From Lentisphaeria bacterium (GTDB lineage: Bacteria > Verrucomicrobiota > Lentisphaeria > Victivallales > UBA1829), in contig JAFXYP010000025.1 of the NCBI GenBank assembly GCA_017541665.1, forward strand, positions 1 to 64,000: a DNA stretch of 64,000 nt, in the 5' to 3' direction. Shown here one piece after another: positions 1 through 64,000 of this stretch (position 1 is the stretch's first letter; every line of letters begins with the position of its first letter). Below the pieces are notes generated by a model. The model was not told where the DNA came from. It made no database searches and was given only the letters and a program-made list of their open reading frames with translations. A program made the translations under genes and the position numbers.

Positions 1-230
1 AAGCCGCCCATGCCGCCGGCAGCACCGCCGCCGGGCATAGCCGCTGCACCGCCGGCTGCACCGCCGGCTCCGCCAGGCTGAACCTGACCGGCTGCCGCAC
101 CACCGGCCGCACCGCCGCGGGCGCCGCCGCGATTGCCGCCACGGTTACCGCCGCGGCCGCCTTGCCCCTGAGCGAAAGCAACGCTGCCCGTGAGGGCGAG
201 CGCCAGGATAGCAACTGTCAATTTGTTCAT
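1..230 (-). CDS. Secreted Gly/Ala-rich protein, N-terminal part only
   Basis: The gene starts at the ATG at 228-230 and runs off the left edge, so only about 76 codons are seen. A Shine-Dalgarno-like AAAGGA lies about 7 nt upstream of the start. The protein opens with a signal peptide (MNKLTVAILALALTGSVAFA, then Q). A low-complexity region of Gly, Arg and Ala repeats (GGRGGNRGG, then GGAAGG-type units) follows. No catalytic domain is visible before the edge. The esterase at 52013-53284 also has a Gly-rich stretch directly after its signal peptide, so this could be the start of a similar secreted enzyme; that is inference only. Confidence 0.75.
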   Translation of the reverse strand, partial: MNKLTVAILALALTGSVAFAQGQGGRGGNRGGNRGGARGGAAGGAAAGQVQPGGAGGAAGGAAAMPGGGAAGGMGG

Positions 231-327
231 AGTTCGTTCCTTTCAAGTTGTAGTGATTTGATTTTTTTGATGCGAAGCATCTCTACAGATTAACGAAACC
301 TTTTTGCGTTTTATTGTGCTTTTCGAC

Positions 328-357
328 AAAAAAAGCTGTTTTTTAGAGCTTTTTTTT
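328..357. terminator. Symmetrical A/T-stem intrinsic terminator behind tRNA-Leu
   Basis: AAAAAAAGCT (328-337) and AGCTTTTTTT (347-356) form a 10-bp stem around a 9-nt loop. Read on either strand it ends in a T-run, so it can act in both directions. It lies about 60 nt past the 3' end of the tRNA gene. Confidence 0.6.
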
Positions 358-418
358 CGTTTTTTCCGTTTTCCGTTCGTTTTTCCATAGAGTTTGATTT
401 TTGTCGATCGGGCGAAAA

Positions 419-500
419 TGCCCGGGGCGGGACTCGAACCCGCACGCCTTAGCGGCAACAGATTTTAAGTCTGTGGCGTCTGCCATTTCGCCACCCGGGC
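419..500 (-). tRNA. tRNA-Leu (anticodon UAA)
   Basis: Read on the minus strand, the acceptor GCCCGGG (500-494) pairs with CCCGGGC (426-420), with A at 419 as discriminator base. The anticodon arm is ACAGA-CTTAAAA-TCTGT, giving anticodon TAA. The T arm contains GGTTCGAGTCC. The length of 82 nt and the long variable arm are those of a class II leucine tRNA. The 3' CCA is not encoded. The gene stands alone, with its own promoter and terminator. Confidence 0.96.
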
Positions 501-514
501 GCGATTTTTCTATA

Positions 515-542
515 AATGTAGCACCGTACATGGAAAAGTCAA
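515..542 (-). promoter_or_regulatory. Promoter of tRNA-Leu
   Basis: On the minus strand TTGACT (542-537) and TACATT (520-515) are 16 nt apart. The predicted start of transcription is a few bases before the tRNA 5' end at 500. Confidence 0.7.
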
Positions 543-825
543 GAGAATTCGCTAAAAAAAATCATTTTGAATCTTGAAATGATCAATCTTATTTAGTTTT
601 TAATGCATTTTTACCGAAAAAAGTTCTTCCGACGGGGCCGATGCCCCTTCTCCCGATGCCTTTTTTTCGGATTCCATGTTTGATTTTTCGTCTTCCGCCT
701 CTATATTTATTCCATAAAATGACAGTCCTTATAAAACATCAGCCCCCGGGACGGTGCCGATATTTCGCCAAACTGCAAAACGTCGGAATATCCGTCCGCC
801 GCATTCCTTGAATCATTTGCCTCCC
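543..825. other. Gene-free stretch between tRNA-Leu and the HAD gene
   Basis: AT-rich leader DNA. It holds a short GC hairpin near 636-650 (GGGGC/GCCCC) and the promoter at 680-707. A reading frame in phase with the HAD gene reaches back to a GTG at 754 but has no convincing ribosome binding site. Nothing else is recognisable. Confidence 0.5.
680..707 (+). promoter_or_regulatory. Promoter upstream of HAD phosphatase gene
   Basis: TTGATT (680-685), 16-nt spacer, TATATT (702-707). It faces the HAD gene, and both candidate starts (754 and 826) lie downstream. Confidence 0.6.
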
Positions 826-1692
826 ATGTGTGGCTCATCCATTCATCATCAGCATATTCCGAAACGGCACGACTTCCTTGTCTGCATCGACAGCGACGGG
901 ACGGTCTTCGACACCATGGCCGCCAAACACCGGTGCTTCCGCGGCTGCCTGCTCCGCTGTTTCGGATTCCATGGGCGCGATGCCGAGCGTGTGGCCGAAG
1001 TCTGGGATCACGTCAACCTGCACAGCGTCCACCGCGGAGAAAACCGGTTCCGTTCGTTGCTGCTCGTGTTCGACACCCTGCGCGAACGCGGAGTTGCCGT
1101 TCCCGACATGTCCCGGCTCCGGACTTGGACGGCGCGGGAACCGCATCTCGGCAATCCGGCGCTTCAGGCGTTTCTGGAGGCCGAACCCAGTGAGGAGATG
1201 TCTATGGTCTACCGCTGGAGCCGGGAATCGGACGAAGCCATCGCGGCGACCGTGCATGGCGTGCCGCCGTTCCCGCATGTCCGGGAGACTCTGGCGCGGG
1301 CGTCCGCCGAGGCCGATGTCATGGTCGTTTCGCACACGCCGTGCGCGGCGCTTGAGCGGGAATGGACGGAGCACGGGCTTCTCCCGTTCACCATGCGCCT
1401 GGGCGGACAGGAATGCGGCTCGAAGACGGATCAGATCCGCAGGGCTGCTTCCAGCGGGAACTATCCGCCGGAACGCATCCTGATGATCGGGGATTCGCAC
1501 GGCGACCTGACGGCGGCGAAGAAGAACCTGGCGTTGTTCTGTCCCGTCATCCCCGGCGGCGAGGCGGAATCCTGGCGGGAGCTCGCGGACGAGGGACTCG
1601 CGCGGTTTTTCGGCGGGAGTTTCGCAGGCGAATATCAGGAACGGCTTCTGAATGTCTTTCAGAGCACCCTGCAGGACGGCGCTTTCCTATAA
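826..1692 (+). CDS. HAD-superfamily hydrolase
   Basis: Probable phosphatase of the haloacid dehalogenase superfamily; the substrate is not predictable. Motif I is CIDSDGTVFD, with the nucleophile and general acid near residues 22 and 24. Motif II is the Ser of VVSHTP, motif III the Lys of GSKTDQ, and motif IV is MIGDSHGDL. A helical cap lies between motifs I and II. The ATG at 826 was chosen because motif I follows after a normal short N-terminus. A GTG at 754 would add 24 residues without visible homology, and neither start has a strong ribosome binding site. It appears monocistronic. Confidence 0.85.
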   Translation: MCGSSIHHQHIPKRHDFLVCIDSDGTVFDTMAAKHRCFRGCLLRCFGFHGRDAERVAEVWDHVNLHSVHRGENRFRSLLLVFDTLRERGVAVPDMSRLRTWTAREPHLGNPALQAFLEAEPSEEMSMVYRWSRESDEAIAATVHGVPPFPHVRETLARASAEADVMVVSHTPCAALEREWTEHGLLPFTMRLGGQECGSKTDQIRRAASSGNYPPERILMIGDSHGDLTAAKKNLALFCPVIPGGEAESWRELADEGLARFFGGSFAGEYQERLLNVFQSTLQDGAFL

Positions 1693-1707
1693 AATCCCTT
1701 TTCCGAT

Positions 1708-1740
1708 TTGAAAAAACGACCGGAAGGGATATGTTATAGT
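1708..1740 (+). promoter_or_regulatory. Weak extended -10 promoter of the 5'-nucleotidase gene
   Basis: TGTTATAGT (1732-1740) is an extended -10 element. A TTGAAA at 1708-1713 sits about 21 nt upstream, too far for a normal -35, so initiation may depend on the extended -10. Confidence 0.35.
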
Positions 1741-1816
1741 TGTTTTTTTGCCGCCGTGCCCAGCGTGCTTGCGGTACGGCTCTTGTCGGCTTGATTCGAA
1801 TAGAAGGAAACACACA

Positions 1817-3307
1817 ATGCGCAGGCTGTCTTTCATCTTTCTCATCATCGCTTTTTCGGGCATGTTCCGGGCGGGAGCGGATGCCGCCCCCCGGAAGCTG
1901 ACGATCCTCCAGACGACCGACATCCACGGAGCCGTCGGCGATGCGAAAAACCCCGGCCTGCTTCAGATCGCGGACGCGGCGGAGCAGATCAGGCCCGACC
2001 TCTGGATCGACTGCGGCGACCTCACGCAGGGATCGTTCTCGGCGGCATTCGACAACGGTGCGTCCATGGTGGAGGCGATGAACGCCGCCGGATGCGACGT
2101 ATGGGTGCCGGGTAACCACGATTTCGACTACGGCACGGAGCTCCTCGCGGCTCGGCTCGCCGCATTCCGCGGGACGGCGCTGGCGGCCAATATGAAGTCG
2201 AAGGCCACGCCCATGAAGACTTCGGCGTGGAAGATGTTCGAGCGGCAGGGCGTGAAGATCGCCGTCATCGGCATTGTGCCGCCTTACCTCGGACTTTGGA
2301 TCGCGCCGGAACACCTGACCGGACTCCAGCTGGAGTCGCCGGACTCCGCGCTCGAACGCATCATGCCGGAGGTCATGGCCGCGAAACCGGACGTGATCGT
2401 GCTTGCGATCCATCTGGGCGAATATATCGCGGGCCGCCTCAACCCGGACGGCAAGCTCAGAAACATGGCCGCGCTTTCCTCGAAGTTTCCGCAGATCGAC
2501 CTGATCCTGGCGGGGCATTCGCACCAGACGGAGCCGGGCAAACGCCTTTATCCCGGCGCGTGGTTCGTGCAGGCGCCGCCGCTGGGCGCCGGATGCGCGC
2601 GGATCACGGTCGAGGTCGACCCGGCGGCGAAAGGCGACAAGGTGCTGTCCGTGACCTCGGAGATCGTCGAGGGGAAGGACCGGAAGGAATCGAAACGGCT
2701 CCTGCCCGTGCTCGACCCCGTGCGGAAACAGGCCGCCGAGGCGGGCCGCAAGCCCGTTGCGCGGCTGGACTTCGAGCTCGGGCCGATGAAGAATGCCATG
2801 GCCCCGAACCGGCTTGCCGAGCTGATCTGTCTGGCGATGATGGAGTCGACGGGCGCCGACGCGGCGTTCTCCGGCACGCTGTCGAACTACCGGGTCTCGC
2901 CGGGGACGCTGAACGAACGCGAGCTTTTCCTGCTGGCGCCGTACGTCGACACGGTCGAAGTGAGGTCGCTCCTGCCCGCCCAGATCCGCACGGTCCTCCG
3001 TGAGCTTGAGACCAAAGAGAAAACGGCCGACTGCATGATGTACATGGGGATTACCGCCCCGGACGGCATCGACGGCGCGCTCGTGCTGGGCAAGACCGGG
3101 AAGCCGATCCCGGAAACGCGCCGCATCAGGGTCGCGGTCAACACCTACGACGCGCACGGAGCGGGCGGCCGTTATCCCGAGCTGAAAAAGATCGTGGAGT
3201 CGGTCGATCCGCCGGAAAACGTCCGCAAGCCCGACATCCGAGCCGCCCTGCGCGATTACCTGAAAAAGCATTATCCCGTTTCTTCGAAGGAATCCGGTTC
3301 CCGCTGA
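1817..3307 (+). CDS. Secreted 5'-nucleotidase / metallophosphoesterase (UshA-like)
   Basis: A 496-residue exported member of the bifunctional metallophosphatase/5'-nucleotidase family, which dephosphorylates nucleotides or similar phosphate esters outside the cytoplasm. An N-terminal hydrophobic signal ends near ADAAP (residues 21-25). The metallophosphoesterase motifs follow in order: TTDIHG (D35, H37), DCGDLTQGS, GNHDFDYG, LAIHLGEY and LAGHSHQTE. The C-terminal substrate-specificity domain carries NERELFLLAPY and NTYDAHGAGG. The start at 1817 is preceded by AGAAGGAAA; the frame is open further upstream but lacks a ribosome binding site. Substrate is inferred from family only. Confidence 0.88.
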   Translation: MRRLSFIFLIIAFSGMFRAGADAAPRKLTILQTTDIHGAVGDAKNPGLLQIADAAEQIRPDLWIDCGDLTQGSFSAAFDNGASMVEAMNAAGCDVWVPGNHDFDYGTELLAARLAAFRGTALAANMKSKATPMKTSAWKMFERQGVKIAVIGIVPPYLGLWIAPEHLTGLQLESPDSALERIMPEVMAAKPDVIVLAIHLGEYIAGRLNPDGKLRNMAALSSKFPQIDLILAGHSHQTEPGKRLYPGAWFVQAPPLGAGCARITVEVDPAAKGDKVLSVTSEIVEGKDRKESKRLLPVLDPVRKQAAEAGRKPVARLDFELGPMKNAMAPNRLAELICLAMMESTGADAAFSGTLSNYRVSPGTLNERELFLLAPYVDTVEVRSLLPAQIRTVLRELETKEKTADCMMYMGITAPDGIDGALVLGKTGKPIPETRRIRVAVNTYDAHGAGGRYPELKKIVESVDPPENVRKPDIRAALRDYLKKHYPVSSKESGSR

Positions 3308-3470
3308 AAACGGGTGGCGGACATTATCCGGCGCACAAGGGCTGTGCCGAATCCTGCTCAGTAAAACGCGCAAATCTCCGTCCGGGAAGAAGCCGATTGG
3401 CCCGGACAGTCCGCGCATTTTCAGTTTTTTTGTGAAAAGTAGTTTTTTTCTCTTCTCTTTTTCTTCTTCT

Positions 3471-3481
3471 TGCGGTATAAT
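3471..3481 (+). promoter_or_regulatory. -10 element upstream of the Amuc_1099-like gene
   Basis: A perfect TATAAT lies at 3476-3481 after a long pyrimidine tract. The region 17 nt upstream (TTCTCT) is a poor -35, so the promoter assignment is tentative. Confidence 0.4.
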
Positions 3482-3583
3482 ATATTCTGCCGACAGCGGA
3501 TCGGTCGTGTTTCCGCCGTTGTCCCGGTATCCGCCCTCCTCTCGTCCGGGAGAAAACCGCAATTCAAAGTAAGGAGAAATGAC

Positions 3584-4879
3584 ATGAGACACAGGTCCCT
3601 TCTGATTTCGTTTTTGCTCTGCTTTGCGCTGTGCCTGACGTCGTCGGCTCCTGTTTTTGCGGAGAATCTGCTGGATGTCGTCGATGCGGCACAGGCCACG
3701 ATCCGGCAAAAGTTCCCCGACAGGGACTCCATCGCCCGGAGGATGGCGTTGGAGGAACTCGAAAAAAACGCCAGGAGCGGCGAACCGGACGGGCAGGTCA
3801 TCGAGGCCATCCTGGAAAAGTTCCCGGAGACTTCCGACGAGCTGTTCGCCAGGTCCGACCGGAATTCCAACGGCATCCCGGACGAATGGGAGAAGAAATT
3901 CAACGTCTCGGCCGGTTTCACGGCTCCCGAATCGGATGAGGATGCCGACGGATTCAGTCTGCTGCAGGAATACGATGCCGGCACCGATCCCGTCGATCCG
4001 CTCAGCCATCCGAAGTATATCACGCAGATTTACGTCTCGGCCGTCAGCCGCCAGCGTTTTCCCGGCCTGGAACTGCTCTCCGTCGACAGGGCGTCGTGGA
4101 ATAAACGCGATTGGGTCGCCGCATTCGATGTGATCCGAAACGGAAAAAAGAGAGTCGAATTCGTCCGCATCGGGAATTCGTTCAGGCACGACGACAAAAT
4201 CAGCTTCAGCGTCGACGACATGGCAGTTGACGAGAAGACACAGAAACCCGTTGTCTATATCATGCGCGCCGGCAAGGAGGAGCGGATCGCCTGCCGTCCC
4301 GGGCAGCCCGTCTGTGATCCCCTGCTTCGCGTGAGGTTTCTTGATTCCCTGAAGGTCAGGACGTTCCTTTCTCCGGTCGGTGGCACGTTCAAACTCGGTT
4401 CGAAGAAGACCGGGGTAGAGACGTACCGGATCGTTTCCGCGGATTATGACACGAAGATGGTCGTCGCCGAATCCGTCGGGGAAACCCCCGAAACGCTCAG
4501 AATCCCGTGTGCTCCGGGCGATCTCCCCGCGGCGAAAGCGATCGCGACAGCGAAAGCCGCTGCGACAGCGAAAGCCACGGCGATCGCGAAGGCCGCCGCG
4601 ACCGCGAAAGCCACAGCCACCGCACAGGCCGCCGCCACTGCGAAAGCCGCCGCCACAGCGAAAGCCGCCGCGACCGCGAAAGCAACCGCCACCGCGAAAG
4701 CCACTGCCACCGCGCAGGCTGCCGCGACCGCGAAAGCCGTTGCGACTGCGAAAGTCCCTGTGTCTGCAAAAAAATCGGCGAAAAACGTCGCAAAGTCCGC
4801 CGCGGATTCTGCCTCGAAGAAGCCGAAGGCGATGCCCCTGCCGATCTTCCACAAAAGAGAGCAGAAAAAGAATAACTGA
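3584..4879 (+). CDS. Secreted Amuc_1099-like protein with Ala/Lys/Thr tail
   Basis: A 431-residue exported protein. The start is set by AAGGAG (3571-3576). A signal peptide ends near PVFAEN. The middle carries a thrombospondin-type-3-like acidic calcium motif (DRNSNGIPDEWE, then SDEDADGF and GTDPVDPLSHPKY). This layout recalls the Amuc_1099 family of pilus-like proteins in PVC bacteria, a resemblance judged by eye. Two beta-rich segments follow. From about 4534 to 4760 the chain becomes a low-complexity tract of A-K-A-T/A-T-A units, then a Lys-rich end (KKPKAM, HKREQKKNN). The strongly basic tail would suit binding to an anionic polymer. The next two genes are also envelope proteins. Confidence 0.7.
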   Translation: MRHRSLLISFLLCFALCLTSSAPVFAENLLDVVDAAQATIRQKFPDRDSIARRMALEELEKNARSGEPDGQVIEAILEKFPETSDELFARSDRNSNGIPDEWEKKFNVSAGFTAPESDEDADGFSLLQEYDAGTDPVDPLSHPKYITQIYVSAVSRQRFPGLELLSVDRASWNKRDWVAAFDVIRNGKKRVEFVRIGNSFRHDDKISFSVDDMAVDEKTQKPVVYIMRAGKEERIACRPGQPVCDPLLRVRFLDSLKVRTFLSPVGGTFKLGSKKTGVETYRIVSADYDTKMVVAESVGETPETLRIPCAPGDLPAAKAIATAKAAATAKATAIAKAAATAKATATAQAAATAKAAATAKAAATAKATATAKATATAQAAATAKAVATAKVPVSAKKSAKNVAKSAADSASKKPKAMPLPIFHKREQKKNN

Positions 4880-4995
4880 CCTGCCCGAAAAGAAAACGGG
4901 CGGAAAGAAGATTCGGGACGCGCGGTCCGGCGGTTCCTCTGCCCCGGTTGTTGCTCCCGGATCGATCATGACAGCACCCCGGAAGAGCCCGACGG

Positions 4996-5026
4996 GCCTG
5001 AACAGCCCATGCTGTTCAGGCTTTTT
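4996..5026 (+). terminator. Strong intrinsic terminator after the Amuc_1099-like gene
   Basis: GCCTGAACAG (4996-5005) pairs perfectly with CTGTTCAGGC (5012-5021) around a 6-nt loop and is followed by TTTTT. Confidence 0.85.
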
Positions 5027-5046
5027 GTGATTCGTTGTTTTCTTTC

Positions 5047-5075
5047 TTGACTTCGTGGTGTGCGCGTGATATATT
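5047..5075 (+). promoter_or_regulatory. Promoter of the pseudopilin-like / ankyrin gene pair
   Basis: TTGACT (5047-5052), 17-nt spacer, TATATT (5070-5075). It lies just after the preceding terminator, so the 5177-7502 pair is a separate transcription unit. Confidence 0.75.
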
Positions 5076-5176
5076 CTTTGATAAGAAGATGTGTCCGCAT
5101 GTGCTTCCCTGTTACATCCGCGGACCGTCCTGTCCCGGAGAACATGAAACACCGCAATCGAGGAGTCATCACGATC

Positions 5177-5683
5177 ATGGAACCGAAATCAGACGCCGCT
5201 GCCCGGTCCGGCCGCGCCGGAAAGCCTGTCAAAGTCATCCTTGCGATCCTCTGCGGCTGTATCCTCCTATATGTCGCCGTGAATTGCCTCCTGTCCTTCG
5301 GTCATGCCATGTACAAACAGGACAGCGCCAATACGATGGGGAATCTGAGGCGGATCTACAACTGCCTGGAGGAATACAAGGCGGAACACGGGAGCTACCC
5401 CGAGCAGCAGAACATGAGATCGCTGCTGCAGACGCTGGGCATGGGCGACGGGGATCTTGCAAAACTGAATCTGTTCGACATCAATTCCGCCGTGTACCAG
5501 GCTCCGGTGCGGGATTCGGACGATCCGGTCCTGTCCATGGACATCAAATGGAGCCTCTTCGACAAATATGTCAGGCTCGTGATCAGAAAAGACGGCATGG
5601 AATACGCGGAGAGCGACGGCCCTTCCGGCATGCAATCGACGGAACACCCCTCGACGGCTCCCATGTTTTCCGGGGAGGAATGA
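5177..5683 (+). CDS. Single-pass membrane protein with pseudopilin-like domain
   Basis: 168 residues. The ATG at 5177 follows GAGGAG (5160-5165); an in-phase ATG at 5144 lacks such a site. A short basic N-terminus precedes one transmembrane helix (VKVILAILCGCILLYVAVNC). A helical segment ends in LEEYKAEHGSYPE, the pattern seen just after the hydrophobic helix of GspG-type pseudopilins. There is no prepilin cleavage motif (no Gly followed by Phe-x-x-x-Glu), so processing by PilD-like peptidase is unlikely. The function is unknown. It is tightly linked to the downstream ankyrin lipoprotein, with a 1-nt gap. Confidence 0.65.
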   Translation: MEPKSDAAARSGRAGKPVKVILAILCGCILLYVAVNCLLSFGHAMYKQDSANTMGNLRRIYNCLEEYKAEHGSYPEQQNMRSLLQTLGMGDGDLAKLNLFDINSAVYQAPVRDSDDPVLSMDIKWSLFDKYVRLVIRKDGMEYAESDGPSGMQSTEHPSTAPMFSGEE

Positions 5684-5684
5684 C

Positions 5685-7502
5685 ATGAAACGCCGCTTTT
5701 CCCTGATCGCATTCGCATTCTGCTTTGCATTGGGGCTGTCCGGCTGCCGCACCGCCGCCGCACCCGCCGGGAACGATGCCGCCGCACCCCCCGCGGATAA
5801 TGCCGCCGCACTCGCCGGGAACGATGCCGCCGCACCCCCCGCGGATAATGCCGCTGCGTCTGCCTCCGCGGAAGAGTCCGGCGAGGTCCTCCCGCGGACC
5901 CCGGAGGAAGCCGCGATGATGGAAAGGATAATCATGGATGCGCAGTACGATGAGGTGGTCCGGCTTTGCGCGGGAAAGAAGGTCGACTTCGGCGCGAAGG
6001 CCAGATATCCGCTTCTGTTTGCCGCCGTGGAACGGTACCCGCAGAACCGGGATCAGTATTTCCTCGAACGGAAAGTCCGGATCATGAAGTTCATGCTGGA
6101 GAACGGCGGCGCCGATCTGGTCCGGACGGACATCGGGTTCCTGTGCGTCGAGGCAGCGGTCCAGTCGAACAACAAAGAGGTGTTCGATCTCTTCCTGCAA
6201 TACGGCTACAACCTGAACATGAAGGACGCGCAGGGAAAGACGGTGCTGGATTACGCCCTTGCATGGCCCGATCAAATCGATCCCGAGATCATGAATAAAC
6301 TCCAGAGCGTCGCGCCGGCGTCGCTGTTTTCGCTGGTCCGCCTGAGCGATGCCGAGGGGCTGAGGAAGGCGCTTCAGGACAAAGAAAACCTCGAGGCGAT
6401 CAACAAGTGGGATTCCAGAAGTCATTCCCTGCTGTATTATGCGGCGGAGTCGGGAAAGAATCCATACGGCGAACAGGTGTTCGCCCCGGCCGGGCCCGAC
6501 GTATTCCGGGTCCTGCTGGAGGCGGGCGCCGATCCGGCGCATGTCCAGGTCGCATCCAATGGCGATTCGGGGGCGGCGCTGTTGTTCATCGTGTGGCAGC
6601 AGCGGAACGATCTCCTGCCGGTCCTGTGGGAGTTCCGCGACAAACTGCCGGAGGAGGAGTGGAAGAAAGGCCTCGCCTATGCCGCGCGGCATGAGAATGC
6701 GGGCGCGTTCCGGTTCTTTCTGGAAAAAGGCTTCGATCCCATGGAGAGCCGGACGAGCAGTACCCCGGACACCGTGGAGACCGCGTACATGTACGGCCCG
6801 AAGGAGATCGTGGACATGCTGGACCGGCGCGGGCTCAAAAAGCCGTTCTGGGCGGCTGCCCGCTGGAACGACCTGGAACTGGCGAAGGAGTATATCGCCG
6901 CAGGGACGGACGTCAACGCCCGGGTCAAGCTCCAGTCGGGGAGTGCGGTGCCGTTCCGTCTCGCCGTCCAGGCCGGTCAGAAGGAGATGGTGGAGCTGCT
7001 GCTCGACAACGGGGCGTATGTCGCGCCCGAGGATTATTTCAGGAACCGGATGACGTATCCGCTCGACATCGCCGCCGCCATGCAGGGCGGCGAGGCCATG
7101 ACGAGGCTCCTGCTGGAACGCGGATTCACGCCGGACCATCCGGTCGATCCCAATTCGGCGGGGGTTTATGCTTCGCACGACGGGGAGAACGATGCGCGCC
7201 TCACGTCGTCGCTGTATATCGCGCTGGACCGTCGGCATTTCGACACCGCGAGGATTCTGGTCGAATTCGGCGCGCGCAAGGATGTTACGCTTCCGAAGGA
7301 ATACAGGCTCTTCGGCACCAGTTTCGTCGACCTGCACGAATACTATGTCGACGACCCGGACGCCCTCGCGGCCATGGGGGAGGAGAAAGGGTTCTTCGAC
7401 TACACGAAGGAGTTCCTGCGGGACGCCGCCTGGGTCATCTCAATGCCCGTCACGGTGCCCCTCACACTTTATCTTTTCCTGTCTACTCCCTGGCTCCAGT
7501 GA
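5685..7502 (+). CDS. Ankyrin-repeat lipoprotein
   Basis: 605 residues. The start is 1 nt after the previous stop, with GGGAGGA as ribosome binding site. The N-terminus is a lipoprotein signal (FALGLSGC, Cys near residue 21). A tether follows that contains two nearly identical 15-residue units (AGNDAAAPPADNAAA). From about residue 75 to 545 the chain is built of ankyrin-like helical repeats (for example VFDLFLQYGYNLNMKDAQGK and MVELLLDNGAYV). The C-terminus is hydrophobic (WVISMPVTVPLTLYLFL). It is probably a surface or periplasmic interaction scaffold; partner unknown. Co-transcription with the pseudopilin-like protein suggests a shared envelope role. Confidence 0.8.
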   Translation: MKRRFSLIAFAFCFALGLSGCRTAAAPAGNDAAAPPADNAAALAGNDAAAPPADNAAASASAEESGEVLPRTPEEAAMMERIIMDAQYDEVVRLCAGKKVDFGAKARYPLLFAAVERYPQNRDQYFLERKVRIMKFMLENGGADLVRTDIGFLCVEAAVQSNNKEVFDLFLQYGYNLNMKDAQGKTVLDYALAWPDQIDPEIMNKLQSVAPASLFSLVRLSDAEGLRKALQDKENLEAINKWDSRSHSLLYYAAESGKNPYGEQVFAPAGPDVFRVLLEAGADPAHVQVASNGDSGAALLFIVWQQRNDLLPVLWEFRDKLPEEEWKKGLAYAARHENAGAFRFFLEKGFDPMESRTSSTPDTVETAYMYGPKEIVDMLDRRGLKKPFWAAARWNDLELAKEYIAAGTDVNARVKLQSGSAVPFRLAVQAGQKEMVELLLDNGAYVAPEDYFRNRMTYPLDIAAAMQGGEAMTRLLLERGFTPDHPVDPNSAGVYASHDGENDARLTSSLYIALDRRHFDTARILVEFGARKDVTLPKEYRLFGTSFVDLHEYYVDDPDALAAMGEEKGFFDYTKEFLRDAAWVISMPVTVPLTLYLFLSTPWLQ

Positions 7503-7540
7503 TCTCCCGCCGGGATTGTCCTCGAATCAGGAGTGGTTTC

Positions 7541-7634
7541 GTGTCCTCGCGAAGCCGGACACTACCTCAGTTGAGGCTCTGCCTCATGTGTCCGAGCGAA
7601 GCCGGACACTACTGCAGTCCAGGACTTGTCCTGG
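7541..7634 (+). repeat. Dispersed hairpin repeat, copy A (alpha-beta-alpha-beta)
   Basis: Alpha hairpin GTGTCC (7541-7546) / GGACAC (7557-7562) with a 10-nt loop. Spacer TACCTCAGT leads to beta hairpin TGAGGC (7572-7577) / GCCTCA (7581-7586). A second alpha GTGTCC (7588-7593), loop GAGCGAAGCC, GGACAC (7604-7609) follows, then spacer TACTGCAGT and beta CCAGGA / TCCTGG (7619-7634). It lies between convergent genes and includes the stop codon of the methyltransferase gene. Confidence 0.9.
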
Positions 7635-8261
7635 CCGGCAGCGGTTCCAGTCGGGCTGATACAACCAGATCGACCACGGGAGCGGCTTCTCCGTCGGACA
7701 GCACCAGGCGCCCCTCAGCAGGCGGTTCCAGTTGCGGCGGCCCTCCAGCGCGAACGCCCGGTAGTCGCAGTAGTACATCACGTACGCTTTCGTCTCGCGG
7801 CCGGATTCGAGCCTGGAGAGGAACGCATCCAGCACGCAGATGTCGAAGGGATTGTACAGCCAGAAGACCGTGCCGTCTTGCGGCAGCAGGTCGAGGATGT
7901 TTCCGGACAGGATCGACACCTGGGGATAATCGGCAAAACGTTTTTTCGCGATCTCCGCGACATCCGGGTCGAGCTCGACGCCGTAATATTTCCGACACGG
8001 GTTTTTTTTGAGCAGGAGCCAGCTGATCACGCGTCCGAATCCGCAGCCGACGTCCACGAAGACGTCGTTTTCATCGAGCGGGAATTGATCGAACATCATT
8101 TCGATCGCGCCGTACTCCGCGCTCATAGTCGGGTACGCACCGAGGTCCTGAAATCTGGAGTTGCGCGCTTCGGCAAGGGAGATGCCGCCGATCTTCCGGT
8201 CGAGATGGTCTTCGCGCCATCTGCACCATTTCTCCCTCAGATTCAAGACCGGATGCGCCAT
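7584..8261 (-). CDS. Class I SAM-dependent methyltransferase
   Basis: 225 residues. The SAM-binding motif is VFVDVGCGFGRVISW near residues 67-81, followed by the acidic YGVELD and a motif IV-like FWLYNPFD. The substrate cannot be assigned. It is the last gene of the minus operon, starting 9 nt after the coaB stop. The last about 14 residues, including SVRLRSDT, and the stop codon are encoded by repeat copy A. The original end of the protein was therefore probably altered when the repeat arrived. Confidence 0.82.
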   Translation of the reverse strand: MAHPVLNLREKWCRWREDHLDRKIGGISLAEARNSRFQDLGAYPTMSAEYGAIEMMFDQFPLDENDVFVDVGCGFGRVISWLLLKKNPCRKYYGVELDPDVAEIAKKRFADYPQVSILSGNILDLLPQDGTVFWLYNPFDICVLDAFLSRLESGRETKAYVMYYCDYRAFALEGRRNWNRLLRGAWCCPTEKPLPWSIWLYQPDWNRCRPGQVLDCSSVRLRSDT

Positions 8262-8270
8262 GATGCGGTC

Positions 8271-8912
8271 TCAGCGGCCGGAGGGCGGCAGCAGGATTCC
8301 GAGCATGCGCCGGGCGACGGCGTCCTTGCTCTGGAGCGGGATGTCGAACCTGCGGCCGTCGGCGGCGAAAAGCGCGACGGCGTTTGTCCCCGCGGCGAAC
8401 CCGCGGTCCGGGCGGGAAACATCGTTGGCGGCGATCCAGTCGAGGTTCTTCGCGGCAAGTTTCGAGCGGGCGTACTGCTCCAGGTCGTCGGTCTCCGCCG
8501 CGAATCCGATTAGGATCTGCCCGGCGGGCTTGTTCTGTCCGAGCGTTTTCAGGATGTCCTCGGTCCGCTTCAGCTCGAGGGTGAGGTTGCCGTCGGACTT
8601 TTTCATCTTGCGGTCCACCGGATGCGCCGGGGTGTAGTCCGCCACGGCCGCGCACATGATGACCATGCCGCAGTCCGGCGCACGGCGTTTGACCGCGTCC
8701 GCCATGTCGGCGGCGGAGACGACCGGGACGAACTCCAGCAGGCCGTCCGGCGGCGTGAGCGCGACCGGGCCGGAGACCAGGACCACGTCGTGCCCGGCGG
8801 CGACCGCCGCTTCCGCGAGCGCGTAGCCCATCCTGCCGGTGGATTTGTTGGAGAGGAACCGCACGGCGTCGATCGCTTCGCGCGTCGGGCCCGCGGTAAC
8901 GAGGATCCGCAT
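8271..8912 (-). CDS. coaB: Phosphopantothenate-cysteine ligase, stand-alone CoaB
   Basis: 213 residues. It joins cysteine to 4'-phosphopantothenate in coenzyme A synthesis. It opens with MRILVTAGPTREAIDAV and RFLSNKSTGRMG, the CoaB nucleotide-binding signature, with AAVADYTP near residue 90 and the Lys-rich KMKKSDG after it. Most bacteria fuse this domain behind the CoaC decarboxylase. Here the protein begins directly at the CoaB domain and no CoaC is visible in the window. It starts 1 nt after the NAD kinase stop, so the genes are co-translated. Confidence 0.9.
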   Translation of the reverse strand: MRILVTAGPTREAIDAVRFLSNKSTGRMGYALAEAAVAAGHDVVLVSGPVALTPPDGLLEFVPVVSAADMADAVKRRAPDCGMVIMCAAVADYTPAHPVDRKMKKSDGNLTLELKRTEDILKTLGQNKPAGQILIGFAAETDDLEQYARSKLAAKNLDWIAANDVSRPDRGFAAGTNAVALFAADGRRFDIPLQSKDAVARRMLGILLPPSGR

Positions 8913-8913
8913 G

Positions 8914-9702
8914 TCAGCGCCCTCCCTGGCCGCCGATGAAGCGCGTGGAGTCGCGGAGCGTGTGGCGCAGGCGGCGGCACTCCGAGCACATGAAAAGGTC
9001 GAGGCCGAGGATCTCGGTGAACTTGTCGGACATGGAGAGCTCGGCGAATTCGCCGGGCTCCACGAGCACGGTCTCCTCGGAATTGTCGGCGACCATGACC
9101 GCCGGTCCGCGCAGGATGTCGATGCGGATCAGGGAGGATTCCGGCAGGACCAGGTGGTTGACGAGCTCGGTGCTGTTGCTGAACGCGAGCCCGATGCCGG
9201 TGCGGAAGATGCTGTGGGTGATGCTTCGGTAGTATGCGGTCGAACCGTGGATGGTGGCCGCGCCGACGGCGTCGCCGACGACCTCGCGTGCGTACATGTC
9301 GCCGTCGATGGAGACGCTGTAGCGCAGCGCGGTGACGGGCATCCGGTTGTGCAGGAAGATGTCGTTGATGGCGAAAAGCTCGCGCCCGTTCGCGCGGCCG
9401 GAGAGCTTCGGCAGGCGGGTCGTCTGCAGGAGCCCGGCGAAAAACGCGTCCAGCTGGGTGTCGAGCCCATGTTTCGGGCAGAGCGGGGCCGTGGCGGAGT
9501 CGCGTACCGGGTATTTCAGGCGGCCGGGCCAGCGGAGTTCGGCGGTGAAGAGCGTACCGTCGCCGCCGCACGGCAGGATGATGTCGGCTTCGTCCGCGTC
9601 GTCCGTGAGGATCGTGCCGCGGCGCTTCATGTTGTCGCGCAGGGCTTCGGTGTGCTGTCCGAAGAGGAAGAACTTCCAGTCTTTGCCGGGTTGAATGCTC
9701 AT
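8914..9702 (-). CDS. nadK: NAD kinase
   Basis: 262 residues. It phosphorylates NAD to NADP. It contains the GGDGT motif at residues 46-50 (ILPCGGDGTLF), a conserved NDIFLHNR segment, and GSTAYYRS, the family's G-S/T-A-Y motif. The start at 9702 is chosen because AAGGAG lies 11 nt upstream, inside the end of the preceding gene; the longer open frame has no such site. The C-terminus carries CSECRR, which may bind a metal (not established). It is part of the minus operon with coaB. Confidence 0.9.
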   Translation of the reverse strand: MSIQPGKDWKFFLFGQHTEALRDNMKRRGTILTDDADEADIILPCGGDGTLFTAELRWPGRLKYPVRDSATAPLCPKHGLDTQLDAFFAGLLQTTRLPKLSGRANGRELFAINDIFLHNRMPVTALRYSVSIDGDMYAREVVGDAVGAATIHGSTAYYRSITHSIFRTGIGLAFSNSTELVNHLVLPESSLIRIDILRGPAVMVADNSEETVLVEPGEFAELSMSDKFTEILGLDLFMCSECRRLRHTLRDSTRFIGGQGGR

Positions 9703-9709
9703 TTGCAGG

Positions 9710-10287
9710 TCATCTCCTTGTGTCTGCGAGGAATTTCGCGGCTGCGGCGTACAGGATGACCGCGGCGCAGTTCCCCACGTTGATCGACGCCTTCTCGCCG
9801 AACATGGGCAGGCCGACCGTCGCGTCTGCCGCCTCAAGCGCCTCGGGCGAGATCCCGAGCGCTTCGTTGCCGAAGATCAGCGCGACCGGAAAATGGTAGG
9901 GGTACCGCCATGCGTCGACGGACTCCGGGAGCGGTTCGACCGCCAGGACCTCAATGCCGGGCGTCTCCTCGCGGAGCGCGCGGATGGCGTCGAGCGCGGT
10001 CGGGAACGAACGGCTCGGGACCATGGCGTCCGCGCCCATGGCGGTCTTCGCGAGCTTCGGGTGAGGCGGGCATGGCGTGTAGCCGCAGCAGATCACCTCT
10101 TTGGCACCGAGTGCCTCCGCCAGCCGGAAGATGTTGCCGGTGTTGTGCGCGCTGCGGAGACGATCCAAAATGATCGTAATACCAGGTCCCCGTCTCTTGT
10201 GTCCGTGCACAGCCGGGGAGACAAGGTCTCCGCTGCGGCAGTGCCCGGCTTCGCTCGAACACAGGATGCCCGTTTCCTCGCAAACGC

Positions 10288-10291
<4 letters not shown>
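9710..10291 (-). CDS. SpoU/TrmH-family RNA 2'-O-methyltransferase
   Basis: 193 residues. The SPOUT domain begins at ITIILDRLRSAHNTGNIFR and shows the three family motifs: NTGNIFR, LIFGNEALGIS and PMFGEKASINVGNCAAV. It is probably a tRNA or rRNA ribose methylase; the target is unknown. The ATG at 10291 overlaps the helicase stop as ATGA, so translation is coupled. Residues about 11-32 are encoded by repeat copy B, so the N-terminal extension is repeat-derived. A GTG inside the repeat is an alternative start. Confidence 0.85.
10217..10262 (-). repeat. Dispersed hairpin repeat, copy B (alpha-beta), inside the SpoU gene
   Basis: On the minus strand: GTGTTC (10262-10257), loop GAGCGAAGCC, GGGCAC (10246-10241). 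Spacer TGCCGCAGC leads to beta GGAGAC (10231-10226), CTT, GTCTCC (10222-10217). The alpha stem pairs with two G-U wobbles. It lies in frame within the first 35 codons of the SpoU-family gene. Confidence 0.85.
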
Positions 10292-11940
<1,649 letters not shown>

Positions 11941-12006
11941 GGGAATGGAATACGGGGGGACTGTCCGGGTGGCCGGGCGTCCCGCTGCGCTTGTTGGAGT
12001 TTGGGG

Positions 12007-13944
12007 TTATTTCTCTTCGGTAAGGAGATTGATGTCGGTATTGAGCAGGTCGAGGGAAGGTTTCTCCTCGAGGTTCAGGACCAGGTTGCGGACGTCGATC
12101 TCGTTCGATATGATATACTTCCGGATGTCCCTGCAGTCGTTTTCAAGGAAATCCAGGTAGGAGCGGAGTTTGAACATGCCGGGGAGGTGGCGGTAGGATT
12201 CGAGCTGGCTTTCGAAGCGGGAGGCGTCGGCGAGTGCGACGCTCGCGGTGTCGAACTTGTAGGCTTCGGCGGAGCCGAGGATCCGTGTGGATTCCACCTT
12301 CGCGGATTCGACCGTGGTGATGCTGTATTCGTTTGCCTTGGAGATCATCTCCACGGCGTCCTCCTGGGCGCAGACGACGTCCTGGAACGCCTCGGCGACG
12401 TTGACTCCGGTGCCTTTCCCGATGGGCGGATGCGCGTCGTGCATGTTGATGCCGACGAGCTTGATGCCGAGCCCGATGCGGTCGCAGGCCTTCTGGATGC
12501 GGTCGTACAGGTTCACCGCGACCTGTTCGCGGCCGGAGGAGATGTCGGTGATGAAGTCGGTGCTGGCGAAATACCGCGTGGCCTCGGCCTGGCCGACCGC
12601 GAGAAGCGTCTCCTTCACGTTGTCGAAATTGAACGCGTAGTCGAACGGGTGTTCGGGGTCGGCGGTGTAGAAAACGGGGAGAGAGACTTCGAGGATGGAG
12701 GCGAGCTGGGCGCCGGTCTTGCCCTGCTGCTTCACGGCCACGAGGAACTTGTTTTCATGCTGGTAGTTGTCCCCGGTCCAGAGAATGACCTTGGCGTTCT
12801 GGCTGGGGTTCAGGACCGAGCCGAGGGTGGCTTCCTGCACGTTCTTGACCGGGACGCGAAGAATCCTTTCGCACGGCCACGGCCACTTGAAATGGATTCC
12901 GGCATCGAGCGGGGCGGATTCGCGGTTCACGGAGCCGAAGACCTCGCGGATGCCGATCTCGCCGGGATTGACCTCGGTGATGCAGGTGAAGATCCACAGG
13001 ACCGCCGCCCAGACCATGAGCGCCGGGATGATCGCCTTCCGCAGGACCAGGTAGATGCCGGTCCGGGAGATCTGGAATCCGAACTGGTAGTCCAGCGAAT
13101 CCGAGATGTTCCGCACTACGCCGCCCGGTTCCGTGAAGATTGCGAGCAGACGGCTTTCGTACACCGGCCGGATCTCCTCCAGCGTGCGGGGACGGTAGAA
13201 CTCGATAATGAAGCTCACGAGGAGTTCGGCTGCGAGGACCGCGAGGACCCAGAAGAAGACCTTGGTCAGCGGTGCGGCCCAGCCCGTCTTGCCGTAGTTG
13301 ATGAAGAGCGCCGAGACTGCGCTCGTGAACAGCACGACGGCGAAGCAGATCAGCCAGCTTCCGGCCGGACGGAGGTAACGGAATTCGGCGATGCGGGACT
13401 GCCCGACCAGGAACACGCCGGTGAAGTAGGCGAAAAGCGCAGAGATTGCGCTCAGGAACGCCAGGTTGATCGGATTCTTTGGCGTCAGTGCGAGCGAGGC
13501 TGTGTCGGCCGCGCCGAGCGTGGAGTGCCGCCAGAAATACCAGAACGCGGGGATGGAGACCAGGAAAACGAGCAGGGAGACGGCGGACGGGATGTACCGG
13601 TTGAAATTCTCGAGCGTGCGTTTGGCCGTGAATCGGACGTCTTCGCTCACGTCGAGGATGGAGTTCACGTTGGATTTGCGCTGTTCCAGAATGAGCTTTT
13701 CCTGTTCCTCTTCGCCCGTCTTCCGCAGGAACACCGAGTGGACGAGGGCGCAGAGGGAGAAGAGGAACGCCAGCGTGACCGGGTACAGCGAGAGCGTAAA
13801 CGTCTCCATGCCGGCCCATTTCGTCGCGGGGCCCGCCACGATCACGACAAGCGCGAGGAGAAAAGACAGGATGAGGGAGATGATGGCGATGCGCCCTGCG
13901 AGTTTGGCGCGTTCGATGGTGCCGCTGAGATCGCCGTTTTTCAT
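12007..13944 (-). CDS. HflK-like SPFH membrane protein with multi-pass N-terminus
   Basis: 645 residues and the first gene of the minus operon. The first about 350 residues hold several predicted transmembrane helices (IAIISLILSFLLALVVIVAG, LLVFLVSIPAFWYF, LICFAVVLFTSAVSALF, VFFWVLAVLAAELLV, ALMVWAAVLWIFT). A SPFH/band-7 domain resembling HflK follows (VNPGEIGIREVFG, DAGIHFKWPWP, then ANEYSITTVESAKVESTRI as coiled coil). Classic HflK has one helix, so the long membrane region is unusual. No HflC partner is next to it. A weak GGAG precedes the ATG. Confidence 0.8.
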   Translation of the reverse strand: MKNGDLSGTIERAKLAGRIAIISLILSFLLALVVIVAGPATKWAGMETFTLSLYPVTLAFLFSLCALVHSVFLRKTGEEEQEKLILEQRKSNVNSILDVSEDVRFTAKRTLENFNRYIPSAVSLLVFLVSIPAFWYFWRHSTLGAADTASLALTPKNPINLAFLSAISALFAYFTGVFLVGQSRIAEFRYLRPAGSWLICFAVVLFTSAVSALFINYGKTGWAAPLTKVFFWVLAVLAAELLVSFIIEFYRPRTLEEIRPVYESRLLAIFTEPGGVVRNISDSLDYQFGFQISRTGIYLVLRKAIIPALMVWAAVLWIFTCITEVNPGEIGIREVFGSVNRESAPLDAGIHFKWPWPCERILRVPVKNVQEATLGSVLNPSQNAKVILWTGDNYQHENKFLVAVKQQGKTGAQLASILEVSLPVFYTADPEHPFDYAFNFDNVKETLLAVGQAEATRYFASTDFITDISSGREQVAVNLYDRIQKACDRIGLGIKLVGINMHDAHPPIGKGTGVNVAEAFQDVVCAQEDAVEMISKANEYSITTVESAKVESTRILGSAEAYKFDTASVALADASRFESQLESYRHLPGMFKLRSYLDFLENDCRDIRKYIISNEIDVRNLVLNLEEKPSLDLLNTDINLLTEEK

Positions 13945-14087
13945 GATATCATAAACTCCATGTATAATCGGGTTGAAAAAACAAAACCTATCTTTGAACT
14001 ATACTTTGTTTTTGAAAAAACTCAAGCCGGAAACATCTTTTTTTTGTCTTTTTTCCGTTTTCCGGTGGTTTTTTCCGTTTTCCGGGC

Positions 14088-14093
14088 TATATT
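14088..14093 (+). promoter_or_regulatory. -10 element upstream of the coiled-coil gene
   Basis: TATATT at 14088-14093 with a possible TGGTTT 16 nt upstream, in a T/C-rich leader shared with the divergent SPFH operon. Confidence 0.35.
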
Positions 14094-14170
14094 TCAAAAT
14101 GCAGTGCGGCGCATCCCGCATCCGGTTCCTCACGGTCCATCTCGTTTCCATTCCGCCGGAGTCCGTTCCC

Positions 14171-14803
14171 ATGGAAAAAAACATCTCGATCATGAACGAT
14201 CTGCACAAGATCAACATATCCAACGTCCTGAATCCCAGTGCGCCGATGGAAAGCAACCTGGTGCAGGACATCCCGCAACCGCCTCCCCCGCCTCCAGCCG
14301 TTTCCAAACAGCTTTCCGAGGCCATGCAGCGGCGCGTCGCCGATTTCCGCATGTCCCGTCGCGACCTTGCCGTACGGACCGCGGAGTCCATGGCCCGGAT
14401 CGATCGGGAAATCGCGGAGTCCGAACACAAGCTTCAGGAACTGAAGCCGCGGCGGGATCACCTCGCATCCATTGCCGCCGAACTCGGAAAAGAATCCCCG
14501 CTCGACGTTGACGGCGCCGCGACGCAGTCCCAGATCGCCGCGGAGTCGCGCCGTCTCGACGAACTCCGTCTGGACGTCTGCCGCATGATCGCGGAGTCCG
14601 GCATGACGGCGGCATCTCCGGGACAGGCCCCGGCGCAGAAGAATGCCTCGATCGAGCAAATCGACTGGAGCTCGGTCACGTTCGGCCAGCTCTGCCGCAT
14701 CGGCTGGGGCGTGTTTTTCCCGTTCATCGCGGCGGTTTTCCTGGCTTCGCTCCTCATCGGGGCCGCCGTCATCGCGGCGTTTAACGGGACGATCCGATGG
14801 TAA
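14171..14803 (+). CDS. Coiled-coil protein with C-terminal membrane helix
   Basis: 210 residues, family not recognised. The ATG at 14171 follows GGAG by 8 nt; the frame is open to 13973 but that part is low-complexity leader translated from T-rich DNA. A Pro run (PQPPPPPPAV) precedes a charged helical, probably coiled-coil, stretch from about residue 50 to 150. The end is a strongly hydrophobic helix (GVFFPFIAAVFLASLLIGAAVIAAF), so the protein is probably tail-anchored in the inner membrane. It overlaps the next gene (ATGGTAA). Confidence 0.6.
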   Translation: MEKNISIMNDLHKINISNVLNPSAPMESNLVQDIPQPPPPPPAVSKQLSEAMQRRVADFRMSRRDLAVRTAESMARIDREIAESEHKLQELKPRRDHLASIAAELGKESPLDVDGAATQSQIAAESRRLDELRLDVCRMIAESGMTAASPGQAPAQKNASIEQIDWSSVTFGQLCRIGWGVFFPFIAAVFLASLLIGAAVIAAFNGTIRW

Positions 14804-15009
14804 GGCAGGCGGGACGGAAACGCGGCGGAGGCGTCGGGACGGTCCGCCGGAAACGCACCGGCGTGGAAGCTCCCGGCCTGAAACGGGATCAGGATTTCAC
14901 CACCTCGGCCAAACGTGCCCTGGCGTTCCGCAGATTCTGGGTCTTTCTGCTGGCGTTTGCGCTCGTGATGATCGGCCTGGTGTCGGCAGTCGGCGCGCGT
15001 CTCTTCTGA
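14797..15009 (+). CDS. Small single-pass membrane protein
   Basis: 70 residues; its ATG overlaps the stop of the coiled-coil gene by 7 nt, indicating coupled translation. A basic N-terminal half (RQAGRKRGGG, TVRRKRTG) precedes one transmembrane helix (FWVFLLAFALVMIGLVSAVG) close to the C-terminus. The topology mirrors its upstream neighbour. Family not recognised; the two probably act together. Confidence 0.55.
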   Translation: MVRQAGRKRGGGVGTVRRKRTGVEAPGLKRDQDFTTSAKRALAFRRFWVFLLAFALVMIGLVSAVGARLF

Positions 15010-15027
15010 GTCCCGCTTTCCGCACGC

Positions 15028-15429
15028 TCACGGGAGCGGGACCGGCGCCAGGCAGGTGAACGGCGCGACCGGGATGTTCCGCAGGATCGTGAATCCGAGG
15101 ATGATGGCGAGGATTGCGATCATAACGGGCTGTTTGAGTGTGATTCCCGGCTTCACGATCAGGACCACGATCAGCGAGAACAACGGGAACAGCAGAAGAT
15201 TGTTGTGCAGGCTCGCCTTGACGTCGCCGTGCAGCATCGCCGACAGAGCGCGCGTGGAGCCGCAGCCCGGGCAGTACAGCCCGGTCCACTGATGGAACAT
15301 GCACTTCGGAAGCCATTTCGAGTGGGGGCTGCCCGGCGGGGCGATCAGCAGGATGATACATGCCGCCGCGCCCAGAACGAGGAGCACGCCGAGCGCAAGC
15401 ACTTCCTGTCTGCCGAATCGCTTTTTCAT
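15028..15429 (-). CDS. DUF2752 membrane protein
   Basis: 133 residues. Three predicted transmembrane helices flank the family signature LYCPGCGSTRALSAMLHGD. The role of DUF2752 is unknown. It is the last gene of a minus cluster with two zinc-ribbon/CD225 proteins; the gap to the previous gene is 31 nt. No clear ribosome binding site. Confidence 0.82.
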   Translation of the reverse strand: MKKRFGRQEVLALGVLLVLGAAACIILLIAPPGSPHSKWLPKCMFHQWTGLYCPGCGSTRALSAMLHGDVKASLHNNLLLFPLFSLIVVLIVKPGITLKQPVMIAILAIILGFTILRNIPVAPFTCLAPVPLP

Positions 15430-15460
15430 CGAGGGGATGCGGGTGTTGAACTGCCGAGAA

Positions 15461-15910
15461 TCACTGGAGGAGGATCGGCAGGACCAGGCATATCATGATG
15501 GCGAAGAAGACGAACAGAACGAGCAACAGCTGAAGGGCGATGACGCCCGTTGCGATCATGCAGAGCATCTTGGCCGTCTGAGCGCATGCTTCCGCTTCCT
15601 TGCGGTCACCGGCCAGAAGGTTCCGGTCGACCTTGCTCGCATATACGATGGCCGCGATGCCCAGCACGAGGTTGACAATGGATCCGCAGTTGAACACCGC
15701 CAGAATCGTTATGACAATCGCGTAGTTCAGATAGGACTCGATCCTGTCCGGTGCGCCGGCACAACCGGTTTGCCCGGCGGCAGACGGATTCGATCCGTCG
15801 GCAGAAGCATTCCCGGCGGGAGCGTCTGACGGGGGCTCAACCTTCTGTCCGCAGTTCGGGCAGAAGAAGGCGTCGGGCGGGAGTTGCTGTTTACATTGAA
15901 TGCAGAACAT
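15461..15910 (-). CDS. Zinc-ribbon protein with CD225/dispanin-like membrane region
   Basis: 149 residues. An N-terminal zinc ribbon has two CxxC pairs (MFCIQCKQ and FFCPNCGQK). A short acidic/Ala linker follows, then two hydrophobic helices with the spacing of CD225/dispanin proteins (VITILAVFNCGSIVNLVLGI; ALQLLLVLFVFFAIMICLVL). The start at 15910 puts the first CxxC at the N-terminus, as in its larger neighbour; an ATG at 15931 is possible. The function is unknown. Confidence 0.75.
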   Translation of the reverse strand: MFCIQCKQQLPPDAFFCPNCGQKVEPPSDAPAGNASADGSNPSAAGQTGCAGAPDRIESYLNYAIVITILAVFNCGSIVNLVLGIAAIVYASKVDRNLLAGDRKEAEACAQTAKMLCMIATGVIALQLLLVLFVFFAIMICLVLPILLQ

Positions 15911-15956
15911 GATGGATGTTTCCGTGGTCATGGTTTTCGTGCGGCCGGAAGTGATC

Positions 15957-16868
15957 TCAAGGAATGGCCTTGTTGTTCATTTCGCTAATCAATTCGGCGA
16001 TGTTCGAAAGGGAGGATATCCCGCCGCAGAAGATCGAAAGTCCGATGGAGATCCAGCAAAAGATGTTGACAAGGCTCGAGTATTTCTGCGCCTGCTCGTA
16101 ATTGCCCTTCTTGATTTCCTGGGAGACCAATATGGCGAAAACGATTGCCAGAATGCTGGTCGGCTGGCAGCAGCAGATCAGCGTGAAAATTGCGAATCCC
16201 ATGTGCGAGTCGATCTCGCTCGGGTCGCCGGAGAATCTGCCGCTGTTCGCCTCGTTGCGGTCGCCGTCGTTGCCCAGCCGGATGTCCTGCCCGGAGCCTT
16301 TGAGCGGATTGACGAATCCGGTCGGTTCTTCGCCGGAATCCTTTCCGGTTTCCACGACGGCGGCTTCGGCCTGCACGGGCGGCGGTTCCGGCGAAGCCGC
16401 GTTCTTTTCGGGCGCAGAGGACATTGCCGGGGCGGTTCCGTCCTCAGTCCCGCTGTCGTGGAAAACGGTCTTGCAGGAGTCTTTGAGCGGATTGACGAAT
16501 CCGGTCGGCTCTTTCGGCGGCGGGGCGGGTTCGCGGGTCGCGCTGATGCGGACGATGCCGCCGTCGTCCTTTCCCGAAAGGCTGAACTTCTTCTGCCCCG
16601 AGTCGGAGAGGCTGAATTTCTTCCGGCCCGAATCGGAGAGGCTGAACTTCTTCCCGGAATCGCCGGAGAGACTGAACTTGTTCCGGTCGGAATCAATCGC
16701 TTTTCCCGATCGGTTCAGGTCATTTTCCTTCGCATAGTTCGGGAGGTCCTTGATGTCGCGTCCGGACCGTTCGTCGTTGTATGTGTCGCCGCCGGAACGT
16801 TTTGTGCCGCACGCGGGGCAGAACGCCGCATTGTCCGGGATCTGTCTGCCGCAGTTTTTGCAAAACAT
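15957..16868 (-). CDS. Zinc-ribbon/CD225 protein with repeated short linear motifs
   Basis: 303 residues; AAAGGAG 8 nt upstream of the ATG. The N-terminal zinc ribbon is MFCKNCGRQ with FCPACGTK. The soluble middle has four copies of KFSLS (about residues 62-100) and two copies of EPTGFVNPLK. The C-terminal quarter is a CD225/dispanin-like two-helix region (FTLICCCQPTSILAIVFAIL; IFCWISIGLSIFCGG). The repeated Ser/Thr motifs look like docking or phosphorylation sites; that is inference. It leads the cluster that ends with DUF2752. Confidence 0.75.
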   Translation of the reverse strand: MFCKNCGRQIPDNAAFCPACGTKRSGGDTYNDERSGRDIKDLPNYAKENDLNRSGKAIDSDRNKFSLSGDSGKKFSLSDSGRKKFSLSDSGQKKFSLSGKDDGGIVRISATREPAPPPKEPTGFVNPLKDSCKTVFHDSGTEDGTAPAMSSAPEKNAASPEPPPVQAEAAVVETGKDSGEEPTGFVNPLKGSGQDIRLGNDGDRNEANSGRFSGDPSEIDSHMGFAIFTLICCCQPTSILAIVFAILVSQEIKKGNYEQAQKYSSLVNIFCWISIGLSIFCGGISSLSNIAELISEMNNKAIP

Positions 16869-16915
16869 GGCGATGCTCCTTTCGGTTTGATGTCAAAACA
16901 GATTTGTCATGCAGT

Positions 16916-16943
16916 ATCATACCATGGATTTCGGAAAAATCAA
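16916..16943 (-). promoter_or_regulatory. Promoter of the zinc-ribbon/CD225/DUF2752 cluster
   Basis: On the minus strand TTGATT (16943-16938), 16-nt spacer, TATGAT (16921-16916). Confidence 0.6.
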
Positions 16944-17065
16944 CCGGAAATCGGAAAAAAAGGGAAGATTCCGTTTTTTGAAAGCATGATTCCCGGGGAA
17001 AAGAAGGCCCGAGCCGAAAAAAAGGAAAACAACGGATAAAATGGCCGCTTTTTTCGGAAATGGAA

Positions 17066-17093
17066 TTGCTTTTTCGGAAAAATGTGGTATCTT
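17066..17093 (+). promoter_or_regulatory. Promoter of the transketolase gene
   Basis: TTGCTT (17066-17071), 16-nt spacer, TATCTT (17088-17093), about 65 nt before the start codon. Confidence 0.5.
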
Positions 17094-17160
17094 TTGCGGT
17101 GACCTTTTTTTCTTTAACAAAAAACAAACCCGACAATCTGACAATCTGAAAGGAATTGAC

Positions 17161-19146
17161 ATGGACGCAATCACTCTGCGTAAAGCCGCCGACACCATCC
17201 GCATTTTATCCGCCGAAGCGATTCAGAAGGCCAAGTCCGGGCACCCCGGCATGCCGATGGGCAACGCCGATTTCGCCATGGTCCTCTGGGCGAAGTACCT
17301 CCGCCACAACCCGGCCGACCCGAGCTGGATCGGACGCGACCGCTTCGTGCTGTCCGCCGGACACGGCTCCATGCTGATCTATTCCCTCCTGCACCTCTTC
17401 AACTACGGCCTGTCCATGGACGAGCTGAAGAACTTCCGCCAGTGGGGCAGCCTGACCCCGGGCCATCCCGAGTTCGGCCACACCAAGGGCGTCGACATCA
17501 CGACCGGCCCGCTGGGCAGCGGTTTCGGCTCCGCGGTCGGCATGGCGATCGCCGCCAAGCAGTTCGCGGCCCGGATCGGCCTTGACAAGACGGACATCCA
17601 GCAGAGCCGCATCTTCGTGATCAGCGGCGACGGCTGCATGATGGAGGGCAACACCTCCGAAGCCGCCAGCCTCGCCGGCCACCTGAAGCTCGACAACCTC
17701 GTCGTCTTCTACGATGACAACAACATCACCATCGAAGGCAATACCGGACTGGCGTTCACGGAAGACGTCGCCGCCCGTTATGCCGCCTACGACTGGCGCG
17801 TCCTCCGCTGCGATGACGCCAACGACATCGCCAAGGTCGACGCCGTCCTCGCCGAAGCCGTCAAATCCGACGGCCGTCCGACCCTGATCATCGGCAAGAC
17901 CACCATCGGGTTCGGCGCGCCGCACAAGGCCGGCACGCACGGCTGCCACGGCGAACCCCTCGGCGACGAGGAACTCGCCGCCACGAAGGCCAACCTCGGC
18001 TGGACGGAAGAGCCCTTCACCGTCCCGCAGGCCGTCAAGGACATGCTCGCTGGCCGCGTGAAGGAACTCGCCGCTGAGGCCGCCGCCTGGAACGAGAAGT
18101 TCGCGGCGTTCGTGAAGTCCGCCGACCAGGCACTGATCGACAGCCTCATCAACCGCACTGTCCCGGAAAACATCCTCGACGAACTCCTCGCCGCCGCTCC
18201 GGTCGACAAGCCGGTCGCCTCCCGCGCCTCCAGCGGCACGATCCTCCAGAAGGCCTCCGCGCTCGTCCCGGCCCTCGTCGGCGGCGCCGCCGACCTGGCC
18301 CCGTCCACCAAGACCGCGGTCAAGGGCGCGGGCGACTTCAGCGTCGAGGACCGTGCCGGCCGCAACCTGCACTTCGGCATCCGCGAGCTCGAAATGGGCA
18401 TGGCGGGCAACGGCATGGCGCTCTTCGGCACGGCCATCCCGTATACCTCCACGTTCGCTGTTTTCTCCGACTACATGAAGCCGGCGATCCGCCTTGCCGC
18501 GATCCAGAAGCTCCACGAACTCTACATCTTCACGCACGATTCCTTCTACGTCGGCGAAGACGGCCCCACGCACGAGCCCATCGAACAGCTCGCCATGCTC
18601 CGCAGCATCCCCGACATGACCGTGTTCCGTCCGGCCGAAGCCCACGAAGTCGCGCACTGCTGGGCCGCCGCCCTGAAGAAGCAGGGCCCCGTCGCCATGA
18701 TGATGACCCGCCAGGACCTCCGCCCCTTCGACGCCGGCCTGGCCGCGAAGATCGACGTGACCCGCGGCGCCTACGTGCTCTCCGAGGACGAAGGCTTCGA
18801 GGCCGTGATCCTCGCCTCCGGCAGTGAAGTCAACCTGGCGCTCGACGCCGCCGCGATTCTCCGCGGCGAAGGCCGCAAGGTCCGCATCGTGTCCGTCCCG
18901 TCCCTCGAGACCTTCCTCCGCCAGGACGCCTCCTTCCGTGAAAGCATCCTGCCGAACGCCTGCCGCAAGCGCATCTCCATCGAAGCCGGCACGACCCCGA
19001 TGTGGTACGCCCTGGTCGGCCTCGACGGCCTCGCGATCGGCCTGGACCACTTCGGCGCGTCCGCTCCGTACAAGAAACTGGCGCAGGAATTCGGCTTCAC
19101 GCCGGAAGCCGTCGCCGACAAGGTCCGCGCCTATCTCCAGGCGTAA
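17161..19146 (+). CDS. tkt: Transketolase
   Basis: 661 residues, the usual length. It transfers two-carbon units between sugar phosphates in the pentose phosphate pathway, using thiamine diphosphate. Landmarks: SGHPGMPMG at the N-terminus, the TPP motif SGDGCMMEGNTSEAASLAGH leading to DDNNITIEG, and LHFGIRELEMG plus HDSFYVGEDGPTHEP in the pyrimidine domain. The ATG at 17161 has AAAGGA 5 nt upstream; an upstream in-phase start would include promoter DNA. It seems monocistronic and is followed by repeat copy C. Confidence 0.96.
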   Translation: MDAITLRKAADTIRILSAEAIQKAKSGHPGMPMGNADFAMVLWAKYLRHNPADPSWIGRDRFVLSAGHGSMLIYSLLHLFNYGLSMDELKNFRQWGSLTPGHPEFGHTKGVDITTGPLGSGFGSAVGMAIAAKQFAARIGLDKTDIQQSRIFVISGDGCMMEGNTSEAASLAGHLKLDNLVVFYDDNNITIEGNTGLAFTEDVAARYAAYDWRVLRCDDANDIAKVDAVLAEAVKSDGRPTLIIGKTTIGFGAPHKAGTHGCHGEPLGDEELAATKANLGWTEEPFTVPQAVKDMLAGRVKELAAEAAAWNEKFAAFVKSADQALIDSLINRTVPENILDELLAAAPVDKPVASRASSGTILQKASALVPALVGGAADLAPSTKTAVKGAGDFSVEDRAGRNLHFGIRELEMGMAGNGMALFGTAIPYTSTFAVFSDYMKPAIRLAAIQKLHELYIFTHDSFYVGEDGPTHEPIEQLAMLRSIPDMTVFRPAEAHEVAHCWAAALKKQGPVAMMMTRQDLRPFDAGLAAKIDVTRGAYVLSEDEGFEAVILASGSEVNLALDAAAILRGEGRKVRIVSVPSLETFLRQDASFRESILPNACRKRISIEAGTTPMWYALVGLDGLAIGLDHFGASAPYKKLAQEFGFTPEAVADKVRAYLQA

Positions 19147-19195
19147 GCCTGCGCGGTCCGCGTTTCGTTTTTGAACCGTTCCCGCGGTTGTTCCT

Positions 19196-19262
19196 GTGCA
19201 CGAGCGAAAGCCGCGCACTGAATCAGCGCCGCTTGCGGTGCGGCCGCTTGCGGTGCGGCCGC
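19196..19262 (+). repeat. Dispersed hairpin repeat, copy C
   Basis: Alpha: GTGCAC (19196-19201), loop GAGCGAAAGCC, GCGCAC (19213-19218), one mismatch. Spacer TGAATCAGC is followed by a beta-type element in which CGCTTGCGGTGCGGC occurs twice in tandem (to 19260). It lies in the 253-nt gap between tkt and mreC, all on the same strand. Confidence 0.8.
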
Positions 19263-19399
19263 GGGAGGATCGAAATCCGGTCCGGGCGGAAAACGTCCGG
19301 CCGGAGTTTTTCCGTCTCCGGGGGAGTCAAATCCCCTGAAATCACCATGTCCCGCGCCGGACTGTCCCGTCCGGGCGGAAAACAACCGGGAGTCCAGCG

Positions 19400-20275
19400 A
19401 TGGCGACGTTCAAGAAAAAGGTCAATGTCTCGAGGATCGTCCTCTTTGCGGCGATCCCGATGGTCCTTGCCGCCCTCGTGCTGACCGGGTTCTTCACATT
19501 CCGCCGGACGCTCGCGCGGTTCTCCATGGATTTCTACTACCCGTTCTACCAGGCGGCGAAGCATGTCGAGCTGGGCGCGGCGCGTCAGGCATTGGCGATG
19601 CAGCCGCGTCAGAAGCTCGCGTCCGCGGTGGAACAGCTCCAGCGTCAGAACGCCATGCTGGCGGCGCAGGTGCAGCGGCTCCGCGAAATGGAGGCCGACA
19701 ACGAACGTCTCCGCCAGGAACTCCGCATGCCGCGCTGGTCCGGCTACCACGAGGTCTATGCCGAGGTAATCCTCCGCGACCCGTCCACCTGGAACGAACA
19801 GTTCGTGATCTCCAAGGGGCTGAACGACGGCATCGAGACGGGCGACCTGGTCCTGACCTTCGAATTTGCGCCCCGCGGCGGCACGCCCTCCTGCGTGCTG
19901 GCCGGACGCGTGGTCGAGGCGTCCGCCCGGACGTCGGTCGTCGCGACGGTCGTCAACCCCGCCTGCCGCCTGAGCGTTTCGCTGGCGGAGTCCGGCGCGA
20001 ATGGCACGCTTACGGGCAACGGCGCGTCCTCCATGACCGCGCTGGTGTCCCGCCTGCCGCTGAAGAGCAAGTACGGGGTCGGCGAGATGGTCCTGACGAG
20101 CGGATTCTCCGAACGCACCCCGCGCGGTATCTGCGTGGGATACCTGACCGACGCCCCGGTCGGCGCCAGCCATGCGGCCGTGGTCCATGACGGCGGGCTG
20201 TACGCCGAGGCGTGGATGCGTCCCGCGGTCTCCCTCGACACGATCCGGTTCGTGGTGGTCCTGACCGGAAAATGA
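19400..20275 (+). CDS. mreC: Rod shape-determining protein MreC
   Basis: 291 residues. Periplasmic scaffold of the elongasome. One N-terminal transmembrane helix (LFAAIPMVLAALVLTGFF) is followed by a coiled coil (about residues 65-105, VEQLQRQNAMLAAQVQRLRE). The beta-barrel domain (VILRDPSTWNEQFVISKG, then GVGEMVLTSGFSERTPRG) resembles other MreC proteins. It is followed by mreD and a PBP2 gene in the usual order; no mreB is present in the window. Confidence 0.88.
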   Translation: MATFKKKVNVSRIVLFAAIPMVLAALVLTGFFTFRRTLARFSMDFYYPFYQAAKHVELGAARQALAMQPRQKLASAVEQLQRQNAMLAAQVQRLREMEADNERLRQELRMPRWSGYHEVYAEVILRDPSTWNEQFVISKGLNDGIETGDLVLTFEFAPRGGTPSCVLAGRVVEASARTSVVATVVNPACRLSVSLAESGANGTLTGNGASSMTALVSRLPLKSKYGVGEMVLTSGFSERTPRGICVGYLTDAPVGASHAAVVHDGGLYAEAWMRPAVSLDTIRFVVVLTGK

Positions 20276-20291
20276 CGGCGCGGAGGGGACG

Positions 20292-20774
20292 ATGTACGCG
20301 TTTTTCTACTTCACATCCTGCTCCATCCTGCTGCTGGTCGCGGAGACGCTCCTGCGGTCGGCCGGGCTGACGGTCCCGCTGCTCGGGTTCTTCTTCCCGG
20401 CGGCGGCCTTCGCGGTCTCGCCCCGGATGGCGCTCGGATTCGCGCTGGTGGCCGGCATCTCGATGGATTTCGTGCTCGGGTATTCGATCCCGTGGGACGG
20501 CCTGCTGCTGCCGCTCCTGACCATCCCCGCTCTGCTGCTCAACGGGAAACGCCCCGCCTCCGACGTACTTGAATTCCTGTTCGGCGCGGTCATCCCGCCC
20601 GTGCTGGCCATCCCGCATCTCTGGTCTGCGCTCACGACGCCGGATGCGTTCGCCTCGCTGATGATGTCCTGCCTCTTCGGCGCGGTCCTCTTCCCGCTCA
20701 TGGCCGCCCTGGTCACGCATTCGGCCGCCCGCCTGAAGATCGAAGCCGCGAACATGGAAAACGGAGGCGCATGA
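20292..20774 (+). CDS. mreD: Rod shape-determining protein MreD
   Basis: 160 residues, almost entirely hydrophobic with about five predicted transmembrane helices. Assigned by size, topology and position between mreC and the PBP2 gene; MreD sequences are poorly conserved. GGAGGGG precedes the ATG. The stop overlaps the next start (ATGA). Confidence 0.78.
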   Translation: MYAFFYFTSCSILLLVAETLLRSAGLTVPLLGFFFPAAAFAVSPRMALGFALVAGISMDFVLGYSIPWDGLLLPLLTIPALLLNGKRPASDVLEFLFGAVIPPVLAIPHLWSALTTPDAFASLMMSCLFGAVLFPLMAALVTHSAARLKIEAANMENGGA

Positions 20775-22582
20775 TGCCGGACGACGATACCCCGCGTTTC
20801 GTGATCGACTCGTTTGTGATCCGTATCGGCCTGCTGGCGCTTGTCGCGTTTCTGCTTTTCTCCGTGCTGGTGATCCGCCTCTGGAACATGCAGGTGATCC
20901 GTTCGGCCGAATACGAATATAAAGACCGCAAGCAGAGTGCTCGCCGCATCCGGATTCCTGCCATGCGCGGCGAGATCCTCGGCCGAGACGGTACGCCGAT
21001 CGTGCGGAACCGCCCGTCGTTCAACGTCCTGTTCCATCCCGGCGAAATGACGACGGAGCGTTCGCGCGACCAGGCGAAATTCATCATGGACAAGGCCGAC
21101 CAGGTCGCCGCCGTGCTCGGGCGCTACAACCCCCTTACGCTCGAAAACGTCCGCCGCCACCTGAATTACCAGCCCGGCCTGCCGCTTACCGCGTTCAAGG
21201 ACCTCTCAGACGAGGAACGGGGCCGTCTGGACGAGCTTTTCCCGCCGGTCCGCGGGCTGGAGGTCACCGCCGAACCCATGCGCGAATATCCGTTCGGCAG
21301 CCTCGCCGCCCAGCTGATCGGCTACGTGGGCAACGAGGATCCGAGCGGCGCGGACGACCGCCGCGAATATTTCTATTATCTGCCGAGCCTGGAGGGGCGT
21401 TCCGGGCTGGAATACCAGTACAACGACAAGCTCTCCGGCAAGGCCGGCAGCCAGTTCGTGATGGTGAACAGCAACGGATTCGTGCACGAACAGCTCGAGG
21501 ATCCGACGCCTCCCGAAAACGGCTACGACCTCCGCCTGACGCTGGATATCGACGGCCAGCTCGCCGCCGAAAACGCCCTGAAGGGGCATCTCGGGGCCAT
21601 CGTGGTCATGAGCGCCAATACCGGCGCAGTCCGCGTCATGGCGTCCTCGCCGACCTTCCCGCCCGCCGACTTCGTGCCGTCCATCTCCCGCACGCGTTTC
21701 CGCGAGCTGAACGAGGATCCCGGCAAACCGTTCCTGAACCGCGCCGTGCAGGGTTCCTACATGCCCGGCTCGACCATCAAGCCGCTGACCGCGCTCGCCG
21801 GGCTTGAAAGCGGCATCCCGGCGACGCGGACCTACGACTGCGAAGGCTCCACACCCCACGGCTACAGAGGCAGCATCCGCTGCACCGGCATCCACGGCAA
21901 CCTGGATATGCGCCGCGCGATCATGAAGTCGTGCAACGTGTATTTCGTGGAGCTCGGCGTTGAGGCCGGCATCGACGCGCTCAGCCGCATGTTCGAGTCC
22001 GCCGGCATCGGGCACAAGACCGGGATCGAGATCGCCGAACGCGCCGGATATCTGCCGAAGGACGGGCCATCCTGGAACGAAAACGAGACCGCGTACGTCA
22101 GCATCGGACAGGGCAAGGTCGAGGTGACTCCTCTTCAGGCCGCCGTGTTCTACGGCGCCATCGCTAACGGCGGGACCATGTACAAGCCCTACCTGATCGA
22201 CCATATCTACGACCACGACCGCCTGTCCGGAGACCGCCTGAGCGTGTATGACGCCGTTCCCTTCAAGGCGGGGAAGCTCGCCGCCTCGGCGGAATCCCTG
22301 GCGGTAATCCGCGAAGGCATGTATCTGGTCGTGCACGATGCCGGCGGGTCCGGCAGGCGCGGCAACATCGTGTCGGCCGAGCTTTACGCGAAGACCGGCA
22401 CGGCGGATTTCGGATACGGCACGAAAGCCACGAAGAACACCTGGTTCAACGGATTCGTGAAACACCCCCGCACGGGCGAGCTCCTGAGCTTTGCCGCAGT
22501 AATCGAGCACGGCGAGTCCGGCGGCGGCACCACAGCTCCGATCGTGGCCGAGATGTTTACGGAATGGTTTTCGCGCGACTGA
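20771..22582 (+). CDS. mrdA: Penicillin-binding protein 2 (elongasome transpeptidase)
   Basis: 603 residues. Cross-links peptidoglycan during cell elongation. One N-terminal transmembrane helix (LLALVAFLLFSVLVIRLW), a dimerisation domain with RGEILGRDG, then the transpeptidase domain: S334-T-I-K (MPGSTIKPL), S387-C-N and K541-T-G (YAKTGTADFG). All three active-site motifs are intact. The start overlaps mreD by four bases. No rodA follows in the window. Confidence 0.93.
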   Translation: MMPDDDTPRFVIDSFVIRIGLLALVAFLLFSVLVIRLWNMQVIRSAEYEYKDRKQSARRIRIPAMRGEILGRDGTPIVRNRPSFNVLFHPGEMTTERSRDQAKFIMDKADQVAAVLGRYNPLTLENVRRHLNYQPGLPLTAFKDLSDEERGRLDELFPPVRGLEVTAEPMREYPFGSLAAQLIGYVGNEDPSGADDRREYFYYLPSLEGRSGLEYQYNDKLSGKAGSQFVMVNSNGFVHEQLEDPTPPENGYDLRLTLDIDGQLAAENALKGHLGAIVVMSANTGAVRVMASSPTFPPADFVPSISRTRFRELNEDPGKPFLNRAVQGSYMPGSTIKPLTALAGLESGIPATRTYDCEGSTPHGYRGSIRCTGIHGNLDMRRAIMKSCNVYFVELGVEAGIDALSRMFESAGIGHKTGIEIAERAGYLPKDGPSWNENETAYVSIGQGKVEVTPLQAAVFYGAIANGGTMYKPYLIDHIYDHDRLSGDRLSVYDAVPFKAGKLAASAESLAVIREGMYLVVHDAGGSGRRGNIVSAELYAKTGTADFGYGTKATKNTWFNGFVKHPRTGELLSFAAVIEHGESGGGTTAPIVAEMFTEWFSRD

Positions 22583-22600
22583 TTTTTCGCGCGTCTGAAC

Positions 22601-22629
22601 TTGTTTTTCATGCGTCCGGGGTGTATATT
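22601..22629 (+). promoter_or_regulatory. Promoter of the sugar aminotransferase gene
   Basis: TTGTTT (22601-22606), 17-nt spacer, TATATT (22624-22629). Confidence 0.55.
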
Positions 22630-22674
22630 ATTTAAGAGACTTTTCAACCACGACCCCGACTGGAGGTGCCGACT

Positions 22675-23799
22675 ATGCTGCCGTTCATCGATCTGAAGTA
22701 CCAATACAGCCTGATCCGCGACGAGATCCATGCGGGCATCGACCGCGTGCTGGAGAGCGGACATTTCATCCTCGGCTCCGAGGTTGCCGAACTGGAACGT
22801 CAGCTCGCCGAGTATGCCGGAGTCAAGCACGCATTGGCGTGTTCGAGCGGCACGGATGCCCTGCTGATGGCGCTGATGGCGCTCGGCATCGGTCCCGGCG
22901 ACGCCGTCTTCACCACCCCGTTCACGTTCTTCGCCACGGTCGAGACGATCGCGCTCGTCGGCGCGACCCCGGTCTTCGCCGACATCGACGAAGGCACGTA
23001 CAACATCGACCCCGCCAAGCTCGAAGAGGCCATCCTGAATGTCGAACGCGAAGGCAAGCTCAAACCGAAGGCCATCATCCCCGTCGACCTCTTCGGCCTC
23101 ACCGCCGACTACAAGGCGATCAAGCCGCTCGCCGAGGCGCACGGACTTGCCATCATCGAGGACGCCTGCCAGGCGTTCGGTGCGACCGATCCCTCCGGCA
23201 AGCGCGCGCCCGCCCTCGGCACCATCGGCTGCACGAGCTTCTTCCCGGCCAAGCCGCTCGGCTGCTACGGCGACGGCGGCGCGGTCTTCACGGACGACGA
23301 CGACCTGTACGACAAGCTGTACTCCATCCTCGTTCACGGTCGCTGCTCCGAGGACCGCTACAACAATGTCCGCCTGGGGCTGAACGCCCGTTGCGACACG
23401 ATCCAGGCCGCGGTCCTGCTTGCCAAGCTTAAACTCTTCCCCGGCGAGGTCGAGATGCGCCAGGTCGTCGCCGACCGCTACCGCGCCGGACTGAAGGACG
23501 TCGTTTCCGTCCAGACGATCCCCGAAGGCTGCGTCTCCGTCTACGCGCAGTTCTGCCCGCGTTCGCCGAAGTTCGCCGAGATCCAGGCCGCCCTGAAGGC
23601 CGCCGACATCCCGACCGCGCGCTACTACCCGATCCCGATGCACCTGCTCGGCGCGACCGAGTATCTCGGATACAAGAAGGGCGACATGCCCGTTGCCGAG
23701 GCGTGCGCCGCCGACATCTTCGCGCTGCCGATGCACCCCTACCTGAAGGCGGAAGACATCGACCGCATCTGCGGCATCATCGCCGACACGGTGAAGTAA
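22675..23799 (+). CDS. DegT/DnrJ/EryC1-family sugar aminotransferase (WbpE-like)
   Basis: 374 residues. PLP-dependent transamination of a keto sugar nucleotide, probably for surface polysaccharide. The start is MLPFIDLKYQY; GGAGGTG sits 7 nt before the ATG at 22675, so an earlier in-phase GTG (22666) is part of the ribosome binding site. Key segments are CSSGTDALLMALMALGIGPG, VDLFGL, EDACQAFGA and FFPAKPLGCYGDGG with PLP Lys at residue 193. It most resembles WbpE/WlbC, which make 3-amino-glucuronate derivatives, but the exact sugar is uncertain. Confidence 0.87.
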   Translation: MLPFIDLKYQYSLIRDEIHAGIDRVLESGHFILGSEVAELERQLAEYAGVKHALACSSGTDALLMALMALGIGPGDAVFTTPFTFFATVETIALVGATPVFADIDEGTYNIDPAKLEEAILNVEREGKLKPKAIIPVDLFGLTADYKAIKPLAEAHGLAIIEDACQAFGATDPSGKRAPALGTIGCTSFFPAKPLGCYGDGGAVFTDDDDLYDKLYSILVHGRCSEDRYNNVRLGLNARCDTIQAAVLLAKLKLFPGEVEMRQVVADRYRAGLKDVVSVQTIPEGCVSVYAQFCPRSPKFAEIQAALKAADIPTARYYPIPMHLLGATEYLGYKKGDMPVAEACAADIFALPMHPYLKAEDIDRICGIIADTVK

Positions 23800-23833
23800 T
23801 CCTTCGCAACTTCCGTTCACAAGCTCATTTTTG

Positions 23834-23870
23834 CGCACCTGTCCGCAACCTCGGGCAGGTGCGTTTCCTT
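23834..23870 (+). terminator. Intrinsic terminator after the aminotransferase gene
   Basis: CGCACCTGTCC (23834-23844) pairs with GGGCAGGTGCG (23853-23863) with one central mismatch, followed by a T-rich tail. Confidence 0.75.
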
Positions 23871-23929
23871 TTCTGTTCATGGCGTTGCGTTTTAACGTGA
23901 AAATAACGTTCGAAAAACGCCTTGCTTTG

Positions 23930-23957
23930 TTGAAAAACCGTCTTTTTGTGCTATGTT
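23930..23957 (+). promoter_or_regulatory. Promoter of the GH97 gene
   Basis: TTGAAA (23930-23935), 16-nt spacer, TATGTT (23952-23957). Confidence 0.65.
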
Positions 23958-24021
23958 TACAGTGTTTACGGAAAACGTCTGCAACTTTCAGCTTATCCAT
24001 AACCACAACAGGAAACAGACC

Positions 24022-26109
24022 ATGAAGTTCTCACTCTCCATGAAGACGGCGCTCTCCTGCGCCGCAGTCTTTCTTGCCGCGGGGATCTGCTCCGCCGCCG
24101 ATCCTCTCCTGACCTCGCCGGACGCGGACAAGACCATCCGCGTCTACCTCGACGAAGGCAACGTGCTCCGCGTGGAGCGCAACGACTCCGAAGTCTTCAA
24201 AGTCCGCCTCGGACTGAAGTCCGACAAGGCGGAATACGATTTCTCCAAACTCCAGATCCGCAGGCAGATTCCGTCCGCGGTCTCCCCCGTGCTCGTCTCC
24301 GAGAAATACACGTCCGTCAACGGCAAGCGCTCCGAACGCAGCTTCAAGATGAACGAAAAGACGCTCGTCTTCACCGATCCCGTGGATTACCGCAAGAACC
24401 AGATCGGCGTGGTCATCCGCGCCGGCGAAAATTCCTTCGCGTTCCGTTACGACCTCGGCGGCTCCGGCCAGGTCGAGTTCCAGGGCGAATCCACCATGTT
24501 CACCTTCCCGCTCACCGACGGCTTCCGCATGCAGCGCCGCGTGGCGCAGTACGAGGAACGTTATAACGCGTACACCGCCGATACGCTCAAGCCCCAGCAG
24601 CCTGCTCAGGGCGGCCCCGGACAGGGCGGCTTCGGCGGTTTCGGCGGCCGCGGCCGCGTCAACAGGAACTGGAACTATCCGCTGCTCTTCAACTCCGCCG
24701 ACAAGTCCGCCTGGGGACTCCTCTCCGAAACGTATTTCGACGGCACGTACTGCGGCACCTACCTGGTGTCCGACGTCACCGACGGCGGCGTGACCTTCAC
24801 CACGCATTATCCCGATCCCGGCGAGGGCGCGGGGCAGGGCGCGGTCAACCCCGTGACCTCGCTCCCGTGGAAATCCCCGTGGCGCTGTGTCGTGATCGGC
24901 ACGCTCGCCGACATCGTGGAGTCCACGCTCGTCGACGACCTCGCGCCCGAATGCGCATTTAATGACGTCTCCTGGATCACCCCCGGCGTCGCCTCCTGGG
25001 TCTACTGGGCCTACAACCGCGGCAGCAAGGAATACGAGGTCGTCAGGGACTATATCCTGCTCGCATCCGAAATGAAGTGGCCGAACGTCCTGATCGACTG
25101 GGAATGGGACGTGATGAAGGCGAGACCGAACTTCGAGCCCAAGTCCGAGATTCCGCATGGCGGCAACATCGACGACGCGCTCGCGCTCGCCAAGGAGAAG
25201 AACGTCGGCGTCTGGCTGTGGTACAACTCCGGCGGCAAGCACAACGGCGTCCAGGGCGGCCCCCGCGACCGCTTCAACACGCATGAGACACGCGAAAAGG
25301 AATTCGCCTGGCTGAATGAAAAGAACGTCAAGGGTGTGAAGATCGACTTCTTCGAGAGCGACAAGCAGAGCATGATGCAGTACTACGTCGACATCCTGAA
25401 GGACGCCGCCCCGCACAAGATCATGGTCAATTTCCACGGCAGCACGCTCCCGCGCGGCTGGTCCCGCACCTATCCCAACCTCATGTCCATGGAGGGCGTC
25501 TACGGCGCGGAACAGTACAACAACCATCCCTTCATGACCGACCCCGCCGCGGAGCACAACACCACGCTGCCCTTCACGCGCAACGCCGTCGGCCCGATGG
25601 ACTACACGCCCACCGCGTTTACGAACTCCCAGAATCCGCACCGGACCAGCCACGCGCATGAGCTCGCGCTCACGGTCGTCTTCGAGTCCGCCGCGCAGCA
25701 CATGGCCGACCGCCCGTCCGCCTTCCGTGCACTGCCCGATGCCGTGAAGGACTTCATCGCCGGGCTCCCGACCACCTGGGACGATACGAAATACCTCGGC
25801 GGCGAACCGGGCGATTTCGTGATCCTCGGCCGCCGCAAAGGCTCCACCTGGTACGTCGGCGGCATCAACGGCAAGACCGGCACCCGCGAAGTCAAGTTCT
25901 TCGTCCCAGGCAACCCCGGCGAGACCTTCGCCTACCGCAAGATCGCGGACGGGAAGGACGTCGACGAACAGTATTTCCATGACGGCAAGGTCAGCCCCGA
26001 CGACGCCCGCGCATGGGACATCTCCGAAGGCACGGCAAAGGCCGGCGACGAGATCACCGTGAGAATGGTCGGACGCGGCGGCTTCTCCTTCCGCTTCACC
26101 AAAGAATAA
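24022..26109 (+). CDS. Secreted GH97 glycoside hydrolase
   Basis: 695 residues with a signal peptide ending at GICSAAD. GH97 enzymes cleave alpha-glucosidic or alpha-galactosidic bonds. The N-terminal beta-domain is followed by a (beta/alpha)8 barrel (SWVYWAYNRGS, LIDWEWD, VWLWYNSGG, GVKIDFFESDKQ, MSMEGVYGAEQYN) and a C-terminal beta-domain (FVILGRRKGSTWYVGGI). D442 in KIDFF and E491 sit where the retaining alpha-galactosidase-type GH97 enzymes have nucleophile and acid/base. That subtype call is inference. A Gly-rich insert ([14 protein letters not shown], near residue 200) is unusual. It converges on the GH127 gene. Confidence 0.88.
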   Translation: MKFSLSMKTALSCAAVFLAAGICSAADPLLTSPDADKTIRVYLDEGNVLRVERNDSEVFKVRLGLKSDKAEYDFSKLQIRRQIPSAVSPVLVSEKYTSVNGKRSERSFKMNEKTLVFTDPVDYRKNQIGVVIRAGENSFAFRYDLGGSGQVEFQGESTMFTFPLTDGFRMQRRVAQYEERYNAYTADTLKPQQPAQGGPGQGGFGGFGGRGRVNRNWNYPLLFNSADKSAWGLLSETYFDGTYCGTYLVSDVTDGGVTFTTHYPDPGEGAGQGAVNPVTSLPWKSPWRCVVIGTLADIVESTLVDDLAPECAFNDVSWITPGVASWVYWAYNRGSKEYEVVRDYILLASEMKWPNVLIDWEWDVMKARPNFEPKSEIPHGGNIDDALALAKEKNVGVWLWYNSGGKHNGVQGGPRDRFNTHETREKEFAWLNEKNVKGVKIDFFESDKQSMMQYYVDILKDAAPHKIMVNFHGSTLPRGWSRTYPNLMSMEGVYGAEQYNNHPFMTDPAAEHNTTLPFTRNAVGPMDYTPTAFTNSQNPHRTSHAHELALTVVFESAAQHMADRPSAFRALPDAVKDFIAGLPTTWDDTKYLGGEPGDFVILGRRKGSTWYVGGINGKTGTREVKFFVPGNPGETFAYRKIADGKDVDEQYFHDGKVSPDDARAWDISEGTAKAGDEITVRMVGRGGFSFRFTKE

Positions 26110-26134
26110 TCGTACCGAAGCAATCAATCCCCCC

Positions 26135-26170
26135 GGGGGCGGACGTTCCTGCGTTCGCCTCCCGTTTTTT
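26135..26170 (+). terminator. Intrinsic terminator after the GH97 gene
   Basis: GGGGGCGGACG (26135-26145) pairs with CGTTCGCCTCC (26152-26162) with two wobble pairs, followed by TTTTTT (26165-26170). Confidence 0.7.
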
Positions 26171-26235
26171 ATGCCCGTGCGCCGTTGTGCCGGGCAAGGA
26201 TGTGCCGAAGCTGATCCAACAGCCGGAATGACGCC

Positions 26236-26266
26236 AAAGAAAAACCCGTGCAGTTTCCTGCACGGG
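26236..26266 (-). terminator. Intrinsic terminator facing the GH127 gene
   Basis: A perfect 9-bp stem CCCGTGCAG (26245-26253) / CTGCACGGG (26258-26266) with a 4-nt loop. On the minus strand it is followed by TTTTTCTTT. Repeat copy D lies between it and the GH127 stop. Confidence 0.75.
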
Positions 26267-26286
26267 GGGATTCATTCTATTTTGTA

Positions 26287-26399
26287 CTGTATCGGCGCCG
26301 CTTTGCGGTGTGCCCGAGCGTAGCACGGCACTGTATCGGCACCGCATTGCGGTGTGCGCGAGCGGAGCCGCGCACTACTGCAGTGGAGGCCCTGCCTCC
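26287..26399 (+). repeat. Dispersed hairpin repeat, copy D (four to five hairpins)
   Basis: It holds two beta-type hairpins around GCACCGC/GCGGTGC-like stems and an alpha hairpin GTGCC...GGCAC. The best unit is alpha GTGCGC (26354-26359), loop GAGCGGAGCC, GCGCAC (26370-26375), then spacer TACTGCAGT and beta GGAGGC (26385-26390), CCT, GCCTCC (26394-26399). The copy ends 1 nt from the GH127 stop codon. Confidence 0.9.
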
Positions 26400-26400
26400 C

Positions 26401-28299
26401 TCACTTGTTCAGCGGGAGGTAGGCGGTGTAGTGCTCGTGGTAGACGTTGAAGATCGGCATCAGCGTGAACTCGCCGTCCTTGCCCTTCGCGATGAACTCG
26501 CCGAACTTCTTTCCGGGCTTGAACGACTTGATCGCGGTCTCGGCGTCGGCGGCGTCAACGGTCGGGATCGGCTCATGCGTTTCCGGCCCCCACTGGTCCC
26601 TGTAACGGCGCACGGCGGGGTCGTCCTTGCCCGCGGCGGGCGGGATCACGGCGACGAGGAGCAGCGGGCCGTAGAAGAACGCCACATGCTTGCCGTCGGG
26701 GAGCGCCTCGCTGTAGAGCGGGAACTCGAATTCGACCTCGACCTTGTCGCCGTCCTTCCACTTGCGGGAGACTGCCACGTAGCCGCGTTCGTCGGCCTCG
26801 GCGCTGACGGCGGAACCGTTCACCTTCACGGTCATGGTCTTCGCCCAGACGGGCTTGCGGAGGTCGAGCGCGAAGGACTTCGCCTTCTTGAGCCCGAGGC
26901 TGATCTCGGCGGTCTTCGACAGCGGGAACTCCGAATTGATCTCGAGGTCGAGCCCGAGCTTGTCATCCTTCAGTTCCGCCGCCCAGTACTGGTTCACTGC
27001 CACGGTGCCCGCGCCGTCGGTGGCGAAGCTGATCTCGGTGTAGCGTTCCGGGTTCTCCATGCCGGACCCGACGCAGCACCACCAGGAATTGAACTCCGTG
27101 GAGAAGACTTTGTAGTGCGGGGAGCCGAGGGAGAGGAAGTAGCCGTATTCGCCGGGCTCGTGCCCGATGTTTGCGGCGATATGGTTCAGCGTGACGCGTT
27201 CGGCGAAGTCCATCGGCTTCGTGTTCTGGTTCCACTCGAAGACGTGCTGGGCGATCTTCACCATGTTGTAGGAGTTGCAGGTCTCGGCGGTGTTCGGCTT
27301 CAGCGTGCGCGCCACGTCGTTCATGTCGTAGAAATGCTCGCTCTCGCTGTGGCCGCCGTTCGCGTAGGAACGCTTCGTGGAGACTTCGGTGAAGAAGTAT
27401 TCGGCGCCGGTCTTCGCCTTTTCGTCGCCCTCGACCTCGTACAGGCGCGCCAGGCCGGCGATCTTCGGGATCTGCGTGTTCGCGTGGATGCCGTTGAAGA
27501 TGTCGCGCTGCTCCTCCATCGCGCCGAGGATGCGGTTGTCGAAGAAGAAGCGGCGTCCGGCCTCGGAATACTTCTTGTCGCCGGTGTCTTCGGCGAGGTC
27601 GACCATGACTTCCAGCATGCCGCCGTGCTCGGCGCGGAGCATGTTCTGCACCTGGTTCTCGTTGAGGTTGCCGAGCGCGGCGCAGACGCGGTCCGCGAGT
27701 TTCTTTTCGACCTCGAGCGCCTTCTTGTTGCCGGTCAGGCGGTAGGCGTCGCGGAGGCCGGCGAAGACCTTGTGGATGGAGTAGAACGGCACCCAGACGC
27801 CGTTCAGGTTGAACGCCTGAGCGCGCACCTGGCCGCGTTCGAGGTCGTTCAGCCAGCGTTCGTCTTCGGCGTGGACGTATCCGGTGCCGAGCTTGTCCTG
27901 GCATCTCGCCAGTTCATCGACGATGTAGTCGGCGCGTTCCTTCGCCTTCTCGTTGCCGCCGTGCGCGTACGCCATGGCGAGCGCGGAGAGGTAGTGCCCC
28001 AGCGAATGTCCCGCGATGTCGCGCGCTTCCCAGCCGCCGTACGGACGGGCCTTCGCCTCGAATCCCGCCACCGTGAGGAATTTCGACAGCAGGGCGTCCG
28101 GGTTCAGCGTTTCCAGCAGGAACGTCTCGTTCACTTTTTTGCGGTCGGCGAGCGGGCCGCTCTCCAGTTCCGTCGCGCTGGACGGGTAGAAGGTCAGTTT
28201 CCCGGGGGCGGGAGCGGGCTCTTCGTCGGCGGAGGCGCAGCTCACGGCTGCGGTTGCCGCGCAGATCGCGGCGGCGGCAAGGACTGCTGCATGTTTCAT
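26401..28299 (-). CDS. GH127 beta-L-arabinofuranosidase-like lipoprotein
   Basis: 632 residues with a lipoprotein signal (AAVSCASADEE). GH127 enzymes such as HypBA1 remove beta-L-arabinofuranose and use a zinc-bound cysteine as nucleophile. The metal/catalytic signature is present: AETCNSYNM (Cys near residue 341) and SWWCCVGSGMENP (C408, C409). The alpha/alpha-barrel segments GGWEARDIAGHSLGHYLSA and HGGMLEVMVDLAEDTGD are typical. The C-terminal beta-domain contains the FFYGPLLLVAVI strand. With GH97 and the CE1-like esterase it points to plant or host glycan use. Specificity is inferred from family. Confidence 0.9.
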   Translation of the reverse strand: MKHAAVLAAAAICAATAAVSCASADEEPAPAPGKLTFYPSSATELESGPLADRKKVNETFLLETLNPDALLSKFLTVAGFEAKARPYGGWEARDIAGHSLGHYLSALAMAYAHGGNEKAKERADYIVDELARCQDKLGTGYVHAEDERWLNDLERGQVRAQAFNLNGVWVPFYSIHKVFAGLRDAYRLTGNKKALEVEKKLADRVCAALGNLNENQVQNMLRAEHGGMLEVMVDLAEDTGDKKYSEAGRRFFFDNRILGAMEEQRDIFNGIHANTQIPKIAGLARLYEVEGDEKAKTGAEYFFTEVSTKRSYANGGHSESEHFYDMNDVARTLKPNTAETCNSYNMVKIAQHVFEWNQNTKPMDFAERVTLNHIAANIGHEPGEYGYFLSLGSPHYKVFSTEFNSWWCCVGSGMENPERYTEISFATDGAGTVAVNQYWAAELKDDKLGLDLEINSEFPLSKTAEISLGLKKAKSFALDLRKPVWAKTMTVKVNGSAVSAEADERGYVAVSRKWKDGDKVEVEFEFPLYSEALPDGKHVAFFYGPLLLVAVIPPAAGKDDPAVRRYRDQWGPETHEPIPTVDAADAETAIKSFKPGKKFGEFIAKGKDGEFTLMPIFNVYHEHYTAYLPLNK

Positions 28300-28478
28300 G
28301 TTTGGTTCTCCTGATTCATGCGTGGTTGGGTTGGTATGGAAAGTAGCTGGTTACGTTCAAATCGGGCCCGGGACGGTGCGCCGCGCGAACACGCGGACAT
28401 CCTTCCCGTTCCGACTTAATATACTATAAAACCTGAAATATGCTATTCCCTTTTCGGAAAAAAACATATATTTTTTGA

Positions 28479-29684
28479 TCAATAATACTCTTTCAGGATC
28501 CGGTCGCCTTTCTCGGGATTCAGGTACACGTCATAGGAAATGACCGCACGGAAATCGTCTCCGAGTTCGCCGAAGTCGACTTCTTTCGCCCGGCCGTTCA
28601 CGGCACTGCCGAACTGGAAAAAGACCTTGGCATAATGCCCGCCAGCCCGCAGATATGCGAACCTGTAAGCCGAATACCATGTCGTTTGGTTCGCTCTGCC
28701 GTAATCCCAGATGCGGACGATCTCCTCGATGGGGATCGCGATCTCCCGGCGCGTGTAGCCGTTCTCCGGGGCCAGCTCCATAAAATAATTCTCCATGCGT
28801 CTTCGGGCGGCGCTGCAATCCAGTACGATCCGGGTATGCAGATCGCGCTGTTCCCCTATTTCTTCGGTAGAGCCATGATAATACCTTATTTTGCCGTCGA
28901 AAGGGTTCTGTTCCGCCAGGGATTTCCCCTCGTCGAACAGGATGAAGCCGTCGTCCGGGTCGTCGGAGTGAAGCCGTATGATGAAGACAGCGGGATACTT
29001 CACGGTCTCCCCTCTGGAATCGACGGCGCCGGGAAACTCCTTCGTGACAATCTCGCCCTGTTCGTCCCGCAGGAAATCCAGCTCCAGATATCTGGACGCG
29101 TCCGGCGTCTGCCCGAATGGGACGTGCGTATGTTCTTCCATGACGGGTTTTGAGCTGCGGAATTTTAGGACGCGGCGCTCTTTCTTCTTCATATCGTAAT
29201 CCAGATAGGTAGCCTCATAAAGGTGCTGCAGAGTCCGGAACCGGATCGGCGGATGCGCAGGCGGGTGGATCTGCCGCAACACGACCCGCATATCGCGCCA
29301 GCCCGGCGTGTTTTCCCGATCCTCATCCGTCTCGAAATCCGTATAGTAATAGTGCTCCTCCGGTTCATACCCGTCTTTGTAAAAAAGCAGGCGGGTCGCG
29401 TGCCCCTTCCAGATCCAATGCCAATGCGTCTTGCTGACGCTGAACTCCCCGTCGACCGTCAGCTTGACATGGCGATTCCCAAGTCCCTCGTAGTCGTTGT
29501 ACAGGAGAAGCATGAGCAGCGAGGGCGGGTAATCGTACGTGACAGTAATTTCGACGTCTTCCAGCGGAGCCCCGGTGGTTTCGTCCACGATGACGCCGTT
29601 GATGCCGCAGCATCCGGCCGTCCAGGCGGCGCAGAGAACTGCCGCAAGGATCGCGGCGATGGCGCTGAGCGATTTGTGCTTCAT
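28479..29684 (-). CDS. Lipoprotein with carboxypeptidase-regulatory-like domain
   Basis: 401 residues, family not recognised. The lipobox is WTAGCC (Cys near residue 25). Directly after it, INGVIVDETTGAPLEDVEITV is the signature of a carboxypeptidase regulatory-like (transthyretin-fold) domain, extended by GEFSVSKTHWHWIWKG. The remaining about 280 residues are polar with mixed secondary structure and no known motif. It has its own strong promoter. Confidence 0.7.
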   Translation of the reverse strand: MKHKSLSAIAAILAAVLCAAWTAGCCGINGVIVDETTGAPLEDVEITVTYDYPPSLLMLLLYNDYEGLGNRHVKLTVDGEFSVSKTHWHWIWKGHATRLLFYKDGYEPEEHYYYTDFETDEDRENTPGWRDMRVVLRQIHPPAHPPIRFRTLQHLYEATYLDYDMKKKERRVLKFRSSKPVMEEHTHVPFGQTPDASRYLELDFLRDEQGEIVTKEFPGAVDSRGETVKYPAVFIIRLHSDDPDDGFILFDEGKSLAEQNPFDGKIRYYHGSTEEIGEQRDLHTRIVLDCSAARRRMENYFMELAPENGYTRREIAIPIEEIVRIWDYGRANQTTWYSAYRFAYLRAGGHYAKVFFQFGSAVNGRAKEVDFGELGDDFRAVISYDVYLNPEKGDRILKEYY

Positions 29685-29783
29685 GTTATATCCTTCGTGG
29701 AGTCGGGGTTAGTCTGCTGGGGGTGGTGTGGTCGGTGGCGTTCTCTGTTGATTCGAATTACAAAAGACAACCACAATGCAGAT

Positions 29784-29812
29784 ACTATACCGCATGTTCC
29801 TTGAAATGTCAA
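29784..29812 (-). promoter_or_regulatory. Strong promoter of the lipoprotein gene
   Basis: On the minus strand: consensus TTGACA (29812-29807), 17-nt spacer, TATAGT (29789-29784). Confidence 0.8.
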
Positions 29813-30092
29813 ATTATAAGACAATCGCCCCTTGAGGCGCGGTTGAGTTCAGAACAGAGGCGGCGTGGCAGTCCCTTCGGGGATCGCTGCGCTCCTCGAA
29901 AGACTCGCTCGCGCTCGGCGTTTTTTTACTTGACCGCGAGACGCGAACAGCAACAATATTATGCAAATACTTTCAGCAGAGTTTCAATAAGACCTAATAG
30001 GACATATATGTCTTATAGTGTAGGATGCTTTTGCAACCGGGGGGAGCCGACGGGACGCGCACACGCGAAATGTGCCGATACCATATGTGTCC
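29813..30092. other. Gene-free stretch with inverted repeats and a repeat fragment
   Basis: No credible gene. It contains a GC/CT-rich patch ending in TTTTTTT (29921-29927). An AT-rich patch follows with the perfect 12-bp palindrome GACATATATGTC (30001-30012), nested in a wider inverted repeat ATAAGAC (29987-29993) / GTCTTAT (30010-30016). A GTGCCGATAC stretch near 30077-30086 matches the long-loop variant of the dispersed hairpin repeat. Confidence 0.5.
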
Positions 30093-31055
30093 TCAAAACA
30101 GGTCGGGCTGGGCAGATGCGGCGTCATTCCGGGCGGAGGGGCTTTCCGCGAGGTAGGATTTCTGCGTGCCGGGGGTGACGGTGTCGCCGGGTTTGAGATG
30201 CCCGAGGAGGAGCGGGGAGGCCGGATCGTGGTATCTGCGGTTCTCGAACGCCTTGTGCGGATTCTGGTTGGCGTAGCAGTATTTGCAGCCGTTGAGGCAG
30301 GTGTCGTACGCGCCGATGTCGTGCGTTTCGATGCAGTGGCAGCCCGCGCGGATGCCCTTGTGCTTGAGCTTGCGGAAGATGATGCCGTTGGCGCGGCCGA
30401 GGATGTCGAGCGTCATGCAGCCGGAGGAGCGGATGCCGTAGCAGGAATAATCGCCGTCCGTGCCGCAGGTCTGGATCGGGATGCCGAAGCGCGCGGCGGT
30501 CGCGCCGAGGAATTCCGCGAGCTCGTTCTTGTAGGCGGCGTTCAGCGGGACCAGCTCGGGCATGTTGCGTTCGACCTTCCGGTACATCTCGACGAAACTG
30601 AAGATGCAGCGGTCGATGTGCGGCGCAAGGCGGGCCGCCATGCGCGCGAACGTTTCCTTGTGGCGTTCGATGGTGTAGGTCTTCGTGAGCAGGACGGGGT
30701 CGTAGCGCCAGGCGACGCGGCGCGGACCGACGATGGAGGCGAGTTCCGTCAGCGTCTCCATGCTTTCCTCAATGCCCGGTACGCCGGGCTCTACGTCGCG
30801 TCCGTACGCCGTGATCGTGTAGTGGAAATACGTGTGGAAACGGTCCGCGATCTCGCGGATGCGCGGCAGGATCGGGCGGTAGTTCTTCGAGCAGAACACC
30901 ACACAGTCGACGACCTCGGGATTCAGCTCCCAGCGCGTGACCTTGTCCGGGAAGAGCGGATTCCGGGACAGCACGTATCCCTCGGCGAACCGGTTCAGCA
31001 GCCAGTCCGTGAAATACTGGACCGTGTCGGTCCGCCCGCCGGTGTTGATGATCAT
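30093..31055 (-). CDS. DUF1848 family protein
   Basis: 320 residues. The family is conserved but uncharacterised. Near the C-terminus a cysteine cluster CHCIETHDIGAYDTC runs into CLNGCKYCYAN, giving CxxxCxxC. This resembles the Fe-S site of radical-SAM proteins and suggests a redox or radical enzyme (inference). The start at 31055 is set by GGAGG 10 nt upstream and by the normal family N-terminus (MIINTGGRTD); the frame is open further upstream only through repeat copy E. That ribosome binding site is the 5' arm of a repeat hairpin. Confidence 0.85.
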   Translation of the reverse strand: MIINTGGRTDTVQYFTDWLLNRFAEGYVLSRNPLFPDKVTRWELNPEVVDCVVFCSKNYRPILPRIREIADRFHTYFHYTITAYGRDVEPGVPGIEESMETLTELASIVGPRRVAWRYDPVLLTKTYTIERHKETFARMAARLAPHIDRCIFSFVEMYRKVERNMPELVPLNAAYKNELAEFLGATAARFGIPIQTCGTDGDYSCYGIRSSGCMTLDILGRANGIIFRKLKHKGIRAGCHCIETHDIGAYDTCLNGCKYCYANQNPHKAFENRRYHDPASPLLLGHLKPGDTVTPGTQKSYLAESPSARNDAASAQPDLF

Positions 31056-31142
31056 GGAAGCTGCGCCTCCACTGCGGCAGTGCCGGGCTTCGCTCCGGCA
31101 CACACAAAGTGTGTTGAATAGTGCCGGGCTCCGCTCCGGCAC
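31056..31142 (-). repeat. Dispersed hairpin repeat, copy E (alpha-beta-alpha-beta)
   Basis: On the minus strand: alpha GTGCCG (31142-31137), loop GAGCGGAGCC, CGGCAC (31126-31121). Beta CACAC (31113-31109), TTT, GTGTG (31105-31101) follows. Then alpha GTGCCG, loop GAGCGAAGCC, CGGCAC (31101-31080, sharing base 31101), spacer TGCCGCAGT, and beta GGAGGC (31070-31065), GCA, GCTTCC (31061-31056). The last hairpin abuts the DUF1848 start codon. Confidence 0.9.
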
Positions 31143-31187
31143 ACATGAGGTACGTCGGCACGTGCAGGCATGAACCGCGAGCTCAGG

Positions 31188-34100
31188 TTACTGGTTGTCT
31201 TCGAGCTTCTTGTACTCGGCGTACTTCTTCGCGGCGAGCTGGCTGCCGGTCTCGAAGAGCGTGGCGGCGTTCTCGGGGAAGGTGCGTTCGAGCGCGGCGA
31301 AGCGGACCTCGCCCTTCAGGAAGCTGCGGTAGTCCTTCGTGGGCGCCGGGGAGTCGAGCGTGAACGGTTTTTCCTTCGACGGATTATAGCGGTAGAGGAA
31401 CCAGTAGCCGGCGTCGACGGCGGCCTTCATCTCCTGCTGGACGTTGCACATGCCGCACTTCAGTCCGTGGGTCATGCAGGGGGCGTAGGCGATCACGACG
31501 GACGGACCGGGGAACGCCTCGGCCTCCTGGAGCGCCTTCATGAGCTGGTTCGGGTCCGCTCCCATCGCGACGGACGCGACGTAGACATTGCCGTAGGTCA
31601 TGAAGATGCGCCCGAGGTCCTTCTTCGGGCTGCGTTTGCCGGAGCTGGCGAACTGCGCGACGGCGCCGATCTGCGTGGCCTTGGAGGACTGGCCGCCGGT
31701 GTTCGAGTAGACTTCGGTGTCCACGATCAGGGCATTGATGTTCTCGCCGCTGGCGATCACGTGGTCGAGTCCGCCGAACCCGATGTCGTACGCCCAGCCG
31801 TCGCCGCCGTACATCCAGAAGGTTTTCTTCGCGAGCTGGTCGCGGTGCAGGAGGATGGCGTCGGCGAGCTCGGCGGTCTCCGGGTCGGACGCGAGTTCGG
31901 CGCGGGCGGATTCGAGCGCGTCGCAGAGGGCGTCGGTCGCGGTGCGCGAGGCGTCGAGATCGTCGAATGTATCAAGCCAGTTCTGAAGCGCGTTCTTTAC
32001 GGCTTCCGGCACGGCCTTTTCAAGCAGGGCCTTTGCGCGGATGACTTGCATCTCGCGCTGTTTCTTCGAGGAAAGCAGCATGCCGAGCGCGAACTCGGCG
32101 TTGTTCTCGAACAGCGAATTGGTCCACGCCGGGCCGAATCCGCGCCGGTTGACCGTGTACGGGATGCCGGGCATGGGCGAGCCCCATGCCTGCGAACATC
32201 CGGTGGCGTTTGCCCAGTACACGCGGTCGCCGAAGAGCTGGGTCAGCAGCTTGGCGTAGGGCGTTTCGCCGCAGCCGGCGCAGGCGGCGGAGAACTCGAG
32301 GAGCGGGCGGCGGAACTGGCTGCCCTTGACCGTGTAGGGGTTGAAGACGTCGGCCTTGGCCGGGAGCGACAGCAGGTAGTTCCAGTTCGCGAGATCATGG
32401 TCGGTCTCGGCGTTCGGGACCATGCTGAGCGCCTTTTCCTTCGCCGGGCAGACGGACGCGCAGACGCCGCATCCGGTGCAGTCGGCGGCGCTGATCTGAA
32501 GCGTGAAGACATAGCCGGGCTTGCCGCCCTTCGCGGGCTCCGTGCGGAGCGGGGCGGGCGCGGCGGCGGCCTCGTCGGCGGTCAGCAGGTACGGGCGCAC
32601 CACGGCGTGCGAGCAGGCGAACGCGCATTTGTTGCACTGGATGCACTTGGCGGGATCCCAGACGGGAACGTGGACCGCGATGTCGCGTTTTTCGTAGGCG
32701 GTCAGGCCCATGTCGATCACGCCGTCCTCGTAGCCCTTGAACGCGCTCACGGGCAGGTCGTCGCCCTTCTGGGCGTTGATCGGCTCGAGCAGGTTCGTGA
32801 CGACGGCGGGGAGGCCGGGGCGCGCGGCGGGCGCGGGATCGGCGGCGTTCCGCCAGGATTCCGGCACGGGCGCCTCCACGAGGCTCTTCACGCCCTCGTC
32901 GATGGCAGCGAGGTTGCGGTTCACCACATCGTCGCCTTTGGCGAAATACGTCTTTTTCGCGGCGGCCTTCATGAAGGCGACCGCCTCGTCCACCGGGATG
33001 ACGTTCGCGAGGCGGAAGAACGCGGCCTGCAGGACCATGTTGATATGGCTGCCGAGGCCGAGGCGCTCCGCGATGGCGACGGCGTCGATGAGGTAGAGCT
33101 TCGCATGGCGTTCGGCGAGCGTGCGTTTCACGTGCGCGGGAAGCTTTTCGTCAAGCTCGGCGGGCGTCCACGGGCAGTTCAGCAGCAGGGTCCCGTTCGG
33201 TTTGAGTTCGCCTGCGACGTCGTATTTGGAGATGTAGGTGGCGTTGTGGCAGCCGATGAAGTCGGCGGCCTTCACGTAGTAGGAGGACCGGATCGGGCTG
33301 TCGCCGAACCGGAGGTGCGACTTGGTCACGCCGAACGACTTCTTGGCGTCGTACTCGAAATACGCCTGGGCGTACTTCGGGGTGTGGGCGTTGATGATGT
33401 TCACGGTGTTCTTGTTCGCACCGACCGTGCCGTCGGATCCGAGCCCCCAGAACTTGCAGCAGACGATGTGCTCGTCGTCTGGGTAGAGCGGGGCTTCGAC
33501 CGGGAGCGAACGGTGCGTCACATCGTCCACGATGCCGATGGTGAAGCCGTTCATCGGCTTCTCGGCAGCGAGGTTGCGGAACACGGCCTCGACCTGTGCG
33601 GGGTCGGTGTCCTTCGAGGAGAGGCCGTAGCGGCCGCCGTATACGGCGAACGCGGCGGGATGGTTCGCCTCCGCCAGCACGGACCGGACGTCCAGGTACA
33701 GCGGGTCGCCCGCCGCGCCCATCTCCTTGCAGCGGTCGAGCACGGCGATGCGCTTGACCGAAGCGGGCAGGGCGGCGAGGAAGTGTTTCGCGGAGAACGG
33801 CCGGTACAGATGGACCTGCAGGAATCCTGTCCTGCCGCCACGGGCGTTCAGCCAGTCGACGGTCTCGCGGACGGTGCCGGAGACGGAGCCCATGGCGATC
33901 ACGACGTATTCCGCATCGGGCGCGCCGTAGTAGTCGAAGAGATGGTACTGGCGGCCCGTCACGGACGCGATCCTGTCCATGCAGGACTGCACGATACCGG
34001 GCAGGGCGTCGTAGAACGCGTTGTTCGCCTCGCGCACCTGGAAGAAGATGTCCGGGTTCTGCACGGTGGCGCGGAGCATCGGGTGTTCGGGATTGAGGGC

Positions 34101-34724
34101 GTGGGCGCGGAACGCCTCGAGCGCCTTCCTGTCGACGAGCGGCTTCAGGTCGGCGTAGTCGATGGGCTCGACCTTGGAGAGCTCGTGCGAGGTGCGGAAT
34201 CCGTCGAAGAAGTGCAGGAACGGGATCAGCCCTTCGATGGCGGCGAGGTGCGCCACGGGCGCAAGGTCCATCACTTCCTGCGCGTTCGCGCTGGACAGCA
34301 TCGCGAACCCGGTCTGGCGGCAGTTCATCACGTCCGAATGGTCGCCGAAGATCGACAGTGCGTGCGTGCCGACCGTGCGGGACGCCACGTGCAGGACGCC
34401 GGGGAGTCGTTCGCCGGAGATGCGGTGCATGACCGGGATCATGAGCATGAGTCCCTGCGACGAGGTAAAGGATGTGGAGAGCGCGCCGGCTTCCAGCGAA
34501 CCGTGGACCGCGCCGATCGCGCCGGCCTCGGACTGCATTTCCACGAGCGTTACGGTCTGGCCGAACACGTTTTTGCGGCCTTTCGCCGCCCATTCGTCGG
34601 TCTTGCCTGCCATCGGGGAGGACGGGGTGATCGGGTAGATGGCGGCGACTTCGGAAAACGCGTAAGCGGCGTAGGCGCACGCCTCGTTGCCGTCCATCGT
34701 GACAAACTGTTTCGCGGAACTCAT
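31188..34724 (-). CDS. nifJ: Pyruvate:ferredoxin (flavodoxin) oxidoreductase
   Basis: 1178 residues, the full single-chain form. Converts pyruvate and CoA to acetyl-CoA, CO2 and reduced ferredoxin, a hallmark of anaerobic metabolism. Domains in order: YPITPSSPMAGKTDEW, then KSHLRFGDSPIRSSYYV in the gamma-type domain. Two 4Fe-4S motifs follow (CIQCNKCAFACSH and CTGCGVCASVCPAKEKA), then the TPP domain with CAGCGETPYAKLLTQLFG and GGDGWAYDIGFGGLDHV. AAGGAG precedes the ATG. It lies between DUF1848 and the acyl-CoA synthetase fusion with gaps over 100 nt, so co-transcription is uncertain. Confidence 0.96.
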   Translation of the reverse strand: MSSAKQFVTMDGNEACAYAAYAFSEVAAIYPITPSSPMAGKTDEWAAKGRKNVFGQTVTLVEMQSEAGAIGAVHGSLEAGALSTSFTSSQGLMLMIPVMHRISGERLPGVLHVASRTVGTHALSIFGDHSDVMNCRQTGFAMLSSANAQEVMDLAPVAHLAAIEGLIPFLHFFDGFRTSHELSKVEPIDYADLKPLVDRKALEAFRAHALNPEHPMLRATVQNPDIFFQVREANNAFYDALPGIVQSCMDRIASVTGRQYHLFDYYGAPDAEYVVIAMGSVSGTVRETVDWLNARGGRTGFLQVHLYRPFSAKHFLAALPASVKRIAVLDRCKEMGAAGDPLYLDVRSVLAEANHPAAFAVYGGRYGLSSKDTDPAQVEAVFRNLAAEKPMNGFTIGIVDDVTHRSLPVEAPLYPDDEHIVCCKFWGLGSDGTVGANKNTVNIINAHTPKYAQAYFEYDAKKSFGVTKSHLRFGDSPIRSSYYVKAADFIGCHNATYISKYDVAGELKPNGTLLLNCPWTPAELDEKLPAHVKRTLAERHAKLYLIDAVAIAERLGLGSHINMVLQAAFFRLANVIPVDEAVAFMKAAAKKTYFAKGDDVVNRNLAAIDEGVKSLVEAPVPESWRNAADPAPAARPGLPAVVTNLLEPINAQKGDDLPVSAFKGYEDGVIDMGLTAYEKRDIAVHVPVWDPAKCIQCNKCAFACSHAVVRPYLLTADEAAAAPAPLRTEPAKGGKPGYVFTLQISAADCTGCGVCASVCPAKEKALSMVPNAETDHDLANWNYLLSLPAKADVFNPYTVKGSQFRRPLLEFSAACAGCGETPYAKLLTQLFGDRVYWANATGCSQAWGSPMPGIPYTVNRRGFGPAWTNSLFENNAEFALGMLLSSKKQREMQVIRAKALLEKAVPEAVKNALQNWLDTFDDLDASRTATDALCDALESARAELASDPETAELADAILLHRDQLAKKTFWMYGGDGWAYDIGFGGLDHVIASGENINALIVDTEVYSNTGGQSSKATQIGAVAQFASSGKRSPKKDLGRIFMTYGNVYVASVAMGADPNQLMKALQEAEAFPGPSVVIAYAPCMTHGLKCGMCNVQQEMKAAVDAGYWFLYRYNPSKEKPFTLDSPAPTKDYRSFLKGEVRFAALERTFPENAATLFETGSQLAAKKYAEYKKLEDNQ

Positions 34725-34863
34725 CGGATCGGGTCTCCTTGTTCGGTATCAGTTCACTTGCAAACAAAAAACATGTTCGGGGCCGCGCGGGACGCGGAAG
34801 TCCGGCGGAAGCGAACGGGTTCGTCCTCCGCCGGGAAACACGCCGCGGGCGCGGCGGGGCAGG

Positions 34864-37356
34864 TCACTCGGCGACGATGCCGTCGACCTTCTTGATCTTG
34901 AGGCGCTTCACGGCGTCCTCGCGCATCTTGTACTTGAGGATCTTGCCGGCGGCGTTCATGGGGAACTCCTTCACGAAGTCGACGTAGCGCGGGACCTTGT
35001 ACTTCGCCATGTGGGAGCGCACGAAGTCCTTCATCTCCTCCTCGGTCATGGACTCGCCTTCCTTCAGGATCACGCAGGCGACGATCTCCTCGCCGTACTG
35101 CTCGTCCGGGATGCCGATGACCTGCACGTCGGAGACTTTCGGGTGCGTGTAGATGAATTCCTCGATCTCCTTCGGGTAGATGTTCTCGCCGCCGCGGATG
35201 ATCATGTCCTTCAGGCGGCCGGTGATGCGGTAGTTGCCTTCGGGCGTGCGGAGCGCAAGGTCGCCGGTATGGAGCCAGCCGTCGGCGTCGATGGCGGCGG
35301 CGGTCTCGAGCGGCATCTTGTAGTAGCCCTTCATGATGTTGTAGCCGCGGGCGAGGAATTCGCCGGGCACATTGTCCGGGAGGTCCTTTCCGGTCGCGGG
35401 GTCCACGATGCGGCATTCGATCTCCGGCATGGCGCAGCCCACGGTTTCCACGCGGACGTCCAGCGGGTCGTCGGTGCGGCTCATGGTGCAGCCGGGGGAC
35501 GCCTCGGTCTGGCCGTACACGATCACGATCTCGGTCATGTTCATCTTGTTTACGACGTCCTGCATGACGGACACCGGGCACGGAGAGCCGGCCATGATGC
35601 CGGTGCGCATGTAGGAGAAATCGGTCTTCGGGAAGTCCGGGTGTTCCAGCATGGCGATGAACATCGTGGGCACGCCGTGGAACGCCGTGATCTTCTCCTG
35701 GTTGATGCAGGCGAGCGCGGACTTCGGGGAGAAATAGGGCAGCGGGCAGAGGGTGGTGCCGTGCGTCATGGACGCGGTCATGGCGAGCACCATGCCGAAG
35801 CAGTGGAACATCGGGACCTGGACCATCATGCGGTCGGCCGTGGAGAGGTCCATGCTGTCGCCGATGCACTTGCCGTTGTTCACCACGTTGTAGTGCGTCA
35901 GCATCACGCCCTTGGGGAATCCGGTGGTGCCGGAGGTATACTGCATGTTGCACACGTCGTGGATGTCCACGGCGTCGGCGCGGCGGCGGAGCTCGTCCAT
36001 CGGCACCTTGTTGGAATACTCCACGGCCTCTTCCCAGGTCAGGCTGCCGGGCTGGCGGAAGCCGACCGTAATGACGTTGCGGAGGAAGGGCAGGCGTTTC
36101 GCGTGGAGCGGGTCGCCCGCCTTCGTCTGCGCGAGCTCGGGACAGAGTTCGTTCACGATGCCGGCGTAGTCGGAGTCGCGGTAGCCTTCGATCATCACCA
36201 GCGTGTGCGTGTCGGACTGCCGCAGCAGGTATTCGGCCTCCTGGATCTTGTACGCGGTGTTCACCGTGACCAGGGCGGCGCCGATCTTCGTGGTCGCCCA
36301 GAACGTGATGTACCATTGCGGCACGTTCGTCGCCCAGATCGCCACCTTGCTGCCGGGTTTCACGCCGAGCGCGATCAGGGCGCGGGCGAAGTCGTCCACG
36401 TCGTCGCGGAACTCGGAATAAGTGCGCGTGTAGTCCAGCGTGGTATACTTGAAGGCGTACTGGTCGGGGAATTCGCGGACCATGGCGTCCAGCACCTGGG
36501 AGAACGTCTTTTCGATCAGGATGTCCTTCTTCCAGATGAATTTCCCGGTATGACGCTTGTTTTCGTAGAGGGTCGCTTTGGCGCGGGCGAGCTCGAACCG
36601 GCTCATGTAGCTCACGAACTGCGCGAAGATCACGTCGGGCGAGCTGATCTCGGCTTCCCACTTCGGGTCCCATTCGATGGAGATGAATCCGTCGTAGTTC
36701 ACCGAGTGGAGGGCGTTCATCACGCGGTCGAGCGGGAGCGAGCCCTCGCCGACGATGGCGTGGACTTCGGCGCTCTCGGAGTCCTTCAGGTGGATGTGGC
36801 GGATGTACGCGCCGAGGTTCTTGACCGTGGTCTCGGGCGTTTCGCCGCAGACGCGGTAGGGGTAGTGCAGGTCCCACAGCGCCGCCAGGTTGTCCGTCAT
36901 GAAGCTCGCGAGCAGGTCGCCAAGCTTCTGCGTGTCGGAGTAGTATCCGACCGTCTCCACGAGCAGGACGATGCGGGACTCCTCGGCGAGCGGCAGGGCG
37001 CGGCCGATGAATTCGCGTGCGGCGGCATCGTCCTGTTCCGTGTTCCCGCCGACTTTCAGGCGGATGTACGGCACGTGCAGGCGGCGCGCGGTCGCCAGGC
37101 AGCGCTTGAGTTCGTCGAGTGCGGCTTCCGGCTTCGCGGCGATGTCGTTCACGAGGTCGAGGCAGGAGATGCGCAGGTCGTAGTTGCGGAGCTTGTGCTG
37201 GATGCCGGAGAGGCGTTCGGGCTGGAAATCGCTCCTGAGCTTCGGCGTGTCGATACTGTGGATCTCGATCCCGTTGAACTTGTATTCACGGGCGATCCGT
37301 ATGAAATCGTCGAAACTGTAGGACTCCCAACGATTGGTTGAGAACGACAACTTCAT
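34864..37356 (-). CDS. Fusion: xylose-isomerase-like TIM barrel + acyl-CoA synthetase
   Basis: 830 residues. Residues 1-255 are an AP-endonuclease-2/sugar isomerase-type TIM barrel (FSTNRWESY, FNGIEIHSID) with probable metal ligands in LLVETVGYY, LWDLHYPY, IRHIHLKDS and SIEWDPKWE. From about residue 275 the chain is an AMP-forming acyl-CoA synthetase: YTSGTTGFPKGVMLTH (T474), YGQTEASPG, WLHTGDLA, GRLKDMIIRGGENIYP and the catalytic K805 in AAGKILKY. Both halves look intact. The substrate is unknown; the ligase half resembles medium-chain fatty-acid synthetases. Its ATG overlaps the stop of the LeuA-like gene (ATGA), so both are made together. Confidence 0.9.
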   Translation of the reverse strand: MKLSFSTNRWESYSFDDFIRIAREYKFNGIEIHSIDTPKLRSDFQPERLSGIQHKLRNYDLRISCLDLVNDIAAKPEAALDELKRCLATARRLHVPYIRLKVGGNTEQDDAAAREFIGRALPLAEESRIVLLVETVGYYSDTQKLGDLLASFMTDNLAALWDLHYPYRVCGETPETTVKNLGAYIRHIHLKDSESAEVHAIVGEGSLPLDRVMNALHSVNYDGFISIEWDPKWEAEISSPDVIFAQFVSYMSRFELARAKATLYENKRHTGKFIWKKDILIEKTFSQVLDAMVREFPDQYAFKYTTLDYTRTYSEFRDDVDDFARALIALGVKPGSKVAIWATNVPQWYITFWATTKIGAALVTVNTAYKIQEAEYLLRQSDTHTLVMIEGYRDSDYAGIVNELCPELAQTKAGDPLHAKRLPFLRNVITVGFRQPGSLTWEEAVEYSNKVPMDELRRRADAVDIHDVCNMQYTSGTTGFPKGVMLTHYNVVNNGKCIGDSMDLSTADRMMVQVPMFHCFGMVLAMTASMTHGTTLCPLPYFSPKSALACINQEKITAFHGVPTMFIAMLEHPDFPKTDFSYMRTGIMAGSPCPVSVMQDVVNKMNMTEIVIVYGQTEASPGCTMSRTDDPLDVRVETVGCAMPEIECRIVDPATGKDLPDNVPGEFLARGYNIMKGYYKMPLETAAAIDADGWLHTGDLALRTPEGNYRITGRLKDMIIRGGENIYPKEIEEFIYTHPKVSDVQVIGIPDEQYGEEIVACVILKEGESMTEEEMKDFVRSHMAKYKVPRYVDFVKEFPMNAAGKILKYKMREDAVKRLKIKKVDGIVAE

Positions 37357-38783
37357 TTGACACCTGCCTCATAACAGATCTTGTTCACGGCGTCGATGAA
37401 CGCGCGGATGCCCGCGCCGATGACGTCGGTGGAGATGCCTTTGCCCGAGTACACCTTGTTCTCGTAGCGGAGCTTCACGATGGTGGAGCCCATCGCAGCG
37501 GTGCCGCCGGTCACGGACTGGATTTGGAAGTCGTCCAGCTCGAAATGGTGGTCGAGGATCTCCTCGATGGCGAGGAATGCGGCGTCGATCGGGCCGTCGC
37601 CCGTGCTGAAGCCCTTCACCTCGACGCCGTTGCGTTCGAGGATGACGTGAGCATAGGACGTGATCTCGTTGCCGGAGGTGATGACGAAAGACTTGAGCGC
37701 GTAGGTCGCCGGCACCTGGAACGAGACCGTGCCGATGATGGCTTCGAGCTCCTTCGGGCCGACTGCTTCCGTCTTCTTCCGCACGATGCGCTGCACGGAC
37801 TCGTAGACGGAGTCCAACGCGCTTTCGTCGAGGTCGTAGCCCATCTGGCGGACGGCTTCGGCGACGGCTTCGCGGGAATCGGAGTTGGAAAGGGTGAAAC
37901 TGATCTCGCCGGAAGCGGATGCGGCCGCGTCGGGCTCGACGCACTCGTCCTGCATGGCGCTGCCGCTCAGGATCTGGCGGATCTGGTCGCAGGACTTCTC
38001 CAGTACGGTCATGTTGAGGTTGCAGGACACTCCGAGGGCGTCGCCCTTCGCGCGGAAGACGTGCGCGATGCTGCGGAGGCTGGGCTCGTTCATGCCGGAG
38101 CAGGCGGTCTTGATCTGGCTGAACCCGGTGTTCACGCTGGCGAAAATGCACGCCGCGGCCATGTGGAGGGAGTTGGAATACTCGAACGACAGCTTCACAT
38201 TCGCGAGCTCGGGGACGGCCTCGGTCAGGGCCGTGATGAACCGGCTGGACTCCTCGGGCAGCATCACGCCCGCGGTGTCGCAGACGGTGATGATGCCGGC
38301 GCCGCATTCGATGCCGGCGCGGATCGCCTGTGCCAGGAACTCGACCTCGGCGCGCGTGGCGTCGTGCAGCGTGAGCTCGACGTCTTCGCAGAGTTCGCGG
38401 CACGCCTTGACCTGAGCGCGGATCATCTCCAGCACGACCGGCGGCTTCTTGTGGAACCGGTACTCCATCTGAACCGTCGAAACCGGCGCGACCACGTTCA
38501 GGCGCGGACGTTTCGCGGCGCGAAGTGCCTCCCAGGTCTCCGGAAGAAGCTCCGGATCAAGCCCGACCGGGCAGGCAAGAATGCAGCGCGTCATAAGGGG
38601 AGCAAGCGTGTGAAGGAAAACGATGTCGTTTTTCCCGTTCACGATCGGAGCCGTTTCAATGGCATCCACGTTCAGCTTGTCAAGCTGACGCGCCACCTCG
38701 ATCTTTTCCTTAAAGCTCAAGGAACTGCCGTTGCACGCGGCTTGTTCGCGCAACGACACATCGACGATTTGTATTTCTTTCAT
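37353..38783 (-). CDS. Divergent LeuA-like (isopropylmalate synthase family) protein
   Basis: 476 residues. The HMGL-type TIM barrel is clear (IVDVSLREQAACNGSSLS, VELTLHDATR, ITVCDTAGVMLPEE), as is the LeuA C-terminal domain (GDGPIDAAFLAIEEIL, YSGKGISTDVIGAGI). Metal-site positions are changed, though: the family HxH is E201-Y-S203 here (LSFEYSNSLHMA), LRDG reads LREQ, and the NGIGERAGN segment reads ACSGMNEPS. A standard condensation using a divalent metal is therefore doubtful. AAGGAG sets the start at 38783. It is the first gene of a two-gene unit with the isomerase/ligase fusion. Confidence 0.83.
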   Translation of the reverse strand: MKEIQIVDVSLREQAACNGSSLSFKEKIEVARQLDKLNVDAIETAPIVNGKNDIVFLHTLAPLMTRCILACPVGLDPELLPETWEALRAAKRPRLNVVAPVSTVQMEYRFHKKPPVVLEMIRAQVKACRELCEDVELTLHDATRAEVEFLAQAIRAGIECGAGIITVCDTAGVMLPEESSRFITALTEAVPELANVKLSFEYSNSLHMAAACIFASVNTGFSQIKTACSGMNEPSLRSIAHVFRAKGDALGVSCNLNMTVLEKSCDQIRQILSGSAMQDECVEPDAAASASGEISFTLSNSDSREAVAEAVRQMGYDLDESALDSVYESVQRIVRKKTEAVGPKELEAIIGTVSFQVPATYALKSFVITSGNEITSYAHVILERNGVEVKGFSTGDGPIDAAFLAIEEILDHHFELDDFQIQSVTGGTAAMGSTIVKLRYENKVYSGKGISTDVIGAGIRAFIDAVNKICYEAGVK

Positions 38784-38860
38784 GGGCGTCTCCTTACGAC
38801 GTTCGCCATCCCTGCCCGGCACCGCGCCGGACATTCGCGGCAGAAAAGATATAAACCTTT

Positions 38861-38889
38861 AATATACAGCGTCCCCCTGAAAAAATCAA
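38861..38889 (-). promoter_or_regulatory. Promoter of the LeuA-like / fusion unit
   Basis: On the minus strand TTGATT (38889-38884), 17-nt spacer, extended TG-TATATT (38866-38861). Confidence 0.65.
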
Positions 38890-39062
38890 ACAAAAACATG
38901 ACCCGTCCCCTCTTTTTTCCATAAATATCTTTGATACGAAATACAGGAATAAACACTATATCCGTATCTTTGTCCCTGAAGGAAAGCCGCTTAGGAACTA
39001 TGCCCCCTGTCCGCCTTTCTCCACAGTGGCAGTACGCTGCGCTATGGGAAGTGAATTGCCGC

Positions 39063-39677
39063 TCAGCGGGCGGGCACAGGGGATGATTTCCGGATCCAGC
39101 GGTCGAGGAAGGCCATCTGATCCGGGGTGTGGAACCAGTGTTCGCCGCCGGGCATGACCGTGAGCGGCGCGCCGATGCGGGAAGCGAATTCGGACATCGT
39201 TTCGGGCGGGGTCAGGAAGTCATGCTCGCCGTACAGGATGCGGGTCGGGACGGTCCATTGGATCGGGTGCTGCCGCACGTCGCAAAGCCAGTCCCAGGAC
39301 AGTGTCTCGCCGAAACCGATCGGGATTTCCTTTCTGGCGCGGAGCTCGTCTTCCGTGATGTCTGCCTTTTCCATCATGCCCGCGATCAGCTTCTCCATAT
39401 CCACGACAGGGGAGATGAAGAGCGCGCGATCGATTAGCCGGGAGGACAGCGAGGTCATGGAGAGAAATGCCCCGATGCTGTTCGAGACCAAAGTCAGCGA
39501 GCCGCATTCCGCCCGCAGAGGCTCGAAAAAGCGCGGGAACTCCTCGCGCGCCTCCCACGGAGTCTGTGCCCGGTAGTCGAATCCGAAAATTTCACTCCCG
39601 GGGAAAAGCGGCCTGTAGTGTTCCGCTTCGCCGGCACTGCCGCCCTTTCCATGCACATAGACGATCCGATGTTTCAT
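39063..39677 (-). CDS. Alpha/beta hydrolase
   Basis: 204 residues. A small alpha/beta-fold hydrolase: RIVYVHGKGG oxyanion region, nucleophile Ser in LVSNSIGAF (Ser-Asn-Ser-Ile-Gly instead of Gly-x-Ser-x-Gly), acid in YGEHDFLTP, and His in PGGEHWFH. Substrate unknown. The start at 39677 gives the normal family N-terminus; an ATG at 39713 adds 12 residues. It follows the symporter gene on the same strand and probably shares its transcript. Confidence 0.8.
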   Translation of the reverse strand: MKHRIVYVHGKGGSAGEAEHYRPLFPGSEIFGFDYRAQTPWEAREEFPRFFEPLRAECGSLTLVSNSIGAFLSMTSLSSRLIDRALFISPVVDMEKLIAGMMEKADITEDELRARKEIPIGFGETLSWDWLCDVRQHPIQWTVPTRILYGEHDFLTPPETMSEFASRIGAPLTVMPGGEHWFHTPDQMAFLDRWIRKSSPVPAR

Positions 39678-39722
39678 GCCAGCTTCACTCGCCCGGATAG
39701 TTTGCAGCCCCATTTGCCCGGT

Positions 39723-41141
39723 TCAGTCTTCCAATTGGTCGGGGTCGAGGGATTTGCCTTCCTGATTGATCCTGACGCATACGGGATCGGGCTCGCCGAT
39801 TTTGCCGGTCCAGAGGTATTTGGCGGTCTCCTCCTTCACGACACGGCAGAGCCACAGCAGACAGACCACGTTCGGGATCACCATCAGGCCGTTCGCGATG
39901 TCCGAGATGTTCCATACGATCGGCAGCGAGACGACCGCGCCGAGGAACACGAGCGGGATGTACGCCGCGCGGAAGACCTGGAACATGGTTTTGCCGCCGA
40001 GGTAGTGGATCGCCTGGCGTCCGTAGCAGAACCAGCCGAGGATCGTGGTGTAGGCGAAGATCGACAGGCAGACGGAGAGGATGTATTTCCCCGCGTATGG
40101 GATCCGTTCGAATGCGTTGAATGCAAGTTCCGGCGCAGTGAACGCCGCGAAATCGGGCTCGGAGTTCAGCGTCAGCGCGGTGGAGACCAGCGAGATGCCC
40201 GTCAGCGCGCAGATGCAGACGGTGTCCCAGAACGTCCCGGTGGACGAGATCAGCGCCTGCCGGACGGCGTTTGCGGTCTTTGCGCTCGCGGCGATCAGGG
40301 GCGCCGAGCCCATGCCGGATTCGTTGGAGAAGAGCCCGCGCGCCACGCCGTAGCGGATCGCGGTCATCATCGCCACGCCGAGGAACCCGCCCCCGACGGC
40401 CTTCGTGCCGAAGGCGTCCGTCACGATCAGGCGGATCGCCGGCAGCACGGCGGATGCGTTGCGCCCGATGATGACGAAGCACCCGAGGACGTACAGGAGC
40501 GCCATGGCGGGGACCAGCGCGCCGCAGACTTTGGAGATGAACTTGAGGCCGCCGACCACGACCAGGAGGATCAGCAGGGCCTCGGCCGCGCCCGTCGCCC
40601 ACATCGGCGCGGAGAACGTCTTCCCGATGGTCTCCGCCACGGCGTTGCTCTGCGTCATGCTGCCGATCCCGCAGCACGCCAGCAGGACGAAAGCGGAGAA
40701 GAGGACCGCGAGCCATTTGCACTTCATGCCGCGTTCGATCGCGTACATCGGGCCGCCTCGGATCATGCCGTCATCGTCGACGATGCGGTATTTGACCGCG
40801 AGCACGCCCTCCGCGTACTTGGTCGCGATGCCGAAGACGCCGCAGAGCCAGCACCAGAAGACCGCGCCGGGGCCGCCGCATACGATCGCGGTCCCGACGC
40901 CAATGATGTTGCCGGTGCCGATGGTCGCGGCCAGGGCGATCGCCAGGGCGCCGAACTGCGAGACTTCGCCGTCCGCGCCGGAATCGTTCCGGACGCTCAG
41001 CTTGATGCCGAGGAAGATGTGCCGCTGGATGACTTTCAGGTAGAATGTCAGAAAGACATGGCATCCGAGCAGGAGGATCAGCAGGGGCGGCCCCCAGAGG
41101 AACGAGTCGAGCGCCTCGATCCAGTCCGCGATCTGTTTCAT
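39723..41141 (-). CDS. Na+:alanine/glycine symporter (AGCS family)
   Basis: 472 residues with about ten or more transmembrane helices. Family hallmarks: ALAATIGTGNIIGVGTAI, GGPGAVFWCWLCGVFGIATKY, GGPMYAIERG, GLFSNESGMGSAP and SVCLSIFAYTTILGWFCYG. It imports alanine or glycine with sodium; the exact amino acid is uncertain. The start at 41141 follows AAGGAAA; the longer open frame upstream contains the promoter and is not used. Transcribed divergently from the DUF4139 gene. Confidence 0.92.
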   Translation of the reverse strand: MKQIADWIEALDSFLWGPPLLILLLGCHVFLTFYLKVIQRHIFLGIKLSVRNDSGADGEVSQFGALAIALAATIGTGNIIGVGTAIVCGGPGAVFWCWLCGVFGIATKYAEGVLAVKYRIVDDDGMIRGGPMYAIERGMKCKWLAVLFSAFVLLACCGIGSMTQSNAVAETIGKTFSAPMWATGAAEALLILLVVVGGLKFISKVCGALVPAMALLYVLGCFVIIGRNASAVLPAIRLIVTDAFGTKAVGGGFLGVAMMTAIRYGVARGLFSNESGMGSAPLIAASAKTANAVRQALISSTGTFWDTVCICALTGISLVSTALTLNSEPDFAAFTAPELAFNAFERIPYAGKYILSVCLSIFAYTTILGWFCYGRQAIHYLGGKTMFQVFRAAYIPLVFLGAVVSLPIVWNISDIANGLMVIPNVVCLLWLCRVVKEETAKYLWTGKIGEPDPVCVRINQEGKSLDPDQLED

Positions 41142-41196
41142 GGCGAATGGTTTCCTTCCGAGAAGATAAAAAAAGAAGCATAAAAATAAAACAAAT

Positions 41197-41225
41197 AAAA
41201 TAGCACGTAAAACGTCCTTTGTCAA
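41197..41225 (-). promoter_or_regulatory. Promoter of the symporter / hydrolase operon
   Basis: On the minus strand: consensus TTGACA (41225-41220), 17-nt spacer, TATTTT (41202-41197). Confidence 0.75.
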
Positions 41226-41372
41226 ATTGTCAGGCCCACCGCTTTTGTCAAACCAGCCGGACCGGCGGCGGACATTCGCGACGAAGCCGGATTTTTTCAC
41301 TTCGTTTTCGTTTTTTGCAGGGGAAAGGAATCCGTCGAATCGTTGCAAATCCATAAAAAAAACGCATTACGC

Positions 41373-41400
41373 TTGACAAGCGGCATCAGAGGTGTATAGT
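41373..41400 (+). promoter_or_regulatory. Promoter of the DUF4139 gene
   Basis: Consensus TTGACA (41373-41378), 16-nt spacer with TG, TATAGT (41395-41400). Confidence 0.8.
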
Positions 41401-41464
41401 ATAACAAACATTTCATGTTTCTTTTTTCACCAACCTCATCAACCGCAGAAAGGATCCCCCAACC

Positions 41465-43282
41465 ATGAAAAAAATCCTGTTCGTTCTGCTCGGTGCGGCC
41501 GCCTTCGGGTTCGTCGCCGCAAGTGTCTTCGCGCCTCTCCCGCTCCACGGGCAGACCGCCGCCCCGGGCCAGTCCGGGAAGGATGCCGACAAGCAGGAGC
41601 CGGACAACGCTCCGATCGTGAAGCTCCAGCTGTTCAAGAACGGCTTCGGATTCGTGACGCGCGAGATCGCGCCGCGCGACTGGAAGGATCCGCTGGTCCT
41701 GAAGCCCGCCATTTCGCCGCGGCACGGCACGTTGTGGTTTGCCCCGGCGGAGACCATCATCCGCCGCACCACCCGCGAGCGCACCATGGTCGAAACCGCG
41801 GCAGCGAAGAAGAACGACATGCCGGGTTACCAGCCGAACTGGTCGAACCTCACCGACGCGTTCGCCTGGCAGCAGGTCACGGTGAAGACCAAAGACGGCA
41901 TCGAGCACACCGGGACCGTGATCGGCAACCAGCAGCCGCAGCAGACGAATGAGGAGCAGAAGATCGAGGTTATCGACACGCTTTCCGCGTACCGTTCCTC
42001 CTCGTCCTCCATCCGTTCCTATTCGTCCGCCGTCCCCGCCGTCCCCGTTAAATCGCCGTTCGGGCAGGTCTTCCTCACGCTGAAGACGGACGAGGGCGAC
42101 TTCCTCACGCTCCGGCAGGAGGAAATCGTGGCGATCCGCGCGAAGCGCATGTCCGACGGCGAATCCCCGGCCGCGAACGCCGAAAAGAAGACGAAGACGA
42201 CCGAGGAAGTGCAGGTCGTCGAAGCGCCGAAGAACCACCTCGGTCCGGTCAGGATGCGCTACCTGTCGCAGGACGTCACCTGGTCGCCGTTCTACCGCGT
42301 GAACCTGAAGGACGACGGCAAGCTCACGATCGACGCGTCCGCCACGATCATGAACAACCTCGAGGACTTCGAGGACACCGAGGTCGAGTTCATCTCCGGC
42401 TTCCCGAATATGGTGTTCGCCTCCTCGCTCTCCGCCCTCTCGAAGGGTATGTCGTTCCAGAGCTTCCTCAACAACCTCGCCAACCCGAGCGAGCCGTCCT
42501 ATCTGCGTTCGAGCAGCGCCCGTAGCGGCGTATTGAGGCAGGCGGAGATGCTGTCCAACAGCGCGGTCTATTACGATATGGAGGAGGACGATGAATATAG
42601 GACGCAGAAGCCCTCCCTGTGGACCGCGTCCGGGATGGACGACATGCAGTACAAGTCCGCCGGCAAGCTCACGATGAAGAAGGGCGACGTGCTCCAGCTG
42701 CCGATCGCGTCCGCCCCGGCGGAATACGAACTCATCACCACCTGGACCGCCCCCATGGAGAAACGTTTTGCCTTCGGCGAGGCGTCCGCCGACGCGACGC
42801 TGTGGAACTGCATCCGCTTCCGCAACCCGTTCGAGTTCGCCCTGACCTCCGCGCCGTACGAGATCGAGCAGGACGGCAACGTGCTCGGGCAGAGCACCGG
42901 CACCTGGTTCGGCACGGGCCAGCTCGCCACGGTCAGGATCACGAAGTCCATGGCCGTGACCGCGACCATGACGCAGGCCGAGAGCGGCAGTCTGAACCGG
43001 TACTACACCGAAAAGAAGTGGGACAACACCTACAAATACCATTACCCGGACGTCACGGCGCAGATCGTGCTCACGAACCACGGCACGAAGCCCGTGAAGG
43101 TGGTCTTCGACTCCGTCTTCTACGGCGAGCTCGTCGAGGCTGACGGCGAACCGAAAAAGGCCCGGCTGCTGACGGACAACCGGACGCGGAACCAGAAAAA
43201 CAAGCTGACGTGGGAAGTCACGGTACCCGCATCCGACAAGACCACGCTTAACTACACCTACAAGGTCATCCTGGATAACTAA
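41465..43282 (+). CDS. Secreted DUF4139-type protein
   Basis: 605 residues with a signal peptide (FVLLGAAAFGFVAASVFA). The body resembles the DUF4139/mucoidy-inhibitor-A group: LQLFKNGFGFVTREI near the N-terminus, then RMRYLSQDVTWSPFYRVNL, and a C-terminal beta-domain (NKLTWEVTVPASDKTTLNYT). A Ser-rich linker (YRSSSSSIRSYSS) divides the halves. It is probably periplasmic or surface-located; molecular role unknown. Repeat copy F begins at the last base of its stop codon. Confidence 0.72.
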   Translation: MKKILFVLLGAAAFGFVAASVFAPLPLHGQTAAPGQSGKDADKQEPDNAPIVKLQLFKNGFGFVTREIAPRDWKDPLVLKPAISPRHGTLWFAPAETIIRRTTRERTMVETAAAKKNDMPGYQPNWSNLTDAFAWQQVTVKTKDGIEHTGTVIGNQQPQQTNEEQKIEVIDTLSAYRSSSSSIRSYSSAVPAVPVKSPFGQVFLTLKTDEGDFLTLRQEEIVAIRAKRMSDGESPAANAEKKTKTTEEVQVVEAPKNHLGPVRMRYLSQDVTWSPFYRVNLKDDGKLTIDASATIMNNLEDFEDTEVEFISGFPNMVFASSLSALSKGMSFQSFLNNLANPSEPSYLRSSSARSGVLRQAEMLSNSAVYYDMEEDDEYRTQKPSLWTASGMDDMQYKSAGKLTMKKGDVLQLPIASAPAEYELITTWTAPMEKRFAFGEASADATLWNCIRFRNPFEFALTSAPYEIEQDGNVLGQSTGTWFGTGQLATVRITKSMAVTATMTQAESGSLNRYYTEKKWDNTYKYHYPDVTAQIVLTNHGTKPVKVVFDSVFYGELVEADGEPKKARLLTDNRTRNQKNKLTWEVTVPASDKTTLNYTYKVILDN

Positions 43283-43456
43283 CACGCTGCGTGTGCCGAT
43301 ACAGTGCCTTGCCTCGCAACGGCACACCGCAAGCGGTGCCGATACAGTACTCTGCTTCGCAACGGCACGTGCTCTCGCGTAGCGGAGCACAACTCGACAC
43401 ACTCTGTGTGTGCGCGAGCGGAAGCCGCGCACCTTTACAGTGGAGGCTTCGCTTCC
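43282..43456 (+). repeat. Dispersed hairpin repeat, copy F (longest copy)
   Basis: In order: beta ACACG-CTG-CGTGT (43282-43294). Next come two long-loop alpha variants GTGCCG...CGGCAC, whose loops share GATACAGT and TTGC/TTCGCAA, separated by a beta with ACCGC-AA-GCGGT. Then alpha GTGCTC...GAGCAC, beta ACACAC-TCT-GTGTGT, alpha GCGC-GAGCGGAAGCC-GCGC, and spacer CCTTTACAGT. The last element is beta GGAGGC (43442-43447), TTC, GCTTCC (43451-43456). It lies between two plus-strand genes. Confidence 0.9.
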
Positions 43457-43497
43457 TGCCCGTGCGGGTGTTTTACGCTCGCGCGGGCGTTTTCTGT

Positions 43498-43526
43498 TTG
43501 AAAAATGACTCCCCGCGGAGTATATT
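43498..43526 (+). promoter_or_regulatory. Promoter of the rhomboid gene
   Basis: TTGAAA (43498-43503), 17-nt spacer, TATATT (43521-43526). Confidence 0.7.
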
Positions 43527-43552
43527 ATTTTTTGCGAACCCGTTTTGAATTG

Positions 43553-43589
43553 AGGCCGGGCGGGGGATGCCCGCCGGCCTGCATTTTTT
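43553..43589 (+). terminator. Terminator-like hairpin in the rhomboid leader
   Basis: AGGCCGGGCGGG (43553-43564) pairs with CCCGCCGGCCT (43570-43580), one bulged G, followed by GCATTTTTT. It lies between the promoter at 43498-43526 and the rhomboid start codon at 43617, so it would stop most transcripts early unless relieved. Confidence 0.65.
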
Positions 43590-43616
43590 GTTTGATCGAC
43601 AGGAGAAGCAGGATCC

Positions 43617-44525
43617 ATGCTGGATGACAGAGACTATATGAGGCAGAGGCCCGACAATAAAACACTGGAAGGACGGAAGTGCGTCCTGGTGCTGATCGCG
43701 GTGAATGTGGCGGTATATCTCTTTTCGATCGCGCAGCCGCAGCTCGCCGTCGACTTGCTCTGGCTGAACCCGGACCAGTTTCGCGGCGGGATGTTCTGGC
43801 AGCCGCTGACCGCGATGTTCATGCACGGCGGATTCACGCATATCCTGTTCAATATGTGGGGACTGTACATCTTTGGCGGCATTGTGGCGCCCCGGCTCGG
43901 CGGCAAGGGCTTCCTCGCCCTCTACATGGCGACGGGCCTGCTCGGCAACCTGGTTTGGCTGGCGGCATCGTGGAACAGTCCGGCGATCCTCTGCGGCGCG
44001 AGCGGCGCAGTCATGGCCGTGACCGCGGCGGCTGCCGTCATGGCGCCGGAGACGCCGATGCTCCTCTTCTTCATTCCGTTCCCGATCAAGCTCAAGACCG
44101 TGGCGATCGTCTTTTTCGCGCTGGAGATCGTTCTGGAGATCACCAATAAGCAGCCCGGCGTGGCGAACCTGGTCCACATCGTCGGCTTCGTTACCGGCTA
44201 CCTCTTCATCAAGCTCTTCTTCCGCCGCGAAATGCTCTGGGACCCGCTGAACCCCCTCGTCGGACACCGCGGATACCGTCCGTCTCCGCCCCGGAACGAC
44301 GGCGGTTCCGCTTCCGGCTGGACCTACCGCCGCAGCCCGGACCGCGATTCCGACTACGGCCCGAACTTCAGCACGGGCTCCGACTACGGATACAACAGCA
44401 CGCGCGTCTCCCAGCGCGAGCTGGACTACCTGCTCGACAAGATATCCCGCACCGGCATCAACAGCCTGACCGAACAGGAGCTCCAGCGCCTGAAGCAGGC
44501 CCGCGAGGAAATGCGCCGGTCCTGA
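43617..44525 (+). CDS. Rhomboid-family intramembrane serine protease
   Basis: 302 residues. About six transmembrane helices. The catalytic dyad is S129 in LCGASGAV and H187 in LVHIVGFVTG; FMHGGFTHILFNMWGLYIFG is the conserved helix-2 region. The C-terminal about 85 residues are a polar tail rich in Arg, Asp, Ser and Tyr, ending in a helical hairpin (RELDYLLDKISRTG, LTEQELQRLKQAREEMRR). AGGAGAAG precedes the ATG. Substrates unknown. Confidence 0.9.
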   Translation: MLDDRDYMRQRPDNKTLEGRKCVLVLIAVNVAVYLFSIAQPQLAVDLLWLNPDQFRGGMFWQPLTAMFMHGGFTHILFNMWGLYIFGGIVAPRLGGKGFLALYMATGLLGNLVWLAASWNSPAILCGASGAVMAVTAAAAVMAPETPMLLFFIPFPIKLKTVAIVFFALEIVLEITNKQPGVANLVHIVGFVTGYLFIKLFFRREMLWDPLNPLVGHRGYRPSPPRNDGGSASGWTYRRSPDRDSDYGPNFSTGSDYGYNSTRVSQRELDYLLDKISRTGINSLTEQELQRLKQAREEMRRS

Positions 44526-44592
44526 CCTCATATGCCGCACGGAATGCGATCCTCCCCACCCCATCCCCGATTCACACCGAAAGGAACTCCAC

Positions 44593-46059
44593 ATGAAAAT
44601 CCTATGGGTCACAAGCGAAGCGATCCCCTACGCCAAAACAGGTGGCCTCGCCGACGTCTCCGGCGCGCTGCCGGACGCCCTCGCAAAACGCGGGCACCAG
44701 GTCACGGTCTTCATGCCGTACTACCGCCAGCAGATGGGGAAGCTGAGCCTCAAATTCGACGAACGCCTCGATCTCATCGGTGTGCCGTTCGGCCCCGGCA
44801 TGGAGTGGGCGGGCGTCAACATCCTGAAGATCAACGACAACCTCAAGTTCATGTTTCTGGAGTACGACCGCTTCTTCGACCGGCCGCGCCTCTATGACTG
44901 GGATGGCAGGGAATACGGCGACAACGCCGAGCGGTTTGCGTTCTTCTGCCGCGCCGCCATGGAGGTCGCCGTGCTCCGCAAGCTCAACCCGGACATCCTG
45001 CACGTGAACGACTGGCATGCCGCCCTGTGCAGCGTGTACCTGAAGAGCGACTACTACCGCACGCTTCCGGCGTTCCAGAACTGCCGGAGCGCGCTCACGA
45101 TCCACAACATCGGGTACCAGGGGATCTTCCCGAAGGACAAGCTGTACTGGACCGGGCTCGGCTGGGACTACTTCAACTACACCTGCCTCGAGTTCCACGA
45201 CTGCATCAACTACCTGCACGGCGGCATCATGACCTCCGACATGGTGAACGCTGTCAGCCCGACCTACGCGTCCGAGATCCTCTCCCCCGAATACGGCTTC
45301 GGGCTCGACGCCTCGCTCCGGCACGTCGCCGCGCGCGGCAGGCTCCGCGGCATCCTGAACGGCATCGACGTGGACGAGTGGGACCCCTCGAAGGACAAGA
45401 TGCTTCCCGCCACGTTCACGCCCGACGACCTCTCCGGCAAGGCGGCATGCAAGGCGGCCCTGCAGGCGCAGTTCGGCCTGAAGCAGGATCCCGATGTGCC
45501 GCTTTTCGCCACGATCTCGCGGTTCGCCGAACAGAAGGGGCTGGACGTCTTCGCGCGCGGCCTCGAATACCTCGCCCAGAACTTCGATATGCAGTTCGTG
45601 GTGATCGGCAGCGGCGACATGTACCTGGAGAACTGGTTCCGCTACCTCGCCGGGAAATTCCCCGGCAAGATCGGCGTGTACATCGGATACGCCAGCCAGG
45701 CCACCGCGCACCTCACGGAGGCAGGCGCGGACTTTTTCGTCATGCCGTCCCGCTACGAGCCGTGCGGACTCAACCAGATGTACAGCATGCGCTACGGCAC
45801 GCTGCCGGTCGTCCGCAGCACGGGCGGCCTCGCCGATACTGTGATCAACCTCGCCGACGACAAGGCCCCCGCGACCGGATTCGTCTTCTGGGACCTGAAT
45901 TCCATGGCGCTCAATAACACGATCACCTGGGCGGCGAACGTGCGCAAGAGCAAACCCGCGGTCTTCCGCAAGATGATCCGCCGCGCCATGACCACGGACT
46001 TCTCCTGGAACCGCACCGCCGGAAACTACGAGCGGATGTACGCTGATGCGCACCAGTGA
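44593..46059 (+). CDS. glgA: Glycogen synthase (ADP-glucose type)
   Basis: 488 residues, usual length. Adds glucose from ADP-glucose to glycogen (GT5). ADP-glucose loop YAKTGGLADV (K15), then LHVNDWHAAL, TIHNIGYQG, NGIDVDEWDP and the acceptor-side MPSRYEPCGLNQMYSMRYG. AAAGGAACT precedes the ATG. The end overlaps queA by 14 nt. Confidence 0.95.
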   Translation: MKILWVTSEAIPYAKTGGLADVSGALPDALAKRGHQVTVFMPYYRQQMGKLSLKFDERLDLIGVPFGPGMEWAGVNILKINDNLKFMFLEYDRFFDRPRLYDWDGREYGDNAERFAFFCRAAMEVAVLRKLNPDILHVNDWHAALCSVYLKSDYYRTLPAFQNCRSALTIHNIGYQGIFPKDKLYWTGLGWDYFNYTCLEFHDCINYLHGGIMTSDMVNAVSPTYASEILSPEYGFGLDASLRHVAARGRLRGILNGIDVDEWDPSKDKMLPATFTPDDLSGKAACKAALQAQFGLKQDPDVPLFATISRFAEQKGLDVFARGLEYLAQNFDMQFVVIGSGDMYLENWFRYLAGKFPGKIGVYIGYASQATAHLTEAGADFFVMPSRYEPCGLNQMYSMRYGTLPVVRSTGGLADTVINLADDKAPATGFVFWDLNSMALNNTITWAANVRKSKPAVFRKMIRRAMTTDFSWNRTAGNYERMYADAHQ

Positions 46060-47098
46060 TTTCGACTACGAACTGCCCGAGGAGCTGATCGCGCAGGAGC
46101 CTTCGCAGGTGCGCGGTGCGGACCGTATGCTCGTGCTCGATCCGGCCACGTCGGACGTCTCGATCGGGATGTTCGAATCGCTCCCGGACCATCTGCGGCC
46201 GGGCGACGCGATCGTGCTGAACAACACCCGCGTGATCCCGGCACGGATGTTCGCGCGGAAGGAATCCACCGGTGCGGAAGTCGAGCTTTTCTACTTGAAC
46301 CCCGACACGGAAGGCCGCTGGATCTGCCTGGCGCGCGGCGCGAAACGCCTGAAGGAAGGCACCGTGCTGCGCCTGCGGACCTCCGCCGGCGAACTCTCCC
46401 CGTACAGCGTCACGGTGGCCGGGAAGCTCCCGGACGGCTCATGCGTGATCGAGCTCACCGGCAGCGACCCGCAGGAGGTCTTCGCCGCCTGCGGACACCT
46501 CCCCCTGCCGCCGTACATCAAGCGTCCCGACCAGCCGCTCGACAGCGACCGATACCAGACCATTTACGCGCAGTGCAAGGGCGCTGTCGCCGCGCCGACC
46601 GCCGGGCTGCATTTCACCGAAAAGACGTTCGCTGCGCTGAAGGAAAAGGGCGTCGAGCGGATCGAGCTCACGCTCCACGTCGGCGCGGGCACGTTCAAGC
46701 CCGTGTCCGAGGAGAACATCGAGGACCACCCGATGCACGCGGAGTATTTCGTCTTTCCGCCGGAGGCCGCCGACCGCCTGAACCGCGTCCGCGCCGCCGG
46801 CGGCCGCATCCTCGCCGTCGGCACCACCTCGCTCCGCACGCTCGAATCCTGCGTGGACGGGCACGGCGTCTTCACCCCGCGCACCGGCGAGACGTCCATC
46901 TACATCTACCCGCCGTACCGGATCAAGTCCGCCGATATGCTCCTCACCAATTTCCACCTGCCGAAAAGCACGCTTCTCATGCTCGTTTCGGCATTTGCCG
47001 GCATGGAGCCGGTCCGCAAGGCATACCGCATCGCCGTGCAGGAGCGCATGAGGTTCTTCAGCTACGGCGACTGCATGCTGATCACCGGGCGCATCTGA
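46046..47098 (+). CDS. queA: S-adenosylmethionine:tRNA ribosyltransferase-isomerase
   Basis: 350 residues. Makes epoxyqueuosine in tRNA wobble position 34. Landmarks: FDYELPEELIAQEP, LNNTRVIPARMF, GAVAAPTAGLHFT, LHVGAGTFKPV and TNFHLPKSTLLMLVSAFAG. Its start lies inside the glgA end, so translation is probably coupled. It is followed by the uvrC gene 27 nt later. Confidence 0.95.
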   Translation: MRTSDFDYELPEELIAQEPSQVRGADRMLVLDPATSDVSIGMFESLPDHLRPGDAIVLNNTRVIPARMFARKESTGAEVELFYLNPDTEGRWICLARGAKRLKEGTVLRLRTSAGELSPYSVTVAGKLPDGSCVIELTGSDPQEVFAACGHLPLPPYIKRPDQPLDSDRYQTIYAQCKGAVAAPTAGLHFTEKTFAALKEKGVERIELTLHVGAGTFKPVSEENIEDHPMHAEYFVFPPEAADRLNRVRAAGGRILAVGTTSLRTLESCVDGHGVFTPRTGETSIYIYPPYRIKSADMLLTNFHLPKSTLLMLVSAFAGMEPVRKAYRIAVQERMRFFSYGDCMLITGRI

Positions 47099-47125
47099 AG
47101 GGCGCATAGGAGGACGGAGGCGCAC

Positions 47126-48622
47126 ATGTCGAAGCTGCATCCCGAGTTCAGTCCGTCGGACATCCCGGACAAGCCGGGCTGCTACATCTACCGCGACCGC
47201 TTCGGCACGGTCATCTACGTTGGCAAGGCGGCGAACCTGAGGCGGCGCATGAGCCAGTATTTCCAGGACTCGCGCATCCGCACCGCCGACCCGAAGCTTC
47301 GTTCGCTGATCCACTCCATCGCCACCTGGGAGACCGTCACGGTCCGCACGGAGGACGAGGCGCTGATCCTCGAATCCCGCCTCATCAAGGAGTACGCGCC
47401 GCACTACAACGTCCTGATGCGCGACGACAAGCGCTACCTGATGCTGAAGATCGACCCCGCCGAGACCTTCCCCCGTCTCCGGTTCGCCCGCCTCAAGAAG
47501 GACGATTCCTGCCTCTATTTCGGGCCGTTTCCGAAGGGCGGCGCGCTCCACCTCACCGCCGACTTCCTCGTGCGGCATTTCGGCATCCGCGTGTGCCGCT
47601 GCGCCGAGCCGGGGCCGGAGGACCGCGCGCACTGCCTGGCGGGGACCGTCCGCGACTGCTGCCGCCCGTGCGTGGGCGAGGTGACGAAGGAGGAGTACGA
47701 CGAACGCGTGAAGAAGCTCATCGACGTGCTGAACGGGCACATCGGCGAGGTCGCCGCGATCCTGAAGCAGCGCATGGCGGAGGCCGCCTCGAAACAGCAG
47801 TTCGAGAAGGCCGCCAACCTCCGCGACGTGGCGGACAACCTCGACTGCCTCTACGCCGGCCGCCGCCGCAACCTCGCAAACGTGCGGATCCCGTCGCTTT
47901 CCACGGGACCCGATGCCGTGCGCGAGCTCGGCGAGGAGCTGTGCCTCCCCGTCATGCCCGACAACATCGAGTGTTTCGACATCTCGAACATCTCCGGCAC
48001 GCTCGCCGTCGCCAGCATGGTGCACTTCACCGGCGGCCGCCCGGACAAGAAGAAATACCGCCGGTTCCGCATCCGCACCGTCGAGGGGCCGAACGACTTC
48101 GCCATGATGAAGGAGGCCGTCACGCGTCATTTCACCCGCCTCATGGACGAGGGGCGCCCGCTGCCCGACCTGCTCATGGTCGACGGCGGCAAGGGCCAGC
48201 TCTCCAGTGCGATCGACGCGCTTGCCGCCATCCGCTGCCCGCCGTTCCCCGTGATCGGCCTTGCGAAAAAGCACGAGGAGGTCTTCATCCCCGGCGAATC
48301 CGAGTCCATCCGGCTGCCGCTGGACAGCGCCGCGGTCAAGCTCCTGCAGGCCGTCCGCGACGAGGCGCACCGGTTCGCCATCACGTACCATCGCGAGCTT
48401 CGGCTGAAGACCATCCGCGACTCCCTGCTCGACGAGATCGAGGGCATCGGCGAGGCGAGAAAGGCCGCGCTCCTGCGGGAATTCGGCTCCGTCCGCGCGC
48501 TCCGAAACGCCACGCCGGAGGAGATCGCCGCCCGCGTGAACGGCATCGGGATCGAGTTCGCGCGCACCATCTGCGACTACCTCGCAAAGCACGCCGCCGA
48601 CGGCTCGGTCGATCCGCTGTGA
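47126..48622 (+). CDS. uvrC: UvrC-type excinuclease, short form
   Basis: 498 residues. Makes the dual incisions in nucleotide excision repair. GIY-YIG domain (PGCYIYRDRFGTVIYVGKA), UVR domain (KQQFEKAANLRDVADNLD), RNase H-like nuclease (IECFDISNISG, DGGKGQLSSAIDAL) and C-terminal HhH motifs (LLDEIEGIGEARKAALL). It is about 100 residues shorter than usual because the segment between the UVR and RNase H domains is largely missing. GGAGG precedes the ATG. Confidence 0.92.
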   Translation: MSKLHPEFSPSDIPDKPGCYIYRDRFGTVIYVGKAANLRRRMSQYFQDSRIRTADPKLRSLIHSIATWETVTVRTEDEALILESRLIKEYAPHYNVLMRDDKRYLMLKIDPAETFPRLRFARLKKDDSCLYFGPFPKGGALHLTADFLVRHFGIRVCRCAEPGPEDRAHCLAGTVRDCCRPCVGEVTKEEYDERVKKLIDVLNGHIGEVAAILKQRMAEAASKQQFEKAANLRDVADNLDCLYAGRRRNLANVRIPSLSTGPDAVRELGEELCLPVMPDNIECFDISNISGTLAVASMVHFTGGRPDKKKYRRFRIRTVEGPNDFAMMKEAVTRHFTRLMDEGRPLPDLLMVDGGKGQLSSAIDALAAIRCPPFPVIGLAKKHEEVFIPGESESIRLPLDSAAVKLLQAVRDEAHRFAITYHRELRLKTIRDSLLDEIEGIGEARKAALLREFGSVRALRNATPEEIAARVNGIGIEFARTICDYLAKHAADGSVDPL

Positions 48623-48635
48623 TTTCAGCGGCGGC

Positions 48636-50639
48636 CTACTGCTTCTTCACGACCTGGAACAGCGCGCACAGGTCATCCCGGTACAGCAGCCGGAACCGGT
48701 CCGGCCGAGCCGCCGCCATCCGGTATTCCCAGGCGGGATCCGGCAGGCGTTCCGGTTCGTCTCTGAACTCGACGTAGAGATAGTCCGCCCCGGCCGCGTC
48801 CAGGCGCGCGATCCATTCTTCCGCCCCGACCGGGTCCGATCGCATTTCCGCCAGCGAGCCGAATTCGTGCGGATGCAGCGAGTTCTTCCTGTTGATCGGG
48901 ATCGCGACGGCGCGGCTGCCGGGGCTGTCCTCCATGAATCCGTAGGAGAACATCGTCCCGTTCACCGCCGTCGTCTTCGGACCTTCCTGTTCCGACGCCT
49001 GCGTCACCTGACGGATGCACTCCGCCCGACCCGGCCCGAACACCAGCACGTTGCCGTGTTCGCGCACCTCGGAATCCGTCTCGCGGAGCGTGGAGACGAA
49101 GGAACCGGCGAGGAGGAACAGCGCCGCCGCGGCAAAGGCTCCCGGGCGCGCCCATTTTTCAGGGAAGAACATCAGCATGACGCCGAAAATCGGAGTCGCG
49201 ACGTACCCGTACGAGGCGGTGACGGGGGAAACGTAGACCGCAAGAAGCACGGCGAGGATCACGGCCGGGAACGCCCGGGGGAAGCGTTCCGCTGCGGGGT
49301 TCAGCGCGACCGGCAGCAGCAGGGAGCACACCATGATCCACGGGATGTATTGCCGCGCCTGCGCGATGGCGGGGTAGACCGTGAGCTGGACCGCGAACAT
49401 GGCGAGCAGGATCGCGGACAGGATGATCGCCGGGGCGCGTTCTTTCATTTTTTTGTTCAGTGCCGCAACGATCAGCACGGCGAATGGCGTCAGCCCCCAC
49501 AGGATCCCGCTCGGGATGTTCAGTCCCCACGATCCGCCGCGGAAGAAAAAGTCCCATGCGTCCTTCGTGAACCCGACCGCGCTGCGTTCGAACTCCAGCC
49601 CGGCGGTGAAGAGCGGCGGCAGGCGCACCGGGTAGAACGGATTGCCGGTGACGATCCAGCTCCGCAGGTAGAACGGCGCGGCCGCGACGACCGCCGCGAC
49701 CGCGGACACCGCGACGCATTTTCGGGCTTCGCGGTCCCGGCAGAAGAACCATGCCATCACGGTCAAAGCGAGGATCGGAGAAAGCATAAGTCCGGTGAGC
49801 TTGATCGAGGCGGCGATCCCGAGCAGGATCCCCGCGCCCAGGCACGACGGCGCATGGCGGCGGGACGCCCCGGTGCACAGCAGCGCGAGCCCGGCGGTCA
49901 GGATGCTCCCGTTCAGCACGTCCGTGTATGCCATCGCCGCGTTGCCGAAGAGCATGCTGGTGAACATCGCGAGCGCGGCGGACGCCAGGGACGCCGTTTC
50001 CGACGCGCCGAAGAACCGCCCGAGCACGTACACCGCCGCGGCGTTCAGTGCCAGCGCGGCGGGCTGCAGCAGGCACGCGAAATCCGCGTTCTGCGCCGGG
50101 GCCATCAGGAATCCGAACAGCATTTCCCCGTAGGCCGGATAGTATTCGCACGTGTAGCCCGGCACCGGTACATACGCCATGCTGCCGTTCTCCAGCCACA
50201 TCGCCGGGAAATACAGGTGGTAGAAATAGGTGTCCGTCCCGAGGTGTCCCATCAGGCACGACAGCATCAGGATCGCGGTCCCGCACAGCAGCATCCCGAG
50301 GAAGAATTTCCCGCTTCGTCCGAGCGTCGGGGCAGGGTGTGGCACGGTATTTTTATCCGCGGTTTCGGGCTGCATCCATTTCCGCGAAACCCCGTACAGA
50401 CCGCCTGACAGCACCAGGCAGCAGGCGATGACGGAGGGACCCGACAGACAGCCGAACATCCCCGGGATGCCGAACGACGCCAGCATCAGCGCCAGGCCGT
50501 ACGAGGCCGCGAGCAGGATGCGTTCGGGGACGCCGGGCCCTGCCGGCCGGGCGGCATGCCACGACACGAGCGCGGGCACCGAAATGAACGCGGCGGTCAG
50601 CAGGAACGCCAAAAGTTTGTAGAGATAAACCAGCAGCAT
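48636..50639 (-). CDS. Polytopic membrane glycosyltransferase-like protein
   Basis: 667 residues with many transmembrane helices and an extracytoplasmic C-terminal domain. An acidic first-loop motif GTDTYFYHLYFPAMWLENG resembles the catalytic loop of GT-C enzymes such as GT39/ArnT types. It would move sugars from a lipid carrier onto an envelope acceptor. Donor and acceptor are unknown. It converges on uvrC with 13 nt between stops, and is transcribed away from the Nif11 gene. Confidence 0.75.
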   Translation of the reverse strand: MLLVYLYKLLAFLLTAAFISVPALVSWHAARPAGPGVPERILLAASYGLALMLASFGIPGMFGCLSGPSVIACCLVLSGGLYGVSRKWMQPETADKNTVPHPAPTLGRSGKFFLGMLLCGTAILMLSCLMGHLGTDTYFYHLYFPAMWLENGSMAYVPVPGYTCEYYPAYGEMLFGFLMAPAQNADFACLLQPAALALNAAAVYVLGRFFGASETASLASAALAMFTSMLFGNAAMAYTDVLNGSILTAGLALLCTGASRRHAPSCLGAGILLGIAASIKLTGLMLSPILALTVMAWFFCRDREARKCVAVSAVAAVVAAAPFYLRSWIVTGNPFYPVRLPPLFTAGLEFERSAVGFTKDAWDFFFRGGSWGLNIPSGILWGLTPFAVLIVAALNKKMKERAPAIILSAILLAMFAVQLTVYPAIAQARQYIPWIMVCSLLLPVALNPAAERFPRAFPAVILAVLLAVYVSPVTASYGYVATPIFGVMLMFFPEKWARPGAFAAAALFLLAGSFVSTLRETDSEVREHGNVLVFGPGRAECIRQVTQASEQEGPKTTAVNGTMFSYGFMEDSPGSRAVAIPINRKNSLHPHEFGSLAEMRSDPVGAEEWIARLDAAGADYLYVEFRDEPERLPDPAWEYRMAAARPDRFRLLYRDDLCALFQVVKKQ

Positions 50640-50733
50640 GGGGTCGTCTGTTTCTCACAGGTTCGCGCAAAAGCGGGAGGTCGGTCTGTCCCCGACTTCG
50701 CGGTCGAACGGCGTCGCCGGGGGAATCGTTGAT

Positions 50734-50762
50734 ACTATAATCCGGCAGGGGACTCTTTTCAA
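50734..50762 (-). promoter_or_regulatory. Promoter of the membrane glycosyltransferase gene
   Basis: On the minus strand TTGAAA (50762-50757), 17-nt spacer, TATAGT (50739-50734). Confidence 0.75.
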
Positions 50763-50885
50763 GCGGATCGCGTCGTCCGGTCCGTTTTTTCGGCTTTTTT
50801 CCTTTCCGCGTTTCCTCCGCATCCGCCGAATCCTGTTCATGTCATTGTTTCTTTCATTTTCCGCCTCGAAAACTGCCGGCGGCGT

Positions 50886-50914
50886 TTGAAAAAACGGACA
50901 ATCCGTGCTATTGT
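50886..50914 (+). promoter_or_regulatory. Promoter of the Nif11 gene
   Basis: TTGAAA (50886-50891), 17-nt spacer, TATTGT (50909-50914). Confidence 0.6.
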
Positions 50915-50972
50915 ATCTGCACCACAACAACCGCATTCCTACGAAATTCATACGAAACGAAAGGATTTTCCC

Positions 50973-51260
50973 ATGTCCATCGAACTCGCAAAAGCATTCT
51001 GCGTCCGCCTGATGTCCGACGATGAATTCCGCGATGCCATTGGCCGCGCCGCCTCCGCCAAGGAGATCGCCGACCTCGTCGCCGCCAACAACTACACGTT
51101 CAACAAGCACGACCTCCTGAAGGTCGTCAGCGAGCTTTCCGGCAAGCAGGTCGACATGGAGCACCTCTCCGCCATGATCTGCGAGGTCTACGAGGAGGAG
51201 ATCAAGACCGAGGGCGGTTCCGCGGAAGCCGTCGTCGAGTGGCTCGCCAGCCTCCAGTAA
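50973..51260 (+). CDS. Nif11-like leader-peptide family protein
   Basis: 95 residues; AAAGGA precedes the ATG. Residues 1-50 match the Nif11 domain pattern (MSIELAKAFCVRLMSDDEFR, then NNYTFNKHDLLKVVSEL). This domain usually serves as the leader of ribosomally made, modified peptides. Here a second helical part follows, and a Gly-Gly (KTEGG) is followed by a 13-residue tail SAEAVVEWLASLQ that has no Cys. No modification enzyme or peptidase-transporter lies nearby. It is either an orphan precursor or a non-RiPP Nif11 protein. The membrane protein 25 nt downstream is probably co-transcribed. Confidence 0.75.
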   Translation: MSIELAKAFCVRLMSDDEFRDAIGRAASAKEIADLVAANNYTFNKHDLLKVVSELSGKQVDMEHLSAMICEVYEEEIKTEGGSAEAVVEWLASLQ

Positions 51261-51285
51261 CATCATCTTTCCCCCTCCGGCGGCC

Positions 51286-51864
51286 ATGTCGGCGCAAACA
51301 GACGAGGACGCGTATTCCCCGCAGGACGGAACCTCCGGCGTTCCGTTCGATCCCGCCGACTACGCCCGCAATGAAGACGAACCGTCCCCGGAATCCGAAT
51401 CCGGGGAGGAGAATTCATTTTCATCCGTCCCCCGCTGGCTTCAATGGGTAAAACGCCGCTGGCGGAACGTGCTGGTCTGGTCTTTTCTGGCCCTCCTTCT
51501 GGCACGGCTCGCCGTCGCTTTTTACTTCGCGGGATTCTGGATCGGCTACCTTCCTCAGTTCGGCGTGCTCGCGCTTCTGACCGCCGAGCTGTTCTTTTCC
51601 AGAGACCGCTGCATTTCCCTGGTTTCCTGCATTCTTCTTGTCGACAGTATCATAGCGGACGGATATCACCTGTTTATATACAGACCCGAATGGCGAAGGA
51701 TCACCTTCAACTGGCCGTATGAGGACCGTTTCCAGATCATCCTGGTGACGCTCGGGCTTATCATCGTCGTGTGGAGAGATCGGTCCGTTCCCAGGCTGGC
51801 CGCGGCCATTCCGCTCCTGGGAATTTTCCTTGTCCTCTTCTTGTTTGCGATCGCCAGCCGCTGA
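51286..51864 (+). CDS. Multi-pass membrane protein with acidic N-terminus
   Basis: 192 residues, family not recognised. The first about 55 residues are acidic and polar (DEPSPESESGEEN). A basic turn (WVKRRWRN) leads to four or five transmembrane helices (VLVWSFLALLLARLAVAFYF, IILVTLGLIIVVW, AAIPLLGIFLVLFLFAIA). No convincing ribosome binding site is present, so translation may depend on the upstream Nif11 gene. As the only linked gene it is a candidate partner of that peptide. Confidence 0.6.
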   Translation: MSAQTDEDAYSPQDGTSGVPFDPADYARNEDEPSPESESGEENSFSSVPRWLQWVKRRWRNVLVWSFLALLLARLAVAFYFAGFWIGYLPQFGVLALLTAELFFSRDRCISLVSCILLVDSIIADGYHLFIYRPEWRRITFNWPYEDRFQIILVTLGLIIVVWRDRSVPRLAAAIPLLGIFLVLFLFAIASR

Positions 51865-51929
51865 CCGGCGACGTCATGGACGAATTGTGAATTGCATGCA
51901 TTTTTTATCAAAAAACGGTGTTCAGGGGA

Positions 51930-53284
<1,355 letters not shown>

Positions 53285-53303
53285 TCCCCAGATGAAACAT
53301 CGA

Positions 53304-53330
53304 AACCACCGGTCCCGCCGGTGGTTTTTT
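53304..53330 (+). terminator. Intrinsic terminator after the esterase gene
   Basis: AACCACCGG (53304-53312) pairs perfectly with CCGGTGGTT (53318-53326) around a 5-nt loop; the T-run extends to 53330. Confidence 0.9.
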
Positions 53331-53371
53331 ATGACTAAGACAAACTCACATTATCAGGAAAGGGCGGATCG

Positions 53372-54472
53372 ATGCTGAAAGCGGGCTTGATCGGATGCGG
53401 AAACATCAGCGGGGCTTACCTGCGCAACAAGGATGCGTTCCGGCATCTTCGCGTGGTGAAATGTGCGAGCAGGCGGTACGAATCCGCCCGCGCCGCCGCG
53501 GAACGGTTCGGGCTTCAGGCGGTCACCGCCGACGAGCTCTTCCGCGACCCGGAACTCGACCTGATCCTGAACCTGACCACGCCGGACGCTCACACGGAGA
53601 TCGCCCTGCGCGCCCTGGATGCCGGGAAGCACGTCTATTCCGAGAAGCCGTTCTCGATCACGCGGGAGGATGGACGGAAGATCCTGCGCCTGGCGGCGGA
53701 AAAGGGCCTGCGGGTCGGCTGCGCGCCTGACACCTTCCTCGGCGGCGGCCATCAGACCTGCCGCAAGCTCATCGACAGCGGCGCCGCGGGGAAGATCGCC
53801 GGCGGGTGCGCCGTCATGGCGTACCGCGGTCCGGAATCCTGGCATCCGAACTCCGGGTTCTACTACCAAAAAGGCGGCGGCCCGCTCATGGACATGGGGC
53901 CGTACTACATCACGGCGATGGTCAATCTGCTCGGCCCGGTGAAACGGGTCGCCGGGTTCGGCGGCCGCGCCGTGGATCTGCGCCTCGGCCGCGATGCCAA
54001 CCTGGGCAAAACGTATCCCGTGGAGGTCGACACCCATGTCGCCGCCGTGCTGGAGTTCGTTTCCGGCGCCGTCGTCAACCTCACCATGAGCTTCGACGTC
54101 TTCCAGCTCAGCGAGCAGATGCGGAACTGCATCGAGCTGTGGGGACTTGACGGCGCGCTCCGCACGCCCGACCCGAACACGTTCGACGGCGAAATCCGGT
54201 TCGCGAACGATGCAACGGGCTCCGGCTGGGAAACGCCCGAAAACACGTTCCTCTACAACGACAACATGCGCCTGATCGGGCTTGCCGACATGGCCGCCGG
54301 GATCGAGCTCGGGCGGCCGCACCGCTGCAGCGGGGAGCTGGCGTACCATGTGACCGACGTGATGTGCTCCATCCTCGAGGCGTGCGAAACGCGGCAGGTC
54401 GTCACGCTCGAAAGCACCTGCGCCCGCCCGGCTCCCCTCCGCGAGGGGCTCGCCCCCGGCGAACTGGATTGA
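53372..54472 (+). CDS. Gfo/Idh/MocA-family dehydrogenase
   Basis: 366 residues. NAD(P)-dependent oxidoreductase acting on a sugar or cyclitol. Rossmann motif LIGCGNISGAYL at the N-terminus, then NLTTPDAHTEIALRALDAGKHVYSEKPF with the usual catalytic-site EKP. The substrate domain contains GGGPLMDMGPYYI. AGGAAAGG precedes the ATG. It stands alone between a terminator and the epimerase promoter. Confidence 0.9.
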   Translation: MLKAGLIGCGNISGAYLRNKDAFRHLRVVKCASRRYESARAAAERFGLQAVTADELFRDPELDLILNLTTPDAHTEIALRALDAGKHVYSEKPFSITREDGRKILRLAAEKGLRVGCAPDTFLGGGHQTCRKLIDSGAAGKIAGGCAVMAYRGPESWHPNSGFYYQKGGGPLMDMGPYYITAMVNLLGPVKRVAGFGGRAVDLRLGRDANLGKTYPVEVDTHVAAVLEFVSGAVVNLTMSFDVFQLSEQMRNCIELWGLDGALRTPDPNTFDGEIRFANDATGSGWETPENTFLYNDNMRLIGLADMAAGIELGRPHRCSGELAYHVTDVMCSILEACETRQVVTLESTCARPAPLREGLAPGELD

Positions 54473-54589
54473 ATGTGCTTCCCCCAGGCGGGAAGTCTGT
54501 CCGCCGCGGAAGGTTGCCGTCGCGGATAAAACAGTGCCTTCCGAGCTTCGCGCCAAACGGCATCCGCTGCGAAATGTGATGCCGTCCGC

Positions 54590-54617
54590 TTGAAAAAAGC
54601 GGAAAAAGAAGTACATT
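54590..54617 (+). promoter_or_regulatory. Possible promoter of the epimerase gene
   Basis: TTGAAA (54590-54595), 16-nt spacer, TACATT (54612-54617). Confidence 0.4.
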
Positions 54618-54700
54618 ATGTAAGGAGACGATGGGGGATATATCTGCTGTCGTGTCGGCATCGGTCAAACAGGAGAAAAACGGTTTCGGAGGAAAGACCA

Positions 54701-55678
54701 ATGGGGTATCAGGACATAACATTTCCCGCAGGCACGCTGTTTCTTGTCACAGGCGGGGCGGGGTTCATCGGCTCGAACCTCTGCGAAGCGCTCCTGTCGT
54801 CCGGCTGCCGTGTGCGCTGTCTGGACGACCTTTCCACCGGGAAACAGGCCAACGTCGATCTTTTCGGGGATAATCCCGCCTACGAGTTCATCCGGGGCGA
54901 CGTGAAGGATTTCGACACCTGCATGCGCGCCTGCGAGGGAGCGGACTATGTGCTGCATCAGGCCGCCTGGGGATCCGTGCCGCGAAGCATCGAAATGCCG
55001 CTTTACTACTGCGCGAACAACGTTTCCGGCACGCTGAACATGCTGGAAGCGGCCCGCCGGTGCGGCGTCAAAAAATTCGTCTATGCCTCGAGCTCCTCCG
55101 TCTACGGGGACACGGACACGTTCCCGCAGAAGGAAGGCTTCGAGGGAAGGCCCCTGAGCCCGTACGCCGTTTCCAAGCGCGCCAACGAGGACTGGGCGCG
55201 GCAGTATGCCATGCACTTCGGGCTGGAGACGGTCGGCCTGCGGTATTTCAACGTTTTCGGGCGGCGGCAGGATCCCGACGGAGCATACGCCGCCGTGATC
55301 CCGAGATTCATCCGCCAGCTGCTCCGCGGCGAACGCCCGACCATCAACGGAGACGGCCTCCAGAGCCGCGATTTCACCTATGTGGAGAACGTGGTGGAGG
55401 CGAACCTGAAAGCCTGCCTTGCCGGGAAGGATGCCTCCGGGCAGGCATGCAACATCGCCTGCGGCGAATCCAAAAAACTGCTGGACGTCTACCGCGTCAT
55501 CACGGACGCGCTCGGACTGGACACGGAACCGGTCTTCGGCCCGGAGCGCCCCGGCGACATCCGGTACAGCTATGCCGACATCGGCCAGGCAAGGGAACTC
55601 CTCGGATACGACCCGGACTGGGATTTCGAACGCGGCATCCGGGCTGCGATCGCCTGGTACAAAGACAATCTGCGCTGA
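54701..55678 (+). CDS. NAD-dependent UDP-sugar 4-epimerase (WbpP-like)
   Basis: 325 residues, extended SDR fold. Rossmann motif VTGGAGFIGSNLCEALL, then DYVLHQAAWGSVPRSIEMP, SSSSVYGD and catalytic Y155-x-x-x-K159 (SPYAVSKRANED). LRYFNVFGRRQDPDGAYAAV closely matches the WbpP group, which interconverts UDP-GlcNAc and UDP-GalNAc or their uronic acids. GGAGGA 7 nt upstream fixes the start at 54701. With the WbpE-like aminotransferase it supports a surface-polysaccharide pathway. Confidence 0.9.
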   Translation: MGYQDITFPAGTLFLVTGGAGFIGSNLCEALLSSGCRVRCLDDLSTGKQANVDLFGDNPAYEFIRGDVKDFDTCMRACEGADYVLHQAAWGSVPRSIEMPLYYCANNVSGTLNMLEAARRCGVKKFVYASSSSVYGDTDTFPQKEGFEGRPLSPYAVSKRANEDWARQYAMHFGLETVGLRYFNVFGRRQDPDGAYAAVIPRFIRQLLRGERPTINGDGLQSRDFTYVENVVEANLKACLAGKDASGQACNIACGESKKLLDVYRVITDALGLDTEPVFGPERPGDIRYSYADIGQARELLGYDPDWDFERGIRAAIAWYKDNLR

Positions 55679-55707
55679 AGGATCCGATCCGCATTCGAAC
55701 CGCTATG

Positions 55708-55739
55708 CCCCGGGCGGGAGATGTCCGGGGTGTTTTTTT
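55708..55739 (+). terminator. Intrinsic terminator after the epimerase gene
   Basis: CCCCGG (55708-55713) pairs with CCGGGG (55725-55730), followed by TG and seven T residues. Confidence 0.7.
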
Positions 55740-55776
55740 GCCGCATTGTCCGGCCGGGAAGGGGCGGCGCCTGCGT

Positions 55777-57645
55777 TTAACCCTGACCCTGCCGGGGGAG
55801 TCCGCAGAGTTCCGGCAGACCGGAGATGCGGTCGATGTGGTGAAGGACGGCGTGGAGGAACGGATCCCGGTCGGAGGCGATCACGGCCTGTTTTTTCGCA
55901 CGGGTCAAACCGGTGTAGACGGATTCGCGTGTCAGGATGCCGAGGTCGGAGCGGGTCGGCGGGATCAGCATCAGAATCCTCTCGTAGTCGCTGCCCTGGG
56001 ATTTGTGGATGGTGAACGCATAGGCGGGGGCATGCTGCGGAAGGGACTCCAGCGGGATTCCGCGCCACTTGCTTTCGGACGCGGGGTCGGGGATGAAGAC
56101 CAGAAAGCGTTTCGTGTCCGAGGCCTCCGCCTCCGAACGGGTGAGCGGATGCCCGTCTTCGCCGGCGTACCACAGGATTCCGGTGTCGCCGTTGAAGACG
56201 TTTGTGCTGTAGTCGTTTTTGAGGATCAGGAAAGTCTCGCCGGGAACGGGGTCCCCCGTGTCCGGGAAGCCGAGGATCGAACGCAGGAGCCTGTTGAGCG
56301 CGGTTGCGCCGTACGGCCCGACGTTGAACGGCGTGAGGATGCGGAACGTCTCGAAACGTTTCCAGGCGTCGTCGATGGCGTTTTCCTCGTAATACCGGAC
56401 GGCGGACGGCTGTTCCGCGATCCACGCGCCTTTGACGCTGTTCGCCAGGAACTGCCGGAGCGAATTGGCCGGCGGGAGCCCGCAGGAGAGGACCGATTGC
56501 AGTCCGCCCTGCGCCATATAGTTCCAGGCTTTTTCCGCCTGTCCGTCGTTGATCGCGTCTTTTATGGTGCAGATCTCGCCGCCCTGCGGGAACCGGCGGC
56601 TGACGATGAGCTCCGCCAGATTGCCGGGCGCGACGGCGCGCAGGATGCTGCAGAAGTCGCCGAAGACGGAGCCGGGCTCCACGGAGGACAACTGGCAGCG
56701 GTCGCCCAGCAGGATGACCGCCGCGTCGTCCGGGACGGCCTTCAGCAGGCTGACCATGAGCCCCTGCGCGATCATGGAGCATTCGTCGACGATGAAGAGC
56801 CTGTAGCGGAGAGGGTTCTTCCGGCCGTGCCGGAACGTCCCGGCTTTCCGGTCCCACGAAAGCATCCGGTGGATGGTGGAGGACTGGATTTGCCGAATCT
56901 CCTCGCGCCGCTGTTCGTCGCAGAGGTTCTTCAACTGGTCGTCCAGGGCCTGTTTCATGCGCATCTGCGCTTTTCCGGTCGGGGCGCACAGGATGACGTC
57001 GGACGGCTTTTCCCGGCGGAGCGCGAGGATTGCGGACACGATGGTCGTCTTGCCGGTCCCGGGGCCGCCGCTGATGACCAGGAATTTCGAGCCGACCGCG
57101 GCGGCGACGGCGGATTTCTGCTCGTCGCCCAACGGAAGCCGGGTGACCGTCTCGAACGGGATGTCCTCCATGGGCCGGGGCGCCCCGCGGGACAGCAGAT
57201 AATCCCGCAGGAAAAGCTCGTTCTGAAACGCCCGCCCGAGATAATACCGCCCGTTCGCCAGGATCAGCGGAGCAGGCTGGAATGTTTCGTCCGATTCGGG
57301 CCGATACTCCCGGAAAAGCCCCGGGAATGCGTCCGGTTCCGGCGGCCAGGTGTCCATCCGGTCGAGGAAGCTCAAATCGAGCGGGGAACCGGAATCCGGC
57401 GTTTTCCGTCCGTCGTCCCCGAAGACGGCGAGGCCATTCAGGTATTTTCCGAGCGATGCGCGTGTGGTGACCGCGGATGCGGGCAGCGCGATCTCCCCGT
57501 GCATGGACGTGGCATTGGAGACCAGAGCGGCAAGGAGCGCCATGGCGGGATCGCCGTCCGCGTTCCTGCCGATGAACTGCGCGAACGCGACATCGATGTC
57601 CGCGAGGAGCCCGCGTCCGCGAAGCATGTTCAGAAAACCAGACAT
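55777..57645 (-). CDS. recD: Exonuclease V alpha subunit, RecD
   Basis: 622 residues. The 5'-3' helicase of the RecBCD double-strand-break repair complex. N-terminal domain with ILANGRYYLGRAFQNE, then Walker A SGGPGTGKTTIVSAILALRR, Walker B FIVDECSMI, LLGDRCQLSSVEPGSVFGD and the C-terminal UvrD-like AFTIHKSQGSDYERI and YTGLTRAKK. The start at 57645 lies 2 nt after the recB stop; a longer frame overlaps recB. Third gene of the recC-recB-recD operon. Confidence 0.94.
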   Translation of the reverse strand: MSGFLNMLRGRGLLADIDVAFAQFIGRNADGDPAMALLAALVSNATSMHGEIALPASAVTTRASLGKYLNGLAVFGDDGRKTPDSGSPLDLSFLDRMDTWPPEPDAFPGLFREYRPESDETFQPAPLILANGRYYLGRAFQNELFLRDYLLSRGAPRPMEDIPFETVTRLPLGDEQKSAVAAAVGSKFLVISGGPGTGKTTIVSAILALRREKPSDVILCAPTGKAQMRMKQALDDQLKNLCDEQRREEIRQIQSSTIHRMLSWDRKAGTFRHGRKNPLRYRLFIVDECSMIAQGLMVSLLKAVPDDAAVILLGDRCQLSSVEPGSVFGDFCSILRAVAPGNLAELIVSRRFPQGGEICTIKDAINDGQAEKAWNYMAQGGLQSVLSCGLPPANSLRQFLANSVKGAWIAEQPSAVRYYEENAIDDAWKRFETFRILTPFNVGPYGATALNRLLRSILGFPDTGDPVPGETFLILKNDYSTNVFNGDTGILWYAGEDGHPLTRSEAEASDTKRFLVFIPDPASESKWRGIPLESLPQHAPAYAFTIHKSQGSDYERILMLIPPTRSDLGILTRESVYTGLTRAKKQAVIASDRDPFLHAVLHHIDRISGLPELCGLPRQGQG

Positions 57646-57647
57646 GG

Positions 57648-60600
57648 TCACACCCCCGTTTCCTTTCTGAAGAGCGCCAGAAGACTTTCGAGGCATTCCC
57701 GCGGCGGCACGTCGAACCAGATGCCGTTCCACGTCCCGCGTCCCAGCCCGCGCAGGAAGACGTAGTAGATGCCGCCGAACGCATCGTAGTCCTTGCCGCG
57801 CTGACGCAGGAACCGGAGAAGCGCGGCCGCGTAGAGGTAGGATTGCAGGACATAGCCCGCATTGCCCATCGCGGCGCGGATGCGGCCGGGCGCGTAGTCC
57901 GCGTCGGAAGCGCCCAGCCAGTTCGTTTTCCAGTCCACGATATAATGTTTGCCGTCATGCTCGAAGATCAGGTCGATGATGCCGTTCAGGACGCCGTTTC
58001 TGTCGAGCGGGTCGTTCATCCGGGCGACAAGCGGCCGCGCCTGTTCGGATGCGGTGTCCGCCAGGATGGAAAGGATCCGTTTCAGGTCGAGGCTGTCCGG
58101 GGCGTCCAGGAAGAACTCCATTTCGGCGACCATCCTGTCCTGACGGATTTCGGAGAGGGCGATCCCGATGCCGCCGCCGGACGTTTTCGGCAGCGGGACC
58201 TGGAGCGTGCGTGCGATGCCGTCGAAGAGCTGGCGCTTCATAGCGTCGTTCTCGGGGTCATAGCCGAATTCCCGCAGGACGGCCGTGATCCTGCTCTGGA
58301 TGGCCGCCACGGTTGCGGGATCGTCCTGTCTGCCGGCTGCAAAAAGATTGAAATGCCCCGCGCAATTTTCCAGCAGCTTGTGCGTCATGCTTCCGACGGT
58401 CGCGCCGTGCGGGAAGTCGCGGAAGAGGTTCATATCGCCGGACAGGGCGGCGGATTCATCGGGTTCCCCGGCTGTTTCGGTCCCGGGGTCGTCCCGGAAT
58501 GCGTCGTTCCGTTCGTCCAGGTCCGCGGCGGTCTCGCGCTCCACGTCGGCGCGGTTGTTCAGGATGCTGTGGAAAGCGGAGAAGCTCATGATGCCCCATT
58601 TGTCCGGAATCTCGTTGGAAGAAAACACTGCCGCTTTCAAGTCTCCCGGCGTGTCTTCCTGCCGGAGCGGTCCGATGTTCGGACGTTCCCCGAAATGGCG
58701 TTCGAAGACGCCGTTTTGCCGGATATGGAACGCGGCGCTGCCCCGGGCCGCCGGTTCGTCCAGTGCCGTCCACCAGCCGGCTGCCGGCTGCGGCAGGATG
58801 TCTTTCGTTTTGGTGAAATAGCGGTTGTCCCAGAGCTGTTCCACGACGGTCTTCCCCGGTGTTCCTTCCGACTGCCTGTGCGAGGCCATGAGAACGCCCT
58901 GGGCGGAGTTCGTAAAGTTGACGGCATAGCTGTTCGGCTCGGCGAGCTGCTGGGTGTACAGATAGGTGACGAGGGAGGCACGGGTGAGCGCCACATAGAG
59001 CAGGCGCAGGCTGTTTCGGAATTCCTCATCCTTCGCGGTCGTCCTGCATGCGTTGCCCAGGCCGAAATCCAGGATGACTTCTCCTTCGGCCGCGTGTCCG
59101 GCGTCCTGTGCCTGCGCGGCGGTGTTGACCCGGAAAGCCGTTTGGTTTTGCTGCATGCGCTTCCAGTCCGTCCTGGACGGGAACGGGACGAAGACGACGG
59201 GAAACTCCAGTCCCTTCGCCGCGAACATGGTCAGGATCTGGACTGAAGCGGAGTCCCGGTCGAGGCGCAACTGGTCGGGGTTGTCCCCGTCTCCGTCCTC
59301 GCCGCCGCTTTTTTCCTTGCCGTTGATAAGGCGGTTCAGGCTGTTGAAGACGTCCTCCGGCAGGAGATGTTCCGCCGACTCCTTCCGGTAAAGCAGCTCC
59401 ATCAGCTGGATGAGGTTCGTGATGACGCGCTCGCCGTTGAACTCGGAGAGGATGCGTCCGCGTGGCGTGGCGTCCCGGAACCGCATGTCCAGGAACTGCA
59501 GGAACGCCGCGGGAAATCCCGATTGCGTCCAGACTTTGCCGCAGTCCGACATCCGCTTCATCAGCGATTCGGCCCAGGCCGGGTTGGACACGGCGTCCTC
59601 GCCGGAAATACGGAAGAACGGGGAGAACATCAGCCCGCGGACGGACTGCATGTCGGGACGCAGGAAACACCGGATCAGCAGGAGCATGAGCTTCGCCTCG
59701 TCCGTATCGTAGATCTTGCCGGATTTGCACGCGGACGCCGCGATCCCCTCCATGTTCAGCCGGGCCACGAAATCGGCTGCCTCCACATGGCGCCGCACCA
59801 GGATTGCGATGTCGGACGCGCGCAGGGGCCGGGTCCCGTTCTCCGAGTCGCCTTCGCCGTCTCCGCAGGGGACCCGCACGGAGCATTCCCCGGACAGCAG
59901 GTAGCGGATCTCCCGCACGACGTCGTCCGCGATCCTGTGTGCGCAGGCGTCCTTGCCGCCGGAATAGTGCCGGAGGCGGAGGCTTCCGCCCGGATTCTCC
60001 GGGAACCCCCCGTCGTCCTTCCCGGACGCCACCGAAACGAACGGGATGTCCTGCTGGAGGAAAACGCCCGCGGTCTCATGGCCTTCCGTCAGGTCGCCGT
60101 CGCCGAACATCGTATTGACGGCCTCGATCATGCCGGGCGAGCTTCGGAAGTTTTTCGTCAGGGTGAATCGCTGATCGGCGGTCTTTTTCGCCTGAAGATA
60201 AGTGTAGATGTCGGCGCCGCGGAATCCGTAGATGGCCTGCTTCGGGTCGCCGATCATGTAGAAAAGGTTGGGGCAGCCCCTTGGAAAACACCGGTCGAAG
60301 ATGCGGTACTGGATCCGGTCGGTGTCCTGGAATTCGTCCACGAAGACCGCCTGGTACCGTGCCCGGATCAGCTTCGTCAGGCTGTCGTCCGCCTGAAGCG
60401 CCGCATCCAGGTCGCGGATCATGTCGTTGAACGACATCACGCCGCGCTTTTCCTTTTCCGCCTGGAGCCGCTCGCCGACATAACGGTATGCGTCCCGGTA
60501 GATCGTCTGCTGGCCGTTCAGTTTCTCCCCTTCGGAGAAATCCCGGTCGGCCGGTTCCTTCGCGAAGGCCGCCGCGTCCCGGATCTTCTTATAGGTGACG

Positions 60601-61142
60601 TTGTTCGGGACTCCGCTGCCGTAGAACCGGTCCCGGCAGAATGCCCGCGTCAGCCGGTCCACGTATTCATCCTCGTCCGGGACGAGCTCCGTCTCGAGCC
60701 CCTTGCCGGACTTCAGGGCGAAATCCTGAAGCATCTTCTGGCAGAATCCGTGGATCGTGCTGACCGTCATTTCGTCGATCGAACTGACGGCAAGCTGGAG
60801 CAGGAGCCTGGTCTTCAGCGTTTCGGACAGCCGGGCGGCGTCGAAAAGGTCCGGGTGGTACGGGGCCGCCGCGTTGCCGGACTTCAGCCCGGACTGCCGA
60901 CCGGACTCCTGTTCCTTTTCCGGGAGCAGCGCGTCCAGCTCTTCGTTCAGCAGCTTCAGGATGCGGGCCTTCAGTTCGTCCGCGGCGGCGTTGGAGAATG
61001 TCGTGACGAGGATCTTCCGCACGGGGACTCCCTGCAGGATCAGCCGCAGGATCAGGTGCGTGATCGTGTAGGTCTTGCCGGTTCCGGCGCTTGCTTCGAT
61101 CAGGTATCTGCCGTGTTCGATCGGGTAGTCGGACAGGTTCAT
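57648..61142 (-). CDS. recB: Exonuclease V beta subunit, RecB
   Basis: 1164 residues. The 3'-5' helicase and nuclease of RecBCD. UvrD-type helicase motifs: IEASAGTGKTYTITHLILRL, STIHGFCQKML, VFVDEFQDTDRIQYRIFD, GDPKQAIYGFRGADI and MFAAKGLEFPVVFVPF. The C-terminal nuclease domain shows GSMTHKLLENC, GIIDLIFEHDG and YIVDWKTNWLG, the metal-binding Asp and Asp-x-Lys of RecB nucleases. The ATG overlaps the recC stop (ATGA). Confidence 0.95.
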   Translation of the reverse strand: MNLSDYPIEHGRYLIEASAGTGKTYTITHLILRLILQGVPVRKILVTTFSNAAADELKARILKLLNEELDALLPEKEQESGRQSGLKSGNAAAPYHPDLFDAARLSETLKTRLLLQLAVSSIDEMTVSTIHGFCQKMLQDFALKSGKGLETELVPDEDEYVDRLTRAFCRDRFYGSGVPNNVTYKKIRDAAAFAKEPADRDFSEGEKLNGQQTIYRDAYRYVGERLQAEKEKRGVMSFNDMIRDLDAALQADDSLTKLIRARYQAVFVDEFQDTDRIQYRIFDRCFPRGCPNLFYMIGDPKQAIYGFRGADIYTYLQAKKTADQRFTLTKNFRSSPGMIEAVNTMFGDGDLTEGHETAGVFLQQDIPFVSVASGKDDGGFPENPGGSLRLRHYSGGKDACAHRIADDVVREIRYLLSGECSVRVPCGDGEGDSENGTRPLRASDIAILVRRHVEAADFVARLNMEGIAASACKSGKIYDTDEAKLMLLLIRCFLRPDMQSVRGLMFSPFFRISGEDAVSNPAWAESLMKRMSDCGKVWTQSGFPAAFLQFLDMRFRDATPRGRILSEFNGERVITNLIQLMELLYRKESAEHLLPEDVFNSLNRLINGKEKSGGEDGDGDNPDQLRLDRDSASVQILTMFAAKGLEFPVVFVPFPSRTDWKRMQQNQTAFRVNTAAQAQDAGHAAEGEVILDFGLGNACRTTAKDEEFRNSLRLLYVALTRASLVTYLYTQQLAEPNSYAVNFTNSAQGVLMASHRQSEGTPGKTVVEQLWDNRYFTKTKDILPQPAAGWWTALDEPAARGSAAFHIRQNGVFERHFGERPNIGPLRQEDTPGDLKAAVFSSNEIPDKWGIMSFSAFHSILNNRADVERETAADLDERNDAFRDDPGTETAGEPDESAALSGDMNLFRDFPHGATVGSMTHKLLENCAGHFNLFAAGRQDDPATVAAIQSRITAVLREFGYDPENDAMKRQLFDGIARTLQVPLPKTSGGGIGIALSEIRQDRMVAEMEFFLDAPDSLDLKRILSILADTASEQARPLVARMNDPLDRNGVLNGIIDLIFEHDGKHYIVDWKTNWLGASDADYAPGRIRAAMGNAGYVLQSYLYAAALLRFLRQRGKDYDAFGGIYYVFLRGLGRGTWNGIWFDVPPRECLESLLALFRKETGV

Positions 61143-64000
61143 GCGGGACCTCCTTTCACCTCGTGGAACACCGCGGAGCCGAAGAAAGCGGCCGCAAGCT
61201 CGCCGACCGGCGCGGAGACCGGCATGTCTTCTCCGAAGAAGGCGCGGAATTTTTCCTTCTCGCCTTTCGCGTTCGGATTGCCGCCGCCGTTCCAGACGGA
61301 TTCCGCGCTTTCCGCGTCTCCCGTCCGGAAGAGTTCATAGGACGATTTCGGAAAGAACGGCAGCGGAACGCGCAACCCGGCGCGGAAAAGGTACAGGAGA
61401 CGTTTTACGGCGTTTTCCGCGTCGGCGCATTCCATGGCGTCCGCGTCCAGATATGCGGCATTGCGGTTCCGGATGAAGACGATCCTTGTCCGGACCTTCC
61501 GGCTGAGGTTCGCGCGGAGATGCCTCAAGACAGGCTCGATCCGCTGTGCGCCCGAAATGTCTTCCCCCAGGCACGGAATCACCTGAATGAGGGGAGCGTC
61601 CGGGTCGCCGGTCTGATACACCTTCAATTCCGGCAGGGCCAGCGTGTCGCGGAATGCGCCGTCGGGAACGGGTCCGAGCGCACCGGCGGTTTCTCCTGCG
61701 TCCGCGGCCGTGTACGTGAAGGCCCTTTCCTCCGCCGGGATCCGTTCCGCTCCGGCCTGCGTCAGGGTTTCCGTTTCATGCGCCAGGACGGCGATCTCGG
61801 ACCATTCCTGCCAGGTGTCTTCCTGCAGCGCCAGGGGGAGGACTCCGTCCGTCTTCAGGCGTTGCAGACAGTTTGTTTTCAATGCCGCCCGGTCCGCCTC
61901 GTCCGTCTCCAAATACAGATCGAGCAGGTTCTCCTTCACGTCCCAGGGCAGTTTTCCCTCGAACATCTCCGAATCCTCCGAGGATGCGGTCTCGAATACG
62001 GACACTGCCGCGTTCAGCCCGTCCTGCACGAACGTCCCTGCCGGATTGCGGAAAAAGCTCACCAGTCTTCCGAACTCGACCCTCCGATCCCTGTCCTCGT
62101 CCTGCGGCGTTCCCTTTTCGGCGGGATCGTGCATGCGAAGTCCGGGACGGATGTGGAACAACGGCAGTTTCACTCCGTCCTCCGCCGGATTTGCGATCTG
62201 TTCCGCCGCTTTCCTCATTTTATCCGAGAAAGACTGGTTCGGCGTGCCGTCTCGGAAAAGCTCGGGGGAAAACGAGTGGATCGGTTCCTGAATGTCGACG
62301 AAGCTGTTCTTGCCGAATGTCTGCGTCAGATAGGTGCGGAGTTCGTCCACGCACACGGACGGAGGTTTCTCCTTGCGGTCGTGGATGTCCCTCCCGACAT
62401 AGCTGATGTAAAGATATTTCCGGGCGGCCATGATCGTGTCCAGAAAGAGCTGGCGCGACTCGTCGCGTTTCAGCGGATCGCCCGGCTCGCGTCCGGCCAT
62501 GGAGTCTTTTCCCTGCCGGAGCTGCTGCATGATGTCGAATTCCCGGTCGTCGTCTTCCTCCGGGAACGATTTGTGGTTCATGCCGAGCAGCAGGATCGCA
62601 TCGGCCGGAATGCTCCGCATGGGGCGCAGGCCGCAGAAGGTGATCTTTCCGCGCATGAATCCGACGGTATTGTCCTCCGGCTTGGCGTGCTTGTCCTGGA
62701 GATGCGCCAGCACGATTCCGCTGGTCAGAGGGACGTCTTCCGCGCCCGCTTCCGCCAGGACCTGGCGCCAGGTGTTCAGAACGCTCAGCAGGAGGATCTT
62801 CAGTTCGGAATCCTTTCCGAACAGGACGCCCGCGGTTTCGGCAAGCTTCTTTTCCCATTCGCGGAAGGGCACGCCGTTCTTTTCCCATTTGCGCATGGCC
62901 TGCGTGATCTCATGCAGATTCGAGACCAGGCTGATGAATTTGCCGAGCAGTTCCGCCCTGCTGCCGTCGAATCCCGGCACGGGGAAGACCGGGTCTTCGT
63001 CATTGAGTCGGTACGGGCTCGCGGGATCCGCATCCACGGCATAGTCCAGCAGCATGCGGTCGAATCCCGCCTGCCAGCTGTTTTCCGGGAACTCTTTCCC
63101 GCCGGAGAGCTTGTGTTCCGTCGCGTCCCAGCCCCAGCGGATGCCCGCCTGCATGGCACGGATGAGGCAATACAGGCAGTCCTCCGGTGTGATCTCCCAG
63201 TGTTTCTGGAGCGACTGGTCCTGCAGGATGCCGAATATCTCCGACGCGGCGAAGTCGCCCTTGAACAGGGACAGGATCTTCATCATCGTGCTGTACGAGG
63301 ACAATCGCTCCGTCTGCGGCTGGTCCGCGATGGACACGCCGAGGCGCGCGTCGCCCGAATGGTTGAAGACGGCGTCCACCAGCGGCGCATAATCCGCCGG
63401 GGAGGGGGTCATGATGAAAATGTCCTTCAGCGGCAGGCCGTGGTCTTCGTCCAGGCAGTGCAGGATGAAGTTGTGCGCCGCCTCGACTTCGCGGAAAGCC
63501 GAATAGCAGCTCCGGATCTGGACCGAACGGCATGCGTTTCCTTTCTCCAGTTTCCCGGGGCGGACGCCATCCGGTTTCCGGTCGGCCCGGATCCGGCGCT
63601 GAAGACGGTGCAGGACCGTCCCGGTTTCGAGCCCGTCTTCCCCGGAATCGTCGAATTCCGCGTCGTCCATCCATTCGCTTGTCCTGTTCAGCAGGATGCG
63701 ACTCTGCATCGCGAAGGATGCCAGCAGCGGATTGTGCTGGAAATACTTGGTGTTCATGTCTTCCAGGAGCCGGACCGGGTCCTGGCCCTCGTGGAAATAC
63801 TTGTCCAGGAATTCGCGCAGTTCGTCCTTGTGCTTCCTGCAGTCCGCATAGAACTCCCCGCTCGGCACGAGATGGTACAATTTCACGGTCGTGCCGAGTC
63901 CGGCGAGCCGTTCCAGGCATTCGAGCATGGTCGGCGGAAGCTGCGAGAATCCGAAGATGCGGATCGTTTCCCCGCCGGTCCCGTCTCCCTCGCCGGACGT
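61139..64000 (-). CDS. recC: Exonuclease V gamma subunit, RecC, partial
   Basis: At least 953 codons; the frame is open to the right edge, so the N-terminus is missing. The edge sequence reads TIRIFGFSQLPPTMLECLER, a conserved RecC segment, so the Met at 63928 is internal. Other RecC features: IMTPSPADYAPLVDAVF, VSIADQPQTE, FCGLRPMRSIPADAILLLGM and SYVGRDIHDRKEKPPS. In the complex RecC reads Chi sites and holds the two motors. First visible gene of the recC-recB-recD operon. Confidence 0.94.
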   Translation of the reverse strand, partial: TSGEGDGTGGETIRIFGFSQLPPTMLECLERLAGLGTTVKLYHLVPSGEFYADCRKHKDELREFLDKYFHEGQDPVRLLEDMNTKYFQHNPLLASFAMQSRILLNRTSEWMDDAEFDDSGEDGLETGTVLHRLQRRIRADRKPDGVRPGKLEKGNACRSVQIRSCYSAFREVEAAHNFILHCLDEDHGLPLKDIFIMTPSPADYAPLVDAVFNHSGDARLGVSIADQPQTERLSSYSTMMKILSLFKGDFAASEIFGILQDQSLQKHWEITPEDCLYCLIRAMQAGIRWGWDATEHKLSGGKEFPENSWQAGFDRMLLDYAVDADPASPYRLNDEDPVFPVPGFDGSRAELLGKFISLVSNLHEITQAMRKWEKNGVPFREWEKKLAETAGVLFGKDSELKILLLSVLNTWRQVLAEAGAEDVPLTSGIVLAHLQDKHAKPEDNTVGFMRGKITFCGLRPMRSIPADAILLLGMNHKSFPEEDDDREFDIMQQLRQGKDSMAGREPGDPLKRDESRQLFLDTIMAARKYLYISYVGRDIHDRKEKPPSVCVDELRTYLTQTFGKNSFVDIQEPIHSFSPELFRDGTPNQSFSDKMRKAAEQIANPAEDGVKLPLFHIRPGLRMHDPAEKGTPQDEDRDRRVEFGRLVSFFRNPAGTFVQDGLNAAVSVFETASSEDSEMFEGKLPWDVKENLLDLYLETDEADRAALKTNCLQRLKTDGVLPLALQEDTWQEWSEIAVLAHETETLTQAGAERIPAEERAFTYTAADAGETAGALGPVPDGAFRDTLALPELKVYQTGDPDAPLIQVIPCLGEDISGAQRIEPVLRHLRANLSRKVRTRIVFIRNRNAAYLDADAMECADAENAVKRLLYLFRAGLRVPLPFFPKSSYELFRTGDAESAESVWNGGGNPNAKGEKEKFRAFFGEDMPVSAPVGELAAAFFGSAVFHEVKGGPA

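Follow-up and report, generated by a model that had tools for sequence, protein, structure and literature searches.

A two-hairpin repeat found in several copies in the 64,000-nt stretch of Lentisphaeria DNA analysed here (the window) is, in the reading that we favour with some reserve, a genus-restricted, non-coding interspersed element similar to the REP/BIME repeats, which probably multiplies as folded single-stranded DNA and is then subject to slippage and decay. Anatomy, copy number, restriction to one genus, gain and loss between species, placement 3' of genes, local arrays and a few target duplications are directly observed. In the mechanism proposed to connect them, the unit, in which two unlike hairpins, alpha and beta, lie on either side of a common short spacer, would most likely multiply in a folded single-stranded DNA form, with a putative enzyme supplied in trans, or the replication fork, acting on the hairpin pair. 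New copies would survive chiefly behind stop codons, and the inserted units would undergo local expansion and contraction by slippage, with the 42-48-bp period of the arrays, followed by decay.

In each unit the alpha hairpin is followed by a 9-nt spacer ending in CAGT (typical form, T-NNNN-CAG(T)) and by the beta hairpin. Alpha conforms to GTGNNNG-(A)-GC-loop-GC-CNNNCAC, with a 9-bp stem interrupted by one bulged base (A in 149/183), a 3-4-nt loop fitting GNA or GNNA in 80 of 91 copies sampled without the core pattern, and a pyrimidine at its 5' side in 96% of the cases. The first-pass annotation had correctly recognized this hairpin, but the stem of about 6 bp and the 10-nt conserved loop that it described need to be replaced with the longer, bulged stem and the smaller loop. 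Beta has a 5-7-bp stem, of the GGAGGC/GCCTCC, CACCGC/GCGGTG or CACAC/GTGTG types, and a C(NN/NNN)G loop, C(TT)G-like; it is found 3' of alpha in 87% of the cases, as opposed to 11% with shuffled downstream sequence. Energy folding of four units returned the described structure with both DNA and RNA parameters, the RNA fold being also stable. GNA and GNNA loops closed by two G-C pairs correspond to the rule established for extraordinarily stable, nuclease-resistant DNA mini-hairpins (PMC4686876). Nine of the 19 GNNA-type tetraloops break the GNRA rule of RNA. With such a strict GNA/GNNA apex this may be, to our knowledge, the first repeat family in nature for which use of an extra-stable DNA mini-hairpin is proposed. 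Units are arranged head-to-tail with a period of 42-48 bp, or as inverted pairs with the betas outward (adjacent units: direct, 99; inverted with betas outward, 22; inverted with alphas outward, 5). Alpha and beta classes combine freely, so that the element is a mosaic.

All six copies that had been noticed in the window were found at their positions (table 1), and the fragment reported near 30077 turned out to be a spacer and a beta hairpin lacking alpha. The makeup of the last copy had to be revised: the 43282-43456 region is an inverted composite, with a minus-strand pair of units preceding a plus-strand pair and the betas pointing outward.

Table 1. Copies of the two-hairpin repeat in the window.
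Feature	Positions	Strand	Alpha hairpins
Two direct alpha-beta units	7541..7634	+	7541-7562, 7588-7609
One alpha-beta unit	10217..10262	-	10241-10262
One unit, then duplicated beta half	19196..19262	+	19196-19218
Leading beta and two units	26287..26399	+	26310-26331, 26354-26375
Fragment: spacer and beta, without alpha	30055..30084	-	
Two units ending at the DUF1848 gene start	31056..31142	-	31121-31142, 31080-31101
Two minus-strand units	43282..43368	-	43304-43325, 43347-43368 (degenerate)
Two plus-strand units	43369..43456	+	43369-43390, 43410-43432

The genome is a 2.6-Mb draft in 87 contigs, 77% complete. A covariance model of alpha and spacer, the search initially recommended, identified 148 alpha hairpins in it (E<=1, nearly all <0.02), which group into approximately 75 sites by our own count. 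By comparison, blastn with a single copy as the query gave 46 matches, the core GAGCGNAGCC occurs 108 times versus 29 for the reversed control, and an in-house profile scored 49 alphas over 836 kb but not one once the sequence had been reversed. In genome G000, two-hairpin arrays lie at the extreme ends of contigs C34, C39, C49, C60 and C83, so that assembly probably stops at the repeat, whose copies are then under-counted. Among 100 genomes of the order, match numbers are at or near saturation in 12 of the 13 genomes of the genus, that is, in 11 of the 12 sister species. The element was not found in G006, which belongs to the same genus and is 94% complete, nor in any of 23 genomes from further genera of its family, and a single weak match was obtained in one of the remaining 64 genomes of the order. 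The named carriers are uncultured rumen Lentisphaeria/Victivallales (RUG555, RUG10770, RUG11954, RUG12414, RUG12541, RUG14783, Tb.RUG.336, RGIG3616, RGIG6757, RGIG6930 and RGIG10120). When 84,980 species were scanned with a pattern, the matches listed comprised this genus and three others, Ventrousia, Cupriavidus and Marinospirillum, in which stem pairing is lacking, so that they were attributed to chance. No match to the element was present in the viral contigs, phages and plasmids searched, none reached the gathering score in Rfam 15, and no description of such repeats was found in the literature on Lentisphaerae or Victivallales.

The absence of Rfam, phage and plasmid matches agrees with the repeat not having been recognised initially as a named REP, ERIC or MITE family; it does resemble the REP/BIME kind. 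REP/BIME repeats form stem-covarying subfamilies and are located downstream of ORFs (PMC3733652), and the present element shares with them short palindromes in high copy number, the position downstream of ORFs with few copies in divergent regions, the stem-covarying subfamilies, the alternation of two kinds of palindromes in arrays, and the inverted pairs. It differs in the GNA/GNNA mini-hairpin loop, in the dominance of head-to-tail arrays, in the long target duplications seen at a small number of insertions, in that no RAYT was found, and in the tag. An unpaired GTAG/CGTC was never observed directly 5' of alpha (0/254); on the reverse strand, and by counting the closing G of the stem, alpha is preceded by GTAG in 78 of the 254 cases and by GCAG in another 71, so that the motif, GYAG with its last base engaged in the closing pair, is at best a degenerate tag. 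In E. coli group 2 REPs both the bulge and the GTAG motif are needed by TnpAREP (PMC8266576), and the conserved bulge in the alpha stem and the short motif next to the hairpin base parallel these needs, although here the motif is degenerate and no TnpAREP is found in the genus. The Stenotrophomonas REP is GGTAGTGCCGGCCGCTGGCCGGCA (PMC2817692); the reverse strand of alpha often starts with GTAGTGCCGG and ends with CCGGCAC, but the bulge, the GNA/GNNA loop and the alternation with beta set it apart, and the likeness is likely convergent. TIR-type MITEs and IS derivatives have terminal inverted repeats and a short target duplication of fixed length, in place of the few duplications, from 21 to approximately 60 bp, found here. 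Since no RAYT was found to go with the likeness to REP/BIME, the repeat is named REP/BIME-like only, rather than a RAYT-mobilised REP: a genus-restricted variant of the REP/BIME kind.

That the element is mobilised in trans by the TnpA of IS200/IS605 elements, or by a RAYT that has since been lost or was not assembled, is suggested by its REP-like features, namely the hairpin, the bulge and the degenerate GTAG-like motif, and by the presence of IS200/IS605 genes in some members of the genus, two of the matches being cut off at a contig end. A search of the genus, of the kind proposed in the first-pass annotation, gave no REP-associated transposase and none that tracks the repeat, nor was a RAYT (PF01797) gene flanked by the repeat found, in draft metagenome assemblies in which the absence of a gene is no proof. 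Y1 transposases are lacking in G003, G005, G007, G009 and G011, among which G005, G007 and G011 are 92-93% complete, and those of G000, G001, G004 and G012 are ordinary or fragmentary IS200/IS605 genes (L253 at the end of G000:C5, L256 at the end of G001:C59, L254 and L255) with no adjacent two-hairpin copy. A Y1 transposase was thus discarded as the tracker of the element, being absent from several carriers and unaccompanied by the element where present. Mobilisation by these enzymes in trans is, on these grounds, unlikely, if still worth considering; the lack of a tracking Y1 transposase also weighs against the favoured explanation.

Covariation of the stems is strong. In the seed alignment 31 cells are changed on both sides of the stem versus 9.7 in shuffled alignments, and among 115 distinct sequences, in an alignment fitted to the model, 110 versus 25, with shuffles that ignore the relatedness of the copies. 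The signal exceeds every shuffle and is lost when the pairing is slid by one to three columns, and chiefly reflects differences among a small number of stem classes (CCC/GGG, CGC/GCG, TCC/GGA and CCG/CGG). Such excess bears out the covariation by which selection on the fold was originally suggested, but not selection acting on each resident copy: at orthologous sites of sister species 19 unit comparisons yielded two fully compensated pairs versus nine changes with a mismatch. Most of the changes at orthologous sites disrupt or mispair a base pair and go uncompensated, so that individual copies do not strictly retain the structure, and the folded form probably matters during multiplication and not at every resident copy. 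In our preferred reading, structure would be selected while the element multiplies, and resident copies would drift. Against the favoured explanation, G.T pairs (23) barely outnumber A.C pairs (14) in the stems, so that the choice of the strand is weakly supported. It might alternatively be argued that stem covariation stems from template-switch correction of imperfect palindromes with no structural selection, as the two fully paired changes in the 19 comparisons of orthologous units would allow; however, such correction should tend to erase asymmetries, and the bulge (A in 149/183) and the GNA loop persist, making this origin improbable.

Placement was analysed in 836 kb picked regardless of the element, except for the window itself, with crude gene calls and a masked stretch in one contig. 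Sites are intergenic in 28 of 31 cases (13 '>>', 6 '<<', 8 '><' and 1 '<>', with 3 inside a called ORF), and 18 of the 19 sites between tandem genes are closer to the upstream stop than to the downstream start. One of the 28 intergenic sites is in a divergent context, versus 61 of 405 intergenic regions. The window site at 10217 is among the three inside ORFs, where the gene start may be mis-called. Orientation relative to genes is unbiased, and no clear link with GC skew, indicative of a replication-strand bias, emerged in the two contigs scored. No T-tract was found 3' of beta, and an intrinsic terminator was rejected on this basis.

With gene identities of about 80-95%, sites can be compared among sister species, and presence, absence and copy number vary at one and the same site. 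The window copy at 31056 is absent at the same site in eight sister species; site 10217 is empty in several of them, contains a remnant in G004 and is filled in others, in some with the opposite orientation. The loci of G011 and G007 orthologous to 31056 (L206 and L207) contain an unrelated insertion of approximately 170 bp with inverted ends (CTATTCATT...AATGAATAG), which looks like another MITE. Around the 26287 copy (window 26110-26400), conserved flanking blocks fall on separate contigs in several of the sister species, placing the element at a rearrangement breakpoint. Copy number also changes in place at syntenic sites, and arrays are near-identical inside one site and unlike between sites, which suggests that they grow through local slippage. 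At L183:1190-1330 (G004) the element is tandemly repeated together with approximately 30 bp of flank.

A resident RNA device in the 3'-UTR, stabilizing mRNA 3'-ends or acting as an attenuator and selected at each site, would be consistent with the vicinity of stop codons, the covarying stems and the stable RNA fold, the last of which also counts against the favoured explanation. However, copies are found in both orientations relative to transcription with no T-tract after beta, they are often absent in sister species, their orthologous stem changes are mostly uncompensated and their loops depart from GNRA, so that such a function appears doubtful. The GNA/GNNA loops and the conserved bulge, along with the lack of an orientation bias, rather speak for folded single-stranded DNA as the relevant form.

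At least three insertions were accompanied by target duplications, as proven by empty sites in sister species: one of 28 bp at L168 (empty site in G004), one of 41 bp around an inverted pair at L170 in G007 (single copy in ten other genomes), and one of approximately 60 bp in G012, where a Fur-like gene ends, with G007 and G009 providing single-copy empty sites. G001 shares the junction of this last case, with a diverged left copy. At the 3' end of the Fur-like gene in G003 (L313) the duplicated gene end is still there and the element is gone, an apparent case of element loss. A 21-bp duplication at L087 is putative. The duplicate begins where beta ends, at a CC in the target; extra bases, variable in number, are present on the 5' side, and in three cases the duplication keeps the gene end readable. 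Elsewhere, filled alleles at young sites lack 20-30 bp that are present in the empty one. An 18-mer flanking L079 and L136 was rejected as a target duplication, being part of another repeat; a second repeat, CGCGCTAGTTTCAGTTAAAACAAACTCCTTTTAACTGAAACTAGAG, is present on both sides of two-hairpin copies in two species (L079:7290-7560 and L136:4090-4300). Only a handful of the approximately 190 sites show duplications; degenerate duplications are not in excess, nor are flanking direct repeats of 5-14 bp. Insertion with a long target duplication may, therefore, be a minority route. Duplications of 28, 41 and approximately 60 bp are not predicted by IS200/RAYT chemistry, a further point against the favoured explanation.

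A defined 3' end, target duplications of variable length and junction microhomology are features of SINEs and other target-primed insertions. The present element shares all three, with microhomology in four cases. If a strand ending in the beta hairpin templated synthesis at a nicked target, variable duplications and 3' junction microhomology would follow, in agreement with the four duplications starting at the beta end, the empty sites available for three of them and the uneven 5' extra bases. Yet no reverse transcriptase tracks the element: RVT_1 occurs in 7 of 13 genomes and is absent from five carriers (G000, G007, G008, G011 and G012), and was discarded as the tracker on this basis. Moreover, most copies lack a duplication, and no source copy emerged for the one leader tested, that of L087, which has no second copy in 12 genomes; a second leader gave ordinary element matches only, so that transduction of a 5' source flank is unsupported by either. 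SINE-like insertion is, thus, clearly improbable. Equally speculative is the idea of a non-autonomous bacterial element inserted by priming at a target nick, with the folded beta end as its 3' terminus and duplications of 20-60 bp, through an enzyme other than a Y1 transposase or a standard reverse transcriptase; if true, it would amount to a SINE analogue in bacteria or to a new chemistry of insertion.

Among the models for the spread of REP-like repeats, the favoured one requires a RAYT. The genus offers an abundant and recently moving REP/BIME-like family for which no RAYT was found, together with filled and empty sites, the element-free lineage G006 and insertions with long duplications, so that comparison of its genomes could identify the mobiliser.
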